In this document: positions 1 through 64,000 of the stretch, piece by piece | How positions within the stretch are numbered: the first letter of the stretch is position 1 | How the letters are laid out: each line of letters begins with the position of its first letter | Origin: G963555815 sp965249615 [NCBI: bacterium] | GTDB taxonomy: Bacteria > UBA8248 > JACPRG01 | Assembly: GCA_965249615.1 (NCBI GenBank) | Contig: CBDFMI010000004.1 | Coordinates: forward strand, 186,001 to 250,000 | Length of the DNA stretch: 64,000 nucleotides | Direction: 5' to 3' | The notes under the pieces: generated by a model | Told to the model about the DNA's origin: nothing | Databases searched by the model: none | Seen by the model: only the letters and a program-made list of their open reading frames with translations | Made by a program: the position numbers and the translations under genes

Positions 1-2
1 TC

Positions 3-614
3 CTAGGGGCCTACGCACTGGGCGTGCGAAACATCCTGGCCCTGACAGGGGATCCGCCAAGCCTCCCCGGGGTTCCTAAGGTGACCGGGGTCTTTGACGT
101 GAAGGCCTCCGGCCTCGTCCGGCTCATCAACCAGTTGAACCGCGGTGAGGATACGGCGGGGAAATCCATCGGTGAGGCGACGGGTCTTTCCGTAGGCGTG
201 GCGGCGAACCCCGGGGCCGGTGACCTCGAGCTCGAGGTGAAGCGGCTTCGGGACAAGATCGCCGCCGGGGCTGACTTCATTCATACCCAGGCGGTCTTCG
301 ACCTGGACCTGTTCGATCGGTTCTTGGAGCGGGCGGAACCCCTTGGGGTTCCCATCCTGGCCGGGGTCCTGCCCCTAAAAACCTCCAGGAGCGCCGAATA
401 TCTCCACAACGAGGTCCCGGGAATCCTCGTCCCCGACGCCATCCGAACGCGGCTTTCCAATGCCAAGACCCCTGAGGCTGAGGTGGAAGTGGGGATCGAG
501 ATCGCCCGAGGCCTCCTCAAAAATCTTCGCAGTCGAACGGCCGGCGCTTGCCTCATGACCCCCACAAATGATTTTGACTTCATCCTCAAGCTCCTCGAGG
601 GCGTTCCCCTCTGA
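3..614 (+). CDS. metF: Methylenetetrahydrofolate reductase, C-terminal part (5' end outside window)
   Basis: The frame is open from base 3 to the stop at 614 and begins inside the protein with the MTHFR-typical stretch GVRNILALTGDPP. It continues through a TIM-barrel with the motif AGADFIHTQAVFD, close to the AGADF(F/I)xTQ signature of the family. The enzyme reduces 5,10-methylene-THF to 5-methyl-THF with a flavin, feeding methionine synthesis or one-carbon pathways. About 200 residues are visible; the missing N-terminus should be roughly 90 residues. The next gene starts about 30 bases downstream on the same strand. Whether it is the assimilatory enzyme or a variant of the acetyl-CoA pathway cannot be told from this part. 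Confidence 0.85.
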   Translation, partial: LGAYALGVRNILALTGDPPSLPGVPKVTGVFDVKASGLVRLINQLNRGEDTAGKSIGEATGLSVGVAANPGAGDLELEVKRLRDKIAAGADFIHTQAVFDLDLFDRFLERAEPLGVPILAGVLPLKTSRSAEYLHNEVPGILVPDAIRTRLSNAKTPEAEVEVGIEIARGLLKNLRSRTAGACLMTPTNDFDFILKLLEGVPL

Positions 615-646
615 TCCTGCATGTGACTTCGAGAGGAGGTGCGAAG

Positions 647-1537
647 ATGAACAGGAGGTGCAAGGGAAAGGACCTCCGTTCCGGATGGGCTCGAGGAGGA
701 GTTTTTGTCTTTTTCCTGCTGGGTGTGTTTCTCGTTTCGGTCTCTTTGGCTCAGACCCCTCCGGGTTTCCCGGACTTTGGGAACAAGACAATAGGGCCGG
801 CCCTCGAACAGCTGGAGGACCCCCGTAAAATCCCCTTTTCGGACTTTTGGGAGAAAGAAGGGGAACTCTGGGCCAAGATTGTCGAGATCATCGAGGCCCT
901 CCGTCTCATTGATGAGCGGCTACTTCCTCTGGAAAAGAAGAAAGAGGAGGTGGTTTCAGCCTTGCGGGACCTTCGCAGACAAGACATTTCTCAGGTGGAA
1001 CAGGCACCCCGCCTTCGCGCCCTTGAGGGGATCGCAAAATCCACCAAGCCTCTCGCTGAACAGAGGACCCGGCTCACGGTCAAGCTCTCCACCCTCCTTG
1101 TCAGTTGGAATCTCCTTCAGACCCAGGCCCCGGATCAGTTTGAGAGGGAAGGGGCCAAGTTCCGGCGGGTTGTCGCCGCCGACGTCGTGGGCCGATTCGT
1201 GAAGAGTTTTCGAAGGGCGGACGCCACGGCTGTTTCAAAACTCCTTCTCCGGGGGGGGCAGGTCAATGAGCGCTGGGACCAAAGGGGCTATAAAGGTCAC
1301 CTGACGGAGCTCTTCGAGACAAACGAGGTGCAGGAATTTCGCATTCCAGATTGGACGCTCCGAGAGGTGAACCCTTACACCATACAGGTGGAGGGACGAT
1401 ATATTTTAAAGATAGCGAAGAAGCCCGAAGGAGAGGAAAAACCCGTCCCTCCTAAGACGGAAGAGGATGATCTCGTTTTTGTAATCCACGAGGTCTCGGG
1501 CGAATGGCTCATCTCAAACCTGACGGGAGCCCCCTGA
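647..1537 (+). CDS. Exported coiled-coil protein of unknown function
   Basis: The 296-residue product has a basic N-terminus followed by a hydrophobic segment (residues ~17-36, ending SVSLAQ), consistent with a Sec signal peptide and a periplasmic protein. I chose ATG 647 because GGAGGT lies about 7 bases upstream; an in-frame upstream start at 623 has no such site. The middle (residues ~70-150) is rich in E, K, L and R in heptad-like spacing, suggesting a coiled coil. The C-terminal ~110 residues look like a small alpha/beta domain (GQVNERWDQRG..., VFVIHEVSGEWLISNL), possibly SnoaL/NTF2-like; that is inference. It lies just upstream of an HtrA protease on the same strand, so a role in envelope homeostasis is possible but unproven. 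Confidence 0.6.
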   Translation: MNRRCKGKDLRSGWARGGVFVFFLLGVFLVSVSLAQTPPGFPDFGNKTIGPALEQLEDPRKIPFSDFWEKEGELWAKIVEIIEALRLIDERLLPLEKKKEEVVSALRDLRRQDISQVEQAPRLRALEGIAKSTKPLAEQRTRLTVKLSTLLVSWNLLQTQAPDQFEREGAKFRRVVAADVVGRFVKSFRRADATAVSKLLLRGGQVNERWDQRGYKGHLTELFETNEVQEFRIPDWTLREVNPYTIQVEGRYILKIAKKPEGEEKPVPPKTEEDDLVFVIHEVSGEWLISNLTGAP

Positions 1538-1571
1538 GGCCGTTCGCCTAAGCCCCCTATTCTAGGGTGAG

Positions 1572-2632
1572 ATGATGCACGTTAAAGAGCTGAAAGCGCC
1601 TTCTGACGACGGAAGCCCCCGTTCAAGCCAGGGTCCTTCCCCCGAGGGACCGATGTTCTCTCGGGTATCTACTGCTCCAGATGAGACAATGCTTTTCGAC
1701 GCCTATTCTCGGGCGGTGGTTCGAGCCGTTGAGCAGACCTCCCCTGCCGTGGTCCACATCCACCGGGGAGGGTCCAGGAAAAAGGCTGAAACTCGGTCAG
1801 GGCGGAGTGACCGAGGCTCAGGCTCCGGTGTCGTATTCGCCCCCGATGGATTTATCCTGACCAATGACCATGTGGTTCGGGGGGCGCGCTCCCTCTCTAT
1901 CAGCCTCAATGACGGCCGAAGCGTGGAGGCGAAGGTCCTGGGGGAAGACCCCCCGACGGACCTGGCCGTCCTCCGGGCGGAGGCCACTGATTTAACCGCC
2001 GCCCCCTTCGGGGACTCCTCAACACTCAGAGTGGGACAGCTCGTCGTCGCCATCGGGAATCCTTTGGGTTTTCAGTGCACTGTGACGGCGGGGGTGGTCA
2101 GCGCCCTTGGCCGTTCCCTTCGCAGCTTCAGCGGGCGTCTCATCGATCATGTGATCCAGACCGACGCCGCCCTGAACCCCGGCAACTCAGGGGGCCCCTG
2201 GTGGACTCCCAGGGAAGGGTGGTGGGGATCAACACGGCCGTCATCCTCCCCGCCCAAGGGATCTGCTTCGCCATCCCCAGCAATACGGCAAAGCTCGTGG
2301 CGGGACAGATCATGGCGGAGGGAAGGGTGCGCCGAGGCTTTTTGGGGATCCAGGCCCAGTCGGTCACCATCCCGAAAGACATCGTCCGCTCCTACGGCCT
2401 CCCGGGAGAGGCGGGGGTGCGGGTCCTTGGGGTCGAAAAGAAAAGCCCGGCAAAAAAGGCGGGCGTTCAGGAGGGGGATTTTCTCTGGGCGGTGGACCAA
2501 AAACCCATTGGCGGGATCGATGACCTTCACCGCATATTGACAGAGAGAAGGGAAGGGCAGGAAATCTCGCTCTCTGTCGTGCGAAAGGGGAAACGCCTGG
2601 TCCTTCAGGCCACCCTCGCCGAGTCCAAATAG
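1572..2632 (+). CDS. HtrA/DegP-like trypsin-type serine protease with PDZ domain (frameshifted at ~2195)
   Basis: The first frame encodes the trypsin-like domain with all three catalytic residues in their family contexts: His in TNDHVV, Asp in PTDLAVL and Ser in NPGNSGGP. Directly after GNSGGP the frame must change by one base to continue as [16 protein letters not shown] and then a PDZ domain ([21 protein letters not shown]). The break falls in a GGGGGCCCC run at 2191-2198, where one C appears to be missing. The N-terminus lacks a clear signal peptide or membrane anchor: residues 1-40 are polar, unlike DegP. I list one gene across both frames; the shift may be an assembly error or a real lesion. 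Confidence 0.75.
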
Positions 2633-2681
2633 AGTCCAAATAAAAGATTGGTATCCACACAGTGTGACGGCAGTCTGAAAT

Positions 2682-3407
2682 TCAGAGATACTCCCAGGCC
2701 CCGCTCTTTCCCCGTTTGCGCCGTCCCAGGTCGGTCATCTCCTGGACCGTGACGCCATCAAAGACAGGCCCGTCGGTGCAAACCCGGTAGCCATTGCAGG
2801 TGCATTGGCCGCAGATGCCGATGGCGCATTTCATGTAGCGCTCAAGAGAGTAGTAGGACCGCTCGGGCGGAAGGAGAGGTTTCAGGGCCGCCATCATCTT
2901 GTCCGGCCCGCAGACGCAGTAATATTGCCCCTCCTCGGGAAGGAGGTCTGTGATGAGGCCCTTCTTTCCCAGGGAGCCGTCCTCGGTGGCGACCTTCACA
3001 GGCCCGAGGGTTTCGAATTCCTGCCGAAAGATAAGATCAAGGGCAGTCCTCCCCCCAAGAAGGATTTTGGGGTTTTTCGCCTGTTTGGCCAGGAGGAGAA
3101 GGGCCGCGATCCCGACCCCGCCTCCCATGAGGACCGCCCCCTCCTTGACGGGAAAGCTCCTCCCGTAAGGTCCTCGTACCCACAGGGAGTCTCCCTCCCT
3201 GAGGGCGAGCAGTCGCTCACTGTACCAGCCGAGGTTTTTTGCCGTGATGGCGTTCTCATAGGAGAGAGAAAAAGGCTTTTCGCTCTCGCCTGGGAGCCAG
3301 GCCATGACGAATTGACCGGGCTTGGACGGAAAGGCGTGATCGAGGAAGAGGGTGTAGTTGCCCCCGCCTTCTTCTCTTCGTTCGACGACGCGGCACCAAG
3401 TGCGCAT
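2682..3407 (-). CDS. pyrK: Dihydroorotate dehydrogenase electron-transfer subunit (PyrK type)
   Basis: The 241-residue protein has a ferredoxin-NADP reductase-like fold: an FAD-binding part (residues ~1-95, GQFVMAW and the RPYS-like KPFSLS), an NAD-binding part (MGGGVGIAALLLLA) and a C-terminal 2Fe-2S cluster site with four cysteines (KCAIGICGQCTCNGYRVC). This architecture carries electrons from the catalytic subunit to NAD+ in class 1B DHOD. It sits 13 bases downstream of the pyrD-like gene on the same strand, so the two are co-transcribed and likely form the PyrD2K2 complex. The overall length matches the family. Confidence 0.88.
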   Translation of the reverse strand: MRTWCRVVERREEGGGNYTLFLDHAFPSKPGQFVMAWLPGESEKPFSLSYENAITAKNLGWYSERLLALREGDSLWVRGPYGRSFPVKEGAVLMGGGVGIAALLLLAKQAKNPKILLGGRTALDLIFRQEFETLGPVKVATEDGSLGKKGLITDLLPEEGQYYCVCGPDKMMAALKPLLPPERSYYSLERYMKCAIGICGQCTCNGYRVCTDGPVFDGVTVQEMTDLGRRKRGKSGAWEYL

Positions 3408-3420
3408 CTTGCGCCGACCT

Positions 3421-4374
3421 CTAAGTTTTTTGCTGGGGTGAGGGGCTGGCTGCGGTCGTCCTCATGGCGTGCGCGGCGCCGACGAGAGATTCCAGCGGCT
3501 CTCCCTTGAGGTAGTCCTGGAGCCCCTGCCAAAAATTCCGGGTATCTCGGACGATGTCCTCAACGGTCCGCTCGGCGAAGAAGGTGCCAAGACCGAAAAC
3601 GCAGGCGCCAGCCAGGAGATACTCTACGGCGTCCTCCCAGGTCATGATCCCCCCGTAGGCGATGATGGGGACGCCGAGGGCCCCAAAGACGTCGTAGACC
3701 ATTTTGAGGTTGATGGGCTTGATGGCGGGGCCTGAGAGCCCGCCCGTCAGTCCGGCCAGGATGGGCGACCTTTGGTGGATGTCGATCGCGAGTCCGGGCC
3801 CTAAAGTGTTTCCGCAGCCGAGATAGTCTGCACCCGCCTCGACACAAGCGCGGCCGACCTCGACGTAGTCTGTGCCGGGAGAGAGCTTGGCGACGACGGG
3901 CTTCTCGGTCGCCTCCCGGGCCGCGCGCACAACCTGGGCCGACGCCGTGGGGTTCTGCCCCACGAGGTCCGCGACGGACTCCTCCTCGCCCGGGGCCAGA
4001 TTGGGGCAGCTCAGGTTCAGCTCGTAGCCGTTCGCATACGGCTCGACCATGCGGATGATGCGGGAGACCTCTTTCGGGTCGACACCGTTGACAGAGACAA
4101 TGAGCTTGGCTCGGGGGAGACGGGTCTCCTTCAGCTCGGCCGCCCACGCCTCCGGGGACTGGGCGGGCAGGGCCAGCGAGTTCAGGAGCGGGGCGCCTGG
4201 CGTGTCCTCTTGAGTGACGACCGGGTTCTCATTCCCCAAGCGCTCGGTGGGGCTGATGGATTTTGTGATGTAGCCCCCGATGGTGGCGCCCTTTTGGTCC
4301 AGAAGCTCAAAGATGTCTGGAAAGCTGAGGATGCCGCTTCCGTTGACGATGGGAGGGTCGAGATTTAGAAGCAT
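3421..4374 (-). CDS. pyrD: Dihydroorotate dehydrogenase catalytic subunit, divergent class 1B type
   Basis: This is a 317-residue FMN TIM-barrel of the DHOD family. Recognisable parts are NGSGILSF near the start, the flavin/substrate segment NGYELNLSCPNLAPG, KLSPGTDYVEV, and the C-terminal phosphate-binding loop with IIAYGGIMTWEDAVEYLLAGA. The start is ATG 4374, preceded by AAGGGG and matching the family N-terminus; in-frame upstream codons reach 4419 but add an atypical tail. The coupling to pyrK indicates an NAD-linked class 1B enzyme for pyrimidine synthesis. The sequence is rather divergent, so a related flavin dehydrogenase such as dihydropyrimidine dehydrogenase-like is the alternative. 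Confidence 0.8.
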   Translation of the reverse strand: MLLNLDPPIVNGSGILSFPDIFELLDQKGATIGGYITKSISPTERLGNENPVVTQEDTPGAPLLNSLALPAQSPEAWAAELKETRLPRAKLIVSVNGVDPKEVSRIIRMVEPYANGYELNLSCPNLAPGEEESVADLVGQNPTASAQVVRAAREATEKPVVAKLSPGTDYVEVGRACVEAGADYLGCGNTLGPGLAIDIHQRSPILAGLTGGLSGPAIKPINLKMVYDVFGALGVPIIAYGGIMTWEDAVEYLLAGACVFGLGTFFAERTVEDIVRDTRNFWQGLQDYLKGEPLESLVGAAHAMRTTAASPSPQQKT

Positions 4375-4600
4375 GGCCCCTTGCCCTGTCTGGACTTCGG
4401 TGGAATTTCCTTGGGTCACTTCTTCTTCAAAATCATTTATAGCATGGATTCACCGCGTCCTGAAAGGGTCTCACTATATCTTGAGCCAAAAGTTTTCAGG
4501 ACTACAAGAGGTAGGATTTTTTGGAAGTTTTGTTCGCATTTACTGCGGCGCAGATATAAGATTTCTGGATGAAATGGGCCCTAAGAACGGGAGGGCAAGG

Positions 4601-5275
4601 ATGGCTGTGCCCATGCCTATCTATCTTAAGCTGGAGGGCCGAAAGTGCCTGGTGGTGGGAGGCGGTGCCGTGGCGCATCGCAAGGTCAAGGGGCTTCTTC
4701 AGGCCGGGGCCCATGTGACCGTCGTCGCCCCTTCCCTCAGAGGAGGGCTCACACGGCTTCTTCGCAGTGTCACCCCTGGCCACATTCGGCATCTTTCCCG
4801 GCCTTTTCGGTCCCGGGACCTGGAGGGATCACTTCTGGCGGTGGCGGCCACCGACGATTCGGCTGTGAATCTGCGCGTGGCCGAGGCGGCCCGGCGCCGG
4901 GGAACGCTTGTGAACGTCGTCGATTCGCCTCAGGCCTGTGACTTTATGGTCCCCTCAGTTCTTCGTCGCGGCCCCCTTTGCATCAGCGTCTCCACCTCTG
5001 GGGCAAGTCCAGCCCTGGCGAAGAGCCTGAGGAAAGAGCTCGAAGGGCTCTATGGACCCGGCCTTGGCCAGGGTCTTTCCTGGCTCGCCCGCCTTCGGGG
5101 GAAGCTGTTGACATCGTCTCTGCCTCCTGCCAAACGAAGAGAGGTCCTGAAACGCCTGACGGGCCCCCGAATGTTGGGCCTCCTTCGAAAAGACCCGCGC
5201 GAGTTCCGCCGGCAAGCCACCCGGCTTGTGTCGAGCTATCTCTCCCCTCTGAGGAAGGAGGGGGCTAAGGTATGA
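4601..5275 (+). CDS. Precorrin-2 dehydrogenase / sirohydrochlorin-forming protein (CysG N-terminal type)
   Basis: The 224-residue protein opens with a Rossmann NAD-binding motif, CLVVGGGAVAHRK, typical of the CysG-N/Met8/SirC family. TGAxPALA-like SVSTSGASPALAKSLR follows in the middle domain. It oxidises precorrin-2 to sirohydrochlorin using NAD+; some members also chelate iron to make siroheme. I start at ATG 4601, which has GGGAGGGCAAGG directly before it. The stop overlaps the next start by four bases (ATGA), so it is the first gene of the heme/siroheme operon. The siroheme would serve the sulfite/nitrite reductase encoded at 58 kb. Confidence 0.85.
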   Translation: MAVPMPIYLKLEGRKCLVVGGGAVAHRKVKGLLQAGAHVTVVAPSLRGGLTRLLRSVTPGHIRHLSRPFRSRDLEGSLLAVAATDDSAVNLRVAEAARRRGTLVNVVDSPQACDFMVPSVLRRGPLCISVSTSGASPALAKSLRKELEGLYGPGLGQGLSWLARLRGKLLTSSLPPAKRREVLKRLTGPRMLGLLRKDPREFRRQATRLVSSYLSPLRKEGAKV

Positions 5276-6060
5276 CTGGTTTCTTCTTCGCCCTTGCCCT
5301 TGCCGCGTATTTTCTTGCCAGCCTGGCCTACATCCTCCATTTTTCCTACCGGCGGGGGTACCTCTTTTGGGTGGCGACGGGGCTGGTGGCCCTGGGTTTT
5401 GCGTCCCATTCCGTCGCACTCGGGCTTCGGATCGCCCACCTGACCACCCTTCCCGTCACGGGCCTCTACGATTTCTTCTCGGTCTTTGCCTGGGTGGTCA
5501 TCCTGGCCTATGGCGTGGCCCAGATCACCCTGGGCATCCAGCAGCTGGGGCTCTTTGTGGTCCCAATCTCCTTTGGGGCCCTGGGGGCCGGCCTTGTCCT
5601 GGGAGGCGAGGCCCTGCCCCAGCCAGGTGTCTTTCAGAGTGTCTGGCTCTCTCTCCATATCGCGATGGCCTTCCTGGGGGGGGCCATCTTTGTCCTCCTC
5701 TTCGGTGTGGGCCTCATGTACCTCATCCAGGAGCGTCAGGTGAAGGGGAAGCATTTTGGAACCTGGTTCTACCGGCTGCCCTCTCTTCAGGTCCTGGATG
5801 ATGTGAACCACAAGGCTCTGGTCCTTGGCTTTCCCATCCTGACGCTTGGCCTGGTCTCGGGGTCCCTCTGGGCGGAGACCGCGAGGGGGTCTCTCTTAAG
5901 CTGGGACCCGGCGAGGACGCTTCCCCTGGTGGTGCTTTGGGGGGCGTACGGGGTCCTCTTTGTGGCCCGCCTCACGGCGGGCTGGCGGGGGAGGCGGGCG
6001 GCCATCTTCTCCGTGTTGGGTTTTTTCGGTGTCCTCCTGACCTACTTGCTTCACCTTTGA
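5272..6060 (+). CDS. CcsA/HemX-like cytochrome c assembly membrane protein
   Basis: The 262-residue product is strongly hydrophobic, with about eight predicted membrane segments spaced through the protein. It shows conserved features of the CcsA/HemX family: a first-loop His (SHSVALGLR), VTGLYDFFSVFAW and a SLWAETARGSLLSWDP block that resembles the Trp-rich region of heme handlers. Members either deliver heme in cytochrome c maturation (system II CcsA) or, next to hemA, act as HemX, which influences glutamyl-tRNA reductase levels. The position immediately before hemA supports the HemX-type role. A complete WWD motif of CcsA is not evident. Confidence 0.78.
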   Translation: MTGFFFALALAAYFLASLAYILHFSYRRGYLFWVATGLVALGFASHSVALGLRIAHLTTLPVTGLYDFFSVFAWVVILAYGVAQITLGIQQLGLFVVPISFGALGAGLVLGGEALPQPGVFQSVWLSLHIAMAFLGGAIFVLLFGVGLMYLIQERQVKGKHFGTWFYRLPSLQVLDDVNHKALVLGFPILTLGLVSGSLWAETARGSLLSWDPARTLPLVVLWGAYGVLFVARLTAGWRGRRAAIFSVLGFFGVLLTYLLHL

Positions 6061-6067
6061 GGGACGG

Positions 6068-7333
6068 ATGGAGATCATCGTTGCCGGCCTCAGCCATAAA
6101 CGCAGCCCCGTAGAGGTCCGTGAGCAGGTCTATTTTCCAGAGACGGGGCTTGGGGTCCCCCTAAGGCAGCTCAAGGGCCGGCCCGAGATCGAGGAAGCGG
6201 TCCTCCTCTCCACCTGCAATCGGGTTGAGGTCTACGCTCGTGTGGGGGACTCTCAAAGAGGGGTGCAAGCCGTCAAGGAGTTCCTGAGCCATTACCACGA
6301 AGTCCCCCTGGAGACACTGGAAGCTTACATGTACGCCTTCTCAACCCGGGAGGCGGTCCGCCATCTCTTCCGCGTGGCCTCCAGCCTGGACTCTATGGTG
6401 GTGGGGGAGTCCCAGATCCTCAGACAGGTGAAGGAGGCCTACCAGGTGGCCCGCGAGACGGGAGCGACCGGCCTCTATCTGAACAACCTCTTTGAGCGCG
6501 CCTTCCAGACGGCCAAACGGGTGAGGACCGAGACCCGGATCGGGGAGAACGCCGTTTCTGTGAGCTACGTGGCGGTCGAGCTGGCCCGGAAGATTTTTAA
6601 CGTTCTGAAAGAGAAAAAAGTCCTCCTCATCGGGGCGGGTGAGATGGCGGAGCTCGCTGCCCAGCACCTGGTCCAGCTCGGAGTCCACAGCGTCCTCGTC
6701 TCCAACCGGTCCTTCCCCCGGGCCCAGGAGCTGGCCCAGAGGTTCAGCGGGCGGGCCGTCCTTTTTGACGATTTAGAGGGAGAGCTCGTCAACGCCGACA
6801 TCGTCATCAGCTCCACCGGCGCGCCCCATTATGTCCTTCGGCGCGAGCTCTTCCAGCAGGTCATCCGTCAGCGCAAGAACCGGCCCATGTTCCTCATCGA
6901 TATCGCCATTCCCCGGGACATCGAGCCCGACGTCAACACCCTCGATCACGTCTATCTCTATGACATCGACGATCTCCAGCAGGTGGTCTCGGCCAACATC
7001 AAAGAGCGGCAGCGTGAAGCGAAGCGAGGGGAAGAGCTGGTGGACCAAGAGACCACCGGCTTTCTCCTCTGGATGGAAACCCTGGAGGTGGTCCCCACCA
7101 TCGTCTCCCTTCGCGAGCGTGCCGAGGTCTGCCGCCAGCAAGAAATAGCCAGGGCCCGGGCGAAGCTTGGTCCCTTGACCTCCGAAGAGGAGGAGGCCCT
7201 GGAGGCCCTGACGAGCGCCATCGTGAACAAGCTCCTTCACGCCCCTATCGCACAGCTCAAGAGGCATGCGGGCTCTAACGACGCCTACGAATATCTTCGA
7301 ATCGCCCGAAACCTCTTCGACCTGGATGACTGA
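6068..7333 (+). CDS. hemA: Glutamyl-tRNA reductase
   Basis: The 421-residue enzyme catalyses NADPH-dependent reduction of Glu-tRNA(Glu) to glutamate-1-semialdehyde, the first committed step of C5-pathway tetrapyrrole synthesis. It begins with GLSHKRSPVEVRE, contains the catalytic cysteine in LLSTCNRVEVYA (residue ~50), a further family block VVGESQILRQVKEAY, and the NADPH loop LLIGAGEMAELAAQHL. The C-terminal dimerisation helix region (LHAPIAQLKR) is present, so the protein is full length. ATG 6068 sits 8 bases after the CcsA/HemX stop and the 3' end overlaps hemC, indicating one transcript. Confidence 0.95.
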   Translation: MEIIVAGLSHKRSPVEVREQVYFPETGLGVPLRQLKGRPEIEEAVLLSTCNRVEVYARVGDSQRGVQAVKEFLSHYHEVPLETLEAYMYAFSTREAVRHLFRVASSLDSMVVGESQILRQVKEAYQVARETGATGLYLNNLFERAFQTAKRVRTETRIGENAVSVSYVAVELARKIFNVLKEKKVLLIGAGEMAELAAQHLVQLGVHSVLVSNRSFPRAQELAQRFSGRAVLFDDLEGELVNADIVISSTGAPHYVLRRELFQQVIRQRKNRPMFLIDIAIPRDIEPDVNTLDHVYLYDIDDLQQVVSANIKERQREAKRGEELVDQETTGFLLWMETLEVVPTIVSLRERAEVCRQQEIARARAKLGPLTSEEEEALEALTSAIVNKLLHAPIAQLKRHAGSNDAYEYLRIARNLFDLDD

Positions 7334-8270
7334 TCCCTCCACGCTGCGCCTGGGCACCCGGGGAAGCCCCCTCGCGCTTCGCCAGGCGGAAGAGGTCCGC
7401 CGAGCGCTAGAAACCTCCCACCCGGGCCTCAAACTAGAACTCATCATCATCAAGACACATGGCGATCACGTGAAGGAGATTCCTCTCCCTCAGGTGGGTG
7501 TCAAGGGGATCTTCGCTAAGGAGATCGAAGAGGCCCTTCTCCGGGGAGAGATTGACGTGGCTGTTCACAGCCTGAAAGATCTCCCGACCGTCCTCCCAGA
7601 AGGTCTTTGCATTGGGGCCGTCACAAAGCGTGAAGACCCCCGGGATGCCCTCATCTCAAGGGGAGGCAAGGGCCTTTCTGCCCTGCCTCAAGGGGCCCGC
7701 GTGGGGACGAGCAGCCTTCGGCGCAGGGCGCAACTCCTGGCCCACCGGCCGGACTTCACCGTCGTCCCCCTTCGGGGCAATCTCGACACGCGCCTTCGAA
7801 AGCTGGGGGCGGGCGAGGTGGACGCCCTGGTGGTGGCCGCCGCGGGCTTGATCCGGATGGGTTGGAGGGAGCGCGTGTCCGAGTTCCTTCCCTTCGAAAT
7901 TTCACTTCCGGCGCCGGGGCAGGGGGCGCTCGCTCTGGAGATGAGGAGCGATGGCGAGGCCCTTGGACGCTCTCTGGACCATCTGCCCACCCGGCAGGCC
8001 ACAGAGGCAGAGCGGGCCTTCCTGGGGCGCCTGGAAGGGGGTTGTCAGGTCCCCATCGGGGCCTTCGGCCAGATAGAGGGTGGGACACTTCGCCTTTCGG
8101 GTTGTGTGGCGAGCCCGGATGGAAGGAAGATCGTCAAGGGGTCGGTCAAAGGTTCTTCAGGGGCCCCTCAGTCTCTCGGAGAGCAGCTGGCCGAGCAATT
8201 TCTGGCAAAGGGGGCCGCTGAGATCTTAGGGGGGATCCGGTCCCACTTGGGGAACGATGGGGCGGAGTAA
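7326..8270 (+). CDS. hemC: Porphobilinogen deaminase (hydroxymethylbilane synthase)
   Basis: The 314-residue protein polymerises four porphobilinogens into hydroxymethylbilane. Family hallmarks are LRLGTRGSPLALRQAEEV at the start, VHSLKDLPT, GTSSLRRRAQL and the dipyrromethane-cofactor cysteine in LEGGCQVPIGAF (residue ~240). ATG 7326 overlaps the end of hemA by eight bases; an in-frame codon further upstream would bury the start deep inside hemA. Length and motif spacing are normal. Confidence 0.95.
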   Translation: MTDPSTLRLGTRGSPLALRQAEEVRRALETSHPGLKLELIIIKTHGDHVKEIPLPQVGVKGIFAKEIEEALLRGEIDVAVHSLKDLPTVLPEGLCIGAVTKREDPRDALISRGGKGLSALPQGARVGTSSLRRRAQLLAHRPDFTVVPLRGNLDTRLRKLGAGEVDALVVAAAGLIRMGWRERVSEFLPFEISLPAPGQGALALEMRSDGEALGRSLDHLPTRQATEAERAFLGRLEGGCQVPIGAFGQIEGGTLRLSGCVASPDGRKIVKGSVKGSSGAPQSLGEQLAEQFLAKGAAEILGGIRSHLGNDGAE

Positions 8271-8278
8271 ATAAGCGA

Positions 8279-9832
8279 ATGGGTATTGAGGGCGGCATGG
8301 TCTATCTCGTAGGGGCGGGCCCCGGAGATCCGGGGCTTCTCACCCTGAGGGGGGCCGAGTGTCTTCGAAATGCCGACGTGGTGATCTACGACCATCTGGC
8401 GAACCCAGACCTCCTCTCTCACGCGCGAGAGGAAGCGGAGAAGATCTATGCCGGAAAGGAGGGGGGCCGTCACACGTTGAAGCAGGACGAGATCAACCGG
8501 CTCATGGTGGAGCGCGCCGGAGCGGGTTTGAGGGTGGTCCGCCTCAAAGGCGGGGATCCGTTCCTCTTCGGCCGAGGGGGAGAGGAGGCGGAATTTTTGG
8601 TTGAGGCGGGGGTTCCCTTCGAGGTGATCCCGGGTGTGAGCTCCGCCCTGGCCGCCCCGGCCTACGCCGGAATCCCCCTCACCCACCGGGACCGATCCTC
8701 GTCAGCCGCCTTTGTGACGGGGCACGCCGCTGAAGGGAAGCCGGGGCTTTCTTTCTCGTGGGAGGGCCTGGCGAGAGGGGTAGACACCATCGTCTTTCTC
8801 ATGGGCGTTGGAAATCTCTCGGAGATCGCCGAACGCCTCATGGCGGCGGGGAGGTCTGCCGAGACTCCGGTCGCTGTCATCCGCTGGGGCACCACCCCCC
8901 AGCAAAAGACTGTCACGGGGACCTTGGAGGATATCGTCAGCAAGGTCCAGGAGGCTGAACTTGGACCCCCAGGGGTTATCGTCGTCGGAGAGGTGGTGGG
9001 GCTTCGCGATCAACTGAATTGGTTTGAGAGGCGGCCTCTTTTTGGAAATCGCATTGTCGTGACCCGGGCCCGGGAGCAGGCGAGCGCCTTTGCCGATCTC
9101 CTTCGGGCATACGGGGCAGACGTGGTGGAGTTTCCCACCATCTCCATCTCCCCCCCCGATGGCTGGGACTCTCTTGATACGGCCATCGCCCGTCTGGATG
9201 TGTATGATTGGGTGGTCTTCACCAGCGTCAACGGGGTCCGGTTTTTCCTGGAGCGTCTAAAAGTCTCAGGGAAAGATGCTCGGGCCCTTTCGCAAAAAAG
9301 GCTCTGCGCCGTCGGTCCGGCGACGGGGGCCGCCCTCGAGGAGGTCGGCCTTCGGGCAGATCTGATCCCCGAGAATTATCGGGCCGAAGGGATCCTGGCC
9401 GCGCTCAAGGAAGATGAGATCCAGGAAAAGCATTTCCTCATTGCCCGGGCGGCGGCGGCCCGAGAAGTGCTCCCCCAGGAGCTTCGCCGCCGGGGAGCTC
9501 AGGTCGACGTGGTGGAGTGCTACCGGACCGAACCGGGCCCTGGAGGGACGAGGGGACGGGAGCTTCTTCTGAAGGGCGGGATTGATCTCGTGACCTTCAC
9601 CAGTTCTTCAACCGTTGAGAATTTCGCCGCGATGTTCAGCCGGGATGAATTGGAGCGAATCCGGGGGAATTTCAGGGTGGCCGCCATCGGCCCCATTACG
9701 GCGGAGCGGGCAAGGGATCTTGGCCTGACGCCTGACCTTGTAGCGGATGAATATACCGTGCCCGCCCTGACCGAGGCTATCGTGAAGGCCTTCGGAAGGC
9801 TTGAGCCCTCAGCGCCCCCCACCTCATCATGA
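8279..9832 (+). CDS. Bifunctional uroporphyrinogen-III C-methyltransferase / uroporphyrinogen-III synthase
   Basis: This is a 517-residue fusion. Residues ~7-250 are the SAM-dependent SUMT (CobA/CysG-C): VYLVGAGPGDPGLLTLRG, the RLKGGDPFLFGRGGEEAE loop and GVSSALAAPAYAGIPLTHR. Residues ~255-510 form the HemD-type uroporphyrinogen-III synthase, with RIVVTRAREQASAFA, WVVFTSVNGVRFF and DLVTFTSSSTVENFA. The enzyme closes the tetrapyrrole ring and then makes precorrin-2, substrate of the dehydrogenase at the operon start. Such fusions are common in bacteria making siroheme or B12. ATG 8297, with GAGGGCGG before it, is an alternative start. Confidence 0.92.
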   Translation: MGIEGGMVYLVGAGPGDPGLLTLRGAECLRNADVVIYDHLANPDLLSHAREEAEKIYAGKEGGRHTLKQDEINRLMVERAGAGLRVVRLKGGDPFLFGRGGEEAEFLVEAGVPFEVIPGVSSALAAPAYAGIPLTHRDRSSSAAFVTGHAAEGKPGLSFSWEGLARGVDTIVFLMGVGNLSEIAERLMAAGRSAETPVAVIRWGTTPQQKTVTGTLEDIVSKVQEAELGPPGVIVVGEVVGLRDQLNWFERRPLFGNRIVVTRAREQASAFADLLRAYGADVVEFPTISISPPDGWDSLDTAIARLDVYDWVVFTSVNGVRFFLERLKVSGKDARALSQKRLCAVGPATGAALEEVGLRADLIPENYRAEGILAALKEDEIQEKHFLIARAAAAREVLPQELRRRGAQVDVVECYRTEPGPGGTRGRELLLKGGIDLVTFTSSSTVENFAAMFSRDELERIRGNFRVAAIGPITAERARDLGLTPDLVADEYTVPALTEAIVKAFGRLEPSAPPTSS

Positions 9833-10914
9833 AAACTTCCTGGCGGAAGGGACTGCTCTTTTCCTTGGCAGCGGTGGTGATCTTCCCCCTTCTTTTGGAG
9901 TATGGCGCCCGGGGGGGATATGACCTGTATCAGCGCTTCACCGGGAGGCTCAAGGCCAACTACACCCAAAAGGATCCTTACACTCGCTATCGGTTCCGTC
10001 CCGACGTCGATTCAGGCCAAGTAGGGGAAACCCGTTTCGATACAAATGCACATGGTTTTCGGGGCGAGCATTTTAGCTGGGAACGTCAGGAAGGGGTCAC
10101 CCGCGTCGTCTTGACCGGCGATTCCGTGACCTTTGGTTGGTCGGCGAGCGATGACTCCACCACCTATCCCGCCTTTCTTCAGGGGGCCCTTGAGCGACGT
10201 TGGCCGGGGAGGCCCGTCGAAGTCATCAACGCCGGGATCCCTCGATACCACGCCGGGGACGTGCATGGGCTGGTGGTCTCCCGCCTGGTCTTTACGCTCC
10301 CGAGCGCCGTCGTCATTTTAGTCGGGGCCAATGACGTCCTGGACTCTATCGCGACCCCTCCCTCCCTGAAGCCGAAGCGATCGCAGAAACTCCTGGCGAA
10401 GAGCCGGTTTTTTTCTTTCCTGAAAGCGGGGCGGAACGCCCTCATTCCGGAATCCTCTAAGGCCAGGGTCCTGTCCGAGGTGATCCGCCTGCGGGAGGAA
10501 GGGGTGAACAACATCTCCTTATCAGCCCTCATTCAGTATGAGTTGACCCTTCGGTCCATTGTGCGCGCCCTGAAGGGCCAGAAGATTGAACCTGTCCTCC
10601 TCACTTACCCTCTCTTTCTTAAGCAAGAGATGAGCGAGGCTGAGAAGGAGCGGATGATCACGTACCTCGTCCGGTACCCGAACTTGAGCTACGCCGGCTG
10701 GATCCGCATCAACCAGGAGCTGAGAGAGCGGACAGAGCGCGTGGCGAGGGAGGAAGGGGCCCTGCTCCTCCCCGGCCATACCGTCCAGGATCTGCGCTAC
10801 TTCTCCGACCTCTACCACCTCAATGACGAGGGAAACAAAGTCCTTGCCGAGTTTGTGGCCGATGGGCTATCCGCCCGGTGGCCGGACGGGCAGATCGGAC
10901 CCTCGGACGAATAA
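9829..10914 (+). CDS. Membrane-anchored SGNH/GDSL-type hydrolase
   Basis: The 361-residue protein has an N-terminal membrane anchor (residues ~8-25) followed by an extracytoplasmic SGNH fold. The nucleophile Ser is in LTGDSVTFGW, the block-III Asn in ILVGANDV and the catalytic Asp/His pair near the C-terminus in YHLNDEGNKVLAEF. Substrates of this family are esters of lipids, sugars or cell-wall acyl groups; none can be assigned here. Its ATG overlaps the cobA-hemD stop, so it is translationally coupled to the heme operon without an obvious metabolic link. A second SGNH protein lies at 20.9-22.2 kb. Confidence 0.7.
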   Translation: MKTSWRKGLLFSLAAVVIFPLLLEYGARGGYDLYQRFTGRLKANYTQKDPYTRYRFRPDVDSGQVGETRFDTNAHGFRGEHFSWERQEGVTRVVLTGDSVTFGWSASDDSTTYPAFLQGALERRWPGRPVEVINAGIPRYHAGDVHGLVVSRLVFTLPSAVVILVGANDVLDSIATPPSLKPKRSQKLLAKSRFFSFLKAGRNALIPESSKARVLSEVIRLREEGVNNISLSALIQYELTLRSIVRALKGQKIEPVLLTYPLFLKQEMSEAEKERMITYLVRYPNLSYAGWIRINQELRERTERVAREEGALLLPGHTVQDLRYFSDLYHLNDEGNKVLAEFVADGLSARWPDGQIGPSDE

Positions 10915-11021
10915 AAACACAGGAGAGGGTTTTTGTTTTTGGGTGCGACCCTCGCTATGTGGGGTATCGATCTCGTGCCTGTGTGTCGGGACAGCGCTAG
11001 GGGCGGGGTGAGACGGGCGTT

Positions 11022-11213
11022 TTAGTCGTAGGATTCTGAATTTTCTTCCTCTACCCTCCGGTAGTATTCCTGAAACTCTTCAATGAGATGGTCGATATCG
11101 TCTTTTGATCTTCGGGTCTGGGATTGGCGGTAGCGGTAGTAGATATAGCTGGCCACAAGGCCCAGGACAAAGCCAAGCGCTAGCCCATCGATGAAGATCC
11201 GATAGCTCCCCAT
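11022..11213 (-). CDS. Small single-pass membrane protein
   Basis: A 63-residue frame with a hydrophobic segment at residues ~7-26 (FIDGLALGFVLGLVASYIYY) followed by a basic stretch and an acidic, Glu-rich C-terminal helix (DDIDHLIEEFQEYYRR). The pattern resembles a genuine short membrane protein rather than a chance frame. It lies between two + strand genes and no function can be given. A weak GGAGAGG lies some 13 bases before the start. Confidence 0.45.
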   Translation of the reverse strand: MGSYRIFIDGLALGFVLGLVASYIYYRYRQSQTRRSKDDIDHLIEEFQEYYRRVEEENSESYD

Positions 11214-11469
11214 CGGCCGGGTGCCTCTCCGTGTCTGTGGTAGGAAAGTGGCTTCACTCTACGCAAGGGTGTCCCGGTTGTCAACGGGATTGTGAGGATG
11301 CGAATGCCTGCGGGGCCCGGGGGAGGGGTTTTGGCAACGGCCTATGAAACCAATGGGTTTTCGGTTTTCTGTGGTAGGATGATAGCAAGTCTGAAATCAG
11401 ATTGGCGCAAGGATACACTCGGCCTGGGCTTAGTCTTCGGGCTCGGTCGTTAGAGAAAGGGGAGGTCGC

Positions 11470-12888
11470 TTGGGTCTTGGGGCTGTCCTTTTCGACTTTG
11501 GGGGGACGTTGGACGCCGACGGCGTCCACTGGGTGGATCGGTTCCGGGACGCGTACGCATCGGCCGGGTTCTCCTTTTCCGCCGAACGGTTCAACCCCGC
11601 CTTTTTCGAGGCAGACAGACGGCTTCCCCTTGAACATGACATGCGGGGGAGATCTTTGCGGGACCTCCTCGGGGTTAAGGTGGATCTGATTCACGAGGGG
11701 TTGGAGATTGGCAAGGGGGTGCAAAAGGCTCAGATCGTGGAGTCATTTTATGGCCGATCGAAGGAGGCGCTGGAGAGGAACCGTCGCATCCTGGCCCGGC
11801 TCTCTCAGCGCTACCTCCTGGGAGTGGTCTCCAATTTCTGCGGCAATGTAGACGAGGTGTGTCGGGAGTTCGGGCTTTCCTCCTATCTTCAGGCCATCGT
11901 GGACTCTTTCCTGGTCAAAGTGAGCAAGCCGGACCCTCGGATCTTCCATCTGGCCCTGGAGAAGCTGGGGGTTTCGGCCGACGAGGCGGTGTTTGTAGGG
12001 GACAATTTCGAACGGGACGTCCTGGCGGCAAGGTCAGCAGGCCTCGGCGCCATCTGGCTTCATGCCTCCGACGAGGACCATTCCAGCTCCTCAAAACCTG
12101 TTCAGACCATTCACAGCCTGACGGAGCTCGAGAACGTCCTCGGGGGTCTAGCGACATCAGAAGATCTGGGATTGAGCCGGGCGGGGATCCTGGCGGCTGG
12201 CGAAGGGTCCCGCCTTCGAGACGCCGGGCTCGAGACCCCAAAACCTCTCGTTGAGGTCGCAGGGGTCCCCCTGATCGAGAGAACCCTTCGGGGCCTCATC
12301 CAGGCGGGGGCCCGGGAAGTTTTTTGTATCGTGAACGAAGAGGCCCGTCAGGTGGAACGATTTCTACTTCGAGGGGATTTTGGGGCCCAAGTGGAGGTCC
12401 TCGTCAAGACCACCCCGAGTTCCCTCGCGAGTCTCCTCGCGCTGAAGGACCGGTTATCGGGCCAAAGGTTTCTCCTGGCGACAACGGATACGGTCCTCGG
12501 CCCCGACGGCTGGGTTGACTTCGCGCAGGCTGCCTCCCGGATTGAAGGGGCGAACGAGGCCCTTCTGGGGGCCACGACCTTTGTGGACGATGAGAATCCC
12601 CTTTGGCTTCGGTCGAGCCCATCAGGAGAGGTCCTGGCCCTGGGTCCCGCTGCGAAAGGGAGCGGCTGTGTCACCTCTGGCCTTTACGCTTTCCCGCCCG
12701 ATGTTTTTCAGGTGGCCGAGGCGGTGGCAAAAAGGCCCGGTGCGAGGCTCCGCGACCTTCTCATCGACCTGCACCAACACGGCTGGCGGCTTCGGGCCCA
12801 CATCGTCGACAAGGCGGTGGACGTGGACCGGCCAGAGGATATCCGGGCGGCAGAGACCCTTCTGAGGGAACTGGAGGGGGCATCATGA
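11470..12888 (+). CDS. HAD-family phosphatase fused to sugar/polyol-type nucleotidyltransferase
   Basis: The 472-residue fusion starts with TTG 11470, with GGAGG a few bases upstream. Residues 1-~215 are a HAD domain: motif I FDFGGTLD (the second Asp is Gly), motif II VVSNF, motif III KPDPRIF and motif IV FVGDNFERDV. Residues ~235-470 are a nucleotidyltransferase with the intact signature ILAAGEGSRLRDAGLETPKPL and catalytic-metal acids in TTDTVLGPD. It probably activates a phosphorylated sugar or polyol to an NDP derivative, with the HAD domain acting on a phospho-intermediate. Its stop overlaps the next start (ATGA), making it first gene of the putative lipid head-group locus. The substrate is unknown. 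Confidence 0.75.
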   Translation: MGLGAVLFDFGGTLDADGVHWVDRFRDAYASAGFSFSAERFNPAFFEADRRLPLEHDMRGRSLRDLLGVKVDLIHEGLEIGKGVQKAQIVESFYGRSKEALERNRRILARLSQRYLLGVVSNFCGNVDEVCREFGLSSYLQAIVDSFLVKVSKPDPRIFHLALEKLGVSADEAVFVGDNFERDVLAARSAGLGAIWLHASDEDHSSSSKPVQTIHSLTELENVLGGLATSEDLGLSRAGILAAGEGSRLRDAGLETPKPLVEVAGVPLIERTLRGLIQAGAREVFCIVNEEARQVERFLLRGDFGAQVEVLVKTTPSSLASLLALKDRLSGQRFLLATTDTVLGPDGWVDFAQAASRIEGANEALLGATTFVDDENPLWLRSSPSGEVLALGPAAKGSGCVTSGLYAFPPDVFQVAEAVAKRPGARLRDLLIDLHQHGWRLRAHIVDKAVDVDRPEDIRAAETLLRELEGAS

Positions 12889-13769
12889 CGGGCAACGTCC
12901 TCTGCGTCCTGAGGGAGCCCCTCTTTTCGCCGGGAAAGGAGAAGGCTGACGAGACCATCCTTTGTCTGGCCGCCGATTGGTTAACCTCCCGGGGGATGGA
13001 TGTGGAGATCCTCTCGGCCGAGACCCTTGTCGAACGCTGGCAGGGAGAAGGGGATGAGGTGCCAGCTGAGCTCATTCTCTCTATGGCCCAGGGCGAAGGC
13101 CCCATTAAAATCCTCAGCCGGTGGGAGTCCCAGGGTGCCCTTGTCCTGAACCGCCCCGGTGTGGTCTATGAGTGCTCTCGTCGAGAGAGGTTTTTGAGGT
13201 GTCTTCAGGGACCCGAAGGGAAGGGGAATGTGCGGGGGGAATCCCCCCAGGGCGGATTCCACCTCCCAAGGTCTGAGATTGTAGACACCGAAGGCGGGGA
13301 AGAGGCTGTGGCAGGATGGACCTTTCCCCTCTGGGTCAAGCGCGCTGACCACCATAGCCTTGAACCCGGCGATGTGGTTCTGGCAAAAGGGCCTGAGGGG
13401 GCCAGAGAGGCCCTCTTCGCCCTTTCCTCGCGCAGGGTGCAGCGAGCCCTTCTCCAAGAGCATATTGAGGGGGAGGTCATCAAGTTTTACGGCGTCGGGG
13501 GGGGGCGGTTTTGGCGGTGGCGAGGCGTGGCGCAGACAACTTGTCCTCCTTCTTACGGTGAGGTCGTGCAGGGGCCGGGCCTTGAGGCCTCCCGCCGCCT
13601 GGGGCTTGACATCTACGGGGGCGATGTCATCTTGACCCCTGAGGGTGAGGTGTGGCTCATTGACCTCAACGACTGGCCCAGCTTTACGGGCTGTCAGGCG
13701 GACGCCTCGGACGCAATCGCCGGCTTTGCCCTGGAGGGGCTGAGGAAGAAACGCCTTGTCCAAAACTGA
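12885..13769 (+). CDS. ATP-grasp-like protein
   Basis: The 294-residue protein begins with MTGNVLCVLREP and ends with a metal-binding region typical of ATP-grasp enzymes: GGDVILTPEGEVWLIDLNDWPSF, in which Glu and Asn would hold Mg2+. Central features include PLWVKRADHHSLEPGDVV and LLQEHIEGEVIKFYGVGG, consistent with the nucleotide-binding Lys and the grasp loop. ATP-grasp enzymes join a carboxylate to an amine or thiol via an acyl-phosphate. ATG 12885 overlaps the previous stop by four bases; the reading frame is open further upstream but only as a shadow of that gene. Its target in this locus is unknown. Confidence 0.7.
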   Translation: MTGNVLCVLREPLFSPGKEKADETILCLAADWLTSRGMDVEILSAETLVERWQGEGDEVPAELILSMAQGEGPIKILSRWESQGALVLNRPGVVYECSRRERFLRCLQGPEGKGNVRGESPQGGFHLPRSEIVDTEGGEEAVAGWTFPLWVKRADHHSLEPGDVVLAKGPEGAREALFALSSRRVQRALLQEHIEGEVIKFYGVGGGRFWRWRGVAQTTCPPSYGEVVQGPGLEASRRLGLDIYGGDVILTPEGEVWLIDLNDWPSFTGCQADASDAIAGFALEGLRKKRLVQN

Positions 13770-15105
13770 CAAGATTCCCCACATCGTCACAGAGGTGCCC
13801 GGACCCAAGTCCCGGTCCCTGTTCGCCCGGGAGGAGCAGTTCCTTGCGCCCGGACTTCAGAGCATCGCCCTGAAATCCCGTCTCGCCATCGAGCGGGGCG
13901 AAGGGGCTCTCCTCACCGATGTGGATGGGAACACTTTTATTGATTTCTCCGCTGGGGTGGGGGTGGCGAGCCTGGGACATAGCCATCCGGCCCACCGGGA
14001 GGCCCTGCGCGTCCAGCTCGATAAAGTCGTGGTCGGCAGTTTCACCACGGAGGTCCGGGCGGAGCTGACGGAGCTCATCGCCCGTCTCGCCCCCGGAGAT
14101 CTCTGCCGCACCCAATTCTATAGTGGTGGGGCCGAGGCCGCGGAGGCCGGTCTGCGACTGGCGAAATCTCACACCAAGAAATATGAGTTCCTAGGCTTCT
14201 GGGGCGGCTTTCACGGGAAGACGGGGGGGGTTCTGGGTCTGATGGGAAGCGACTGGAAGAAGGGATTGGGGCCCCTCATGCCCGGGCTATCCCTGGCCCC
14301 TTATGCCGACTGCTACCGATGCCCCTTCGGGAAGACCTTCCCGGAATGTGATTTCTTCTGTGTCGATTTCGTGCGCGAGGCGATCGAGTACCAGACCACG
14401 GGCCAGTTGGCCGCCCTGGTGGTGGAACCCATGCAGGGGACTGCGGGCAACGTCATCCCCCCTCCCGGCTACCTGGCCAAGCTCAAGGAGGTGGCCGAAG
14501 AGAATGGGGCCCTCCTCATCGTCGACGAGATGCTGACGGGTTTTGGGCGCACGGGGAAACTCTTTGGGTGTGATCACGACGCTGTCGTCCCGGATATCAT
14601 GCTCCTTGGAAAGGGGATGGGGTCAGGCTATTCCGTCAGCGCGGTGGTCTCGACAGACGAGATCAGCCGGGCCTTGCCCTTCGCTGCGCCGAGCGGGAGC
14701 TCGAGCTCCTACGGGGGCAACCCCTTGGCCTCCGCGGCGGCCCTGGTGACCCTCCAGACCGTGCTGGCTGAATCGCTGGTGGAAAACTCCGCCCAGGTTG
14801 GCGCCTTCTTACTTGACAAATTGAAGGCCTTGGGCGAAAAATATGAATTCATTGGGGATGTGCGCGGAACGGGTCTCTTCATCGGTCTGGAGCTGGTGAA
14901 GGACCGGGCGACCAAGGCTCCCCTGGAGAAAGAGGTCACGGAGCGGATCTTTCAGGAGGCCCTTCGGCGTGGCCTTCTCCTGATGGCCTACAGCTCCAGA
15001 GTCCGAATTAACCCCGCCCTCACTCTGACGGGGGAGGTTGCAGAAGCTGGAATCAACGTCCTTGATGAAGTCTTCGACTACGTCCAACGGAAGGTCGGGG
15101 TCTAA
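13756..15105 (+). CDS. Class-III pyridoxal-phosphate aminotransferase
   Basis: The 449-residue enzyme belongs to the 4-aminobutyrate/ornithine/GSA family. It shows the PLP-phosphate site FYSGGAEAAEAGLRLAK, the conserved Asp in LLIVDEMLTGFGRTGKLF and the Schiff-base Lys in MLLGKGMGSGY. TTG 13756 overlaps the ATP-grasp gene by 14 bases and has GAGGAA upstream, and the protein N-terminus matches family length. It would interconvert a ketone or aldehyde with an amine. An unusual Cys-rich insert (DCYRCPFGKTFPECDFFC, residues ~185-205) may bind metal; CYRCP-type inserts occur in a subset of this family. The context suggests amination of a head-group precursor. Confidence 0.82.
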   Translation: MSKTDKIPHIVTEVPGPKSRSLFAREEQFLAPGLQSIALKSRLAIERGEGALLTDVDGNTFIDFSAGVGVASLGHSHPAHREALRVQLDKVVVGSFTTEVRAELTELIARLAPGDLCRTQFYSGGAEAAEAGLRLAKSHTKKYEFLGFWGGFHGKTGGVLGLMGSDWKKGLGPLMPGLSLAPYADCYRCPFGKTFPECDFFCVDFVREAIEYQTTGQLAALVVEPMQGTAGNVIPPPGYLAKLKEVAEENGALLIVDEMLTGFGRTGKLFGCDHDAVVPDIMLLGKGMGSGYSVSAVVSTDEISRALPFAAPSGSSSSYGGNPLASAAALVTLQTVLAESLVENSAQVGAFLLDKLKALGEKYEFIGDVRGTGLFIGLELVKDRATKAPLEKEVTERIFQEALRRGLLLMAYSSRVRINPALTLTGEVAEAGINVLDEVFDYVQRKVGV

Positions 15106-16144
15106 CGGTTCCCCGTCGGCTCCGGCCCGGGACATCCCGCGGGTGCGCCGATCCCCGTGGGTGTGGCTTCACCATTTCATGAACCGGGTCCGGCTGGCCA
15201 AGAGCTACTATCGGGGGGACACCCACGTCTCTGGGTTTCCTGCCCACCTTAAGATAGAGCTTACCAACTACTGCAACCTCGCCTGTACATTTTGTCCCCA
15301 CGAACAGATGGAACGTTCCGTCGGTTTCATGAAGATGGACCTCTTCAAGCGGATCGTCGATTCAAGCGTCCACCATGTGGAGTTCGTTTACCTCCACTTC
15401 ATGGGTGAATCCCTCGTCCACCCCAAGATCTTCGACATGATCAGGTATGCCCGGAGCAAGGGGATCAGGGCGGGCCTCTCCACCAACGCCAGCTTTCTCG
15501 ACGAGAAACGGGCCCGGGGCCTCCTCACCTCGAATATCGACTTCCTCATCATCTCCTTCGAGGGCGCGAACCCCGACACCTACGAAGAGGTGCGGCTCAA
15601 GGGCTCTTACAAAGAAACCCTCCAAAACATCCAGAGTTTCTATCGCCTCAAGCGGGAGATCCCGAACGGGGTAGCCAGTGCCGTCCAGATGATTCACACG
15701 AGCGAGAGCGATGAGGAGGTGGAGGGCTTCCGAGGCCGGTGGCCCGAGGGAGTCATCATCAAAAAGATCAAGAACTGGGGCGGCCAGATGCCAGAGCTCA
15801 CCGCCAGTAAGTCCGTCCAGAACCATCTCAGCCCCTGCGCCCTTCCCTGGAAGGAGCTTTCCGTCCTCTGGGACGGAACACTGACGCTCTGCGCGAACAC
15901 TTACGATCGGGAGGTCGTCCTGGGACACCTGGATGAAGAGTCCCTGGAGAAGGTCTGGAATGGTCCCAAGATGCAGGAGATCCGCAGACGTCACGTGGCC
16001 CGTCAAGTCAAAGGCATCCCGGTCTGCGAGACTTGCCCCCGCTATTCCTTTGCCCCCGGGCAATTCCTGATGCGAGACCAGCTCGCCTTAAGGAAGCTTC
16101 ACTACCTGGGAAACGGGGGGAACATGAAGACCGCCCTCTCCTGA
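15065..16144 (+). CDS. Radical SAM protein with SPASM-like C-terminus
   Basis: The ~359-residue protein carries the radical SAM 4Fe-4S motif CNLACTFC (CX3CX2C) after KIELTNY, and a C-terminal cysteine region (LCANTYD ... PVCETCPRYSF) typical of SPASM/twitch auxiliary clusters. The intervening part is a partial TIM barrel with FMGESLVHPKIFDMI and ISFEGANPDTYE. The start is uncertain: ATG 15065 overlaps the aminotransferase, and ATG 15179 is possible, but neither has a strong ribosome site. It is the fourth consecutive gene of the locus and probably catalyses a radical carbon rearrangement, epimerisation or C-H functionalisation on the same intermediate. Confidence 0.78.
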   Translation: MKSSTTSNGRSGSNGSPSAPARDIPRVRRSPWVWLHHFMNRVRLAKSYYRGDTHVSGFPAHLKIELTNYCNLACTFCPHEQMERSVGFMKMDLFKRIVDSSVHHVEFVYLHFMGESLVHPKIFDMIRYARSKGIRAGLSTNASFLDEKRARGLLTSNIDFLIISFEGANPDTYEEVRLKGSYKETLQNIQSFYRLKREIPNGVASAVQMIHTSESDEEVEGFRGRWPEGVIIKKIKNWGGQMPELTASKSVQNHLSPCALPWKELSVLWDGTLTLCANTYDREVVLGHLDEESLEKVWNGPKMQEIRRRHVARQVKGIPVCETCPRYSFAPGQFLMRDQLALRKLHYLGNGGNMKTALS

Positions 16145-16159
16145 GCGAGAGGGACCGCG

Positions 16160-17497
16160 TCAGGCGGTTGGATGTGCGGGGCGGGTGGACCCGAGGCGGG
16201 TCCAGAGAAAGACGAGAGTTAGAAAAAAAAGATTCCCCCCGATTGCGCTGGCCCAGAGAAACCACTCCAGCCTTCCCACCACCGCCAGGATCAGGATGAG
16301 ATAGCCAAAGTCGCGCCGCGTCAGGTAATCTGCCAGCCTGGCAAGCCAGCCCAGATCCCCCCGGACTTTTGGGGGATTCATTTCCTCAACGACCGAAACA
16401 AAGAAATCCCCTTCGCCGCTTTTGTTCTTCAGGGTTTTCCAGGAAATCCATCCCGCAGAAAGCAAGACCCCCAGGCAGGCCAAGGCCCCAAGCCAGATGA
16501 AACGGGGCTCGGGGGTCCTCCAGTAGAGGCCGGCGGCGATCCCCCCAAAGACCGCCACGTGGACCAGATTGTCTGCCCAGAGATCGAGCCACCCACCCAG
16601 GCGGGTCTGCTGAAATTTCAGGCGGGCGATCTCCCCATCACATCCGTCCAGGGTGGAGGTGAATACGAAGAGGAGGGCGCCGATCACTTGGAACCCCCAG
16701 AGAGGCTGAGCAATAAAGCCTGCCGAGACGAGGCCAAGCAGGAGTGTGGACAGCGTTACCTGGTTGGGGGTGATGGAGGTTCGGGCGAGGCGCCGGGTGA
16801 TGGCGAGAGAGATGGGTCGATCCAGATGTCGGGCGAGGAAGCTGTCGGTCTCCTTCCCCAGTTCCCGAAAGAGTTGCTCCTCTGCTCGGGGAATGTCGTC
16901 GGGGGAGGCGACGGGCACCCAACAGGCATCTTTGGCCGGGAGATGCTCAGTCTGTGATCCCTCCAAGGCCTTGAGCCATCGCTCGGACAAAGGGCCCGTC
17001 TCTTCGCGCAGGGCCTTCCCGAGCTTTGCGGCCATCCCGGGCCCGCAGACTGAAACCCCGGAGAAGCGCTCAAGGAGGCCTCCTTCCCCCTCTCGGGTCA
17101 GAAGCTGGACTCCGTCATGGGGAGGGTCTTCGGCGGGCAGGCTTTTGAGGAGTTCGGTCTCTAGGAGACGATCTGCGAAGACCAGGAGAAAGGGGGCCTT
17201 TTCTGCAAAGGCCAACCCCTCTTCGGCGTTGTATAGGGGGACCCCGCTCAACCTTTCATCTTTGGCGAGATCGGCCAGTAGAGGCCCGGGGGACCCTTCA
17301 AAGACCACGGCAACGGGACCTGTCCCAAGAGTGCGAAGGAGGAGGAGCGTTCGCCTGAGGAGACTGAGGCCGCCAATCTGCAGGAGACAGGGGCTGAAAG
17401 TGGTTGGGGGGCTTTTTGGCGCCAAGGGGGCCAAGACGAGGGTTCGACGGGACCTCACAGGGTCGCTCTCCCCCCGGTTTCGCTCTGTAGGCACCAT
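16160..17497 (-). CDS. CDP-alcohol phosphotransferase with N-terminal degenerate nucleotidyltransferase-like domain
   Basis: The 445-residue protein has a C-terminal membrane domain (residues ~230-430) with a complete CDP-alcohol phosphotransferase signature: DGEIARLKFQQTRLGGWLD followed by LWAD fits DGX2ARX8GX3DX3D. Residues 1-~190 resemble a nucleotidyltransferase fold (FSPCLLQIGGLSLLRRTLL) but lack the GxGxR..PK loop. This layout is that of bifunctional inositol-1-phosphate cytidylyltransferase/DIPP synthase, with a decayed first half; the intact transferase at 11.5 kb might supply that activity. The start is ATG 17497 with AAGGAGG 9 bases before it. It is convergent with the radical SAM gene and should transfer a phospho-alcohol to a hydroxyl acceptor in the membrane. 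Confidence 0.82.
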   Translation of the reverse strand: MVPTERNRGESDPVRSRRTLVLAPLAPKSPPTTFSPCLLQIGGLSLLRRTLLLLRTLGTGPVAVVFEGSPGPLLADLAKDERLSGVPLYNAEEGLAFAEKAPFLLVFADRLLETELLKSLPAEDPPHDGVQLLTREGEGGLLERFSGVSVCGPGMAAKLGKALREETGPLSERWLKALEGSQTEHLPAKDACWVPVASPDDIPRAEEQLFRELGKETDSFLARHLDRPISLAITRRLARTSITPNQVTLSTLLLGLVSAGFIAQPLWGFQVIGALLFVFTSTLDGCDGEIARLKFQQTRLGGWLDLWADNLVHVAVFGGIAAGLYWRTPEPRFIWLGALACLGVLLSAGWISWKTLKNKSGEGDFFVSVVEEMNPPKVRGDLGWLARLADYLTRRDFGYLILILAVVGRLEWFLWASAIGGNLFFLTLVFLWTRLGSTRPAHPTA

Positions 17498-17608
17498 ATG
17501 ACGGCAAACCTCCTTTTTGTATAATACCCTGCCACGTTCGGAGGTGGGAATGGTAACGGTCTCTCAAAAGGTGTTGGCGGCCGCGCGGGCCGCTGGAGAT
17601 GGACGGTC

Positions 17609-18637
17609 ATGAGCGACGCCCAGAGATGGCGTCTGATCCGCCTCATTTTATTGGTCCTTGGGCTCGCCTTTTTTTCCCTCCTCATCTACCGACTCGACCC
17701 GGGGGCCATCGGGGCCGAGCTGGCCCGGATAGGGATTTACATCCCCATCATCATCCTGCCCTACTTTGTGGGCTTCATCTTCGACAGTGTCGGCTGGCGG
17801 TACTCCTTTTCATCCCCACCGGGGGTGAGCTTCAACCGTCTCTTCTGGATCCGCATGGCCGGCGAGGCCATGAACACGGTTACGCCCGCCGCTTACCTGG
17901 GGGGGGAACCCGTCAAGGCCCTCCTCCTGAAGAAACACAAGATCCCGCTGGTCGAGGGGGCCTCCGCGGTGGTGATTGCAAAGACCGCGATGACCGTGGC
18001 CGAGGCAATTTTCGTCATCATCGGGGCCGGCATTGCTCTCTATCAGGTGGGGGCCGGCTCCGCCATTGTGAAGGGGGTCCTTCTGGCCATTATCGCGCTG
18101 GTCCCCTTGCTCGGCCTTCTGGTCTTTGCCCAACAGGCCGGTCTCTTTACACGCATTCTTCGGACGCTAAGGAAGCTGGGGCTTCGTGGGCGTTTCCTCG
18201 ACCGAGCCGAGGAGCGTGTCTCCCACCTCGACCACAGCCTCAACCGCTACTACCGCGAAAACCCCCGGGGGATGGTCCTCTCCACCTTCTATCACCTTGT
18301 GGGCTGGGTCATGGGGGTGGGGGAGGTCTACCTCATCCTCTCCCTGATGGGGATTCACGTAGACTTGGGAATGGCCTTCGCCATCGAGGCCCTTGGGGCC
18401 ATCATCAAGGGCGCCATGTTCTTCATCCCGGGGAGCATCGGGACGCAAGAGGGGGGAAACGTTCTCATCTTCGCCGCCTATGGGCTCTCGGCCACGAGCA
18501 GCCTTTCCTTTAGCATCATTCGACGTATCCGAGAGATCATTTATGTGGTTATAGGCCTCTACATCTTCTCGCGGTACGAATGGAAGAAGGACGTCGCCAG
18601 GGCCGAGGCCACCCCGGCCTCTCTCTCTGATGTCTAA
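17609..18637 (+). CDS. Flippase-like membrane protein (UPF0104 / lysylphosphatidylglycerol synthase TM family)
   Basis: The 342-residue polytopic protein has about eight hydrophobic segments and matches the YbhN/AglD/MprF-N family: NTVTPAAYLGGEPVKALLLKK near residue 90 and the C-terminal GAIIKGAMFFIPGSIGTQEGG. Family members flip lipids or lipid-linked sugars, or accompany hopanoid genes (HpnL). It is divergent from the CDP-alcohol phosphotransferase gene across a 111-bp region, and probably moves that enzyme's product across the inner membrane. Confidence 0.8.
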   Translation: MSDAQRWRLIRLILLVLGLAFFSLLIYRLDPGAIGAELARIGIYIPIIILPYFVGFIFDSVGWRYSFSSPPGVSFNRLFWIRMAGEAMNTVTPAAYLGGEPVKALLLKKHKIPLVEGASAVVIAKTAMTVAEAIFVIIGAGIALYQVGAGSAIVKGVLLAIIALVPLLGLLVFAQQAGLFTRILRTLRKLGLRGRFLDRAEERVSHLDHSLNRYYRENPRGMVLSTFYHLVGWVMGVGEVYLILSLMGIHVDLGMAFAIEALGAIIKGAMFFIPGSIGTQEGGNVLIFAAYGLSATSSLSFSIIRRIREIIYVVIGLYIFSRYEWKKDVARAEATPASLSDV

Positions 18638-18646
18638 ACCTCCCGT

Positions 18647-19767
18647 CTACAAGTCCGCCTTGTGAAGGACCTGGCCCAAAACTCTTCGCTGGGCCTTGGG
18701 AAGGGGAAGGCCCGAGAGCTCGGAGATTTTTAGCCAACGGCAGGCCTGATAGGCGTGCGGACGAGGAGTCCCCAAAAGGTCCGTCGCCCTAAAGATGTGG
18801 AAGGAGATCCGGCGGTGGGTCAGGGTGGCCGAAGCGTTGGCTACCTTCCTCAACCCCTTCGCGGATACCCCCAGTCGTTCCTTTAGCGCCTCCTGGAGGG
18901 AGAGGGTCAACCCCCGCCCTGGGCGGCGCTCTCCCCCAGGGAGCCCCCACAGGCCCCCAAAGAGGCCCTCCTTGGGGTTCTGGACCAGGAGTATTTTTGT
19001 TCCGCGGGTCAGAAAGAGAGAGACCACCTCAACCTCTTTTGGCGGAGTTCGGCGAAGGGGTGGGGGGATCTGACTCTGGCGCCCGAGCCTCTTTGCCCTG
19101 CATCGATTTTTTAACGGGCAAGAGGGACAGGCGGGGTCTTTGGGTCGGCAGACCAGGGCCCCGAGCTCCATGAGGGCTTGATTGAAATCCCCCGGCCGGT
19201 CCCGGGGGAGCAGATTCCGTGCCAGCTCCTGCAGGTGTTTGAGAGCGGCCGGTCGCCCGGGGTCTCCCTCCAGGGCGAAAAGGCGGGCGAGGACCCTTTT
19301 GACGTTTCCGTCCAGGGCAGGGTAGGGCTTTTCAAAGGCAATGCTGAGGATAGCGCCCGCCGTGTACTCGCCGACGCCGGGGAGCTGGGTGAGGGATTGA
19401 AAATCCTCCGGGAGTTTTCCGCCGTGCTTGGCGAGGATCACCCGGGCCGCCTGGTGCAGGTGCCTCGCACGGGCGTAGTAGCCCATCCCTTGCCAGATTT
19501 TCAGGACGGCTTCAGGGGGCGAGGTGGCGAGAACCTTCAGGTTTGGAAAACGTTTCAGGAATTTTCGGTAGTAGGGAAGGGCCGTCTTGACCTGGGTCTG
19601 ATGGGCATGATCTCGGAGACCCAGATGGCATAAGGGTCCCTCGACTCCCGCCACGGAAGCTTTCGTTGAAGGCGGGCATACCAGGCGAGGAGATGAGCCT
19701 GAAGCTCCCGCTTCTGTCGAGGAGAAAGAGGCAAAGGTTTCGCTGCGGTCAGGGGTCTCTTGGACAT
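18647..19767 (-). CDS. mutY: A/G-specific adenine glycosylase MutY (frameshifted at ~19605)
   Basis: MutY removes adenine mispaired with 8-oxoG. The first frame gives the N-terminus through [17 protein letters not shown], which includes the catalytic Glu; the rest continues in another frame from [16 protein letters not shown]. The second part contains the helix-hairpin-helix [12 protein letters not shown] with catalytic Asp region ALDGNVKRV, the 4Fe-4S cysteines ([17 protein letters not shown]) and a C-terminal NUDIX-like 8-oxoG recognition domain (GLWGLPGGE). A single base missing near the GGG at 19603-19605 would restore the expected SEIMxxQTQV. I start at ATG 19767; in-frame sequence reaches 19824. 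It is probably intact in the organism. Confidence 0.8.
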
Positions 19768-19832
19768 CTGGCGGGGGGCTCTGGGGATGGCGGGTCGTCC
19801 TCCACGGGCGTTCCCTTCAGGCACACCCCTTT

Positions 19833-20978
19833 TTAAGTTCCCTCGTAGAAGACGCGGTAGATTCGGCCTGAAAAATCGTCCGAGACGAGGAGGCTTCCGT
19901 CCTTTGTCACCACAAGGTCAACGGGCCTTCCCCAGACATTTCTGCCCACCAGGAAGCCCGTCAAAAAATCTTCCACGGAAAGAGGCTCTCCCTCCTTCAT
20001 CCGAACTCGGACCACCTTGTAGCCCGTCGGGACAGATCGGTTCCAGGAGCCGTGGTAGGCGATGAAGAGGTCCCCTCGGTATTCCTCTGGAAATTGAGCA
20101 CCGGTGTAAAAGGTGAGGCCGAGGGGGGCGGAGTGAGCCTGGAGTCCCAGGGTGGGGGCAATCGTCTCCTCGCAGAACCCCGGGAGGCTGAACTCAGGGT
20201 CCGGGACTTTTTGTCCGTGGCAGTGGGGCCAGCCGTAGTGGCCCCCATCTCGGACTATCAATACTTCATCAGGGGGGGCGTCATCTCCGAGCCAGTCCCT
20301 TCCGTTCTCAGTGGCCCAGATTTCTTTCGTCTGCGGGTGAAATACAAACCCGACCGCATTCCGAATGCCCTGGGCGTAGATGCGCCCCTCTGTCCCGTCA
20401 GGGTTGAACTGGAGAATGGCGGCGCGCCGGGGGTCATCCTCGACGCACACATTGCAGGAGGACCCGGCCGAGACATAAAGTTTCCCGTCCGCCCCAAAGC
20501 CGAGGGTCCGGGTCCAGTGCCCCCCTCCCCTTGGAAGGTCGGGGACGACAACCTCCTGGACATCGGCCTTCAGGTCTCCGTCTCTATCCTGAAACCTCAG
20601 GACCCGCCCGCTCTCGGCGACATAAGCCCAGCCGTCGCGGAAGGCGATGCCGTGGGGCCGGTCCAGGCCCTCGGCGAAGGTGACGGTCTCGTCAGCCCGC
20701 CCGTCCCCATCGCGATCCGGCAGGACGACGACCTTGCCTGACCTTGGGGTCGAGACGTAGAGGTGGCCCTGGTCGTCAAAGGCCATAAATCGCGCCATCC
20801 CGAGACGCGAGGCAAAAACCTCGAAACGAAATCCTGGAGGAAGCTGAACTTTCTCCGCTTGAGCCACGGCTTGCGAAGGGATGAGGCCTGCAAGGAGAAG
20901 GATTAAAATCCAGGCGCCGACGAGCGTCTTTTTACGCCACGCTTGAAAAGATGATCCCACGCCCCCCCTCCTTCTCAT
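19833..20978 (-). CDS. Exported sorbosone/glucose dehydrogenase-type beta-propeller protein
   Basis: The 381-residue protein has a signal peptide (hydrophobic residues ~20-38, ending SQAVAQA). Its propeller carries the marks of the soluble PQQ-dependent glucose/sorbosone dehydrogenase family: [64 protein letters not shown] and HYGWPHCHG. Repeated DRDGDGRAD segments are Ca-binding-like. Substrate and cofactor use are not proven by sequence, since many members have no known activity. Its start overlaps the stop of the upstream SGNH gene, so the two are a periplasmic pair. Confidence 0.75.
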
Positions 20979-22177
20979 GTCTTCCCCGTTTCTCGCAGTA
21001 TATAACTAAGGGTGTTGGGGATCGAATCCCGAAGTGAGTTTCGCGACGCCCCCGACGGCCGGCCGTTTTTCAGAGGTCTGACATCCTCCTCCTCGACGAG
21101 GCCGGCGATCCCTTGGAAGACCACCTCCGACAGAATCTCTAGTCCCCTTTGATGCAGGTGGACGTGATCCCGGAAGTAATCGAGCTCGATAGGGAGCTCT
21201 TCGTTCGCCGCGACACAGGAGACACCCTCCAGGGCGCAGAGTTCGTCGTTCACCGCCCAGCCCGTCTGGACGGCCTCCACCAGGACGTCATGCTCGAATC
21301 CAGTGTAGGCGTAACCGATGCGGTTTCGCTCCTCCGAGACATTTTGGGAATGGATGAGGCTTCCCTGCTTCACAATCACAAAGGGGACGGACCTCTCGGC
21401 CAGGAGCTTGTGGGTGCCCAGGAGGTTCTCCCGATAGAAGTTGACCCCGTTTGGCTCGATCTGCTTGTTGAGGGTCTCATGGCCGGGGCCTTCGTACCGG
21501 ATGCGGTAGGTGTAAACAAGGGCCTTGATGATGGAAAAACGTAGCCGGGCCACGAGCTGAGAATAGCGGGTCAGCTCATCAACGACCGGGATCTTCCAGG
21601 CCGGGAACATCAGGGTTCTCTTCTGGTTAAACTCGCCTTGTCTCAACAGGTGGCGTGTGAGGTCCGGGACGTCAGACCACCAAAAATATTTCACGTCGTT
21701 CCAGAGGTGGTAGACGAGGACAAGATCGGGGGAAAGTTCAAGAAGCTCGCACTCCAGCCGTTTGTGAGACTGAAAGGCGGAGTAGCCGGGCGTCCCGGCG
21801 TTTAGCACGGCGACGTCCGGCCCAAACCGATCCTGAAGCTTCATCTCCAAGAGACGCGGCCAGGTTTTTCGCCCCTCGGCCTTGGAGTTGAAAGTTGCCG
21901 ATCCCCCGAGGACCAGGATCCGGAACTCCCCCGAGGGTTTTTGAAGGGGTATCTCTCTCCCTCGAAGCCCTAGCGCGTTGACGTGGATGCCGCCCCGGTT
22001 GTTTTCGTAGGTGCCGGACAGCATCTTCCAGCCGAAACATCCGTCCTGAGCGTAGCGGATGGACTTTTCGCGCCAGGCGTCAAAGTCCTTGTAGCGAAGA
22101 AAGTTTCTGACGAACAACTCCCCAGCGACGAGGACGAAGAGGAGAGAAAAGAGCAAGAGAAGGATTTTTTTCTTCAC
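20975..22177 (-). CDS. Membrane-anchored SGNH/GDSL hydrolase-like protein
   Basis: The 400-residue protein has an N-terminal membrane segment (residues ~3-20, LLLLFSLLFVLVAGELF). Its SGNH-like domain has the first block ILVLGGSATFNSKAEG (GGS replaces GDS) and a late D/H pair in RDHVHLHQRGLEILSEV. An Asn in LVYHLWNDVKYF fits block III. Such proteins often act as periplasmic O-acyl esterases or acyltransferase partners for exported glycans. It is coupled by a four-base overlap to the sorbosone-type dehydrogenase. It is similar in plan to the protein at 9.8 kb but not closely related by eye. Confidence 0.65.
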   Translation of the reverse strand: MKKKILLLLFSLLFVLVAGELFVRNFLRYKDFDAWREKSIRYAQDGCFGWKMLSGTYENNRGGIHVNALGLRGREIPLQKPSGEFRILVLGGSATFNSKAEGRKTWPRLLEMKLQDRFGPDVAVLNAGTPGYSAFQSHKRLECELLELSPDLVLVYHLWNDVKYFWWSDVPDLTRHLLRQGEFNQKRTLMFPAWKIPVVDELTRYSQLVARLRFSIIKALVYTYRIRYEGPGHETLNKQIEPNGVNFYRENLLGTHKLLAERSVPFVIVKQGSLIHSQNVSEERNRIGYAYTGFEHDVLVEAVQTGWAVNDELCALEGVSCVAANEELPIELDYFRDHVHLHQRGLEILSEVVFQGIAGLVEEEDVRPLKNGRPSGASRNSLRDSIPNTLSYILRETGKT

Positions 22178-22289
22178 GGTCGACTCTCGCCGTCATGGGG
22201 GGGTTGAGGGGGTTTTAAGATGGCCAAAGACCCTTTTTCGCTGAAATTCATCCCCGCTCCTTCAGACGCCGTCGAAAAGCTCTCTTATA

Positions 22290-23825
22290 TTATGACAGGA
22301 TTTCTCGGTCCAGGGAGCGGTACTGGATGGCCTCGGAGAGGTGATTGGCGAGAATGTCGGCCTCGCCTTCGAGGTCGGCAATGGTGCGGGCCACCTTGAG
22401 GATGCGGTGATAGGCCCGGGCCGATAGAGCGAGCCGCTCCATGGCGGTCTCAAGCAGCCTGTTTGAGTCCTCGTCAATCTCGCAGAATTTTTTGATGTGT
22501 CTTGGGCCCATGTGCGCGTTGCAATAGATCTTCGTCCCCTTGAAACGTTCCCGCTGGATCCCTCTCGTTCGGTTGACCCGCCCCCTGATCTCCTCGCTCG
22601 TCTCTCCTCCCGTCTCCCTTGATAGCTCTTCATAGCGGACCCGGGGGACCTCGACGTGGATGTCGATCCGGTCCAGCAGGGGGCCCGAGATCCGGGATCG
22701 GTAGCCCTTGATCTGAAGAGGGGTGCAGGTGCAGGGCCGGGCGAGATCTCCGTAGAAACCGCAGGGGCAGGGGTTCATGGCCGCAGCCAGCGTGAAGCGG
22801 GCGGGGTAGGAGAGGGTCGCGGCGGCCCGGGAGATCGTCACCTTCCCGTCTTCCAGGGGCTGGCGCAGGACCTCCAGGATATGGCGCTTGAATTCGGGGA
22901 GCTCGTCCAGGAAGAGGACCCCGTGGTGGGCGAGGGACACCTCGCCGGGCATAGGAAAGGTCCCGCCCCCGATGAGACCGGCGTCGCTGATGGTGTGGTG
23001 GGGGGAGCGAAAGGGGCGAAGGGCGATGAGGGCCCGGTTGTCCCCCATGAGCCCCATGACGGAGTGGACCTTGCTCGTCTCGATGGACTCTTCCACCGTT
23101 AGCTCCGGCAAGATGGTCGAGACCCTTTGCGCCAGCATGGATTTTCCCGCCCCGGGCGGGCCCATCATGAGGATGTTGTGGCCCCCGGCGCAGGCCTCCT
23201 CCATGGCCCGCTTTGCGTGGGGCTGGCCCCGGATTTCCTGAAAATCCACGTCATGGTTTTCAGTCTCAGTGAAAATTTTTCTAAGATCGATCTGGACCCG
23301 CTCCAACTCCAATTCCCCGTTCAGATACCCCGCGACTTGGGGCAGCGTGTCGGCCGCCAGGACCGGCGTTTTGGCCGCCGCAGAGGCCGCTTCGGGGGCG
23401 TTCTCCCGCGGCAGGATGAAGGCCGAGACATTTTTTCCCTTGAGGCCCGCCGCGATCGGAAGGGCCCCCTTGATGGGCTTCACCCGGCCGTCTAGAGAGA
23501 GCTCCCCGAGGAGGACGACGCGCGAGAGGCGATCCCCTGAAAGGACGCCGGACGCCTGTAGAATCCCGACGGCGATGGGGAGGTCAAAGGCCGAGCCCTC
23601 CTTTCGGACGTCGGCGGGTGCCAAGTTCACGGTGATTCGTTTCAAGGGGAACTGATAACCCGCATTCTTGATGGCGGCGGTGACCCGGTCTCTGGATTCC
23701 TTGACGGCGAGGTCCGGAAGGCCCACCGTCAGAAAGGCGGGAAGCCTTTGTGAGAGGTCTACTTCGACCTCCACCTCATAGGCCTCAATCCCCAGCACCG
23801 CGGCTGAGAGGACCTTGGCGAGCAT
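22290..23825 (-). CDS. YifB/ComM-family Mg-chelatase-like AAA+ ATPase
   Basis: The 511-residue protein has the N-terminal Lon-protease-like fold of the family ([45 protein letters not shown]). The AAA+ module follows with Walker [13 protein letters not shown], Walker [11 protein letters not shown] and the Mg-chelatase insert, then the C-terminal [21 protein letters not shown]. ComM is a hexameric branch-migration helicase used in natural transformation and recombination. A zinc-like [15 protein letters not shown] motif is present, as in other members. Full length; the start is ATG 23825. Confidence 0.92.
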
Positions 23826-23916
23826 GTAAGAGTGCTCCTGTGAAGGGTTAGATGGCTATTCTAAAGGCCTTGAAGAGGTAATACAACGACTGGGTTCTGG
23901 AATCCTTTGGCGCGAT

Positions 23917-24303
23917 TTAGACGTCCTCTAAAGCGATCTGGATGGCCGTACTGTCTCCTCCCTTCCAACGGCGTCTGATCACCCGTCCCAGGAGCCACCA
24001 GAGATACCAGTATTTTTTGCGATAGACAGGCAGGATCACGGTATAGATGGCCAGATCCTCGACCCACGAGGCCTGCCCCTCAAACGAGGGCGCCTTGAGA
24101 GATCCGAACCGGAGCGTGACGCGGGGGTTTTTCCTTATCCTTCTCGCCTTCACGCTGCTTCTGAGTGTCGTGAAGTAGATCCGCCCGTCATGGACCATGA
24201 ACCAGACCGGGACCGTCCCAGACCGTCCTTCCGACCCGTACGTGGTCAGGAAGAGACGGTGAGCCTTGATAGTTTCGAGAGCGACAGGGAGGACCTGCTC
24301 CAT
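23917..24303 (-). CDS. Pyridoxamine-5'-phosphate-oxidase-like flavin/F420-binding protein
   Basis: The 128-residue protein has the split-barrel pattern of the PPOX family: TYGSEGRSGTVPVWFMVHDGRIYFTT, then SVKARRIRKNPRVTLRFG. Small members bind FMN, heme or F420 and reduce diverse substrates, so no specific reaction can be assigned. It is a single-gene unit, separated by 91 bases from yifB and pointing the same way. Confidence 0.65.
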   Translation of the reverse strand: MEQVLPVALETIKAHRLFLTTYGSEGRSGTVPVWFMVHDGRIYFTTLRSSVKARRIRKNPRVTLRFGSLKAPSFEGQASWVEDLAIYTVILPVYRKKYWYLWWLLGRVIRRRWKGGDSTAIQIALEDV

Positions 24304-24527
24304 TCGAAGCCCCTCAGGCCGGTGCGGTGGGAATCCACATCTGAGGCGATATTATACGTGAAGTCGATGCGGCAAAGGATTCTCCACCAGAAAGCCTCGA
24401 ATCCGGGGTCAGATTCTGGTATCCTGCACATTGACCAACGCCAGTGGGTTGGCTAGGCGACACTGAATCTCGAAAATTCCCGTGCCTGGGATTGTCCTAT
24501 GAAGATGAAGAATGAGGGTAAACTTCC

Positions 24528-25346
24528 GTGAACGCACTTCCCAAGCTCCGAATCGGTCTCGTCGGTTGCGGCGCCATTGGGCGGGTGGTCGCCCGCGGAA
24601 TCGAACAGGAAGATTTTCCCGCCGAACTGGTGGGAGTGACGGACGCCGTCCAGGAGTTGGCAGACAAGCTTGCTGCTGAACTTCCTTCCTCCCCCCCGAT
24701 TATGACTCTCCCAGACCTGGTGGCGGCTTCGAATTTGGTGGTGGAGGCCGTCACACCCCAAGCGGCGCCGGCGATCGTCGAGGCGGCTATAAAAGGGGGC
24801 CGAGACATCATGATGATGTCGGTCGGCGCCCTGGTGATGAACCCAGCCCTTATGGACCTGGCGAGGGAGCACGGGCGTGTGATCCACGCGTCTTCCGGGG
24901 CCATCGCGGGGCTGGACGGCGTAAAGTCCGCGGCACAGGGTAAGCTCCGCAGCGTCACCATCACCACCCGAAAACCTCCGAACGGGTTTCGGGGGGTGGA
25001 AGAAGTCGAGCGGCAGGGGATCGATCTGGACAAACTGGATGGCCCTCACGTCCTGTTCGAGGGACCGGCCCGGGAGGCCATCAAAAAATTTCCCGCCAGC
25101 GTTAATGTGTCTTCCGCCCTGAGCCTAGCCGGTCTTGGGGCTGACCGAACGACCGTCCGTGTAGTGGTGGACCCGGAAGCCCAGCAGAACGTCCACGAGA
25201 TCCAAGTTGAAGGAGATTTTGGACGTCTGACCACGCGGACCGAGAATGTCCCTTCACCCGACAACCCTAAAACCAGCTATTTGGCCGCTCTCTCGGCGCT
25301 GGCGACGCTCAGGCGCATTGCCGACCCCGTCCGTATCGGGACGTAG
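24528..25346 (+). CDS. nadX: L-aspartate dehydrogenase
   Basis: The 272-residue protein has a Rossmann motif at its start (RIGLVGCGAIGRVVARGI) and the aspartate-dehydrogenase core with HASSGAIAGLDGVKSA, ITTRKPPNGFRG and FPASVNVSSALSLAGLG. It oxidises aspartate to iminoaspartate with NAD(P)+, a replacement for NadB in quinolinate and NAD synthesis; nadA and nadC are not in this window. The start is GTG 24528, which places the Rossmann motif at the normal distance. Glutamate dehydrogenase lies downstream but has its own spacing. Confidence 0.88.
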   Translation: MNALPKLRIGLVGCGAIGRVVARGIEQEDFPAELVGVTDAVQELADKLAAELPSSPPIMTLPDLVAASNLVVEAVTPQAAPAIVEAAIKGGRDIMMMSVGALVMNPALMDLAREHGRVIHASSGAIAGLDGVKSAAQGKLRSVTITTRKPPNGFRGVEEVERQGIDLDKLDGPHVLFEGPAREAIKKFPASVNVSSALSLAGLGADRTTVRVVVDPEAQQNVHEIQVEGDFGRLTTRTENVPSPDNPKTSYLAALSALATLRRIADPVRIGT

Positions 25347-25512
25347 GGCGGCACCCAACACCGAGAGGCTCTGGTTTTAAGGGTTGTTTTTGTGTCTGGT
25401 GCAGGGTTTTTCGAGGCGGGTTATACTAACCTCGTTTGTCTTCCCTGGGAGCTTTTGGAGGGGCTAAAAATCCCCATTTGGGGTGTCCCCTTGGATGAGA
25501 GAGGAGAGTGTC

Positions 25513-26847
25513 ATGAGTGCGAGTGAAGTATCTTCCCCGGTCGCGCAGCAAGGGTCTCCAGCCGCCAAAACGAGTGCTTTTGAGGACGCCACACGGCGGA
25601 TGGACCGGGCGCTTGAGTTTTTTCCTTTGAGTGACGAGGTGGAGGAGACCCTTCGTCATCCAAGGCTTTCCCTTCAGGTTTCGATTCCGGTTCGGATGGA
25701 CGACGGTTCCCTCCGTCTTTTTCAGGGGTACCGGGTTCGCTATAACGACGCCCGGGGTCCTGGAAAGGGGGGGATTCGGTTTCATCCCGACGTGGATCAA
25801 GACGAGGTGACGGCCCTTGCCTTTTGGATGACGTTTAAGTGTGCGTTGGTGAATATTCCCTTCGGTGGGGCGAAGGGTGGGGTGGCGGTCGACCCGAGGG
25901 AGCTTTCTCATGCGGAGCTCGAGCGGTTGAGTCGGGGGTACATAGACGCCATTGCGGAGTTCATTGGCCCTGACATTGATATCCCTGCGCCTGACGTTTA
26001 CACCAATCCGACCATCATGGCTTGGATGGCCGACGAGTACAGTCTGATTCGCCGGATGAAGACCCCTGCGACGATCACGGGCAAGCCCATTGCTTTGGGT
26101 GGGAGCCTGGGCCGAGAGGACGCGACGGCCCGCGGGGGGTATTACACCATCCAGGTCATGGCGAAGGAGTTGGGTCTGAAGCCTGAGAAGACGACGGTGG
26201 CCATTCAGGGCTACGGGAACGCGGGTTATTTTGCCGCTCAGCTTCTTGCCCAGGACGGCTATAAGATTGTGGCCTTAAGTGACTCGAAGGGGGGCATTTA
26301 TCGTCCGGAGGGTTTTGACCCGGAGGCGGTGAAGGCCCACAAGGACGCGGAGGGGAAAGTGGCCGGGGTGCGGTTGCGAGACGGGGAGTTTGAGGAAGTC
26401 TCCCACGACCGGATCACGAATGAGGAGCTTTTGGAGCTGGACGTGGATATTCTCGTTCCCTCTGCCCTGGAGAACGTGATTACGGCCGAGAACGCAGCGA
26501 GGGTGAAGGCCCGCTACATCGTGGAGCTTGCCAACGGTCCGATTGCGTCAGAGGCGAGCGCCATCATGAAGCACCGCGTCTTTCTCATCCCCGACATTCT
26601 GGCCAACGCGGGGGGTGTGACGGTCAGCTATTTTGAGTGGGTTCAGAACCGGACTGGGTTCTATTGGACGCTGGAAGAGGTGCACAAGCGGCTTCAGGCC
26701 ATCATGGTGGCGGAGTTCCGTGAGCTGCTCAGGGTGGCCAAGGAGTATTCCACGGACAACCGGACGGCGGCTTATATCCTGTCCCTTCGGCGTCTGGCGG
26801 AGGCCATCGAGGCCCAGGGGACCCGGGAATTCTTTGCCAAGGCCTAA
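25513..26847 (+). CDS. gdhA: Glutamate dehydrogenase
   Basis: The 444-residue enzyme interconverts glutamate with 2-oxoglutarate and ammonia. It has the substrate-binding block YRVRYNDARGPGKGGIRFHP, the catalytic region FKCALVNIPFGGAKGGV, DIPAPDVYT and the NAD loop VAIQGYGNAGYFAAQ, ending in SYFEWVQNRTGFYW. ATG 25513 has AGAGAGGAGAG directly upstream, better than the in-frame GTG at 25483. It resembles the hexameric NAD-type group (ILSLRRLAEA at the C-terminus). A strong terminator follows at 26864. Confidence 0.93.
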   Translation: MSASEVSSPVAQQGSPAAKTSAFEDATRRMDRALEFFPLSDEVEETLRHPRLSLQVSIPVRMDDGSLRLFQGYRVRYNDARGPGKGGIRFHPDVDQDEVTALAFWMTFKCALVNIPFGGAKGGVAVDPRELSHAELERLSRGYIDAIAEFIGPDIDIPAPDVYTNPTIMAWMADEYSLIRRMKTPATITGKPIALGGSLGREDATARGGYYTIQVMAKELGLKPEKTTVAIQGYGNAGYFAAQLLAQDGYKIVALSDSKGGIYRPEGFDPEAVKAHKDAEGKVAGVRLRDGEFEEVSHDRITNEELLELDVDILVPSALENVITAENAARVKARYIVELANGPIASEASAIMKHRVFLIPDILANAGGVTVSYFEWVQNRTGFYWTLEEVHKRLQAIMVAEFRELLRVAKEYSTDNRTAAYILSLRRLAEAIEAQGTREFFAKA

Positions 26848-26863
26848 AAACTAAAAGCCCCCT

Positions 26864-26903
26864 AGAAAGAGGCCGACACCGGAAAAGGAGTCGGCCTCTT
26901 TCT
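26864..26903 (+). terminator. Intrinsic-type hairpin after glutamate dehydrogenase
   Basis: A perfect 14-bp inverted repeat (AGAAAGAGGCCGAC with GTCGGCCTCTTTCT) encloses a 12-base loop, 17 bases after the gdhA stop. The 3' arm is T-rich but there is no long U tail, so termination is likely but not certain. Confidence 0.7.
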
Positions 26904-27103
26904 GGCCGGAAGGTTTTGGGAAGGACTGAAGTCACCACAAACCCGGCGCATTTTCGGTCGCACCGGGTTTTTTGGAAAATTCGGAAGAGAGGGTGACATC
27001 GGCCGGAAGAATTGTGTAAAATTTCGCCTCTTTTGATTGCCTCGAATTTCCGCGGACTGTCTCATATGACGTCCGCCGGAGGAAGAATGCGAGTTCGGTT
27101 CTC

Positions 27104-28288
27104 ATGATCATCGGAATTTTAAAGGAAACCTTTCCGGGTGAGCGTCGTGTGGCCCTGGTTCCGGCCATGCTCCCATCCTTGAGGAAGGCCGGCCTGGAAA
27201 TTGTGGTGGAAGCAGGGGCCGGAGAGGCCGCAGGATTTCTTGATTCTAGTTTCCAGGAAAAAGAGGCAAAAATTGTAGCGTCCCGGGCTGAGATCTTCTC
27301 TCAAGCAGATGTCATTCCTCAAGTCCGCACGCTGGGGGCCAACCCTGAGGCGGGTCGGGCTGACCTCGAATTGCTCCGTCCCAAACAGACTCTCCTGGGA
27401 TTTTGCGAGCCTCTCACGGCTGGCGAGGAGATGAAAGAGCTGGCCTCACGCGGCGTGGCCGTTTTATCGCTCGAGCTCATGCCGCGGATTACCCGGGCGC
27501 AGAGCATGGACGTGCTTTCTTCAATGGCCACAATCACTGGCTACAAGGCAGTTTTAATCGCTGCGGATGCTCTTCCCAGGATGTTCCCAATGATGATGAC
27601 CGCTGCAGGGACGGTTGCCCCTGCCCATGTGCTCGTCGTCGGCGCAGGCGTTGCCGGCCTGCAAGCCGTCGCCACCGCAAACCGGCTTGGGGCGGTGGTA
27701 CATGCCTACGACGTTCGGCCCGACGTCAAAGAACAGGTGGAGAGCCTTGGCGCAAAGTTCGTAGAGCTTCCTCTGGAGGCGTCGGGTGCGCAGGACAAGG
27801 GTGGCTATGCGAAGGATTTGGGGGATGACTTCTACCGGCGGCAACGTGAACTGATGGGCCGAGTGGTGGCCGAGAGCGACGTGGTCATTACTACAGCGGC
27901 GGTCCCTGGAAAACAAGCGCCCGTTCTGATTACCTGCGAGATGGTGGAGGGCATGGCACCGGGCTCTGTGATCGTCGACGTGGCCGCCGAGCGGGGCGGC
28001 AACTGCGAACTGACCCAGCCGTCCGAAACGGCTTATAAAAACGGGGTGGCCATCATCGGACCGGTGAACCTCCCCTCTACTATTCCGTATCACGCCAGCC
28101 AGATGTACGCCAAGAACATCTCGACCTTTCTCCTCCACCTGGTCAAGGACGGCCAGCTGAATCTCGACACGGAGGACGAGATCACCCGCGGGACGCTTGT
28201 GGCACAAGGGGGGGAGGTCGTTCATCCGAGAGTTCGTGAGGCCCTTGGGCTCGGGACTGACCAGCCCGCGGGCGGGGGAACTGCGTAA
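27104..28288 (+). CDS. pntA: NAD(P) transhydrogenase alpha subunit, NAD-binding part
   Basis: This is a 394-residue, alanine-dehydrogenase-like domain I of proton-translocating transhydrogenase. Features are GILKETFPGERRVALVP at the N-terminus, the NAD loop LVVGAGVAGLQAVATA and AYDVRPDVKEQVESLGAKF. It lacks the membrane part, which is encoded by the next gene (stop and start overlap), as in three-gene pnt systems of alphaproteobacteria and related lineages. With the two following genes it uses proton motive force to reduce NADP+ with NADH. Confidence 0.92.
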   Translation: MIIGILKETFPGERRVALVPAMLPSLRKAGLEIVVEAGAGEAAGFLDSSFQEKEAKIVASRAEIFSQADVIPQVRTLGANPEAGRADLELLRPKQTLLGFCEPLTAGEEMKELASRGVAVLSLELMPRITRAQSMDVLSSMATITGYKAVLIAADALPRMFPMMMTAAGTVAPAHVLVVGAGVAGLQAVATANRLGAVVHAYDVRPDVKEQVESLGAKFVELPLEASGAQDKGGYAKDLGDDFYRRQRELMGRVVAESDVVITTAAVPGKQAPVLITCEMVEGMAPGSVIVDVAAERGGNCELTQPSETAYKNGVAIIGPVNLPSTIPYHASQMYAKNISTFLLHLVKDGQLNLDTEDEITRGTLVAQGGEVVHPRVREALGLGTDQPAGGGTA

Positions 28289-28569
28289 TGGATGTCTTCA
28301 TTATCGTCTTTACCATCTTTGTGCTCGCCATGTTCGTCGGCTTTGAGGTCATCACCAAAGTTCCGCCGACGCTGCACACGCCCCTCATGTCGGGGTCCAA
28401 CGCCATCTCCGGCATTACGGTCATCGGCGCTCTTCTCTCCGCCGGAACACAGCACACCCTGCTCACGACCATCCTCGGCCTGATCGCGGTCGTCTTCGCC
28501 ACCATCAACGTCGTCGGAGGGTTCCTTGTGACTCACCGCATGCTCGGCATGTTCCGTAAGAGAGACTAA
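28288..28569 (+). CDS. pntAB: NAD(P) transhydrogenase alpha-2 membrane subunit
   Basis: A 93-residue hydrophobic protein with three membrane segments and the family block KVPPTLHTPLMSGSNAISG. It supplies the first membrane helices of the alpha subunit in split transhydrogenases. It overlaps the previous gene by one base and is separated by three bases from pntB. Confidence 0.9.
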   Translation: MDVFIIVFTIFVLAMFVGFEVITKVPPTLHTPLMSGSNAISGITVIGALLSAGTQHTLLTTILGLIAVVFATINVVGGFLVTHRMLGMFRKRD

Positions 28570-28572
28570 GCC

Positions 28573-29964
28573 ATGAATATCTCTCTGATCAATTTTGCCT
28601 ATCTCGTCGCTTCGGTCCTGTTCATCTTGGGACTCAAGGGGCTTGGCCATCCGCGCACGGCGGTGCGGGGCAACATGATCGGCGCCGTTGGGATGCTGAT
28701 CGCCGTCGCGGCCACCCTGGTGGACCGGCGGATCATCAGCTTCGAAATGATCGTTATCGGGCTTGTGGTGGGGGCGGCCATAGGGGCGGTCCTTGCGCTT
28801 AAGATCCAGATGACCGCCATGCCGCAAATGGTCGCGTTGCTGAACGGGTTCGGCGGCGGCGCCTCGGTGCTGGTGGCCGGAGCAGCGCTCATTGAGGTCG
28901 GACTGCTTTCGGGAGAACCCCCCACTCAGCTCAGAGTGGCCACTGCCGCCACCGGGATTATTGGGGCCGTCACCTTCTGGGGCAGCCTGGTGGCGTTCGC
29001 CAAGCTCCAGGAACTCATGCCAGGTAAAGCTGTTCTTTTCAGGGGACAGCAAGTGTTAAACGCCCTCCTCGGCCTCGCCGCCCTCGTCATTGGTGCGTGG
29101 GTGGTTGTTTTTCCTGAAACCATAAACGCCTATTGGGCGCTGGTGGCGGTCTCTTCAATTCTCGGTGTCTTGTTGGTGATCCCCATCGGCGGGGCCGACA
29201 TGCCGGTCGTGATCGCCCTCCTGAACTCGTACTCTGGGCTTGCCGCCACGGCCACCGGGTTTGTCCTTTCCAACAACGTCCTCATCATCGGCGGCTCGCT
29301 GGTTGGGGCGTCGGGGATCATCCTCACGCGCATCATGTGCAAGGCCATGAACCGCTCCATGACGAACGTCCTCTTTGGCGTCCTGGGACCGGTTGAGGGC
29401 CAGACGGCGACTGCCGATGAGGTTTATGCCGGCCGGATCAAGTCTGCCGGCTCAGACGAAGTGGCGATGGTATTCGACGCGGCGCGCCGGGTCGTTATCA
29501 TTCCGGGATATGGGATGGCCGTTGCCCAGGCTCAGCACGCCGTCCGCGACCTGGCTGACCTTTTGGAATCACGCGGGGTGGACGTGGAGTATGGGATTCA
29601 CCCGGTCGCCGGTCGCATGCCGGGTCACATGAATGTCCTTCTCGCCGAGGCGAAAGTCCCTTACGACAAGCTCAAGGAAATGGATCAGATCAACCCGGGC
29701 ATGGAGCAGGTGGATATTGCGCTGGTCATCGGGGCCAATGACACTGTGAACCCCGTGGCGAGCACGGATTCCTCAAGCCCCATCGCCGGCATGCCCATCA
29801 TCCAGGCGGAGAAGGCCCGCACGGTGATCGTGATCAAGCGCAGCCTGAGCCCGGGTTTTTCCGGGATCCCCAACCCGCTGTTTGCCTCCGACAAGACCCT
29901 GATGTACTTCGGAGACGGACAGAAGGCGATCCTGGATCTCATCAGCGCCCTGAAAGCAATCTAA
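28573..29964 (+). CDS. pntB: NAD(P) transhydrogenase beta subunit
   Basis: The 463-residue subunit has an N-terminal membrane region (~260 residues, nine or so helices, including NSYSGLAATATGF) and a C-terminal NADP-binding domain III with VIIPGYGMAVAQAQHAV, HPVAGRMPGHMNVLLAEA and VIGANDTVNP. All motifs needed for NADPH exchange are present. It completes the pntA-pntAB-pntB operon, which would provide NADPH for biosynthesis and thiol/selenol redox systems. Confidence 0.94.
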   Translation: MNISLINFAYLVASVLFILGLKGLGHPRTAVRGNMIGAVGMLIAVAATLVDRRIISFEMIVIGLVVGAAIGAVLALKIQMTAMPQMVALLNGFGGGASVLVAGAALIEVGLLSGEPPTQLRVATAATGIIGAVTFWGSLVAFAKLQELMPGKAVLFRGQQVLNALLGLAALVIGAWVVVFPETINAYWALVAVSSILGVLLVIPIGGADMPVVIALLNSYSGLAATATGFVLSNNVLIIGGSLVGASGIILTRIMCKAMNRSMTNVLFGVLGPVEGQTATADEVYAGRIKSAGSDEVAMVFDAARRVVIIPGYGMAVAQAQHAVRDLADLLESRGVDVEYGIHPVAGRMPGHMNVLLAEAKVPYDKLKEMDQINPGMEQVDIALVIGANDTVNPVASTDSSSPIAGMPIIQAEKARTVIVIKRSLSPGFSGIPNPLFASDKTLMYFGDGQKAILDLISALKAI

Positions 29965-30013
29965 TCCCAAGTCCAGAAGCGACAGAGACTTTTTCCAGCC
30001 AGGAAGGCGCTGG

Positions 30014-30469
30014 TTATCGTTCTCTGATCTGCGGGTTTGTCTGAAGGATATTCGGCAAGGTTTCCACGAATGCCTTAATTTCGTCCCGCACGCTGCGGAA
30101 TGTATTCCTGATTTCTTCTTCACTTCCCCGGGCCTTGGCGGGATCCGGGAAGCCGACGTGCACCACCCGGGTGGGTCTGGGGAAGGCCGGGCAATGCTCA
30201 TCGGCGTGACTGCAGACCGTAACCACATAGTCGAATTCGAGGTCGGGCAGATCGTCCACGCGCTTGGACGTTTGGCCGGAGATGTCCACCCCCACCTCCT
30301 TCATCACTTCTACGGCGCGCGGGTTCAGCCCGTGGGGCTCGACCCCGGCGGAATAGGGGTCGATGGCGCCTCCGTGGAGGTGTCTGGCCCACCCCTCAGC
30401 CATCTGGCTGCGGCAGGAATTTCCAGTGCACAAAAAGAGGATTTTCAGCTTCCCCTCTGAGACCAACAT
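30014..30469 (-). CDS. arsC: Thioredoxin-coupled arsenate reductase (LMW phosphatase fold)
   Basis: The 151-residue protein has the P-loop [13 protein letters not shown] near its N-terminus and the paired cysteines [12 protein letters not shown] in the redox helix, the three-cysteine arrangement of the Staphylococcus pI258-type enzyme. It reduces arsenate to arsenite using thioredoxin. No arsenite exporter or ArsR is adjacent in the window. It is followed on the other side by tRNA-Phe in the same orientation. Confidence 0.88.
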
Positions 30470-30504
30470 AGACCTTTAAGTGTTCAATGGCGCGGAGGAA
30501 AAGG

Positions 30505-30580
<76 letters not shown>

Positions 30581-30841
30581 AACCCTTGTTTTTGAAAGTG
30601 CTACGTTACCCCATCTCACTCTGGCTTGCCAGGGTGTCTGTTTTTGTCCTGGTGTACCGCAGGAGGAAAAAGGGCCTTGCGTCTAGACAGCCCACGTGGC
30701 CTCCGAGAGGTCTTGGGTTCGTCAGGATAGGTCGCCCCCTTTCTTTTGTCCACTCCTGTGGCGGTTAAACGGTCCTCTCGATGAAAAATCCCTCCTGCGG
30801 CCCCCGCCCCTGTCCATGCACATGAAGGTAGCTTTCCGTAC

Positions 30842-30871
30842 TTGACAGTGAGCAGTGAACTCTCGTAAAGT
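30842..30871 (+). promoter_or_regulatory. Putative sigma70 promoter upstream of the radical SAM cluster
   Basis: TTGACA at 30842 and TAAAGT at 30866 are separated by 18 bases in the 402-base gap between tRNA-Phe and the first B12 radical SAM gene. I see no gene in the rest of that gap. Confidence 0.5.
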
Positions 30872-30982
30872 ATCAATGATTTCGGGGGTTTTTGGACCTC
30901 CTGTATAGCTCGAACAGCCCCTGGAGTCTGCCAGATCCATGGGAAGGGTACGTAGCGTTTACATCACCTAAGAGGCTCGCCT

Positions 30983-32487
30983 ATGAAGGTGACGCTCATT
31001 AACGCCCGGAACAGTGACAGCGGATGTGATGCCCTTCGGCATCCTTATCAATGGCCGCCGTCCTCGAACGGGAAGGACACGAAGTCCAGGTCTTTGATCC
31101 CTTCTTTGGCAACACGGCGTTCTTTCGGGACGTGGAATCGTTTCAGCCTGACCTGGTGGGGATCGGCCTGCTGACGGCGAGCTATCGGAGAGCCGGGGAT
31201 ATCGTCCAGGAACTCCGAAAGCGCGGTATCGAGGCCCCCATTGGCGCGGGAGGTTTTCACGTCACCACCTTGCCCGTGGAAACCCTCAACGGCCTGGGGC
31301 TGGACTTCGTTGTGGTGGGAGAAGGGGAGCAGACCATCCTTGAGGTTTGTGAGCGGTTCGATGCGCGAAAGGATCTAAAGGGGGTCAAGGGGGTTGTCTA
31401 CCGGAACAATGGGGACGTGGTTAAAAACCCGCCCCGTGACCTGATAGAAAACCTCGATGACCTTCCCCCTCCGGCCTGGCATAAAGTAAACGTAGAGAAG
31501 TATCTGATCCCGCCGGGCTACATTCGCAGCTACTACCTGAAGCGCACCCTGGTCCTCTTCACAGACCGGGGCTGCCCTTACCACTGCACCTTCTGCGCCA
31601 GCAACAAGATCTTCGGCCGGACCGTCCGCTTCCCCTCTGTGGACTACTCCGTGCGCCAGTTTCGGGACCTGGAGCAAAAGTATCAGCTGGATGGCCTCTA
31701 CTTCATGAACGACACTTTTACCATTAACCGGAAGCTGGTCCTCGAGTTCTGCCGGGTCAAGCGGGAGAGCGGGTCAAATTTGACCTGGGCTTGTCAGGGC
31801 CATGTCAACAACATGACCGAGCGTCTGGCAGACGAGATGCGTTCGTCCGGGTGCATCCAAATAGATTTCGGGGTCGAGAGCGGGTCGGACCGGGTCCTCC
31901 GGAGCATTAAAAAAGGCTCTACTGTCGAACAGATCGAGAAGGCGTTCGCCATTTGTAAGAAATACGATATCCGTCCTTATGCCTCCATCATGGTCGGACA
32001 CGAGACAGAGGAATGGGAGGACGTAGAGAAGACGGCGGCCATGCTGAAGCGGATCCGCCCCGTCTACACCTCCGTGATGTACTCGACACCCATCCCGGGA
32101 AGCGAGCTCTTCGAGCACTCCCGCTCGGGCGGGACGTTTAAGTTCAGCGGGGATCTGGGGGACTTCGAGGACGAGAAGTGGGATTTTCGTAAATCCATCG
32201 AGCCGGTGACGCCCTCGAAAACCATGACGAACGAGCAGCTTGTCAAGGCGCGAGCGCTCCTTCAGAACACGAATTTTGGCCATAACTACTTCAAGTTCGT
32301 CACCTGGAGAAGTCTCCCCTTCGTCCTGGAGATCCTTTGGACGCTTGTCCGGCACTCCCGGGGTCTCCTCCCGGTCGTGCGACACGCGCTAAAGACGCGG
32401 AAAGTGGACGACTTCATTGACTTCGCCCTGGAGAAATACCGAGTGAGAAAGATGTTGGCGAAATGCCAGCGGGTGGAGGAATTGTAG
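30983..32487 (+). CDS. B12-binding-domain radical SAM protein (N-terminus frameshifted)
   Basis: ATG 30983 opens with MKVTLINARNSDSG, the usual first strand of a cobalamin-binding domain, but the frame is lost within ~25 codons. The remainder runs from 31051 in another frame (MAAVLEREGHEVQVFDPF), so one or more indels lie at ~31020-31050. The second part has VVGEGEQTILEV of the B12 domain, the radical SAM motif RGCPYHCTFC and the barrel segments IDFGVESGSDRVLRSIKKG and PYASIMVGHETEEWED. Such proteins catalyse methylation or other radical chemistry on lipids, glycans or antibiotics. It is the first of four in this region. Confidence 0.75.
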
Positions 32488-32489
32488 CC

Positions 32490-33938
32490 ATGAGAATCCT
32501 CGCCCTCATCCCCCCGACTGAAGCCACGGGGAACGTCATCCGGGATGTCCTCTACGGTTGCTGGTGCCGGGGAAAGAGAATTGGGTCCGGGACGGTCCCG
32601 CCGCTCGTCCTGCTCTCGGTGGCAACGGTCCTCAAGAACGACGGGAATGAGGTCCGCCTCCTGGACTGCACGGTCGAGCCGATGACGTTGTCCGGTCTTG
32701 AGGCCATCGCCGGCGACTATGACGCCGTCGTGGTCCTGAGCAACGCCCTTTCCTTCGGGGAGGATAACCAGGCCCTTCTCCGGATGAAGGAGGCGAACCC
32801 CGCCCTAAAGACCATCCTCTTGGGGGCGGCGCCCACCTTTCTCGCCGAGAGGTGCCTGGCTTCGTCGGCCATCGATTTCGTTGTCCAGAAGGAGGCCGAG
32901 TTCGTCATTCGGGACCTCGTTCGCTCTCTCCGGGCCAAGGATGAATCTTGGTTGACCCAAGGGAGTCTCGGATTTCGACACAATGGGGGGGTCGTCGTTA
33001 ACCCACTTCGGCCCTTCATGGAGGACATGAACGAGTTCCCCATCCCGGACCGCTCGCTTCTTCCGAAGAGTCACCTGTACTTCAACCCCATTGTCAAGAA
33101 GCTCCCTTATACGACAAGCCTCACCTCCCGGGGGTGCCCGGAAAGGTGCAACTACTGCCTTGCGCCCGGGTTCTCTGGAAAGAAGATGCGGACCTGGTCC
33201 ACGGAGACCATCCTGGATGAGCTCGAAACACTGACTGGGATGGGATATCGGGAGGTCTACTACCGGGACGAAACCTGGACCTATTCCAAGAGACGGACAG
33301 AGGCCGTCTGCCGGGGAATCCTCGACCGGGGGATCAAGGTGGCCTGGATCGCCAACGCCGTTGTCGGGACGGTGGACCGGCGGCTTCTTGCGTTGATGAA
33401 GGAGGCGGGCTGCCATTTGATCAAGGTTGGGGCCGAGTCGGGTGTTCAGGAGATCATGGACCGGACGCAGAAGAACATCAGGGTGACGATGACGCGAAAG
33501 ACCTTCCAGTGGGCCCATGATCTGGGGATCGAGACCCATGCCCACTTCATGTTCGGACTTCCGGGGGAAACCCGGGACACTATCCGCCAGACCACCCAGT
33601 TCATCAAGGAGATCGATCCGACGACGGTGGACGTTGGGATCTACACTCTCTATCCTGGGTCCAGTCATTACAACGAGATGGTAAAGAGCCACCCCGAGAT
33701 AGCCGAGTCCGACGTCTATGATCTCGGCAATGTCCACACCAGCGCTCCGTTTAACGAGCTCTTTACAGAGGTCTCGCGGGCCGATCTCGAGAAAAGCATC
33801 AAGACCGTTTACCGAAATTTCTATCTCCGTCCCTCCTACTTCTATAAGCGCCTAAAGCGCCTCACCAACTGGTGGGAGGTCAAGAAACTCGTCCTCGCCG
33901 GGACGTCGATCTTTGACTTTGCCATCCGAGGTGACTAG
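32490..33938 (+). CDS. B12-binding-domain radical SAM protein
   Basis: The 482-residue protein starts at ATG 32490 (GGAGG nine bases upstream), two bases after the previous stop. Residues 1-~140 are a B12-binding-like Rossmann domain. The radical SAM motif is SRGCPERCNYC and later blocks are LIKVGAESGVQEIMDRTQKN and ETHAHFMFGLPGETRD. Like its neighbour it ends in a ~100-residue C-terminal domain (RPSYFYKRLKRLTNWWEVKKL), the DUF4070-like tail of this group. Tandem arrangement suggests successive steps on one substrate. Confidence 0.82.
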   Translation: MRILALIPPTEATGNVIRDVLYGCWCRGKRIGSGTVPPLVLLSVATVLKNDGNEVRLLDCTVEPMTLSGLEAIAGDYDAVVVLSNALSFGEDNQALLRMKEANPALKTILLGAAPTFLAERCLASSAIDFVVQKEAEFVIRDLVRSLRAKDESWLTQGSLGFRHNGGVVVNPLRPFMEDMNEFPIPDRSLLPKSHLYFNPIVKKLPYTTSLTSRGCPERCNYCLAPGFSGKKMRTWSTETILDELETLTGMGYREVYYRDETWTYSKRRTEAVCRGILDRGIKVAWIANAVVGTVDRRLLALMKEAGCHLIKVGAESGVQEIMDRTQKNIRVTMTRKTFQWAHDLGIETHAHFMFGLPGETRDTIRQTTQFIKEIDPTTVDVGIYTLYPGSSHYNEMVKSHPEIAESDVYDLGNVHTSAPFNELFTEVSRADLEKSIKTVYRNFYLRPSYFYKRLKRLTNWWEVKKLVLAGTSIFDFAIRGD

Positions 33939-34018
33939 GCGGCCCAAGGTCCCTAGCAAGCGCGATCTCCCGTGTCCTCTCCTACGCCTGCGAAGTGCGT
34001 CCAGGATCTGCTGTCCTG

Positions 34019-35021
34019 ATGAGCGATAAGCCCCTTGGCACCATTCAGGTCGACGTCGATGGCCTTTGGGTCCTCAGGAAGTTCTACGGAGAGAGCCGGG
34101 AATTCGACCGGGACCTGGTGCTGGAGTCCGCCCTTCCCCGGTTCCTCGACCTTTTCTCGGAATTCGGGGTCCGGGCCACCTTCTTCGTTACAGGACACGA
34201 CCTCACCGTGCCGATGAGCTCTGCCCTTATCCGCCGCCTTCAAGAGGCGGGCCACGAGCTGGCCAACCACACGATGACCCACCCCAGCGGATTCTCCGTC
34301 CTGAGCCGGGCCGAGAAGATCGAAGAGATCGAGCGCGCCGAGGAGACCTTTCAAAAAGTCCTGGGGATTCGGCCTGAGGGCTTCCGGACACCGGATTACG
34401 ATGGCGACGCCGAGACCCTCTCGATCCTCTCTGAGAAGGGCTACATCTATGACGCCTCGGTCCTGACCTCCTTCTCTCCCTGCGTTCCAGGCCTGAACAC
34501 CTTTCGGAGGTTCATTCTGCGAGACCCCCCTCAGGCCTGGAGATATCTCAGGAAAAAACTGCTCAGGTTTCCAAGCTGGCTGGCCCCTCTCGCTCCGTAC
34601 CGGCCAGAGGCCCGACGGTTCTGGCATGCCGGGGCTGGCAGGGGGGGGTTGTGGGAGGTGCCGGTCACGACGATCCCGATTCTTCGCCTTCCCTTTTCAT
34701 GCGAGTTTTGTCATCGCCGGTGCGTCTCTTGGCATCGGGCCACATATTTTCCGGCTCGGCCATCGCTGGGTGACCCGCCGGGGACTCCCCATCCATTTTA
34801 TCTTTCACGCCTATGACCTCTCAGACCCGATCCCGGGCGATCGGTTGAAGCGGCACGTGGGCCTGGGTCTGGCGGCGGAAAAGAAGATGGCCCTTGCCCG
34901 CCAGATGGTCTCGTCCCTCTCAGCCACCCACCGCCTTCTCCCCACGCGAGAGATGGTGGCCTGCCTCGAGGGGGAGGAAACCCCTGCAGAGAGGACCTCC
35001 CCGCGGGGGTTAAACCCTTAA
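34019..35021 (+). CDS. Polysaccharide deacetylase-like protein (frameshifted at ~34695)
   Basis: The NodB-homology domain is visible with the catalytic Asp region TIQVDVDGLW, TFFVTGHDL, the metal-binding HxxxH in LANHTMTHPSG and FRTPDYDGDAETL. The product continues WEVPVTTIPILRLPF and then needs a one-base shift to go on as HASFVIAGASLG ... IPIHF-like HFIFHAYDLSD, a normal C-terminus for this group. The break lies in the TTTT run at 34694-34697, where one T is probably extra. Family members de-N-acetylate glycans or cleave other C-N bonds. I start at ATG 34019; GTG 33995 is an alternative. Confidence 0.72.
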
Positions 35022-35145
35022 TCATGGTGAGCTTCTGAGAATCCTAATCCCCAACCGAGCGCACATCCAAAAGACGAATCCCGAAGACTGCGGCCTATTC
35101 CATTACGTCCCTGTCATCAGGAGTGCCTACCTCAAGCGGATTGAG

Positions 35146-35679
35146 ATGACCCTGGAACTGATGCGGGGAAGGCATTTTCGGCGTATTCTGGACGTGGGGT
35201 GCGCGGGAGGGATTCTCTTCCCGGAGCTGGCACACCGATGCGATCACCTATTCGGCATAGATGTCCATGAGAACTTAAAGTGGACGAGGGAGCTGGCCGT
35301 AAAGGAAGGGCTCCGGGCGCATCTCGCCCGCGCTGCAATTGAAACCCTCCCCTTCGAAAGCGGCTCCTTCGACGCCGTCGTCTGTCTGAGCATCCTCTTC
35401 TACACGGGAAACAAGTTATCCCGTACTGTCGAGGAACTTGCCCGGGTCCTGCGACCAGGTGGACTGCTCATCGTCGGTTCCTCTATCGTGACGCCGCTGA
35501 ACAAGTGGCTGTATCGGATGATAGGACATGGGGATTCCTTATCACTCTACCGGTCGGACCACCGGACCATCCTGGACACCCTTGACCGAAGATTTCAGAT
35601 GGGCCATGTTCTTTACTTTCCGGTGTGGTTTCCTCTGGACTCTGCCCTTTTCTTTTGCTGGCGGGGGGTCCGACCCTGA
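35146..35679 (+). CDS. SAM-dependent methyltransferase (class I)
   Basis: The 177-residue frame has motif I ILDVGCAGGILFPEL, an acidic strand end (FGIDVHEN) and the post-motif FDAVVCLSILFYTG and VEELARVLRPGGLLIV, diagnostic of a class I methyltransferase. Related sequence in the same frame extends upstream (HIQKTNPEDCGLFHYVPVIR) without an ATG, GTG or TTG, so the true start may be lost by an indel near 35030. The substrate is unknown; neighbours suggest a glycan or lipid intermediate. Confidence 0.68.
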   Translation: MTLELMRGRHFRRILDVGCAGGILFPELAHRCDHLFGIDVHENLKWTRELAVKEGLRAHLARAAIETLPFESGSFDAVVCLSILFYTGNKLSRTVEELARVLRPGGLLIVGSSIVTPLNKWLYRMIGHGDSLSLYRSDHRTILDTLDRRFQMGHVLYFPVWFPLDSALFFCWRGVRP

Positions 35680-35688
35680 GACTCTGAA

Positions 35689-35754
35689 ATGAAGGTATCC
35701 ATCATCATCCTTGTCTGTAACGAGGAGACCTTGATCGCGGAGGTCATCCCATGA
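35689..35754 (+). pseudogene. Vestigial N-terminus of a GT2 glycosyltransferase
   Basis: A 21-codon frame, MKVSIIILVCNEETLIAEVIP, is the first strand and loop of a GT-A glycosyltransferase and stops at a TGA overlapping the start of the next gene, which begins with the same motif (MKLSVVIPAYNEERTIEQVV). It looks like the remnant of a tandem duplicate or a second start. Confidence 0.5.
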
Positions 35755-36434
35755 AGCTATCGGTCGTCATTCCTGCGTACAACGAAGAGAGGACCATAGA
35801 GCAGGTCGTTCGTGCGGTGGAAAACCTTCGTCTGGCAGAAGAAGTGATCGTCGTGGATGATGGCTCAACCGACGGAACACCGAAGATCCTGGAAAGGCTT
35901 AAAAAGGAGCACGGCATCCGCGTGCTCACCTCAGAAAAGAATCGAGGCAAAGGGGCGGCCCTCAGGACTGCTCTTCATCATCTCTCCGGAGATGTGGTCA
36001 TTGTGCAGGATGCTGATCTGGAACTGAATCCGAAAGAGATCCCGAAACTCTTCGAAGTCATTCAGTCTGGGAAGGCGGACGTGGTCTATGGCTGCCGTTT
36101 TTCCGACGGGTGGGGCCACATCAGCATCTTCAATTCTTTTGCAAACTGGTTCCTTTCTAATTTAACGAACTTCCTTTACGGAATACATATCCGGGACATG
36201 GAAACGGGCTATAAGATGTTCAAAACGGAGCATTTGGCCTGAATGACGCTGCGCTCTAACCGTTTCGACCTTGAACCCGAGCTGACGGCGAAGTTCGCCC
36301 GATTGGGCCTCCGCATCTGGGAGGTCCCTGTCACCTTCCAGCCCAGGACCCCCCGAGATGGCAAGAAGATCCACTGGATGGATGGTTTTCATGCTATCTG
36401 GATTCTGTTTTGGAACCGGCTCAGGAAACCGTAA
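35751..36434 (+). pseudogene. GT2 family glycosyltransferase (dolichyl-phosphate mannosyltransferase-like) with in-frame TGA at 36240
   Basis: The frame encodes a GT2 catalytic domain with VVIPAYNEERTI, the DxD-like VIVQDADLEL and DMETGYKMFKTEHL. A TGA at 36240-36242 interrupts it, after which the same frame continues with the expected family C-terminus (LRSNRFDLEPELTAKFARLG, then RTPRDGKKIHW). The TGA falls at a non-redox, poorly conserved position and I see no bSECIS, so it is a nonsense change or sequence error rather than selenocysteine. The family transfers a sugar from NDP-sugar to a polyprenyl phosphate, which the membrane glycosyltransferase at 40-41.6 kb could use. Confidence 0.72.
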
Positions 36435-36564
36435 TCTCCGAGAAGCCCCTAACTCCCCGAGGTTGTCTCTTTGATTTCAACTTGGTTTTAGTAATCCCTT
36501 ACCAGGTGGAGAGAATATTGACTCTGGCGATTCAAGGGGGGGTAAAACCTCGGAAGGGACGAAC

Positions 36565-38078
36565 TCAGGTTTGCGATTGAGCCTTCGGCGGAGAATCCCA
36601 TCCCATGACAGGCTGCGGTTTCATTGGTTCTTCGATCTGCTTTCCCGTTGTTGATATATGCCTATCCATCATGTACTTCAAAAGGCCCCACACTGAGCGT
36701 AAGAGCTTCCAAGATCTTCGATAATAAAATGGATTTAGAAGTCGTTTCAAGTTGCGCCATATATTCCTTGGCGTGAAATAAACGATCCGATATGCCTCTT
36801 TGCAGGCCGCTTCGATCTCGTGTCGCGTGAACCCATTTGGGACGTAGGAAACCGTGATGAATCCGTCCGCGCCCCAGTCCTCCGTCACTGTCCCGTATTT
36901 CTTGGCTTCGGCGTAGAATTTAGTATTGGGCAGAGGACAGAGGGGGTGGACCTGGATGTTGTCCAACTTGAGCCCTCGGATAAAGTCCAAGGTCTCCTGG
37001 AGGGTCTCTTTCGTCTCCCGCGGATTCCCCATGATGAAGTAGCCATTGTTGAGGATTCCGGCCTCTTTAGAAAACTTAACAGCGTTCAGTGTTTGGGGAA
37101 GCTTAATGTGCTTTTCATAGAACTTCAGGATCGTCTGGGACCCGCTTTCCATTCCCCAGGCAATCTGCCAGCAACCGGACGCTTTCAGGATCTTCATCAA
37201 CTCCGGCCGCCCGAAATTAACAGATGCCTGACAGGTATAATTCAAGTCCATTTTCTCTCGGATGAGAAGTTCACAGATCTCCTGGATCCGTTGCCGATTC
37301 ACGAAATAATTATCATCCCAGATGGTGACATCCTTGACCCCGTACTCGTGGTGGAGCGTCTTCATCATATCGACTACATACTGCGCTGAATGGAACCGCC
37401 AACCGTTGCCGAAAACCGACTTGTCACAAAATGCGCACGTCAGTGGGCATCCCCTTGAAGTAATGATGGTGCCGTTGGGAAGCCGGCCAAGAAAATCGCC
37501 TGAAGGTCATAGAGATTGAAGTCCTGAACGAGCTCATAGGCCGGCGGAGGAAGTCGGTCCAAGTCCTCAATGACTGCCCGCGGGGCCGTCCTCACGGGCT
37601 CCCCATCTCTCATAAAAATAAGTCCGGGCACGTGGTCGATGGAACGCTCCTCTGTCACCGTGTCAAGGAGCTCGACGACGGTGTCTTCGCCCTCGCCGAG
37701 GACCGCGCAGTCAAAATAGGGCCCCCGCTTCATGAGTTCTTCCGGTATGGCAGTGATGTGTGGCCCCCCTAGGATCCGATAAATCTCTGGTGCGGCCTGG
37801 CGCAGGGCTTTTGCAATGGCCACGGCGTAACGGTGTGAGAGATAGGTTGTGGTAATTCCAAAGAAATCGGGTTTGGCCTCCAAGACCTGCTCCACAGTCC
37901 CCCCGATACTCAGCTCCAATGCCATGGCATCGATTACGTCCACCTCGTAACCGTGGGCGCGAACCGTGGAAGCAAGGTACAAAAGCCCGAGGGGAGGTTG
38001 AAGTGCACCTGCCCCGTCCAGCTTGCTGTAGCGTTCTTCCATCGTGAGGGGGGGATTAACAAAAACAATCTTTTTCAT
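36565..38078 (-). CDS. B12-binding-domain radical SAM protein (frameshifted at ~37485)
   Basis: The N-terminal half (ATG 38078, MKKIVFVNPPLTM) is the B12-binding domain with QPPLGLLYLAS, ILGGPHITAIPEE and VLGEGEDTVVEL. After a one-base shift near the GGCCGGCTTCCC at 37478-37490 the product continues LPNGTIITSRGCPLTCAFC, carrying the radical SAM cysteines, then IAWGMESGSQTILKFYEKH and NGYFIMGNPRETKETL. It is transcribed opposite to its neighbours. The radical SAM cysteines lie exactly in the stretch between the two longest open frames, so the gene is easily missed. Confidence 0.75.
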
Positions 38079-38440
38079 GTTGCTCTCACTCTGTCTCGCC
38101 GGCGCATTTTCCGAAGGAATCCCTGGCACAACCCAAACATCACTTGCCCTATACTTAGCCGATCACCATACACAGTAGACCTCAGAACATTAACCTAGGA
38201 AGCCACTTAGTATCTCCCTTAATGTCAAGGAAAACGTTGATTGGCGAGATTGGCGATTTTGTCCCTTGACCTTCCCCTGAAATTCGGTGGATAACGTCAG
38301 CTGCGTTGAGTGCCTCCAAAGGGGAAGGGGGCGTTTCTTAACCTCGTTGAGCAGGAGTGTGGCGTGGAGAGGGCGGGAAGTTGGGTGTGTCCAAAAACGC
38401 CGGTCCCACGCTTGATCACCGTCTTCCACGATAGATAGAG
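38079..38440. other. Intergenic stretch between divergent radical SAM genes
   Basis: About 360 bases with no convincing gene, RNA or terminator. It presumably holds promoters for both flanking genes; I cannot name clear -35/-10 pairs. Confidence 0.4.
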
Positions 38441-39894
38441 ATGCCGATGAATAAAAGCGTGCTCTTGATACAGCCCCAGTGGAATGAAATCCACGGGATG
38501 TTCGCGAAGCTCGCCAAGCGAAAGTTCTCTCCTCCCCTCATTGGGATCAGCTACCTGGCCGCCACCCTCAGGGAGCGCGGCTACCCCGTCAAGCTCATTG
38601 ATGCCGAGGCCCAGCAGCTTTCCCACGAGGCGATTCTTCAGATTGTCCGTGAGGAGAACCCGGCCCTTATCGGGATGACCGTCACCACCCCCGTCTTTCC
38701 CTACGCCAAGGCCATGGCGGACTTTCTCAGGGCCCGGGTGGATGTTCCCATCCTGGGAGGGGGCCTCACGTCACAACAACGGCGATGAAGGGCCTCGACT
38801 CCTGCTTTGATTTTGGCATCTCTGGGGAGGGGGAGAACGCCATCCTCCACCTCATGGATGAGCTCACCGGGGGCCGAAACTATGAGAAGGTCCCGAATTT
38901 GATCTACCGAGAGGCGGGCGAAGTCAGGGCGAACCCCCAGGGGGATAAGATCCACTCTCTGGACACCATCCCCTTCCCGGCCGTGGACCTCCTGGACCTG
39001 AGCCTCTACCGGATCAAGGTCCCCCGAAAAGGAAACCAGCGTTTTACGGCCATCGTCCTCACCCGCGGGTGTCCTTTCGCCTGCTCTTACTGTGCCGAGC
39101 CCAACCTCTTTGGCCGAAAGGTCCGCTTCCGAAGCGCGAAGAACGCGGCCGACGAGATGGAATACGTGGTCTCCCGGTTCGGGATCCGCCACTTTGTCTT
39201 CCACGATTCCACGCTGACCTTACGGAAAGACCTCATCCACGGTCTTTGCGACGAGATCATCAATCGTCGTATGGACATCACGTGGGAGGGCTGGACCCGG
39301 GCAGACCTGATGCAACGAGAACTGCTTCAGCATATGGCAGACTCGGGGTTCGTCAGGGTCTCCATGGGGGTCGAGAGCGGAGACATGGAGGTCCTGAAAC
39401 TCATCCGAAAGGACATCCCCCTTGAGGTCACCCGGCAGGCGGTGGAAGATGCCGTCTCCGTCGGCATCAAGACGGAATGCTTTGCGATGCTGGGACTTCC
39501 AGGAGAAACGAGAGAATCTGTCGAGAAGACGGTTCGGTTTTTCCGGTCCCTCAAGAAGGCCTCTTACAACTCCTTTTCTATCGCCATTCCCTATCCGGGG
39601 ACCGAGCTCCACACCATGGCCCAGAAGAGCGACCACGGACTAGAGCTTTTGAGCGAAGATTTTTATCACTACCGGCGCTACGAAGGCGGGGCCATGCGCG
39701 TCAACGGGATGACACCAAAAGAGCTTGGCCACCTCCAGAAAGTGGGCCTCATCAAGATGCATCTCACGCCCCGAAAGATCTTCTCCCTCCTCTGGATCTT
39801 TGGGCCCATCACCCTCACCGTCTTTGGGTTCCGCCTTCTCTTTGAGACCCTGTTCAAACGGAAGGGCAAACCCGAGGCCCAGGCGGTCGCCTAG
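38441..39894 (+). CDS. B12-binding-domain radical SAM protein (frameshifted at ~38760)
   Basis: The B12-binding domain (KSVLLIQPQWNE, PPLIGISYLAATLRERGYPV) runs to VPILGG, where the frame must shift by one base in the G-run at 38759-38763 to continue PHVTTTAMKGLDSCFDFGISGEGE. The radical SAM motif is TRGCPFACSYC and the barrel contains VSMGVESGDMEVLKLIRKD and ECFAMLGLPGETRES. It has a short C-terminal hydrophobic segment (ITLTVFGFRLLFETLF), possibly membrane-associating. Fourth member of the group, suggesting lipid-linked glycan or membrane lipid modification. Confidence 0.77.
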
Positions 39895-39958
39895 CAAAAA
39901 ATTCAGGACCACGCGGCTGAGAGCCCCGGGGACCAGGCTTCCCGAGGAGCGCACCATC

Positions 39959-41661
39959 CTAAAACGTCCCGAAACTGCCGAGGTAGTAGTCAGGAGCCCA
40001 TCGGCCGACAGTGGCAAACTCTTGGTCAAAGAGGCGATCATAGACCTCCACGTCGAGGTCCCGAACTTCCTCTTCCTTTCCGTAGATGACAGCCAGGACT
40101 GTCTCTCCGTCCCGCACCCTGGCCACCGGCCTCATCCCCCACTCCCGGGCCTGATCTTCCACGTCTGTTTTTAGTTGCCGTTCTTTTTCTGTGAGAAGGG
40201 CTCCGTCCTCGAAAACAACGACATAGTCCGGTCGACGCTCATGGGCGTCTTCCAGGCTCAGGAAAAGCTTTGGTCCTGTCCTTCCCGGCAGGTTTGTTCT
40301 TCCAAAGTAGAGTTGGGCTGGAAGGCTCCGTTCGTAGATGAAGCCGGGGGTCAAGGGAATGCTCTCCGTGGGGATGAACTTCCGAAGATAGTAACCGACC
40401 GTTTTCATAGCCCGGTTCCTATCCCCGATTCCCACCGTCCCAAACCAGGGGCGGAGCTCAAGCCCAAAAGGGTCCACCCTGAAATTCTCCGCCAGGGCAT
40501 AGGTCAGCTCGGATAAAAGAAGAAGGCCCGCCAGGCCCCCCGCAACCCACCGGACAGGGGCCCGAGCCAAAGAAAAAACCTCCCCCCTCAAAGAGGCCAG
40601 GTCAGAGATGACCCCTCCCAGGAGAAGGACCGCCGGAAAGGCCATCAAATATACGTGGTAGCGCGACAACTCCTGAACGAAAAACAGGCTTGCTCCCGCC
40701 ACCAGCGCCAGCCACACCGCCGGGAATATGAGAAGAGGCCGGCCCGAAACCGAAAGAGGGCATAGAGAAGGGCGCCCCCCAGGGCAAAACAGACGAGGGG
40801 TGTCAAGGCCGGAGACACCGCGCCCCAAAAAATATCTCCATAAGGGCCAAAACCACCTTCAACAGACTTTCCTAAGATCTCCTGAAGAAAGCCCACGCGA
40901 AGACCCTTGGAAGATGCCATGAAAAATGCGATGACATAAGTTGCAAAGGCACCCGCCGGCAGGATCCACACCGCTGGCCGGGAGAGCTGGCGCAATACCC
41001 GAAGGGGGGGTGCGAAAAGCCCCTCCTCTTTGGGGAGGGTGAGGAGACCAAGGACCCCAATCGCCACTAGTGTGAAAGGAAAAGTGCTGTTGGTCCCAAG
41101 CTCCAGGGTCAGGGCTACCGAGGCAAGCAAGGCCCTCCCCCGAGTGGGCCTCTCAAAATACCCAAGAAAGGCAAGGACCGTGAGACTCTGAGCGAGGACC
41201 GCATAGCTCCCCCAGCTCACACTTCGCGCATGCGACACCGCCTCGGGGAGAACGGCCATGAGGGCTGCCGCCAAAAGGCCCACCTCGGGCGAAAAAAGCC
41301 GGCGCCCCACGATATAAACCACCACAAGGGTGGCCATCGCCGAAAGGGTGCTTGGCAGGGTAAGGACCGACTCCCGAAGGGCGATGCCCAGAGCAGAGAG
41401 AAGCCCGTAGAAGAAGAAGGGAAGCGCCGCCGAGGCAAACCCCTCTTGGTAAGAGAAGATCTGCGCGAAGAAATTGGCTGCCAAAGGGGAGAACTCAAAG
41501 AGAGAGGTCTGGGCAAGACGAAGAGAGGGCATGAGAAGGCCAGCCTCTGTGCTCCTAATAAACGGGTGTCCGAGGGAGTAGAAACGAAGAAATCCCGCCC
41601 CGATCAGGATGGCGATCAGGATAGTGAACTCTTTAGAAAAGCCCTGCCGAAGCTTTTTCAT
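39959..41661 (-). CDS. Polytopic membrane glycosyltransferase, PMT/ArnT-like (frameshifted at ~40740)
   Basis: The N-terminal part (from 41661) has about nine membrane helices. It carries features of GT39/GT83 enzymes: an early loop after helix 1 (FLRFYSLGHPFIRSTEAG) and VVVYIVGRRLFSPEVGLLAAALMAVLPEAVSHAR. The product then shifts frame by one base near 40740 (FRFRAG to RPLLIFPAVWLAL) and continues with two helices and a ~200-residue soluble tail. Such enzymes transfer a sugar from a polyprenyl-phosphate donor to a periplasmic acceptor. With the GT2 at 35.7 kb this forms a plausible two-step glycosylation. Confidence 0.68.
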
Positions 41662-41794
41662 CCGTTATATCCTTTGTCTCCTCGTACATTCTTGCATAAC
41701 TTTGTCCGGAAATCCCTAATGGGTTTCCGCTTTTAGGGGAGAGAAAAGCCTTCTTTCCTGCGTTGAGGATGGCATTATAAGGAGAGGTTTTTGG

Positions 41795-42889
41795 GTGTTA
41801 AGAGAGGGACCGGCACTTGTCTGCCGGCTCGAAACTGCGCACCTTCGGGAAAACCGCCTCCTCGGCAGAGAGAAAGGACTCACGACGGACCTCCTCCCAG
41901 GAAAACTTCCCCCCACTCTCCTCTCCCGACTTCTCCGTGAGGAGCCGATTCGGGACCCTCGGGTGCGGCTTGGTCCCGGGGTCGGTCTGGACGCCGCCGT
42001 CCTGGACATGGGGGACCATTATCTCATCGCCAAGACGGACCCCATCACTCAGGCCACGGATCTCATCGGATGGTACGCCGTCCATATTAACGCCAATGAC
42101 ATTGCCTGCCTCGGAGGAAAACCCCGCTGGTTCCTGGCGACCATCCTTTTGCCTGAATCGGGGGCCGAAGAGGGCCAAATACAGGAGATCTTCCGGGATA
42201 TCCGCCGGGCCTGCACTGCCCTTGAGATGACTCTGGTGGGCGGCCACACTGAGGTCACCTCCGGACTAGAGAGGCTGGTCGTTTGCGGGGCCATGCTGGG
42301 GGAGGCCCTAAAGGATGGGCTTGTGACCCCCGAGGGGGCGCGCCCGAAAGACGCCCTGGTCCTGACGAAAGGGGTCCCCCTTGAGGCCGTTGCCATCCTG
42401 GCCCGAGAGTTGCGGGGAGATCTCGAGGGGAAGTTTGAACAGCGGCTTTTGGATGACGCGGCGGGGTTGTTATATGAACCGGGAATCAGCGTGGTCCGGG
42501 ACGCGCAGGTGGCGATAGAGGCCGTTTCCGTCCACGCTTTTCATGACCCGACGGAGGGGGGGCTTGCAACAGCGGTCCACGAGTTGGCCGAGGCGTCCGG
42601 CCTTGGGGCCGTGGTCGAGGCCGAGCAGGTCCCAGTCCTTGAGGCGGGCCGGCTCTTCTGTCATTATCTGAGCCTTGACCCCCTCGGGGCCTTCGCCTCT
42701 GGGGCGCTCCTGATCGCCTTGGACCCGGGGGATGTCCCCGCCCTCCTCACGGCCCTTCAATCCCGCGGGATCCCGGCCGCCCTCATCGGTGAGCTGCGAG
42801 AGCGGGGCGAGGGGCTAAAACTTCGGGAGCGGGGGAAGCTTCGAGATCTACCCCTGTTCACCCAGGACGAGACTGGAAAAGTGCTTTGA
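41795..42889 (+). CDS. AIR synthase-related protein (PurM/HypE/SelD superfamily)
   Basis: The 364-residue protein has the PurM-like two-domain architecture: LGPGVGLDAAVLDMGDHYLIAKTDPITQA, an INANDIACLGGKPRWFLATILLP block and LVGGHTEVTSGLERLVVCGAMLGEA, then the C-terminal HDPTEGGLATAVHELAEAS. It is related to HypE but lacks a HypE-type C-terminal PRIC tail, and no hydrogenase genes are nearby. The reaction is ATP-dependent but otherwise unknown. The start is uncertain; homology begins around residue 30. It overlaps the HAD gene and lies 1.5 kb from selD, a true relative. Confidence 0.72.
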   Translation: MLREGPALVCRLETAHLRENRLLGREKGLTTDLLPGKLPPTLLSRLLREEPIRDPRVRLGPGVGLDAAVLDMGDHYLIAKTDPITQATDLIGWYAVHINANDIACLGGKPRWFLATILLPESGAEEGQIQEIFRDIRRACTALEMTLVGGHTEVTSGLERLVVCGAMLGEALKDGLVTPEGARPKDALVLTKGVPLEAVAILARELRGDLEGKFEQRLLDDAAGLLYEPGISVVRDAQVAIEAVSVHAFHDPTEGGLATAVHELAEASGLGAVVEAEQVPVLEAGRLFCHYLSLDPLGAFASGALLIALDPGDVPALLTALQSRGIPAALIGELRERGEGLKLRERGKLRDLPLFTQDETGKVL

Positions 42890-43503
42890 TAAAAGACATG
42901 GACATGAATATGGATATAAAGCTTCAGGGCGTCCTTTTGGATTTTGACGGGACCCTGACCAAGCCCTTCTTCGACTGGCCTGCCATGAAGGCCGAGATGG
43001 GATTTGAGGAAGACCTCCTCATCTTGGATTACATTGCCACGTTGAAGGAACCGGAGCGCTCGCGCATCCAAACCATTCTCCATCGTCACGAGGCCGAGGC
43101 GGCGGCGGCAGCGGAGCTCAACGATGGGGTTTCTGAGCTTTTAAGTTACCTTAGGCAAAAGGGACTCGCGATGGGCCTTGTGACGAACAACCGAAAGGTC
43201 AATGTGGACCAGGTCCTGACCCGGTTCAATCTTCAGTTTGAGACCGTCATCGCCCGGGATATCGGATTCTGGAAGCCCGACCCTCGCCATGTCCTGGTCG
43301 GCGCCGAGGCCCTTCGGGTGCCCCCTCAGGCGATTGCTTTTATCGGAGACGGCCGCTTCGACATGGAGGCGGGGCGGGCCGCCGGGATGAAGACCATCTA
43401 CCTGAAGAGCGGGGGCTGGGGGATGGAGGAGTGCGCTCACCTCTGTGACCACGTCATCGAGGACCTTCAGCAGGCCATTCCTCTTCTTGCGGCCATGGGG
43501 TGA
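42886..43503 (+). CDS. HAD-superfamily hydrolase
   Basis: The 205-residue protein has motif I LLDFDGTLTKP, motif II GLVTNN, a conserved Lys region FWKPDPRHVL and motif IV FIGDGRFDMEAGRAAG, with a small helical cap. It is a phosphatase of the phosphoglycolate phosphatase/beta-phosphoglucomutase branch; the substrate is unknown. TTG 42886 overlaps the previous stop; ATG 42898, 42904 and 42910 are also possible. Translational coupling to the AIR-synthase-like gene suggests a shared pathway. Confidence 0.75.
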   Translation: MIKDMDMNMDIKLQGVLLDFDGTLTKPFFDWPAMKAEMGFEEDLLILDYIATLKEPERSRIQTILHRHEAEAAAAAELNDGVSELLSYLRQKGLAMGLVTNNRKVNVDQVLTRFNLQFETVIARDIGFWKPDPRHVLVGAEALRVPPQAIAFIGDGRFDMEAGRAAGMKTIYLKSGGWGMEECAHLCDHVIEDLQQAIPLLAAMG

Positions 43504-43538
43504 GAAACACTCAGGCATCCAGCCTGAGCAAGAGGATC

Positions 43539-44288
43539 TTATGGTGATCCCCCGTCGACGGTTTTCCCCCTTAGATTTTTGCCTGAGAGCCGACCTCGAA
43601 GATAGCCTCGCACGCCAAGGCCCATGATGAGCAGGGCCGAGAAGCCAAGGACCCCCCAGAGCCAGAACATCTCCAGCTGTCCGAGGTTTTCGCCAAGCCA
43701 AGAGTAGAGCACCGTGGCGGGGATCATGCCAAGGCCCGTCGCCACAAGAAATCCCCTGAGGGAGATGCGGGTTAAGCCCGCCCCGTAGCTGATGACATCG
43801 AAAGAGACAATGGGGATGAGGCGGCCGAGGAAAACCGCGTATTTCCCATAGGTCTCAAAGAAATGGTCAGCGAGGCGAAGTCCCCTCTTTCCGGTGAAAC
43901 GCTCGGCGACGGGGCGTCCGAGGGCTTTGGCCAGATAGAAGCACAAGATGGCCGCCGCCATGGCGCTCACCCACGAGAGGAGCGCTCCCAAAAAAGTTCC
44001 AAAGAGGAGGCCGTTCACCAGCGTGAGGACGACGGCTGGTAGCGGGGCGATGACCCCCTGAAGGAGCATGAGGAGCCCTGAGACGAGGGGGGCAAAGATC
44101 CCAAAGGAAAGCAGGTATCCCCTTAAATTCTCAATGTCGGCTCTGGCCAGAAGACCCACCACCTCATTGACCTGGGCCCGAAGGGGGGCGATCCCCAGGT
44201 AGAGCGCCGCGACCACGCCCAGGAGAATGAGGGTGACAAAGGCCCTATGAATTCCGCGCGAGGCCGTCTCTCTGATGAGTTTGCTCAT
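43539..44288 (-). CDS. VTT-domain (TVP38/TMEM64, DedA-like) membrane protein
   Basis: The 249-residue protein has five to six hydrophobic segments and the VTT core GTFLGALLSWVSAMAAAILCF, FxxRxxPxxPF-like VFLGRLIPIVSFDVISYGAGLTRIS and a reentrant region. Family members scramble or transport lipids or help tolerance to membrane stress. It is convergent with the HAD gene and 137 bases downstream of selD in the same orientation. Confidence 0.78.
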   Translation of the reverse strand: MSKLIRETASRGIHRAFVTLILLGVVAALYLGIAPLRAQVNEVVGLLARADIENLRGYLLSFGIFAPLVSGLLMLLQGVIAPLPAVVLTLVNGLLFGTFLGALLSWVSAMAAAILCFYLAKALGRPVAERFTGKRGLRLADHFFETYGKYAVFLGRLIPIVSFDVISYGAGLTRISLRGFLVATGLGMIPATVLYSWLGENLGQLEMFWLWGVLGFSALLIMGLGVRGYLRGRLSGKNLRGKTVDGGSP

Positions 44289-44425
44289 TGAACCGATAGA
44301 CTCGAATTAAAAAGGGAAAGAATTCAGGTCTTAGAGCGCATGGGCTAAGGATATGAGATCCGGGGACGATCTTCCTAGAAAATCTGGGAAAGGACCCAAA
44401 CTTTCTGAGAGGCAGGTGTTCCCCT

Positions 44426-45556
44426 TCAGGGGAGAATGGTGATGTGGCCTACCGGGCCGTCGGTGACCTGTCCGATGATGGCGGGGGCGGGGACGCCCTC
44501 CCTTTTCATCTTCTCCACCATGGGTCCGGCCTTTTCCGGTGGAAGGGCGATGAGAAGGGGCCCGGAGGTCTGTGCGTCACACAGGACAGCCAGCTCCCGC
44601 TCTGTCGCCCCTGGGGAAAGAGTCACCTTCTCTCTCATCCACTTCCGGTTTCGCTCCCCCCCTCCGCGGGTCCCGGGAATGGCAAAAGCCTCGATCCCCT
44701 CAAAGCGGGGGACTTTTTGGAAGGAGATCTTCATCCCGACGCCGCTTGCCTCGGCCACGTTATGGGCGTGGCCGAGGAGACCATAGCCGGTGATATCGGT
44801 GCAGGCGTGGGCCTCGAACTCCACCATAATCTCCCCCGCCCGCCGGTTCAGTGTCCGCATAGAGTGGACGGTCTCCTCGTAGACCTCCTCCGTGACAGAG
44901 GTCCCGCGGCCATTTCCCCCTAAGCGGAAACGCTTTCTCCACCCGGCGAAGCCGTCCGGGGCCTTCCTCATGTTGGTGACGATGCCGGTCCCGATCTTCT
45001 TGGTGAGGACGAGGGAGTCTCCGGGCCGTGCCTGGGTGTTCGTGATCATGGCGCGAGGGTCCACGATGCCCGTGACGGCGATCCCATACTTGGGTTCGGG
45101 GTCATCGACGCTGTGGCCCCCCACGATGACGGCCCCCGCCTCCATCATCTTCTCGGCCCCGCCCCGGAGGATCTCGCCCAGGGTGTCAAGACCGACAGCG
45201 CAGGGATAGCTCACCAGGTTGAGGCCCGTTACGGGTCTCGCCCCCATGGTGTAGCAGTCGCTGAGGGCGTTGGCGGCCGCAATCTGGCCGAACTCGTAGG
45301 GGCTGTCCACGATGGGGGTGAAGAAGTCCACCGTCTGGACAATGGCCAAATCTTCCCGAAGCCGGTAGACCCCGGTGTCGTCTCCGGCATTCAGCCCGTA
45401 GAGAAGGTTCGGGTCAGTGAAGCGGGGCAGCCCTGCCAGGGCCGTTCGCAGGTCCTCCGGACCCAACTTGCTGCCTCACCCTCCGGCCTTGACCATCCGG
45501 GTCAGCAGGACCCCTTCGTCCGCCTTGCGGCTCACCTCAGACTTCCTCGAATTCAT
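44426..45556 (-). CDS. selD: Selenophosphate synthase, itself a selenoprotein (in-frame UGA = Sec27)
   Basis: SelD makes selenophosphate from selenide and ATP for Sec-tRNA synthesis. A homologous frame runs from GPEDLRTAL to the stop at 44426, but the family N-terminus lies upstream across a UGA at 45476-45478: the frame reads MVKAGG-U-GSKLGPED back to ATG 45556. The Sec aligns with catalytic Cys17 of E. coli SelD and Lys30 (three residues on) with Lys20. Later motifs are TVDFFTPIVDSPYEFGQIAAANALSD, GGHSVDDPEPKYG and CTDITGYGLLGHA. Total 376 residues, normal length. A start at ATG 45496 is less likely as it leaves only six residues before Sec. selA, selB and selC are not in the window. Confidence 0.92.
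45451..45475 (-). promoter_or_regulatory. Candidate bSECIS element in selD
   Basis: Twelve bases after the UGA the mRNA can form GGTCC-GGA-GGACC, a 5-bp stem with a G-starting tight loop, extended across a bulge by GCA/TGC. Position and apical G fit a bacterial SECIS that recruits SelB, but the stem is short. Confidence 0.55.
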
Positions 45557-45826
45557 CTTGTCCGTCCCGCAGATCTGTCCTTGGGTACGAAAACCAATTC
45601 CAGGTTTCCTTGAATATATCTCGAAATTTTATTCTTGCCATCGTTAGATTTTATGGTCGAGGTTTCACCTATCAGTTTTTAACCTAACCAGTCTAACACG
45701 GCTCTTTAGCCAAGTCCTGCGCCGGGGGTGATTTCGACTCCAACCCGTCTATGGTATATTTTGACTGATCTAGCGGTCAGAGGACTCCCTTCCGGTCTTT
45801 CTCCTTCGCTGATTTGAGAGGATTCC

Positions 45827-47527
45827 ATGCCTTCTCAAGCAGGTACCGCCGTGGAGACGAAAACCACCTTTGAGATTCTTCTAGACCTCTTCCACCAAAG
45901 CGTCGACCGCTTCTCCGACCGGGTGGCGTTCCAGCGAGAGGTGGGGGGGGGCCTTAGGACCTTCACCTACAGAGAGGTGGGCCGCAGAGCCCAGGGGGTT
46001 GCCCATCAGCTCTTGCGCCTTGGGATTGGCCAGGGCGAGCGGGTCGGCATCCTCTCTGAGAACCGGCCTGAGTGGGGAATCTCTTTCTTCGGCATCCTCC
46101 TCGCAGGGGGGATCGTCGTCCCCCTGGACATTCGGCTCAAGGCGGCGGAGGTGGAGAACATCCTGAAGCGTTCAGGGGCCCGGGCCGCTTTCGCGGGCGA
46201 GGGGGGACAAAAAACTTTGGAGGAGGTGAGGAAAGGACTTCCCAGCCTTCAGCACATCCTTTCCATGCAGGTCCCGGACTTCGCCCCGGAGACGGCGGAG
46301 ACCCCCCAAGTACAAAAAGTACAAAAGCCCTCGCCCGACGATTTGGCCATCTTGGCCTTCTCCTCCGGGACGACAGGACAGCCCAAGGGCGTGATGCTGA
46401 CCCACGGGAATCTCGCCAGCAATGTGGCGGCGATCCTCTCCATCGCGGTCCACGAGAGACGCGATGTCCTTCTCTCCGTCCTTCCCCTCCACCATCTTTT
46501 CGAGTGCACCGGAGGTTTCCTCGCCCCCTTCGCCAAGGGCTGCACTGTCCATTACCTCGACTCCATTACACCCAGGGCCATCTCAGCGGCACTCTCAGAA
46601 CGGGGGATCACCATCAGCCCTCTCGTTCCGGCCCTCCTTCGCCTTTTTCACAAGAACATCTTCTCCACAATCGAGCGGTCATCTGCCTTGAGGCGTGCTC
46701 TCTTCCGCAGCCTTTTCTCCGTAGCCTCTTTTTCTCAGGGCCTGGGCCTCCCCCTGGGGCGCTTCTTGTTTCCGCAGATACGACGCCGCTTTGGCCGGCA
46801 GTTTCGCTTCTTTGTGAGCGGCGGGGCGGCCCTTGAGCCCGCGATCCATCGGGACCTAAAAATCCTCGGTCTTGAGGTCCTCCAGGGCTACGGCCTCACG
46901 GAGACATCGCCCATCACCCACGTAAACCGCCCAGGGGGGAGCAAGATAGGGACCGTGGGTCCTCCCATCCCCGGCGTAGAAGTCCGTCTTGAGCCCGTCG
47001 ACGGGGCCGAGGCTGGAGAGGGCGAGGTCGTTATCCGGGGGCCAAACGTCATGAAGGGTTACTACGAGGCCCCGGAGATGACGGCCAAGGTTCTGAAGGA
47101 CGGCTGGTTTTACACAGGGGACATTGGTCGCCTCGATGAGGACGGGCACCTCGTGATCTGCGGTCGATCGAAAAATGTCATCGTTTCCGAAGCAGGGAAA
47201 AACATCTATCCCGAGGAGGTGGAAGAGGAGATTCTGAAGAGCGCTTATGTCAAGGAGGTCTGCGTCCTCGGGAAGAAGAGTCCGAAGGGGGGAGAGGCGG
47301 TCTTCGCCGTCATCGTTCCCGATGAGGAGGCATTCAAGGAAAAAGGGGGAGGTCAGGAGAGGGAGGTTTTGGGACAAGAAGTGAAAAAGGCCTCCTCCCG
47401 TCTTGCCGACTATAAGCGCGTCGAAGATTTTGTCGTGGTCATGGAAGAACTCCCCAAGACGACGACCCTCAAGCACAAGCGCCGGGAGATCATCGATCTC
47501 CTTCGGCAAAAGGGGTTTTGGGGATGA
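45827..47527 (+). CDS. AMP-dependent acyl-CoA synthetase (long-chain fatty-acid-CoA ligase type)
   Basis: The 566-residue enzyme activates a carboxylate as acyl-AMP and transfers it to CoA. It has the P-loop ILAFSSGTTGQPKGVMLTHGN, the A5 motif GYGLTETSP, the A7 aspartate in YTGDIGRLDEDGHLVICGR and A8 SKNVIVSEAGKNIYPEEVE. The C-terminal lysine region is LPKTTTLKHKRREI, where the catalytic Lys precedes the final helix. Length and motif order are typical of medium/long-chain FadD-like enzymes. It stands alone upstream of a small exported protein gene. Confidence 0.88.
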   Translation: MPSQAGTAVETKTTFEILLDLFHQSVDRFSDRVAFQREVGGGLRTFTYREVGRRAQGVAHQLLRLGIGQGERVGILSENRPEWGISFFGILLAGGIVVPLDIRLKAAEVENILKRSGARAAFAGEGGQKTLEEVRKGLPSLQHILSMQVPDFAPETAETPQVQKVQKPSPDDLAILAFSSGTTGQPKGVMLTHGNLASNVAAILSIAVHERRDVLLSVLPLHHLFECTGGFLAPFAKGCTVHYLDSITPRAISAALSERGITISPLVPALLRLFHKNIFSTIERSSALRRALFRSLFSVASFSQGLGLPLGRFLFPQIRRRFGRQFRFFVSGGAALEPAIHRDLKILGLEVLQGYGLTETSPITHVNRPGGSKIGTVGPPIPGVEVRLEPVDGAEAGEGEVVIRGPNVMKGYYEAPEMTAKVLKDGWFYTGDIGRLDEDGHLVICGRSKNVIVSEAGKNIYPEEVEEEILKSAYVKEVCVLGKKSPKGGEAVFAVIVPDEEAFKEKGGGQEREVLGQEVKKASSRLADYKRVEDFVVVMEELPKTTTLKHKRREIIDLLRQKGFWG

Positions 47528-47574
47528 CGGAGTCCTTTCAGCCCGGCCAACCGAAGGTTTGAAAAGGTGAGAAG

Positions 47575-47937
47575 ATGAGACAGATCCTCTTTGTGCTGCT
47601 GGCGGTTTCTCTTCTCGTTTTTGGACTCACGAGAGAAGGGGAGGGCGAAACGAAGGAGTTCACGGGTTGCATTAATGCGATCAATTTCAATCTGGGTCCG
47701 GAGGCAACCCGGATCATCGTCCAAGTGGGTTCGAATTCGCTTTGGCTGCAACGCGACGGGATAACGGTGGGAGGAGGGGCGCCCTATTTGACCTACGCCC
47801 AGGCGGCCGCCCTGGAGCCCATCCTGGCCACCTTGCGGGCCGGCGCGGCGGCCAGGGTGAAGGCGTTTGTCCGGTGGGATGATTCCACTGACCTGGTCCA
47901 CGTCGTCCAGGTACTCTTCAATTCTCCCTGCGGCTAA
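47575..47937 (+). CDS. Small exported protein of unknown function
   Basis: The 120-residue product has a signal peptide (MRQILFVLLAVSLLVFGLTREGEG) and a ~95-residue mature part beginning KEFTGCINAINFNLG with two cysteines (the second near the C-terminus, FNSPCG) that could form a disulfide. I do not recognise a family. ATG 47575 has AAAAGGTGAGAAG upstream. It follows the acyl-CoA synthetase by 47 bases and may be co-transcribed. Confidence 0.55.
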   Translation: MRQILFVLLAVSLLVFGLTREGEGETKEFTGCINAINFNLGPEATRIIVQVGSNSLWLQRDGITVGGGAPYLTYAQAAALEPILATLRAGAAARVKAFVRWDDSTDLVHVVQVLFNSPCG

Positions 47938-47969
47938 GACCGGACAATCCCGTTTCTGCTTTCTAGTTT

Positions 47970-48422
47970 CTAAGGCTTTGCTCGGGAGGCCAGGGACTCG
48001 TAGCTCACACCTTCGGCATTTTCCATGCTCACGGGAAGGCCGAGCTCCTGCCATCCCTGGGCCACCAGCTGGCCGGTATTGTCCCGAAGCCCCCCAAACC
48101 CTCCCCACACGTTACAGACGCTCTGATAGCCCGCCTCGGCCAGGATCTCAGCCGCCTTCTGGGAGCGCATCCCCACCTGGCAGCCTATGGCAAGCCGGGC
48201 CTCTTTGGGGAAGTTAGCCTCGGCCACCTTGAGAAAGTCAGGGTTTGGCACCATCCCTCCCTGGGCCTCATCAAGGTGGAGGAGGGGGATATTCACGGCC
48301 CCTTCAGGATGCCCGGCGGTGAATTCCGGGATGGAGCGGACGTCGATGTAGGCATAGGCCTCTGGGCCTGTCATCAGGTCCCGGGCCTCCGGCGGAGAGA
48401 CCTTCTTTATCTCCATTTTCAA
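47970..48422 (-). CDS. Rhodanese-like domain protein
   Basis: The 150-residue single-domain protein has the start segment YIDVRSIPEFTAGHPEGAVNIPLLHLD and an active-site loop CQVGMRSQKAAEIL, the CxxGxRS pattern of catalytically active rhodaneses, then GYQSVCNVWGGFGGLRDN. It transfers sulfane sulfur, and in some organisms related proteins handle selenium, which is notable given selD 2.4 kb away. There is no signal peptide, so it is cytoplasmic. Confidence 0.85.
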   Translation of the reverse strand: MKMEIKKVSPPEARDLMTGPEAYAYIDVRSIPEFTAGHPEGAVNIPLLHLDEAQGGMVPNPDFLKVAEANFPKEARLAIGCQVGMRSQKAAEILAEAGYQSVCNVWGGFGGLRDNTGQLVAQGWQELGLPVSMENAEGVSYESLASRAKP

Positions 48423-48650
48423 GCCTCCTTATCAGTGGGTTCTAAAAGTATACCAATTCCGGGCTCGAGCTCAAGGGTGATGGGCCCTGTTCTAGTGAGC
48501 CCTGATAGCGGTGAAGGCGTCCTTAACCCTTGGACAATGATTTAGCCGCCAGATCAAGTATAATGGCGCGGCACATTTAGTCCTGGCCGCAGGGAAGAAA
48601 CGGGTCTGTGGATGACAGGGAAGGGTGGATACGCCCCGGGAGGGATTTCG

Positions 48651-48887
48651 ATGAGGGGACGTTTTTGGATCGCAGCTTCGGTGGCCCTTGGCCTCTTCGT
48701 GGGGGGCTGTGCCGCCGGGGGGGTTGAGAGACTGAAACAGGAATACGAGCCTGTGACTAAGAAAGAGCAACAAATCCTCGATAGCCTTTACAGCCAGATG
48801 ACCCCCGTCCAGCGCGATCGCTATCTCTCACTGCCCACCAAGGTCCAGCGGCGGGAGTACCTGAGGGCCCTCGGTATCCATCGATAG
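48651..48887 (+). CDS. Small lipoprotein
   Basis: The 78-residue product has a lipobox (ALGLFVGGC-AA) at residues ~12-20 and a mature part rich in charged residues (EYEPVTKKEQQILDSLYSQM, VQRDRYLSLPTKVQRREYL). I start at ATG 48651 since the in-frame ATG at 48612 would put a polar tail in front of the signal. Function unknown. Confidence 0.6.
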   Translation: MRGRFWIAASVALGLFVGGCAAGGVERLKQEYEPVTKKEQQILDSLYSQMTPVQRDRYLSLPTKVQRREYLRALGIHR

Positions 48888-49068
48888 CCCAGCGAGCAAT
48901 GGGGGGATAGATAAGAGGAGTCTTGGGATCGCAGCGATATGACTTGCCGTCGCCGTGAAAGTTGCGGATGGAGCGGGGTTGACCGAAGGGTGTCTAAAGA
49001 GTGTATAAAACGTTTACACTGCTGCTTATCGTGGCGGTCGGCTTTGTGCCGAAAGGAGCTTTAAGGGC

Positions 49069-49167
49069 ATGGGTAGCGTTGTTAAAAAAAGAAAGAAAAA
49101 GATGCGTAAGCACAAGCACAAAAAGCTTGTAGCCCGCACTCGCCACAAACGCCGACGCGGAAAATAA
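49069..49167 (+). CDS. bS22-like / AURKAIP1-COX24 domain small basic protein
   Basis: A 32-residue, extremely basic peptide beginning MGSVVKKRKKKMRKHKHKKL and ending in RHKRRRGK. It matches the tiny AURKAIP1/COX24-domain proteins known as bS22 in mycobacterial ribosomes and homologous to mitochondrial mS38, which sit on the small subunit near helix 44. AGGAG lies 11 bases before the ATG. It is too short for normal gene callers and stands alone between the lipoprotein and the glycosyltransferase. Confidence 0.85.
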   Translation: MGSVVKKRKKKMRKHKHKKLVARTRHKRRRGK

Positions 49168-49257
49168 GAAGGAAACCCCCGCTGGGCGTCTAAGACCCAA
49201 GAACATCTTCCGTTCTCCATTTCTCTATCGCGGATCTCTTTTTCGTGATCGTTCGGG

Positions 49258-50636
49258 TCAGCGGATTTTTTGGGCCATGAGGGAGGCGAGGGCCTTGGCG
49301 GCCTCGGAGAAACTCATGGCCTCTGCGGCCCGTCGGGCGTGTGGCCCCATCCGACGAAGCAGCTCCCGATCCCTTACCATTCGCTTCAAGACCCCCAAGA
49401 GCCGGGAGGCGGCCCCCGGGCCTCTCAGATTCACGATCTCTCCGTACTCTGGCCCCAGGATCTCTCGCACGCCATAATGGTCGCTGGATAGGACCGGAAG
49501 CCCCGCCCGAAGGGCCTCCACCAAGGTGAGCCCGTAGCTCTCATGTCGGGAGGGAAAGACGTAGAGGTGGGCAAGGGCGAAGAAAGCCCCTTTTCGGGCG
49601 CCCGTTACATGGCCCGGAAAGTCCACTCGAACCCGCTTCAGACGACGGGCCTGTCGAAGGAGTTTTTGTTGGTATTTCTTGCCTTGCATGAAGGCCGCGT
49701 CTCCGCAGATAAATAGCCGAAGATCTTTGGGGGGTTCTTCCAGCTCCCACATCCTGAGGGCCTCAAGGAGGAGGTCGATCCCTTTCTCCGGCGAGAGCCG
49801 GCTCAGGGTGAGGAGAACCGTCTCGTCGGGACGGACCCCGTAGCGCCTTCGGAGGCCCAGCGTCTCTTCTTCAATCACCTCTCGAGAAATCCCATCGTCC
49901 CAGCTGCCCCAGGGGATGACGGCCAGTTTCTGCTGAACGTCGTCTCCGTAGCAGCCCCTCAGTGTTTCCGCCACTTCTTGTGAGGGGAGGATGATTCGAG
50001 AGGAAGTTTCAATACATTCCCGCTGTTTTTCAAAGACGAGGCGGAAGATGTCCGGCAGAAGACGGGCCAGGCCCGTCTTCTGCAATCCCCGGTGAAGCTG
50101 GACGAGGCGCCTTGGCCCAAAAACCTCGCCCAGGTACATTCGGGAGAAAAAGTCCACCACGTCCACGTGGAAGATGGTGAAAATCCGGTAGCCCATCTGG
50201 GCGATGCTCCTAAAACTTCCGCCCTCGGCCACATCGTTGCTGAGGAGCATATTTTCGTCGGGTCCTTTTGGCGGGCTTCTTGTCTCAGGAATTCCGTGAT
50301 AGCCCCCTCGAACCGGCGGCAGAAACGGGCGTAGGCTCTCTCGGAGAGGTGGACGAGATCTTTGCCCCGGGCCCCCTCATGCAGGACGGGAAGTCTCACG
50401 TAACGAAGACGCTTGAAAGATTTATATCCGGCTCCGCTCCCTGGACCAATGACCGTGAGAGCGATGCGTTCATCTTCCGACCATTCGCGGATGAGGGCGT
50501 CGCAGACGGCCGCCCCCCCTCCAAGGGCAACCCCTTCAGCCAAAAACCCTCCGTGGGCCGCCGCATAGATGACCTGAAGCTGGGCCTTCGTAGGGGGGAA
50601 AGCGGGGAATCCGGGTTCGGCCTGCGCCTTCTGCAT
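49258..50636 (-). CDS. GT4 family glycosyltransferase (frameshifted at ~50253)
   Basis: The N-terminal part (QVIYAAAHGGFLAEGVALGGG) forms the acceptor domain; a one-base shift at the AAAA run (complement of 50252-50255) joins DPTK to MLLSNDVAEGG. The C-terminal domain has the donor motifs LLTLSRLSPEKGIDLLLEAL, DFPGHVTGARKGAFFALAHLYVFPSRHESYGLTLVEAL with the EX7E pair, and PVLSSDHYGVREIL. It is a retaining NDP-sugar transferase of the glycogen synthase/GT4 fold. ATG 50636 is chosen; GTG 50711 is possible. It is probably intact in the organism. Confidence 0.72.
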
Positions 50637-50843
50637 TTTCGCTTCTTGCCTCTGAGTGATTTCGCCCTGTCCGGGTCCATTTTGTCGTAGGGGCCGGAGG
50701 GGGTCAATCACACGGACATCTCAAGTGACACGCCCACTGCGCCACCCCCACCTCCATAGACTTGCCACCCCCCCCTCCATGGAATAAATTGGGGTCAGGC
50801 GAAACCGGCCCTCGGACAGGTCTTTAGCCCTTGAAAGGCATGA

Positions 50844-51500
50844 ATGCCGAGACTTTACGCAGTTGGCGATATCCACGGTTGTCTCACCCACCTAACAAGG
50901 CTCGTTGAGAAGGTTCCCTTTGATCCTGAGGACACCATTGTCTTCATCGGGGATTACATCGACCGGGGGGAAGATTCCAAGGGAACCGTGGAATTCCTCC
51001 TTCACTTTCGTGAGGAGTACCCTGGGAGCATTTTTTTGCGGGGAAATCACGAAGATATGTTCGAGGACCATCTATTCCAGCAGAACCGATACCAGCGGGA
51101 GGTCTACCTGATGAACGGGGGATCCGAGACCCTTCAGGCCTATGGGCTTGACCCCTGGCGTCCCATTCGCCCCCAGGATTTCCCCTCTGATCATCTAGAA
51201 TTTCTGCGAAATACTGAGTTCATGTATCAACAAGATGGTTTTCTCTTCGTCCACGCGGGCCTTCGGTCGGACCTCCCCCTGGAAGATCAGGATCGGATGG
51301 CCCTCCTTTGGGTCCGACAAGAATTCTTTGAACGGGAGCACCCCTTTGGAGTTACTGTGGTCTTTGGCCATACCCCGCTTCGCGACATCTTCAAAAATCT
51401 GCCTTTCGCCATCGGGATCGACACCGGGGCAGTTTTTGGGGGGCAGCTTACTTGCGTCGAGCTGGCCGGCGGGGACATTCAAACTGTCTACCAGACCTGA
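50844..51500 (+). CDS. PPP-family serine/threonine phosphatase / diadenosine tetraphosphatase-like
   Basis: The 218-residue protein has the full metallophosphatase set: AVGDIHGCL, IGDYIDRGEDS, LRGNHEDMF, LFVHAGLR and VVFGHTPLRD, arranged as in bacterial PrpA/PrpE-type enzymes. It hydrolyses phosphoproteins or nucleoside polyphosphates with two metal ions. A start at ATG 50844 gives the usual N-terminus. It is followed after 45 bases by RNase R on the same strand. Confidence 0.85.
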   Translation: MPRLYAVGDIHGCLTHLTRLVEKVPFDPEDTIVFIGDYIDRGEDSKGTVEFLLHFREEYPGSIFLRGNHEDMFEDHLFQQNRYQREVYLMNGGSETLQAYGLDPWRPIRPQDFPSDHLEFLRNTEFMYQQDGFLFVHAGLRSDLPLEDQDRMALLWVRQEFFEREHPFGVTVVFGHTPLRDIFKNLPFAIGIDTGAVFGGQLTCVELAGGDIQTVYQT

Positions 51501-51545
51501 GGTGTTCGTGAGCCCAAGACCCCCTGAGCGCTTTCAAGTTTTCCG

Positions 51546-53810
51546 ATGTCCATGACCTCTAAAAACCTCAAGACGTATCTGAGGGACATCTCGCCCCGGA
51601 CGGCCAGTCTGCGGGAGATCATTCGGCACCTTGGCATCTCCGAGGCCGAACGGCCGAAGTTCCGACGACGAATTCGAGAGATGGCTCAAGAAGGAGAGAT
51701 TCTTCGGACACGCGGGCGGTATAGCGTCCCTGACTCTCAGTCCCTCGTGACCGGGAGCCTCCAGGCCCACCCCGACGGCTATGCCTTCCTCGCGCCCGAA
51801 GAGGGCGGGCCGGATCTCTTTATCGGGCCCGGTGCCCGCCTGGGCGCCCTCCACGGCGACCGGGTCTCCGTCCGCTCACGAACCGGCCGAAAAGGCCGCG
51901 AAGGTGCGGTGGTCCAGATTCTCGAGCGGGCGCGTTCGGAGATCGTGGGACAGATCGCCGTGGAAAGGGGACGCCCCCACCTCGTCCCCCTGGATAAGCG
52001 CGTGGGCCCGGCCATTGGGATCGTGAAAGGGGGGGAGGGAGGCGCAAGAAACGGTGAGATGGCCGTCTTGCACATCACCCATTACCCCAAGGGCCGAATC
52101 CCCGCCCGGGGCAAGGTGGTCCGTGTCATCGGCCCCCCAGATGTCCTCGAGGCCGAGGTCGATATGGTGGCGACTCAATTCGACCTCGCCCAAGAGTTTC
52201 CAAAGAAGGTTGTTGACGAGGTGTCCCGCCTGTCGGCTCCGGGACCGTCCGAAATTCGGTCGCGCGAGGACCTGCGAGATCGCCTCATGGTGACCATCGA
52301 TGGGGGGACCGCTTGGGATTTTGACGATGCCGTCTCTCTCGAGAGAATCTCAAAGCCGCTGCAGGGATTTCGGCTTGGGGTCCACATCGCCGACGTCTCC
52401 CACTACGTTCGAAAGGGGGGTGCCTTGGACCTCGAGGCGAGGGGTCGGGGGACGAGCGTCTATTTCCCCGGACAAGCCCTCCCCATGCTCCCTCCGCGTC
52501 TCAGCGCGGACCTGGCAAGCCTTCTTCCGGAAAAAAACCGCCTCGCCCTGTCGGTCTTCATCGATTACTCCCGCAAAGGAGAGCGCCTGGGCTACAGACT
52601 TTCAGAAAGTGTCGTCCGGGTCCGCCACCGCCTCACTTACGAGGGGGTGGCCCGGTTCCTCGCCGGGGAGCCCCCCAGCGATTTCCCCCGCGACAAGGCG
52701 CTCGGCGGTGTCCTGAGGGACATGGCAGACCTGGCGGCTCGCCTCAGGGAGCGACGCATCGCTCAGGGCAGTCTGGATTTCGAGATCCCCCAGGCAGAGG
52801 TCCTTGTCGATGAAAAGGGTCGAGTGCAGGGCGTTCGGCGCGCCCCGAGGACTGAGGCCGGGCACATCATCGAGGATTTTATGTTGGCGGCGAACCAGAC
52901 CGTAGCGGAGTACCTGGAGGGACTGAAAATTCCTGCTTTATACCGAGTCCACGAGCCCCCCGGCCCCGAGGACCTGGAAGAGGCGGAACTCGTCCTCCAC
53001 AACCTCGGCTATCGCGTCCCGGGGCTCAAGTCGAAACCGTCTGAGGCCATTCGAACGGCCCTTGAGATCGCGAGAGGAAAGCCTGAGGAGCCCCTCGTCC
53101 ACATGGCCCTCCTCCGGGCGATGAAGCTCGCCCGCTACGCCGATGAAAATCTTGGCCACTTCGGTCTTCACTTCTCCCACTACACCCACTTCACCTCCCC
53201 TATCCGCCGCTATCCGGACCTCGTGGTCCACCGCCTCCTGCGGCTCTCGGGCCTTGGACAAGGACGAAAAAGCCCTCGACGCCGGCCGGACACCCTTGCC
53301 GGAGAAGTGGCGACCATCGCCCTGGAGAGTTCCGAGAGGGAGAGAAACGCCGAAGCGGCTGCGAGGGCCATGGTGGACTATAAACGGGCGAGGTTCATGG
53401 AGAAGAGGGTGGGGGAGGTTTTTAAGGGGGCGGTGAGCGGCATAGTCTCCTCAGGCTTCTTTGTCTCCCTGGATGACCCCTTTGTGGAGGGTTTTGTCCG
53501 GGTTCGGAATCTTGAGGATGACCATTACGTCTTTGACGCGGGGACACAATCTCTCACAGGGCGGCGGGGACAAAAGACCTTTCGGATGGGAGACCGGGTG
53601 ACCATCCGAGTGGCCCGGGTGGACGCCTTGAGGCGTGAGATCGACTTTGAGCTTTTGAAGAGCCCTGCTGCGTCAGGCGCTCGCCGGAAAGGGAAAGAAA
53701 CCTCTTCAAGACCCCGTCGGGGAAAACGCGGACAGAAGGGGACTTTTCATCCATCTCGCCGGAAAAAGCGCCCCACCTCTCGACGCCCTTCGAGCAGGAG
53801 GGGGAGATGA
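51546..53810 (+). CDS. rnr: Ribonuclease R
   Basis: The 754-residue exonuclease contains an N-terminal helix-turn-helix-like region and cold-shock domains, the catalytic RNB domain (TIDGGTAWDFDDAVSLE with metal-binding aspartates, and later HFTSPIRRYPDLVVHRLL), an S1 domain (GEVFKGAVSGIVSSGFFVSL) and a long Lys/Arg-rich tail of ~40 residues. RNase R degrades structured RNA and, with SmpB and tmRNA, non-stop mRNAs. smpB and ssrA follow immediately, an arrangement found in many bacteria that links the three functionally. Confidence 0.93.
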   Translation: MSMTSKNLKTYLRDISPRTASLREIIRHLGISEAERPKFRRRIREMAQEGEILRTRGRYSVPDSQSLVTGSLQAHPDGYAFLAPEEGGPDLFIGPGARLGALHGDRVSVRSRTGRKGREGAVVQILERARSEIVGQIAVERGRPHLVPLDKRVGPAIGIVKGGEGGARNGEMAVLHITHYPKGRIPARGKVVRVIGPPDVLEAEVDMVATQFDLAQEFPKKVVDEVSRLSAPGPSEIRSREDLRDRLMVTIDGGTAWDFDDAVSLERISKPLQGFRLGVHIADVSHYVRKGGALDLEARGRGTSVYFPGQALPMLPPRLSADLASLLPEKNRLALSVFIDYSRKGERLGYRLSESVVRVRHRLTYEGVARFLAGEPPSDFPRDKALGGVLRDMADLAARLRERRIAQGSLDFEIPQAEVLVDEKGRVQGVRRAPRTEAGHIIEDFMLAANQTVAEYLEGLKIPALYRVHEPPGPEDLEEAELVLHNLGYRVPGLKSKPSEAIRTALEIARGKPEEPLVHMALLRAMKLARYADENLGHFGLHFSHYTHFTSPIRRYPDLVVHRLLRLSGLGQGRKSPRRRPDTLAGEVATIALESSERERNAEAAARAMVDYKRARFMEKRVGEVFKGAVSGIVSSGFFVSLDDPFVEGFVRVRNLEDDHYVFDAGTQSLTGRRGQKTFRMGDRVTIRVARVDALRREIDFELLKSPAASGARRKGKETSSRPRRGKRGQKGTFHPSRRKKRPTSRRPSSRRGR

Positions 53811-53915
53811 AGAGCGGGGCTCACGGCGGGGACATCAATCTCGGATGACACTCTCCATTTAAAAAATTGAAAAACCCCCCGGATATCCCTATGTTTTCTA
53901 GGGGTGGTGAATAAA

Positions 53916-54380
53916 ATGGCACGAGGACAGAAGCTCATCTGTATGAATAAGAAGGCCTTCCACGACTACCACGTGGAGGAGTCCATCGAGGCGGGAATTG
54001 CCCTGCGGGGGACGGAGGTCAAATCCCTCCGCGCGCGGCGGGCCCACCTCAAGGACAGCTACGCCGAGCCTGTGGGGGATGAGATCTTCCTCGTCGGCGT
54101 CTACATCGCCCCCTATGAAGGGGGAAGCTATAATAACCATGACCCGGAGCGCCGGCGAAAGCTTCTCCTCCACCGAAGCCAGATCAGGCGTCTTGCCGGG
54201 AGAGTGGCGGAGAGGGGTTTCACACTCGTTCCATTGAAGATGTATTTCAGTCGTGGGCGTGCCAAGGTAGAGATAGCCATCGCCAAGGGGAAGCACACCT
54301 ACGACAAGCGGGAAACCTTGAAGCGAAAGGAGGCTGCGAGGGAAGTGGAGCGGGCCTTCAAGGAGAGCGGGAGACGCTAG
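53916..54380 (+). CDS. smpB: SsrA-binding protein
   Basis: The 154-residue protein binds tmRNA and delivers it to stalled ribosomes. It shows KKAFHDYHVEESIEAGIALRGTEVKSLRA, LKDSYAEPVGDEIFLVGVYIAPYEGGSYNNHDPERRRKLL and the tail KGKHTYDKRETLKRKEA of the family. ATG 53916 fits the usual MARGxK start; the in-frame GTG 53904 is less likely. The gene ends 23 bases before ssrA. Confidence 0.95.
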   Translation: MARGQKLICMNKKAFHDYHVEESIEAGIALRGTEVKSLRARRAHLKDSYAEPVGDEIFLVGVYIAPYEGGSYNNHDPERRRKLLLHRSQIRRLAGRVAERGFTLVPLKMYFSRGRAKVEIAIAKGKHTYDKRETLKRKEAAREVERAFKESGRR

Positions 54381-54403
54381 CGCTCTCTTCCTCGGAGATT
54401 CAA

Positions 54404-54762
54404 GGGGGCGACCTGGTTTCGACGGGGGTACTGGAAGTCCGGGCTGCATGCCGAGGTGCCGTTGGCTCGTAAAACAAACGGCAAACTAATAACTGCCGAC
54501 GCAGAGTTGGCTCTCGCCGCTTAATAAGCGGTGGGCGCCCTGCCAGTCCGAGCCCGTAGGGTTGGATTAGGGTGTCATAAAATCGGGATAGCCCAAGGGG
54601 CTGGGCCTCGGGGCCCTTCGGGTGAAACTAAACCGCAGGATAGCCTCTCTTCTATCCCCGCCGGGGGAGCTGAGAGGGGCGAAATAAAAATCCCGGCTAA
54701 GCGTGTAGATGCCCGAGACTGAAGACCTTCGGACGGGGGTTCGATTCCCCCCGCCTCCACCA
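54404..54762 (+). ncRNA. ssrA: tmRNA
   Basis: The RNA starts GGGGGCG, which pairs with CGCCTCC before ACCA at 54756-54762, and has the T-arm GGTTCGATTCC. An open tag frame GCC GAC GCA GAG TTG GCT CTC GCC GCT TAA TAA lies at 54495-54527, giving a tag ending ALAA as in other bacteria (probable tag (A)ADAELALAA; the resume codon is inferred). It is one-piece and 359 nt long. Confidence 0.95.
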
Positions 54763-54774
54763 TTTCTTGATGCC

Positions 54775-54806
54775 CCCTGGCTTGCTCCGCAAGGTGAAAG
54801 CCAGGG
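54775..54806 (+). terminator. Possible hairpin terminator after ssrA
   Basis: CCCTGGCTT at 54775 and AAGCCAGGG at 54798 form a 9-bp stem 12 bases after the CCA end; the following bases are only weakly T-rich (GGTTTTG). Confidence 0.4.
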
Positions 54807-54886
54807 AAGGAGCGGTTTTGACTCAGGTTCTTCAAGGAGCTATAGCGAGAGTCGCGCGATTTTTGAAATAACACCTCTTTATTTTT

Positions 54887-54910
54887 GAAAGCGGGGGAGC
54901 CCCCGCTTTC
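54887..54910. repeat. 24-bp perfect palindrome
   Basis: GAAAGCGGGGG and CCCCCGCTTTC flank a two-base centre. It may form a bidirectional hairpin in the 488-base gene-free stretch 54763-55250; no U-tail follows on the plus strand. Confidence 0.5.
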
Positions 54911-54949
54911 ACCTTCCCAAAAACTTCTAAAACCGACCGGAGAAACGGC

Positions 54950-54978
54950 TTGACAGGGAAAGAATAGGTGCATATACT
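54950..54978 (+). promoter_or_regulatory. Sigma70-type promoter of the selenoprotein genes
   Basis: TTGACA at 54950 and TATACT at 54973 have a 17-bp spacer, close to consensus. It would give a ~265-nt leader before the GTG at 55251, with a GGCTTGG/CCAAGCC hairpin at 55193-55217 and GAGGAGG as ribosome site. Confidence 0.72.
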
Positions 54979-55250
54979 CTTTCGCATGAGGAGAATCAAG
55001 GGGTTTAGCAGTGAAGAAGGGCTGAAGAGCCCGGTCTCGACCCACCGGTGATGAATGTGGAACGTTTTTAGAAACAAGCTGTTGGGCCGGCCTACGTTGG
55101 GGTTTGGCCTTCCATAATGGGCTTGACAGCCGGAGGGCAACAGGATTAACGTTAGCGCATACAGTCAACGGTGTCGGGAACATCTCTGGCAGGGCTTGGG
55201 AACGTCTTTGCCAAGCCTAGATGGGAGAAACCTGTAGAGGAGGGCAGCGC

Positions 55251-57122
55251 GTGATTGTCAGACGATACAAGGACGACAAAGAGAAACAGAAAATCATCGC
55301 CAATACGGCCCAGGAGTACAAAAAAGAGTGTGGCTTCTTCGTGACGGACCGCATCCGTACGAATGTGATGTACGGGCTGACCGACTCGAAACGTGTTTCT
55401 GCCAAAGAATTCGCCCCTTTGATTAAGGACGACGATCGTGTGGTGGGCATCTCCCATAAAGGGCAATCCGTGGCCTACCCCTACTTCATCACAGATTACT
55501 ACCACTATATGAACGATGTGATCGGAGGGGACCCCGTCGTTTTCCAAACCTGAGAGAGGTGCGGGTCTGGCACCTCGTTCAGCGGTCTGCTGAACAATAA
55601 AAGATTTAATTGGGACCTATCCGGACTTCTCCTGGCCCAGCAGGGAGGGTGGGACTCAGAAACTGAAAGTTCCTGGTGGAGCATTGACGGCCTTGCCTAT
55701 GACGGCCCTCTGAAGGGCACGATGCTGGATTACCTCGCCTACGTCCACTGCACTTGGGCGGAGTGGCTGGAGCTCCATCCTGACACCGAGGTCATGGCCC
55801 TTCCCGACGATCCGAAGCATAAAGATCCTCGAGGCGGTCACGCCTCCGAAGAGTACTGGGAGCGGCCGGGGATTGACAAGTTCATGATCGCGGGACTTGT
55901 GTCCGGTGAATTAGACCGCCAGCTTCCAGAGAACGTCACGTGCATAGGGGTAAACCTCCCTCAGGGTGTCAAGGCATATCCGGTCAGAGACACTAAGCTT
56001 GAGGGGGGCCTCACCCATGACAAGCTAGGCGATGTGCCCTTGCTCCTCATCTCTGGGCCTGCGCCGGACAGCTACTTTACAGGGGTTTTCGACCGAAGGG
56101 TCGAGGGCAAGGTGCTAGAGTTCAAGCCCCAGAAGGGGACTGGGGTGGTCTGGAACATGGTGGACAATGAGACGGGGACCGTGTGGAACCCCGAAGGGCT
56201 TGGGATTGACGGGAAGCTCAAGGGCAAGCAGCTCACTCCGGTCCACTACGGTTTCTGTCGATGGCACTCGTGGATCTACACCCACCCCACAACCGAGATC
56301 TACAAGACCAAGCGGACAGAGGCCCCGGAAATCGAAGAGGGCGTCTTCGCGCAGCTCCTGAAAGGGCTTCGCGATGCGAAGCACAAGGTGACGGTCAAGC
56401 GCGAGATGATCAACGACGCGCGTCCCCTTCAGACCGACCGGGGGCTGATCCTGGACATCAACGGCGACCGCTTCCTGCTTCACCACTTCACCAATGAGAC
56501 GGCTTGCCGAGACTACTCCGTCCTCACGCCCCATATACTCCGTGCCGGGTGGTACATTCTCCAATCTGACCCCCCGGATCAGTTCACCGATATCGCCACG
56601 AACGTCACGAGGCTCCCGGCCGAGGAGATCAAGTGGTCGAAGCTCCTCGAGGACGAAAAGTTCGTCCAGGCCTTCCAAGGTGCCGCTCCCAAGGAGACGG
56701 GGCCGGACTACCCCGGATTCAGCGATCTCGTCGGGGCTATCAACCAGGCCGGGTACGACTTCTTCCCCGGGGCTCCTGAGCTCCACTTTGAGATCCCGTA
56801 CCTGTTGCCCTGGGGGACCTATATTGGCCTGCGCCCCGGGGAGGAAAACTTTTATTTGGCCACCATTAATGCTTCGGACCACTTTGAAGTCCACCGGTGG
56901 AAGACAGAAGAGGGGGCGGAAGAGTACAAGAAATACGCCAAGCACGCCTTCCGTGTCGGACGCTATGTCTTCCAACACGTCCCCTTGGCCGCCTACCAAA
57001 TCCAGATGTTCCGGATGGGGGATAAGCCCGACGACAAGGTGATGTGGTCGGATTTTCTGGAGGACGAGGAGTTCATAAACATCGTCCGCTCCGTCGTCGA
57101 GGGTGCACCAGCTAAGGCTTGA
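55251..57122 (+). CDS. Tandem DUF3179 protein with in-frame UGA (Sec101, UxxC): predicted selenoprotein
   Basis: The frame from GTG 55251 (GAGGAGG 7 bases upstream) runs to 57122 with one interruption, UGA at 55551. Read through, it gives 623 residues. Residues ~60-170 are DUF3179: VVGISHKGQSVAYP, GGDPVVFQT-U-ERCGSG where the family usually has TYCPxCGS, then ETESSWWS, GPLKG and HPDTEV. A second DUF3179 copy (~190-310: GVKAYPVRD, GDVPLLLISGPAPDS, FDRRVEGKVLEF, KGKQLTPV, HPTTEIY) has lost both cysteines. The last ~250 residues hold two repeats ending WSKLLEDEKFV and WSDFLEDEEFI. There is no signal peptide. Function unknown; UxxC suggests selenol redox catalysis. A bSECIS hairpin follows the UGA. 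Confidence 0.85.
55554..55577 (+). promoter_or_regulatory. bSECIS element of the DUF3179 selenoprotein gene
   Basis: Two bases after the UGA a perfect 7-bp stem GAGGTGC/GCACCTC (55556-55562 with 55570-55576) closes the loop GGGTCTG, which contains the GGUC seen in the E. coli fdhF SECIS loop. The element overlaps codons for the CxxC-region residues. Confidence 0.82.
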
Positions 57123-57196
57123 TGACGAGGAGGGTTTCACGAAGGACGTGATTCGCTCCGTTGTGAAGGAGTGAAAAAAGACGAGATTTCTCTTCT

Positions 57197-57242
57197 GAGG
57201 GTCTTCGGCCGCGGAGGTTATTTTCGGCGGCTGGAGACCCTC
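57197..57242 (+). other. Long imperfect hairpin between the two selenoprotein genes
   Basis: GAGGGTCT at 57197 and AGACCCTC at 57235 are exact inverted arms; an inner CGGCCGC/GCGGCTG pairing extends them. No T-tract follows, so it may be an attenuating or stabilising structure rather than a terminator. The 235-base gap otherwise holds a short remnant at 57123-57175. Confidence 0.45.
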
Positions 57243-57357
57243 AAGTGTTTCAGGGGCCGGATGGCCGGGGCCTGCGAGGCGAGCGACCCCGGCGTCGGCG
57301 CGGTCGACGTGACGGGATAGGCGTCAGGATGCGCGGGACCATCTAGGGAGAAAAGAA

Positions 57358-58005
57358 ATGGCCTGGATCAAGACCATTGACGAGTCTGAGGCCACTGGCG
57401 AGCTCAAGGTGCATTATGACAGGGCGCGCAAGACCCGGGGGTTTGTGCCGAACATTCAGAAGATCAACAGTCTTAAGCCTGAGCTCTTGAGCCGGTACTA
57501 CCATTTCTCCCGCGCGGTAACCTTCGGAGGCAGCAGCCTGGGGCGAAAGCGGGAGGAGATGATAGCGGTCACCGTCTCAGCGCTTATCAAATGCAAGTAT
57601 TGAACGGTCTCTCACGCGGAGGTCCTCCGCAAAGTCATCTGGAACGACGCCAGGCTGGCGGCCAAGGCCAGCGGCGCAAAGGAGGGAATCAGTCAAAGCG
57701 ACGCCAATCAGCTGGCCGTGGCGCTCAAGGAGGATTATCGGAATGCGGGCCTTGACCCTGCGGACGTCGCCATGCTGGAGTACGCAGAGAAGATCACCCG
57801 CCATCCCACCGACGTTACAGAAGCGGACATAAAAAACCTGCGAACCCATGGATTCAACGATCAGCAGATCCTGGAGATCGCGGCGGTGACGTCCCTCTTC
57901 AATTACCTGACTCGGATGGCCAACGCCCTGGGGGTGGAGACGGACAAGGAAGATTTCACCGGTGACCCGCAGATCCTGGCCAAGCTGTCTGAGGGGCTGA
58001 AATAG
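57358..58005 (+). CDS. AhpD-like alkylhydroperoxidase/peroxidase-related selenoprotein (Sec82, CxxU)
   Basis: The frame from ATG 57358 is cut by UGA at 57601 and continues in the same frame to 58005, giving 215 residues. The interruption is in the AhpD active-site signature: ALIKCKY-U-TVSHAE, i.e. C79xxU82xxxH86, where relatives have CxxCxxxH. Sec replaces the second cysteine, the peroxidatic residue in AhpD. C-terminal family blocks HPTDVTEADIKNLRTHGFNDQQILEIAAVTSLFNYLTRMANALG are intact. AGGGAGAAAAG precedes the start. A bSECIS hairpin follows the UGA. It is downstream of the DUF3179 selenoprotein on the same strand and probably reduces peroxides. Confidence 0.92.
57616..57630 (+). promoter_or_regulatory. 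bSECIS element of the AhpD-like selenoprotein gene
   Basis: Twelve bases after the UGA, GCGGA/TCCGC (57616-57620 with 57626-57630) closes loop GGTCC, matching the apical GGUC of bacterial SECIS elements and of the neighbouring gene. Bases G621 and C625 can add a sixth pair. Confidence 0.75.
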
Positions 58006-58103
58006 TTTTGTGTGGGACAGTGTGTGAGTGCCTGGCAGGACGGAAAGGATGGGAATTCCATAAAAGCAGGTCTAATGCCTTTGTTTCATAGACGGCACGC
58101 CCT

Positions 58104-59897
58104 TTACATCGCGCACTCGCCTTCGCCGCGTTCGACCTTGTAAGGTTCCTCCTTCCCCCAGTCCTTGTAGAGGTCCAGGGCGTCCCCTTCCGGGGGCTCC
58201 AGCACCTTGGAGATGCCTTTGAGAACCTCTTCAAACCCTTTTGGCCCTACGCGGTCAACAAAATCGTTGAAGGCCTCATCTGGATTCCGGTTCTCCTGAT
58301 AATAGACGAGTATCTTCCGGAGGGCTTCGGGCGTGCGCTTAGCCGGCACACGAGAGCGAATTCGCTTGCCGATTCGCGCGGCCCCATCCGCATAGGAACC
58401 GCCCAGGAAGACCTCGTATGCGGGCACCTGATGACCGTTGCCGGCGCCCTTAACGGCCGCCCCGTGGAAGCCGATGTTGGCCAGATGGTGCTGGCCGCAG
58501 CTGTTGGGGCATCCGCTCATCTTGACGTGGAGGTCTTTGACGAACGGGTCCTTGGTGATCTCATCCTCCAGGAGCGAGTCCCGCAGCGCATGGGCGAGTC
58601 CCATGGAGGAGGTGATCCCCAACTTGCAGCTGTCGGTGCCGGGGCAGGAGGTGACGTCGGTGATGGTATGGACCTCGGTCTCGGCCAGGCCGATGTCCTC
58701 CAACTCCCTCCAGAGGGGGTAGAGTGTCTCCTCGCGCACCCACCTGAAGATGAGGTTTTGTTGATGGGTGGTGCGGGCTCGGCCCCCAGCATACTCCCTG
58801 GCGATCCGGGCCAGGGCGAAGAACTGTTCCGTCCGAATGTCCCCGAGGGGGGCCTTCACAAAGACGGCGTGATAGCCCTTTTGCCTTTGGGGCAGGACGT
58901 TGGTGTCCCGCCAGTGGTCAAAGGCCCGGTTGTCCCCGTCGGACTGTTCGATATGGGTGGGGACGCCGGGAGCGCTGGCGGACTCGTCCTCCAGAAAGAG
59001 ATAGGACTCCGGGTCGATGGTCTCCTGGGCCCAGGGTTGCCGCAGTTCTTCGTCTGTCATTTCCCGGAAGGTGTCGATCCCGATGCGGTCGATGAGGAAT
59101 TTAATTCGGGCCTTCATCTTGTTCTTTCGGAGCTCGTCCGAGCGGTGGAAAATGCGGATCACTGCCTCGCTGACCCGTAGGTAGTCGGAGATCGGAACGA
59201 AGTCGTAGAGCGTATAGGCAACCCTCGGGAGGATGGCGAGACCGCCCCCGGTGACGATCCGAAAACCCCTGGACTGCTGACCGTTTTCATTTCGGGTCTG
59301 CGCCAGAAATCCCAGATCGTGGATCCCGGTGATGGCGCAGTCGGTGGGGCAGCCAGAGAAGGCCACCTTGAACTTTCTCGGCATGTCCTGCGTAAAGGGG
59401 TGCCGGAGGAAGTAGCGGGCGAAGGCCCCGACGTATGGCGTCACGTCGAAGATCTCGCCTTCGCAGACCCCGGCCATGGGGCAGCTCGTGACGTTGCGGA
59501 CAGTGTTCCCGCAGGCCTCCCGGGTGCTGAGCCCCGCCTCCCCGATAATGCGCATGACTTCGGGCGTGTCTTTAAGCGGGATGAAGTGGAGCTGGATATT
59601 TTCGCGGGTGGTGATGTGCCCCTTCCCAAGGGGGACATAGTCTCTGACGACGCGTCCCAGGGCCTCCAGCTGCTCCGCCGTCAAACCCCCAAAAGGGATC
59701 TTGATCCGGCACATCTGGACGTCGGCCTGCCTTTGGCCGTAGATCCCTTGGCAGAGTCGAAAGGCGGTGAACTTCCCCGGGTCCCACTCCCCCCGACGAA
59801 AACGCGTGGCCTCGGTCTCGAAGTCGTCGATCTCTTCGGGAAGGACCGGGAGAACGCCCTTTTGCCCCTCGAAGTTTTTGATGTGCTTGAGTTCCAT
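58104..59897 (-). CDS. Siroheme-dependent sulfite/nitrite reductase
   Basis: The 597-residue enzyme (ATG 59897, MELKHIKNF) reduces sulfite to sulfide or nitrite to ammonia with six electrons. The siroheme/4Fe-4S ligands are TSCPGTDSCKLG and MSGCPNSCGQHH (CX5C, CX3C) in the C-terminal half. The N-terminal half has its own CX5C/CX3C pair (TSCPMAGVC, FSGCPTDCA). Siroheme-binding arginines are in GHITTRENIQLH and RARTTHQQNL. It follows the APS/PAPS reductase by 34 bases, which favours assimilatory sulfite reduction; a nitrite role cannot be excluded. Confidence 0.88.
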   Translation of the reverse strand: MELKHIKNFEGQKGVLPVLPEEIDDFETEATRFRRGEWDPGKFTAFRLCQGIYGQRQADVQMCRIKIPFGGLTAEQLEALGRVVRDYVPLGKGHITTRENIQLHFIPLKDTPEVMRIIGEAGLSTREACGNTVRNVTSCPMAGVCEGEIFDVTPYVGAFARYFLRHPFTQDMPRKFKVAFSGCPTDCAITGIHDLGFLAQTRNENGQQSRGFRIVTGGGLAILPRVAYTLYDFVPISDYLRVSEAVIRIFHRSDELRKNKMKARIKFLIDRIGIDTFREMTDEELRQPWAQETIDPESYLFLEDESASAPGVPTHIEQSDGDNRAFDHWRDTNVLPQRQKGYHAVFVKAPLGDIRTEQFFALARIAREYAGGRARTTHQQNLIFRWVREETLYPLWRELEDIGLAETEVHTITDVTSCPGTDSCKLGITSSMGLAHALRDSLLEDEITKDPFVKDLHVKMSGCPNSCGQHHLANIGFHGAAVKGAGNGHQVPAYEVFLGGSYADGAARIGKRIRSRVPAKRTPEALRKILVYYQENRNPDEAFNDFVDRVGPKGFEEVLKGISKVLEPPEGDALDLYKDWGKEEPYKVERGEGECAM

Positions 59898-59931
59898 CCC
59901 CAAGTCTTCCTTTTGGAAACGGCTATTCAGC

Positions 59932-60636
59932 TTATCTGTGAAGTCCGCATTCGGTCTTCACAAACCCGCGCCAGCGGCCTGCACGACCGTCCTCTCCGAA
60001 CTTGACAGGCGAGGTGCAGTGGGTGCATCCGATGCTGGGATAGTCCTGGTCGTGGAGGGGATTGTAGGGGACGTCATGGGCCTGGACATAGTCCCACACT
60101 TCCTCTGAGCTCCATCGGGCCAGGGGGTTCACCTTGACGAGATCGAACTTTTGGTCCCACTCCACGATCCCGATATTGGCCCGACTTGGGGCCTGGTCGC
60201 GACGGATCCCGGTAATCCAGGCTTCGAGGCCGGAGAGGGCCTGCCGAAGGGGCAGGACCTTTCTCAAGTGGCAGCAGCGGTCCGGGTCGTGCCTGTAAAG
60301 CTCGGGTCCATGTTCGATGGCTTGAGCCTCGGGCGAGAGCGAGGAGCGATAGGCCACTGGCCGGACGCCGTATTTCTCCATGATCCGGTCCCGGAGTTCG
60401 TAGGTCTCAGGGAACAGAAATTCGGTGTCCAGGTAAAACACCCTGAGGTCAGGCTCGATCTGAACGGCCATATCCACCAGGGCCATCCCCTCGGCCCCAA
60501 AACCGGTGGCCAGGGCGATCTGGGGGTGAAACTCCCTCAGGGCCCAAGCCAGTACGGCCTGAGGACCCTTTTCTTCGAATTCACGCCCTAACTCTGCGAC
60601 CAACTCCGGCGATAGCTTTTCACTCGTGTGATTCAT
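59932..60636 (-). CDS. cysH: Phosphoadenylyl/adenylyl-sulfate reductase, 4Fe-4S type
   Basis: The 234-residue enzyme reduces APS (or PAPS) to sulfite with thioredoxin. It has the PP-loop-like start LATGFGAEGMALVDMA, FYLDTEFLFPETYELRD and the two cysteine pairs DRCCHLRKV and GCTHCTSPV that bind 4Fe-4S in APS reductases, plus the catalytic C-terminal ECGLH. ATG 60636 gives the expected length; in-frame sequence upstream to 60699 looks like leader. It is co-transcribed with the siroheme reductase and preceded by the conserved leader at 60763-60888. Confidence 0.92.
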   Translation of the reverse strand: MNHTSEKLSPELVAELGREFEEKGPQAVLAWALREFHPQIALATGFGAEGMALVDMAVQIEPDLRVFYLDTEFLFPETYELRDRIMEKYGVRPVAYRSSLSPEAQAIEHGPELYRHDPDRCCHLRKVLPLRQALSGLEAWITGIRRDQAPSRANIGIVEWDQKFDLVKVNPLARWSSEEVWDYVQAHDVPYNPLHDQDYPSIGCTHCTSPVKFGEDGRAGRWRGFVKTECGLHR

Positions 60637-60762
60637 GGATGGCCTTGCAAAGCTGGGTGCTACCGTAAATGACGATTGAGTTTTGAGGTTTTGTCTCATC
60701 CGGATTTTTCAAACACTCCGCGAAGGACTCCCCCTGTATACGAAGACACAGGGAAAAGTCAG

Positions 60763-60888
60763 TTAACTATTTGTTTTTAAAGGAAAAGACGAACGAGATG
60801 GTCCTTTTCAGGACCTACTACAGATACAGCCTAGGTGTCCGTGAAGAGACGAATCGTGGGGGGAACCCCCGTAACTGAGGGGCAAATC
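60763..60888 (-). promoter_or_regulatory. Conserved structured leader, copy 1 (candidate riboswitch or attenuator)
   Basis: This 126-nt segment is roughly 87 percent identical by eye to 61854-61979 and sits in the 5' leader of cysH. Conserved structures on the transcribed strand are GGGGGTTCCCCCC and GGTCCT-GAAA-AGGACC; the segment CACGATTC to GGCTGTATCTGTAG between them is almost invariant. It does not match the SAM-I, TPP, cobalamin or T-box consensus as I know them. Confidence 0.65.
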
Positions 60889-60943
60889 CTTCGAATATGC
60901 TGAGCAGATAACCATCATTCCCTTCCTCGGTCTCGAATAACTT

Positions 60944-60972
60944 ACCTTAACTTTGCGGTAAAACCCTGTCAA
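60944..60972 (-). promoter_or_regulatory. Promoter of the cysH-sulfite reductase operon
   Basis: On the minus strand TTGACA (60967-60972) and TAAGGT (60944-60949) are 17 bases apart. The bases around the -35 box (TTTTTTTGCTTGACAGGGTT) are the same as in the promoter at 62034-62062. Confidence 0.62.
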
Positions 60973-61035
60973 GCAAAAAAATCAAGCAATTTGCCCCAAA
61001 AAGGGCCGAAAATTCTTTAGGGTATCCCTCATCAC

Positions 61036-61800
61036 TTAGAGGGCCATCCTCAGACCCGAGACCAAGAGGACCCCAGCCAGGATGGCCCGAAGAGCCGTCA
61101 GGGGGACCCTTGAAGCCAGGCGAGCGCCCAAGAGGACGCCCGGGATCGATCCCACGAGGATCTGGCCCACGAGGGTGAAGTCCACGGTTCCCAGGGAGAA
61201 ATGGCCCATTCCAGCCAGTCCGAGAAGCAGGATCGCGTGGGTGATGTCTGTCCCCACGACCTCCCTGGCGTTGAGCGAAGAGCCGACCAGAAGGAGGGCC
61301 ACAATGATTGTCCCCGAGCCCACTGAAGTCACTGTGACGAGGAATCCTACGGCAGCGCCCGTCACGATCAAGGCGCGATTCGAGAGGAGAAGATCCTTCT
61401 TGCGCTTGATAAAGTCCGGGGCCTTCCTGCCAAAAAAGATTAAGACGGCGACCAGGATAAGCGCAAAGCCCAGGGCGTGGCGGACGATCTCGTCCACTAG
61501 GGCTCCGTTATTTCCCTTGAGGAAGGCGAGAAAGAGTATCCCGACCGCCGCTCCCGGCAGGCTCCCCACCGCGAGCCGCTTCACCATGTCAAGATTGACG
61601 TTCGCCTGGCGATAGTGTTGGACCGCCCCAAAGACCTTCGTCACAAACCCGTACACGAGGTCTGTCCCCACAGCCACGACGGGGCGCACGCCCATCAGGA
61701 TCAAAAGGGGCGTCATCAGGGCGCCGCCCCCCATTCCTGTGAGCCCCACTAATATCCCAGTGCCGAAGCCCGCGAGGGCGATATAAAGGTCAAACTCCAT
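61036..61800 (-). CDS. TSUP family (TauE/SafE) sulfite or sulfur-anion transporter
   Basis: The 254-residue polytopic protein has two homologous halves: GFGTGILVGLTGMGGGALMTPLLILMGVRP and VGFLVTVTSVGSGTIIVALL, the repeat signature of TSUP transporters, with about eight helices. These move sulfite, sulfoacetate, sulfate or related anions. I start at ATG 61800 rather than the in-frame codon at 61833. It lies directly upstream of the cysH operon in the same direction and has the same promoter and leader, so sulfate or sulfite uptake for assimilation is the likely role. Confidence 0.82.
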   Translation of the reverse strand: MEFDLYIALAGFGTGILVGLTGMGGGALMTPLLILMGVRPVVAVGTDLVYGFVTKVFGAVQHYRQANVNLDMVKRLAVGSLPGAAVGILFLAFLKGNNGALVDEIVRHALGFALILVAVLIFFGRKAPDFIKRKKDLLLSNRALIVTGAAVGFLVTVTSVGSGTIIVALLLVGSSLNAREVVGTDITHAILLLGLAGMGHFSLGTVDFTLVGQILVGSIPGVLLGARLASRVPLTALRAILAGVLLVSGLRMAL

Positions 61801-61853
61801 CCAAATACTCCACGAAGAAATTTCGCCGCACAAAAAAGTAGCGGGAAATTCAA

Positions 61854-61979
61854 TTAACTATTTGTTTTTAAAGGGTAAAACGAACGAAGTGGTCCTTTTC
61901 AGGACCCGCTACAGATACAGCCCAGGTGTCCGTAAAGAGAGGAATCGTGGGGAGAACCCCCGTAGGTAAGCGGTAAATC
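61854..61979 (-). promoter_or_regulatory. Conserved structured leader, copy 2 (candidate riboswitch or attenuator)
   Basis: Second copy of the 126-nt leader, 54 bases before the TSUP start. The GGTCCT-GAAA-AGGACC hairpin and the ACGGACACCTxGGCTGTATC core are unchanged relative to copy 1. The 3' edge TTTAAAAACAAATAGTTAA is identical in both copies and ends the similarity. Confidence 0.65.
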
Positions 61980-62033
61980 TATTCTGTATCTCAAATCATC
62001 AGTCATGGCTCGTTCCCTTTTGGATTTCTATAC

Positions 62034-62062
62034 ACGATAGACACCCATGGGAACCCTGTCAA
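62034..62062 (-). promoter_or_regulatory. Promoter of the TSUP transporter gene
   Basis: On the minus strand TTGACA (62057-62062) and TATCGT (62034-62039) are separated by 17 bases, upstream of leader copy 2. This implies a ~225-nt 5' untranslated leader. Confidence 0.65.
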
Positions 62063-62125
62063 GCAAAAAAACCAAAGGCTTGCCTGGGAGAGGGGGGTCC
62101 CTCAGCGATACCGGGAGGCTAAAGG

Positions 62126-63109
62126 CTAAGGCGAAGACATGCGCCAGAGGTGGACCGTGCCATCCTCTGAGGCCGAGGCGATGAAGTGGCCGTTAGGCGA
62201 GAAGGCAATCGAGTGGATCCAGCCCCCATGCCCCTCAAAGAGCTTCACTTCCAGCCCGGTGGCCCTATCCCAAACGCGGACCGTCTCGTCCACTGACCCA
62301 GAGGCCAGCTGTTTGCCATCAGGTGAGAAGGCCACGGAGGAGATAAGATTTTCATGCCCGTGAAAAGCCCCCGCGTTCTTCGTAAGCAGTCCCACCTCCT
62401 CTGTGTTGATCATGCGTATAACGGTCACCTGATCGGACGAAGAGGCCAGGAGTTTGCCATCGGGCGAAAACGAGACGGAGAAGATCCGCCATCCATGGTC
62501 CGTCATTTTCCTCATTTCCCGCTTTGACGAGACGTCCCAGATGCGGACGCTGTTGTCAAATGACCCAGAGGCCAGGAGTTTGCCATCGGGTGAAAAGACA
62601 ACAGAACGGACCTGGCGAGTATGTCCTTCGAGACGCGCTATTTCCTCCCCTGAGGACACATCCCAGAGGCGGATGGTCTCGTCCACTGACCCAGAGGCCA
62701 GAAGACGGCCATCAGGTGAGAAGGCGACGGAGTTGACCGGCTTTTCGTGCCCCAGCATTCTCTTTATTTCTTCCCCTGAGGAGACGTCCCAGAGGCGGAT
62801 AGTGTCGTCCCATGACCCTGTGGCCAGGACGCGGCCGTCGGGCGAGAAGGAGACGGCACCGACCATCATTTGATGCCCATCAAATTCTCTCATCTCCTTC
62901 CCTGAGGAGACCTCCCAGAGGCGAACGGTGGCGTCACTGGACCCTGAGGCGATGAGGCGACTGTCAGGCGAAAATGCGACCGCGTGGACCGACCCCTCGT
63001 GCCCACTGAGGATCTGGGCATCTTCATCTCCAGCGAAGGCGAGAGACGCTGCGAGCAGGACAGGAAAAAGGAAAATCAAGGCCTGAAGGGGCCACCAACG
63101 TGTAGGCAT
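62126..63109 (-). CDS. Exported WD40-repeat beta-propeller protein
   Basis: The 327-residue protein has a signal peptide (residues ~8-26, LIFLFPVLLAASLAFA) and seven WD40 repeats, each with a SFSPDGRLLASGS-like strand and RLWDVSSG end, filling the whole mature region. One complete seven-bladed propeller is expected. No enzymatic or kinase domain is attached. Such secreted propellers are protein-interaction scaffolds. Its repeats are similar at DNA level to the next gene, suggesting recent duplication. Confidence 0.85.
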   Translation of the reverse strand: MPTRWWPLQALIFLFPVLLAASLAFAGDEDAQILSGHEGSVHAVAFSPDSRLIASGSSDATVRLWEVSSGKEMREFDGHQMMVGAVSFSPDGRVLATGSWDDTIRLWDVSSGEEIKRMLGHEKPVNSVAFSPDGRLLASGSVDETIRLWDVSSGEEIARLEGHTRQVRSVVFSPDGKLLASGSFDNSVRIWDVSSKREMRKMTDHGWRIFSVSFSPDGKLLASSSDQVTVIRMINTEEVGLLTKNAGAFHGHENLISSVAFSPDGKQLASGSVDETVRVWDRATGLEVKLFEGHGGWIHSIAFSPNGHFIASASEDGTVHLWRMSSP

Positions 63110-63224
63110 TTTAGTCTCCCCTGATTTCCATATCAGAAGGCTTCCCGCCAGATTCCAGGTTCGAGTGAATCACAGTGCGGATTATAACCCAAGGCCGACC
63201 GTGGGGGCAATCCCGATGGGCTGT

Positions 63225-64000
63225 CTACTGCCTTGGACCCTCGGAAGGCCCCTCCGGGGAAACCGTCCACAGGCGAATGGAGTTGTCACCCATTCCTCTA
63301 GCAAAGTGGCGGCCATCGGGTGAGGAGGCGGCCGAGTGGATCCAATCCACACCCTCCTCGGGTCTCTCCGCCGGTTCCCCTGTTGCGACGTCCCAGAGGT
63401 GGATGATGATGATGTGACTCCCTTCCCCTGAGGCGAGGAGACGGCCGTCGGGCGAGAAGGTGACAGCGTTGACCCCGTGCCTATGCCCCCCCATGCTTCT
63501 TAATTCTCTCCCTGTGGACACATCCCAGAGGCGGGCGGTCTTGTCCGCTGACCCAGAGGCCAGGAGACGGCCATCAGGAGAAAAAGAGACGGAGAAGATG
63601 GCCTTCTTGTGCCCACTCAGAAGTCCAATGTGTCTCCCGGTTGGGACCTCCCAGAGGCGTATGGTCTTGTCCCTTGACCCAGAGGCCAGGAGGCGACCGT
63701 TAGGAGAGAAGGAGAGGGAGTAGATCCAGTCTCTATGGCCCTCGAGGTTCCCCAACTCTTCCCCTGAGGAGATGTCCCAGAGACGAACGGAATTGTCCTT
63801 TGACCCTGAGGCCAGGACGCGGCCGTCGGGCGAAAACTGAGTGGAGTAAACCCAGTCGTCATGTCCCTTCAGATTTCTTAACTCTTCCCCTGAGGAGACG
63901 TCCCAGAGACGAACGGAACCATCCTGTGACCCTGAGGCGAGAAGGCGACCGTCGGGAGAGAAGGAGAGGGAGATGACCGAGCCCTCATGCCCTCTTAGGG
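63225..64000 (-). CDS. WD40-repeat protein, C-terminal part (5' end outside window)
   Basis: The frame is open to the window edge at 64000 and encodes six or so WD40 repeats (SFSPDGRLLASGSQDGSVRLWD, then HDDWVYSTQFSPDG and others). The last repeat is degenerate (AASSPDGRHFARGMGDNSIRLW). An unusual GEGSHIIIIHLWD replaces the usual blade turn at about 63405. The N-terminus, and any domain fused there, is not visible. It is a paralogue of the neighbouring propeller gene 115 bases downstream. Confidence 0.8.
   Translation of the reverse strand, partial: LRGHEGSVISLSFSPDGRLLASGSQDGSVRLWDVSSGEELRNLKGHDDWVYSTQFSPDGRVLASGSKDNSVRLWDISSGEELGNLEGHRDWIYSLSFSPNGRLLASGSRDKTIRLWEVPTGRHIGLLSGHKKAIFSVSFSPDGRLLASGSADKTARLWDVSTGRELRSMGGHRHGVNAVTFSPDGRLLASGEGSHIIIIHLWDVATGEPAERPEEGVDWIHSAASSPDGRHFARGMGDNSIRLWTVSPEGPSEGPRQ

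What the first reader, a model, noticed from the sequence alone, without database searches (positions are those of the whole stretch)
55251..57122. A DUF3179 protein that is a predicted selenoprotein (UxxC)
Seen: one frame interrupted only by UGA at 55551, with convincing DUF3179 sequence on both sides (SHKGQSVAYP before; ERCGSG, ETESSWWS, GPLKG, HPDTEV after). The family's CxxC first Cys is the UGA. A 7-bp stem with GGUC-containing loop follows within two bases. Known: bacterial Sec insertion needs such a hairpin just 3' of UGA, and Sec commonly replaces redox Cys in CxxC. Inference: DUF3179 members are thiol/selenol oxidoreductases, and this is a selenoprotein family I do not know to be described.
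Basis: partly seen in the sequence, partly recalled or inferred. Interest (0 to 1): 0.95.

Follow-up and report, generated by a model that had tools for sequence, protein, structure and literature searches.

The report
A DUF3179-family bacterial selenoprotein gene
This bacterial gene very probably reads one UGA "stop" codon as the rare amino acid selenocysteine; the protein family was already listed as containing selenoproteins, but this is a divergent long member with an unusual pair of RNA hairpins after the codon, and its predicted shape hints at what kind of protein the family is.

Summary
Window 55251-57122 (+) encodes a 623-residue DUF3179 protein (PF11376, E 7e-33) read through one in-frame UGA at 55551. 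In 114 distinct homologous sequences (window included) the residue at that column is Cys in 76, in-frame UGA in 36, Ser in 2. The closest relative found shares the whole architecture and has Cys there (CEVC against UERC). The window also carries selD, itself with UGA at its active site, and an AhpD/CMD-like gene with CxxU. UGA=Sec is very likely.

Corrections. (1) The family is not new: two reviews list DUF3179 as a UxxC/T selenoprotein. (3) A CxxC pair is not essential: UxxS, UxxA and UxxT members occur.

New here: a long form without an evident signal peptide, tandem hairpins, and a predicted fold in which both DUF3179 repeats resemble Rieske domains without the cluster motif. Hairpin energy does not separate UGA from Cys genes. 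Substrate unknown.

The parts
55237..55244 (+). Shine-Dalgarno-like GAGGAGGG before the GTG start
   Evidence: sequence read directly
55251..57122 (+). DUF3179 selenoprotein gene, 623 residues with UGA55551 read as Sec (residue 101); own stop codon is TGA 57120-57122
55428..55796 (+). first DUF3179 repeat (residues 60-182), carries Sec101 and Cys104; Rieske-like fold in the model
   Evidence: hhalign of the two repeats E about 1e-30; folds
55551..55553 (+). in-frame UGA, predicted selenocysteine codon
55556..55576 (+). hairpin 1, 7-bp stem, loop GGGUCUG, loop 9 nt after UGA (outside the published spacing)
55577..55595 (+). hairpin 2, 7-bp stem, loop GGUCU, loop 30 nt after UGA; fits the bacterial SECIS model; preferred SECIS candidate
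55935..56294 (+). second, degenerate DUF3179 repeat (residues 229-348), Rieske-like in the model, no Cys/Sec at the equivalent place
56307..57119 (+). C-terminal extension: two repeats of about 130 residues (27% identical over 83), no Pfam family; both also present in the Cys homologue L172; low-confidence part of the model
57358..58005 (+). neighbouring AhpD/CMD-like gene with CKYU motif (in-frame UGA 57601); TIGR01926 125.6 bits
57616..57630 (+). SECIS candidate of the CMD gene, GCGGAG-GUC-CUCCGC, loop 16-18 nt after UGA (-8.2 kcal/mol at best)
44426..45556 (-). selD (selenophosphate synthetase), itself with in-frame UGA (45478-45476) at the active site, GGUGSK

Best explanation
The gene makes a 623-residue DUF3179 protein, without an evident signal peptide, in which UGA55551 is translated as selenocysteine. 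Inferred steps: SelD (shown in the window) makes selenophosphate; SelA charges tRNA-Sec; SelB brings it to the ribosome by binding a hairpin just 3' of the UGA. That hairpin is most likely hairpin 2 (55577-55595, loop GGUCU at 30 nt), because hairpin 1 starts two bases after the UGA and should be unwound inside the ribosome when the UGA is in the A site. Sec101 sits at the end of a beta-strand in the model, in the first of two DUF3179 repeats, and is the family's conserved reactive residue (Sec or Cys). The protein most likely acts as a selenol/thiol oxidoreductase, with Cys104 as resolving partner in UxxC members and some other thiol in UxxS/UxxA/UxxT members. The redox role and the partner are inferred; no substrate is known.
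For: PF11376 across the UGA. 114 distinct sequences: C 76, UGA 36, S 2 at the column. Closest relative found, L172, aligns over query residues 46-503, including the C-terminal extension, with E 2.7e-51, and has CEVC where the window has UERC. On the tree of 78 rows the U/C label needs at least 5 changes, 3 of them forced by well supported branches, as expected of Sec/Cys exchange. selD with its own UGA and a CxxU neighbour gene in the same 64 kb. Of 32 genomes with a UGA-type DUF3179, 28 have SelB over the curated cut-off, 28 a tRNA-Sec of 50 bits or more (my own line), 31 at least one. Hairpin 2 meets the loop, stem, spacing and energy limits of the published model. Synonymous-shuffle and dinucleotide-shuffle tests.
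Against: No genome is held for the window, so its selA, selB and tRNA-Sec were not seen; only tRNA-Phe and tmRNA lie in the window. Hairpin energy does not separate UGA genes (27 of 32 at -7.5 or lower) from Cys genes (36 of 47) of the family (p 0.34), and strict hairpins are only somewhat commoner (16 of 32 against 17 of 47); 138 of 1980 TGA triplets of the window pass the simple SECIS model by chance. The folds after the UGAs of the CMD gene and of selD are no better than shuffles (z 0.28 and -0.25), and selD's 17-nt hairpin misses the energy limit (-7.1). SelB is over the cut-off in 21 of 24 genomes where only Cys forms were seen, so it gives no contrast. The window protein is divergent (at most 30% identity in the tree set, long branch). 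Two family members have Ser at the column. A redox function is not shown by any result here.
Confidence: 0.88

Rival explanations
1. UGA55551 is a true stop: a pseudogene, or a sequencing error in a Cys-type gene.
For: The frame is closed at 55553 under table 11; another gene of the window (HtrA-like, 1572-2540) seems frame-shifted.
Against: UGA at exactly this column in 35 other sequences of 114, in genomes of which 31 of 32 tested have SelB or a tRNA-Sec; the 522 codons after it stay open; two more genes of the window have UGA at known Sec positions.
Confidence: 0.04
2. The host reads UGA as an ordinary sense codon (Trp or Gly), so no SECIS is needed.
For: The frame is open under such a code.
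Against: 6 of 14 clear genes of the window that I checked end with TGA, this one and selD included; the column is Cys, UGA or Ser in homologues, never Trp or Gly, in 114 sequences; the three UGA genes found all have UGA at a Cys/Sec position.
Confidence: 0.02
3. The protein carries Sec, but the site is not redox-active: Sec/Cys acts as a nucleophile or metal ligand in the Rieske-like fold.
For: The +3 residue is C, T, A or S; Asp135, Trp142, Gly152 and Pro177 are invariant in 49 sequences, Asp135 and Gly152 in 95; the fold resembles a metal-cluster domain.
Against: The 2026 review thinks that most uncharacterised selenoproteins probably serve redox functions (PMC13188914, section 7, part 1 of 3 read); 84 of 114 sequences keep Cys at +3.
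Confidence: 0.2

Closest known systems
DUF3179 domain-containing selenoprotein (PF11376, UxxC/T), reported in the Olavius algarvensis symbiont study of 2007 according to PMC9312934 and PMC13188914
   Same: same Pfam family, Sec at the first position of the CxxC/T motif
   Different: window form has UERC where the other UGA members fetched have UP[LIV]x or UTLC, no evident signal peptide, and two extra C-terminal repeats; at most 30% identical to any row of the tree set
   Same: same architecture, 29% identical over query residues 46-503, no evident signal peptide
   Different: CEVC: Cys in place of Sec
Bacterial SECIS of E. coli fdhF type (loop AGGUCU; recalled)
   Same: GGUCU in the apical loop of both window hairpins
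   Different: two abutting hairpins, loops at 9 and 30 nt; in the other UGA members the best candidate loop lies at 15-21 nt in 30 of 31 (searched from 13 to 37 nt)
Rieske [2Fe-2S] domain proteins, and the NirD-type nitrite reductase small subunit (a Rieske fold without cluster; recalled)
   Same: predicted fold of each DUF3179 repeat (Z at best 7.9 for the first, to the NirD-like 3c0d, and 9.5 for the second)
   Different: no CxH...CxxH cluster motif, no sequence match; NirD has no Sec (recalled)

Membership tests
DUF3179 (PF11376) | Pfam profile score over the gathering cut-off | tested here: met
   114.7 bits against 27, residues 50-348
DUF3179 (PF11376) | Cys (or Sec) at the conserved first position of the CPLC motif | tested here: met
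   UGA aligned with that Cys; C 76, U 36, S 2 of 114
Bacterial selenoprotein | in-frame UGA with family sequence on both sides and Cys in homologues | tested here: met
Bacterial selenoprotein | bSECIS: loop 3-9 nt with G in its first two bases, stem 4-16 bp, 16-37 nt from UGA, -7.5 kcal/mol or lower | tested here: met
   hairpin 2: loop 5, stem 7, 30 nt, -8.9. Hairpin 1 fails the spacing (9 nt). The model is loose: 138 of 1980 window TGAs pass
Bacterial selenoprotein | host has SelD | tested here: met
   selD 44426-45556, TIGR00476 342.4 bits against 125
Bacterial selenoprotein | host has SelA, SelB and tRNA-Sec | not testable with these tools
   no genome held for the window; in genomes with UGA-type DUF3179: SelB 28 of 32, tRNA-Sec of 50 bits or more 28 of 32; SelA was not searched
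Bacterial selenoprotein | selenium in the protein | not testable with these tools
   needs 75Se label or mass spectrometry
Rieske domain superfamily | Rieske fold | tested here: inconclusive
   second repeat Z up to 9.5; first repeat alone Z up to 7.9, Foldseek probability up to 0.99 but best E 0.034; no sequence match
Rieske domain superfamily | CxH and CxxH cluster ligands | tested here: not met
   no such conserved columns in 49 sequences; P0001 has no CxH and a single CxxH, at residue 336, a Cys not among the conserved columns

The most novel reading that the evidence does not exclude
DUF3179 proteins are tandem Rieske-fold domains that lack the usual cluster ligands and carry instead one reactive Sec or Cys in the first repeat: a selenol enzyme class on a Rieske-like scaffold. 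In this gene the Sec is inserted with a double signal of two abutting GGUCU-type hairpins.
Probability: 0.3. Interest if true: 0.65.

Novelty: new member of a known kind. Interest (0 to 1): 0.45.

Why it matters
The gene adds a divergent, long member to a selenoprotein family of unknown function. The survey of 114 sequences shows that the single Sec/Cys, not a CxxC pair, is what the family conserves, and that the motif printed in the reviews (UxxC/T) should be widened to UxxS and UxxA. The Rieske-like fold of both repeats would be a first structural handle on DUF3179. The tandem hairpins make a clear, cheap test of how SelB chooses its RNA target.

Tried and rejected
Close relatives of P0001 by exact peptide patterns: none in genome contigs or viral contigs. 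A pattern from hairpin 1 in viral contigs: none. Rfam at gathering score: only tmRNA and tRNA in the window; at E up to 10 on 55500-55700 only a chance snoRNA match. PDB by sequence: nothing useful (one match, E 0.28, none up to E 10). NCBIfam: no family for P0001 at E 0.001. Plasmids: 17 records with distant DUF3179 matches; three of them were used in the survey.

Hairpin strength as a discriminator of UGA and Cys genes: failed (p 0.34); a stricter loop rule of my own gave 16 of 32 against 17 of 47, and G[GT]C loops 14 of 32 against 8 of 47. SelB as a contrast between UGA and Cys genomes: failed, 28 of 32 against 21 of 24 over the cut-off (for 10 of the 24 the Cys call rests on the best loci only). 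The Rfam cut-off for tRNA-Sec also rings in 5 of 14 control genomes, so I used 50 bits. Linkage of DUF3179 with the CMD gene: no other locus fetched by then has it at E 1e-3, though most DUF3179 loci hold only about 1.5 kb of flank. I first thought Sec101 might sit at the Rieske CxH cysteine; the aligned ranges do not support that, no residue-level alignment was available, and I do not claim it. The tree joins the window with L108, a long-branch join that the program itself warns of, so I do not place it. Absence of other folds is no evidence against them.

Rows dropped: near-identical rows were merged before counting; 13 profile hits without the column were not counted, and 113 of 127 searched sources, window included, show the column; one short row was left out of the tree, 78 of 79. 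A1 holds 49 sequences: the window, L177 and 47 of the 76 references. A2 holds 95: the window and 94 of the 107 references. The Ser rows L174 and L175 are in A2, not in A1. Only the best matches became loci, so the 114 sequences are a sample. Some genomes were searched more than once.

Full report
OBSERVATION. The frame 55251-57122 on the + strand is open except for UGA at 55551-55553. With UGA read as Sec it gives a 623-residue protein, P0001. P0001 matches PF11376 (DUF3179) over residues 50-348, on both sides of residue 101, at E 7.2e-33. A GAGGAGGG sequence ends six bases before the GTG start at 55251. The N-terminus has no evident signal peptide (read by eye, no program), unlike UPLC relatives whose N-termini look like signal peptides.

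THE COLUMN. I collected homologues in whole genomes with P0001. Matches were found in 14 of 18 genomes of the phylum that holds the Nitrospinota- and Tectomicrobia-labelled MAGs nearest to the window; in 3 of 16 genomes reached through selD loci of other groups; in 74 of 377 and 39 of 395 genomes of two further phyla; in 5 of 288 of another and 11 of 193 of a class inside it; and in 61 of 301 of another. Some genomes recur between calls. The best matches became loci. Among 114 distinct sequences that cover the column (window and three plasmid records included), the residue aligned with the UGA is Cys in 76, in-frame UGA in 36 and Ser in 2. The residue three further on is, in UGA members, C 20, T 6, A 6, S 4; in Cys members C 64, T 12; in the two Ser members S. 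So the UxxC/T motif of the reviews is too narrow, and the single Sec/Cys is what the family conserves. On a tree of 78 rows the U/C label needs at least 5 changes, of which well supported branches force 3.

THE NEAREST RELATIVE. L172 (genome G926) matches P0001 over residues 46-503 at E 2.7e-51 and 29% identity. It shares the C-terminal extension, which consists of two related repeats of about 130 residues without a Pfam family. It has CEVC where the window has UERC. A full-length Cys homologue is the classical sign of a selenoprotein.

THE HOST. No genome is held for the window. The window itself carries selD (TIGR00476, 342 bits), whose own active-site codon is UGA in the motif GGUGSK, and, 235 bases downstream of the DUF3179 gene, an AhpD/CMD-like gene with CKYU (TIGR01926), a family the 2026 review also lists as CxxU. 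SelD is 65-70% identical to proteins of Tectomicrobia-labelled MAGs and 51-65% to Nitrospinota-labelled (also Nitrospinaceae and Nitrospinae) ones. An acyl-CoA ligase of the window finds long matches of 46-52% identity in 15 of the 18 genomes of that phylum and at most 39% in near full-length matches elsewhere. Of 32 genomes with a UGA-type DUF3179 gene, 28 have SelB over its cut-off, 28 a tRNA-Sec of at least 50 bits, and 31 have one or the other. Of 24 genomes where only Cys forms were seen, 21 have SelB too, so this is permissive, not discriminating, evidence. 6 of 14 clear window genes end with TGA, so UGA is also a stop here.

THE HAIRPINS. The published bacterial model asks for 16-37 nt (PMC13188914, section 5, read in full). 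An abutting second hairpin (55577-55595; stem 7, loop GGUCU, 30 nt, -8.9 kcal/mol) fits. Both loops contain GGUCU. The 55-nt segment folds with z -4.2. In 1500 synonymous recodings, GGU-loop hairpins as stable arose 4 times at the near place, once at the far place, and never at both; with any G loop the counts are 14, 29 and 1, and the folding energy of the segment was reached 14 times. Over 1.92 million bases of both strands of the window and the loci fetched by then there were 11 rows of tandem GGU-loop hairpins; two rows are this site, and no other row has two stems of seven or more Watson-Crick pairs (read from its list). In the other UGA members the best candidate loop lies 15-21 nt after the UGA in 30 of 31 (searched from 13 to 37 nt). 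Against: across the family, hairpin energy does not separate UGA genes from Cys genes (p 0.34); 138 of 1980 TGAs in the window pass the loose model; and the folds after the UGAs of the CMD gene and selD are no better than shuffles. So the hairpins support the reading but do not prove it. That hairpin 1 is unwound in the ribosome and hairpin 2 binds SelB is inference.

THE FOLD. DUF3179 consists of two repeats (profile comparison E about 1e-30); the second has no Cys/Sec at the equivalent place in the window protein. AlphaFold2 models the DUF3179 part mostly well (22 of the 31 ten-residue blocks from 41 to 350 have mean pLDDT 90 or more) and the C-terminal extension poorly (mean of the whole 70). 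The 50 rows shown by each structural second look are, by title or by recall, Rieske-fold proteins: Z up to 9.5, nearly all on the second repeat, in the whole model, and up to 7.9 for the first repeat modelled alone (pLDDT 88.9). Foldseek alone gives for the first repeat probabilities up to 0.99 but a best E of 0.034, and for the whole model no E under 0.03. The tool warns that Z under 8 may mean only a common arrangement. The Rieske cluster motif is absent and no sequence search finds Rieske proteins. Cluster-less Rieske folds are known, as in NirD (recalled; the NirD-like 3c0d is the top row). I therefore report a resemblance of fold, not membership.

WHAT IS KNOWN. A full-text search for DUF3179 found three papers. 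Two are reviews whose tables list DUF3179 as a UxxC/T selenoprotein. Both cite Zhang and Gladyshev 2007, which is not held and was not read. Of PMC13188914 I read sections 5 and 9 in full, part 1 of 3 of section 7, and passages; of PMC9312934 passages only. The third paper only lists a DUF3179 protein in a table (one passage). Searches for DUF3179 with Rieske and for selenoprotein with Nitrospinota or Tectomicrobia found no paper in this library. The Rieske-like fold of DUF3179 was not found in print. No search was made for the long form. A search for selenoprotein, bSECIS, UGA and tandem listed three papers; in the two reviews among them 'tandem' occurs once each, in the title of the same cited paper, which is not about SECIS pairs by its title; the third was not opened.

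VERDICT. A real selenoprotein gene with high probability, of a family already catalogued; interest lies in the single-residue conservation, the tandem hairpins and the fold hint.

Noticed in passing
window 57358-58005 (+): AhpD/CMD-like gene (TIGR01926) with CKYU, in-frame UGA at 57601 and a hairpin with loop 16-18 nt after it: a second selenoprotein gene.
   Followed up: partly
window 44426-45556 (-): selD with UGA at the active site (GGUGSK): SelD of this host is itself a predicted selenoprotein.
   Followed up: yes
window 1572-2540 (+): HtrA-like protease frame that leaves the family sequence (recalled) after NPGNSGGP, which suggests a frameshift: pseudogene or sequence error.
   Followed up: no
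loci L145, L147, L148, L157 (UxxS); L151, L152, L156, L159, L160, L169 (UxxA): UGA-type DUF3179 genes with Ser or Ala at +3, not in the UxxC/T of the reviews.
   Followed up: yes
loci L174, L175: DUF3179 members with Ser at both motif positions (YSALS): the reactive residue is lost.
   Followed up: no
loci L148, L157: SECIS candidates with loop GGUCUA on 7-bp GC-rich stems, 20 nt after UGA, of the fdhF type (recalled).
   Followed up: partly
window 62126-63998 (-): Frames with WD40-like repeats (by eye), the outer one running off the window end.
   Followed up: no
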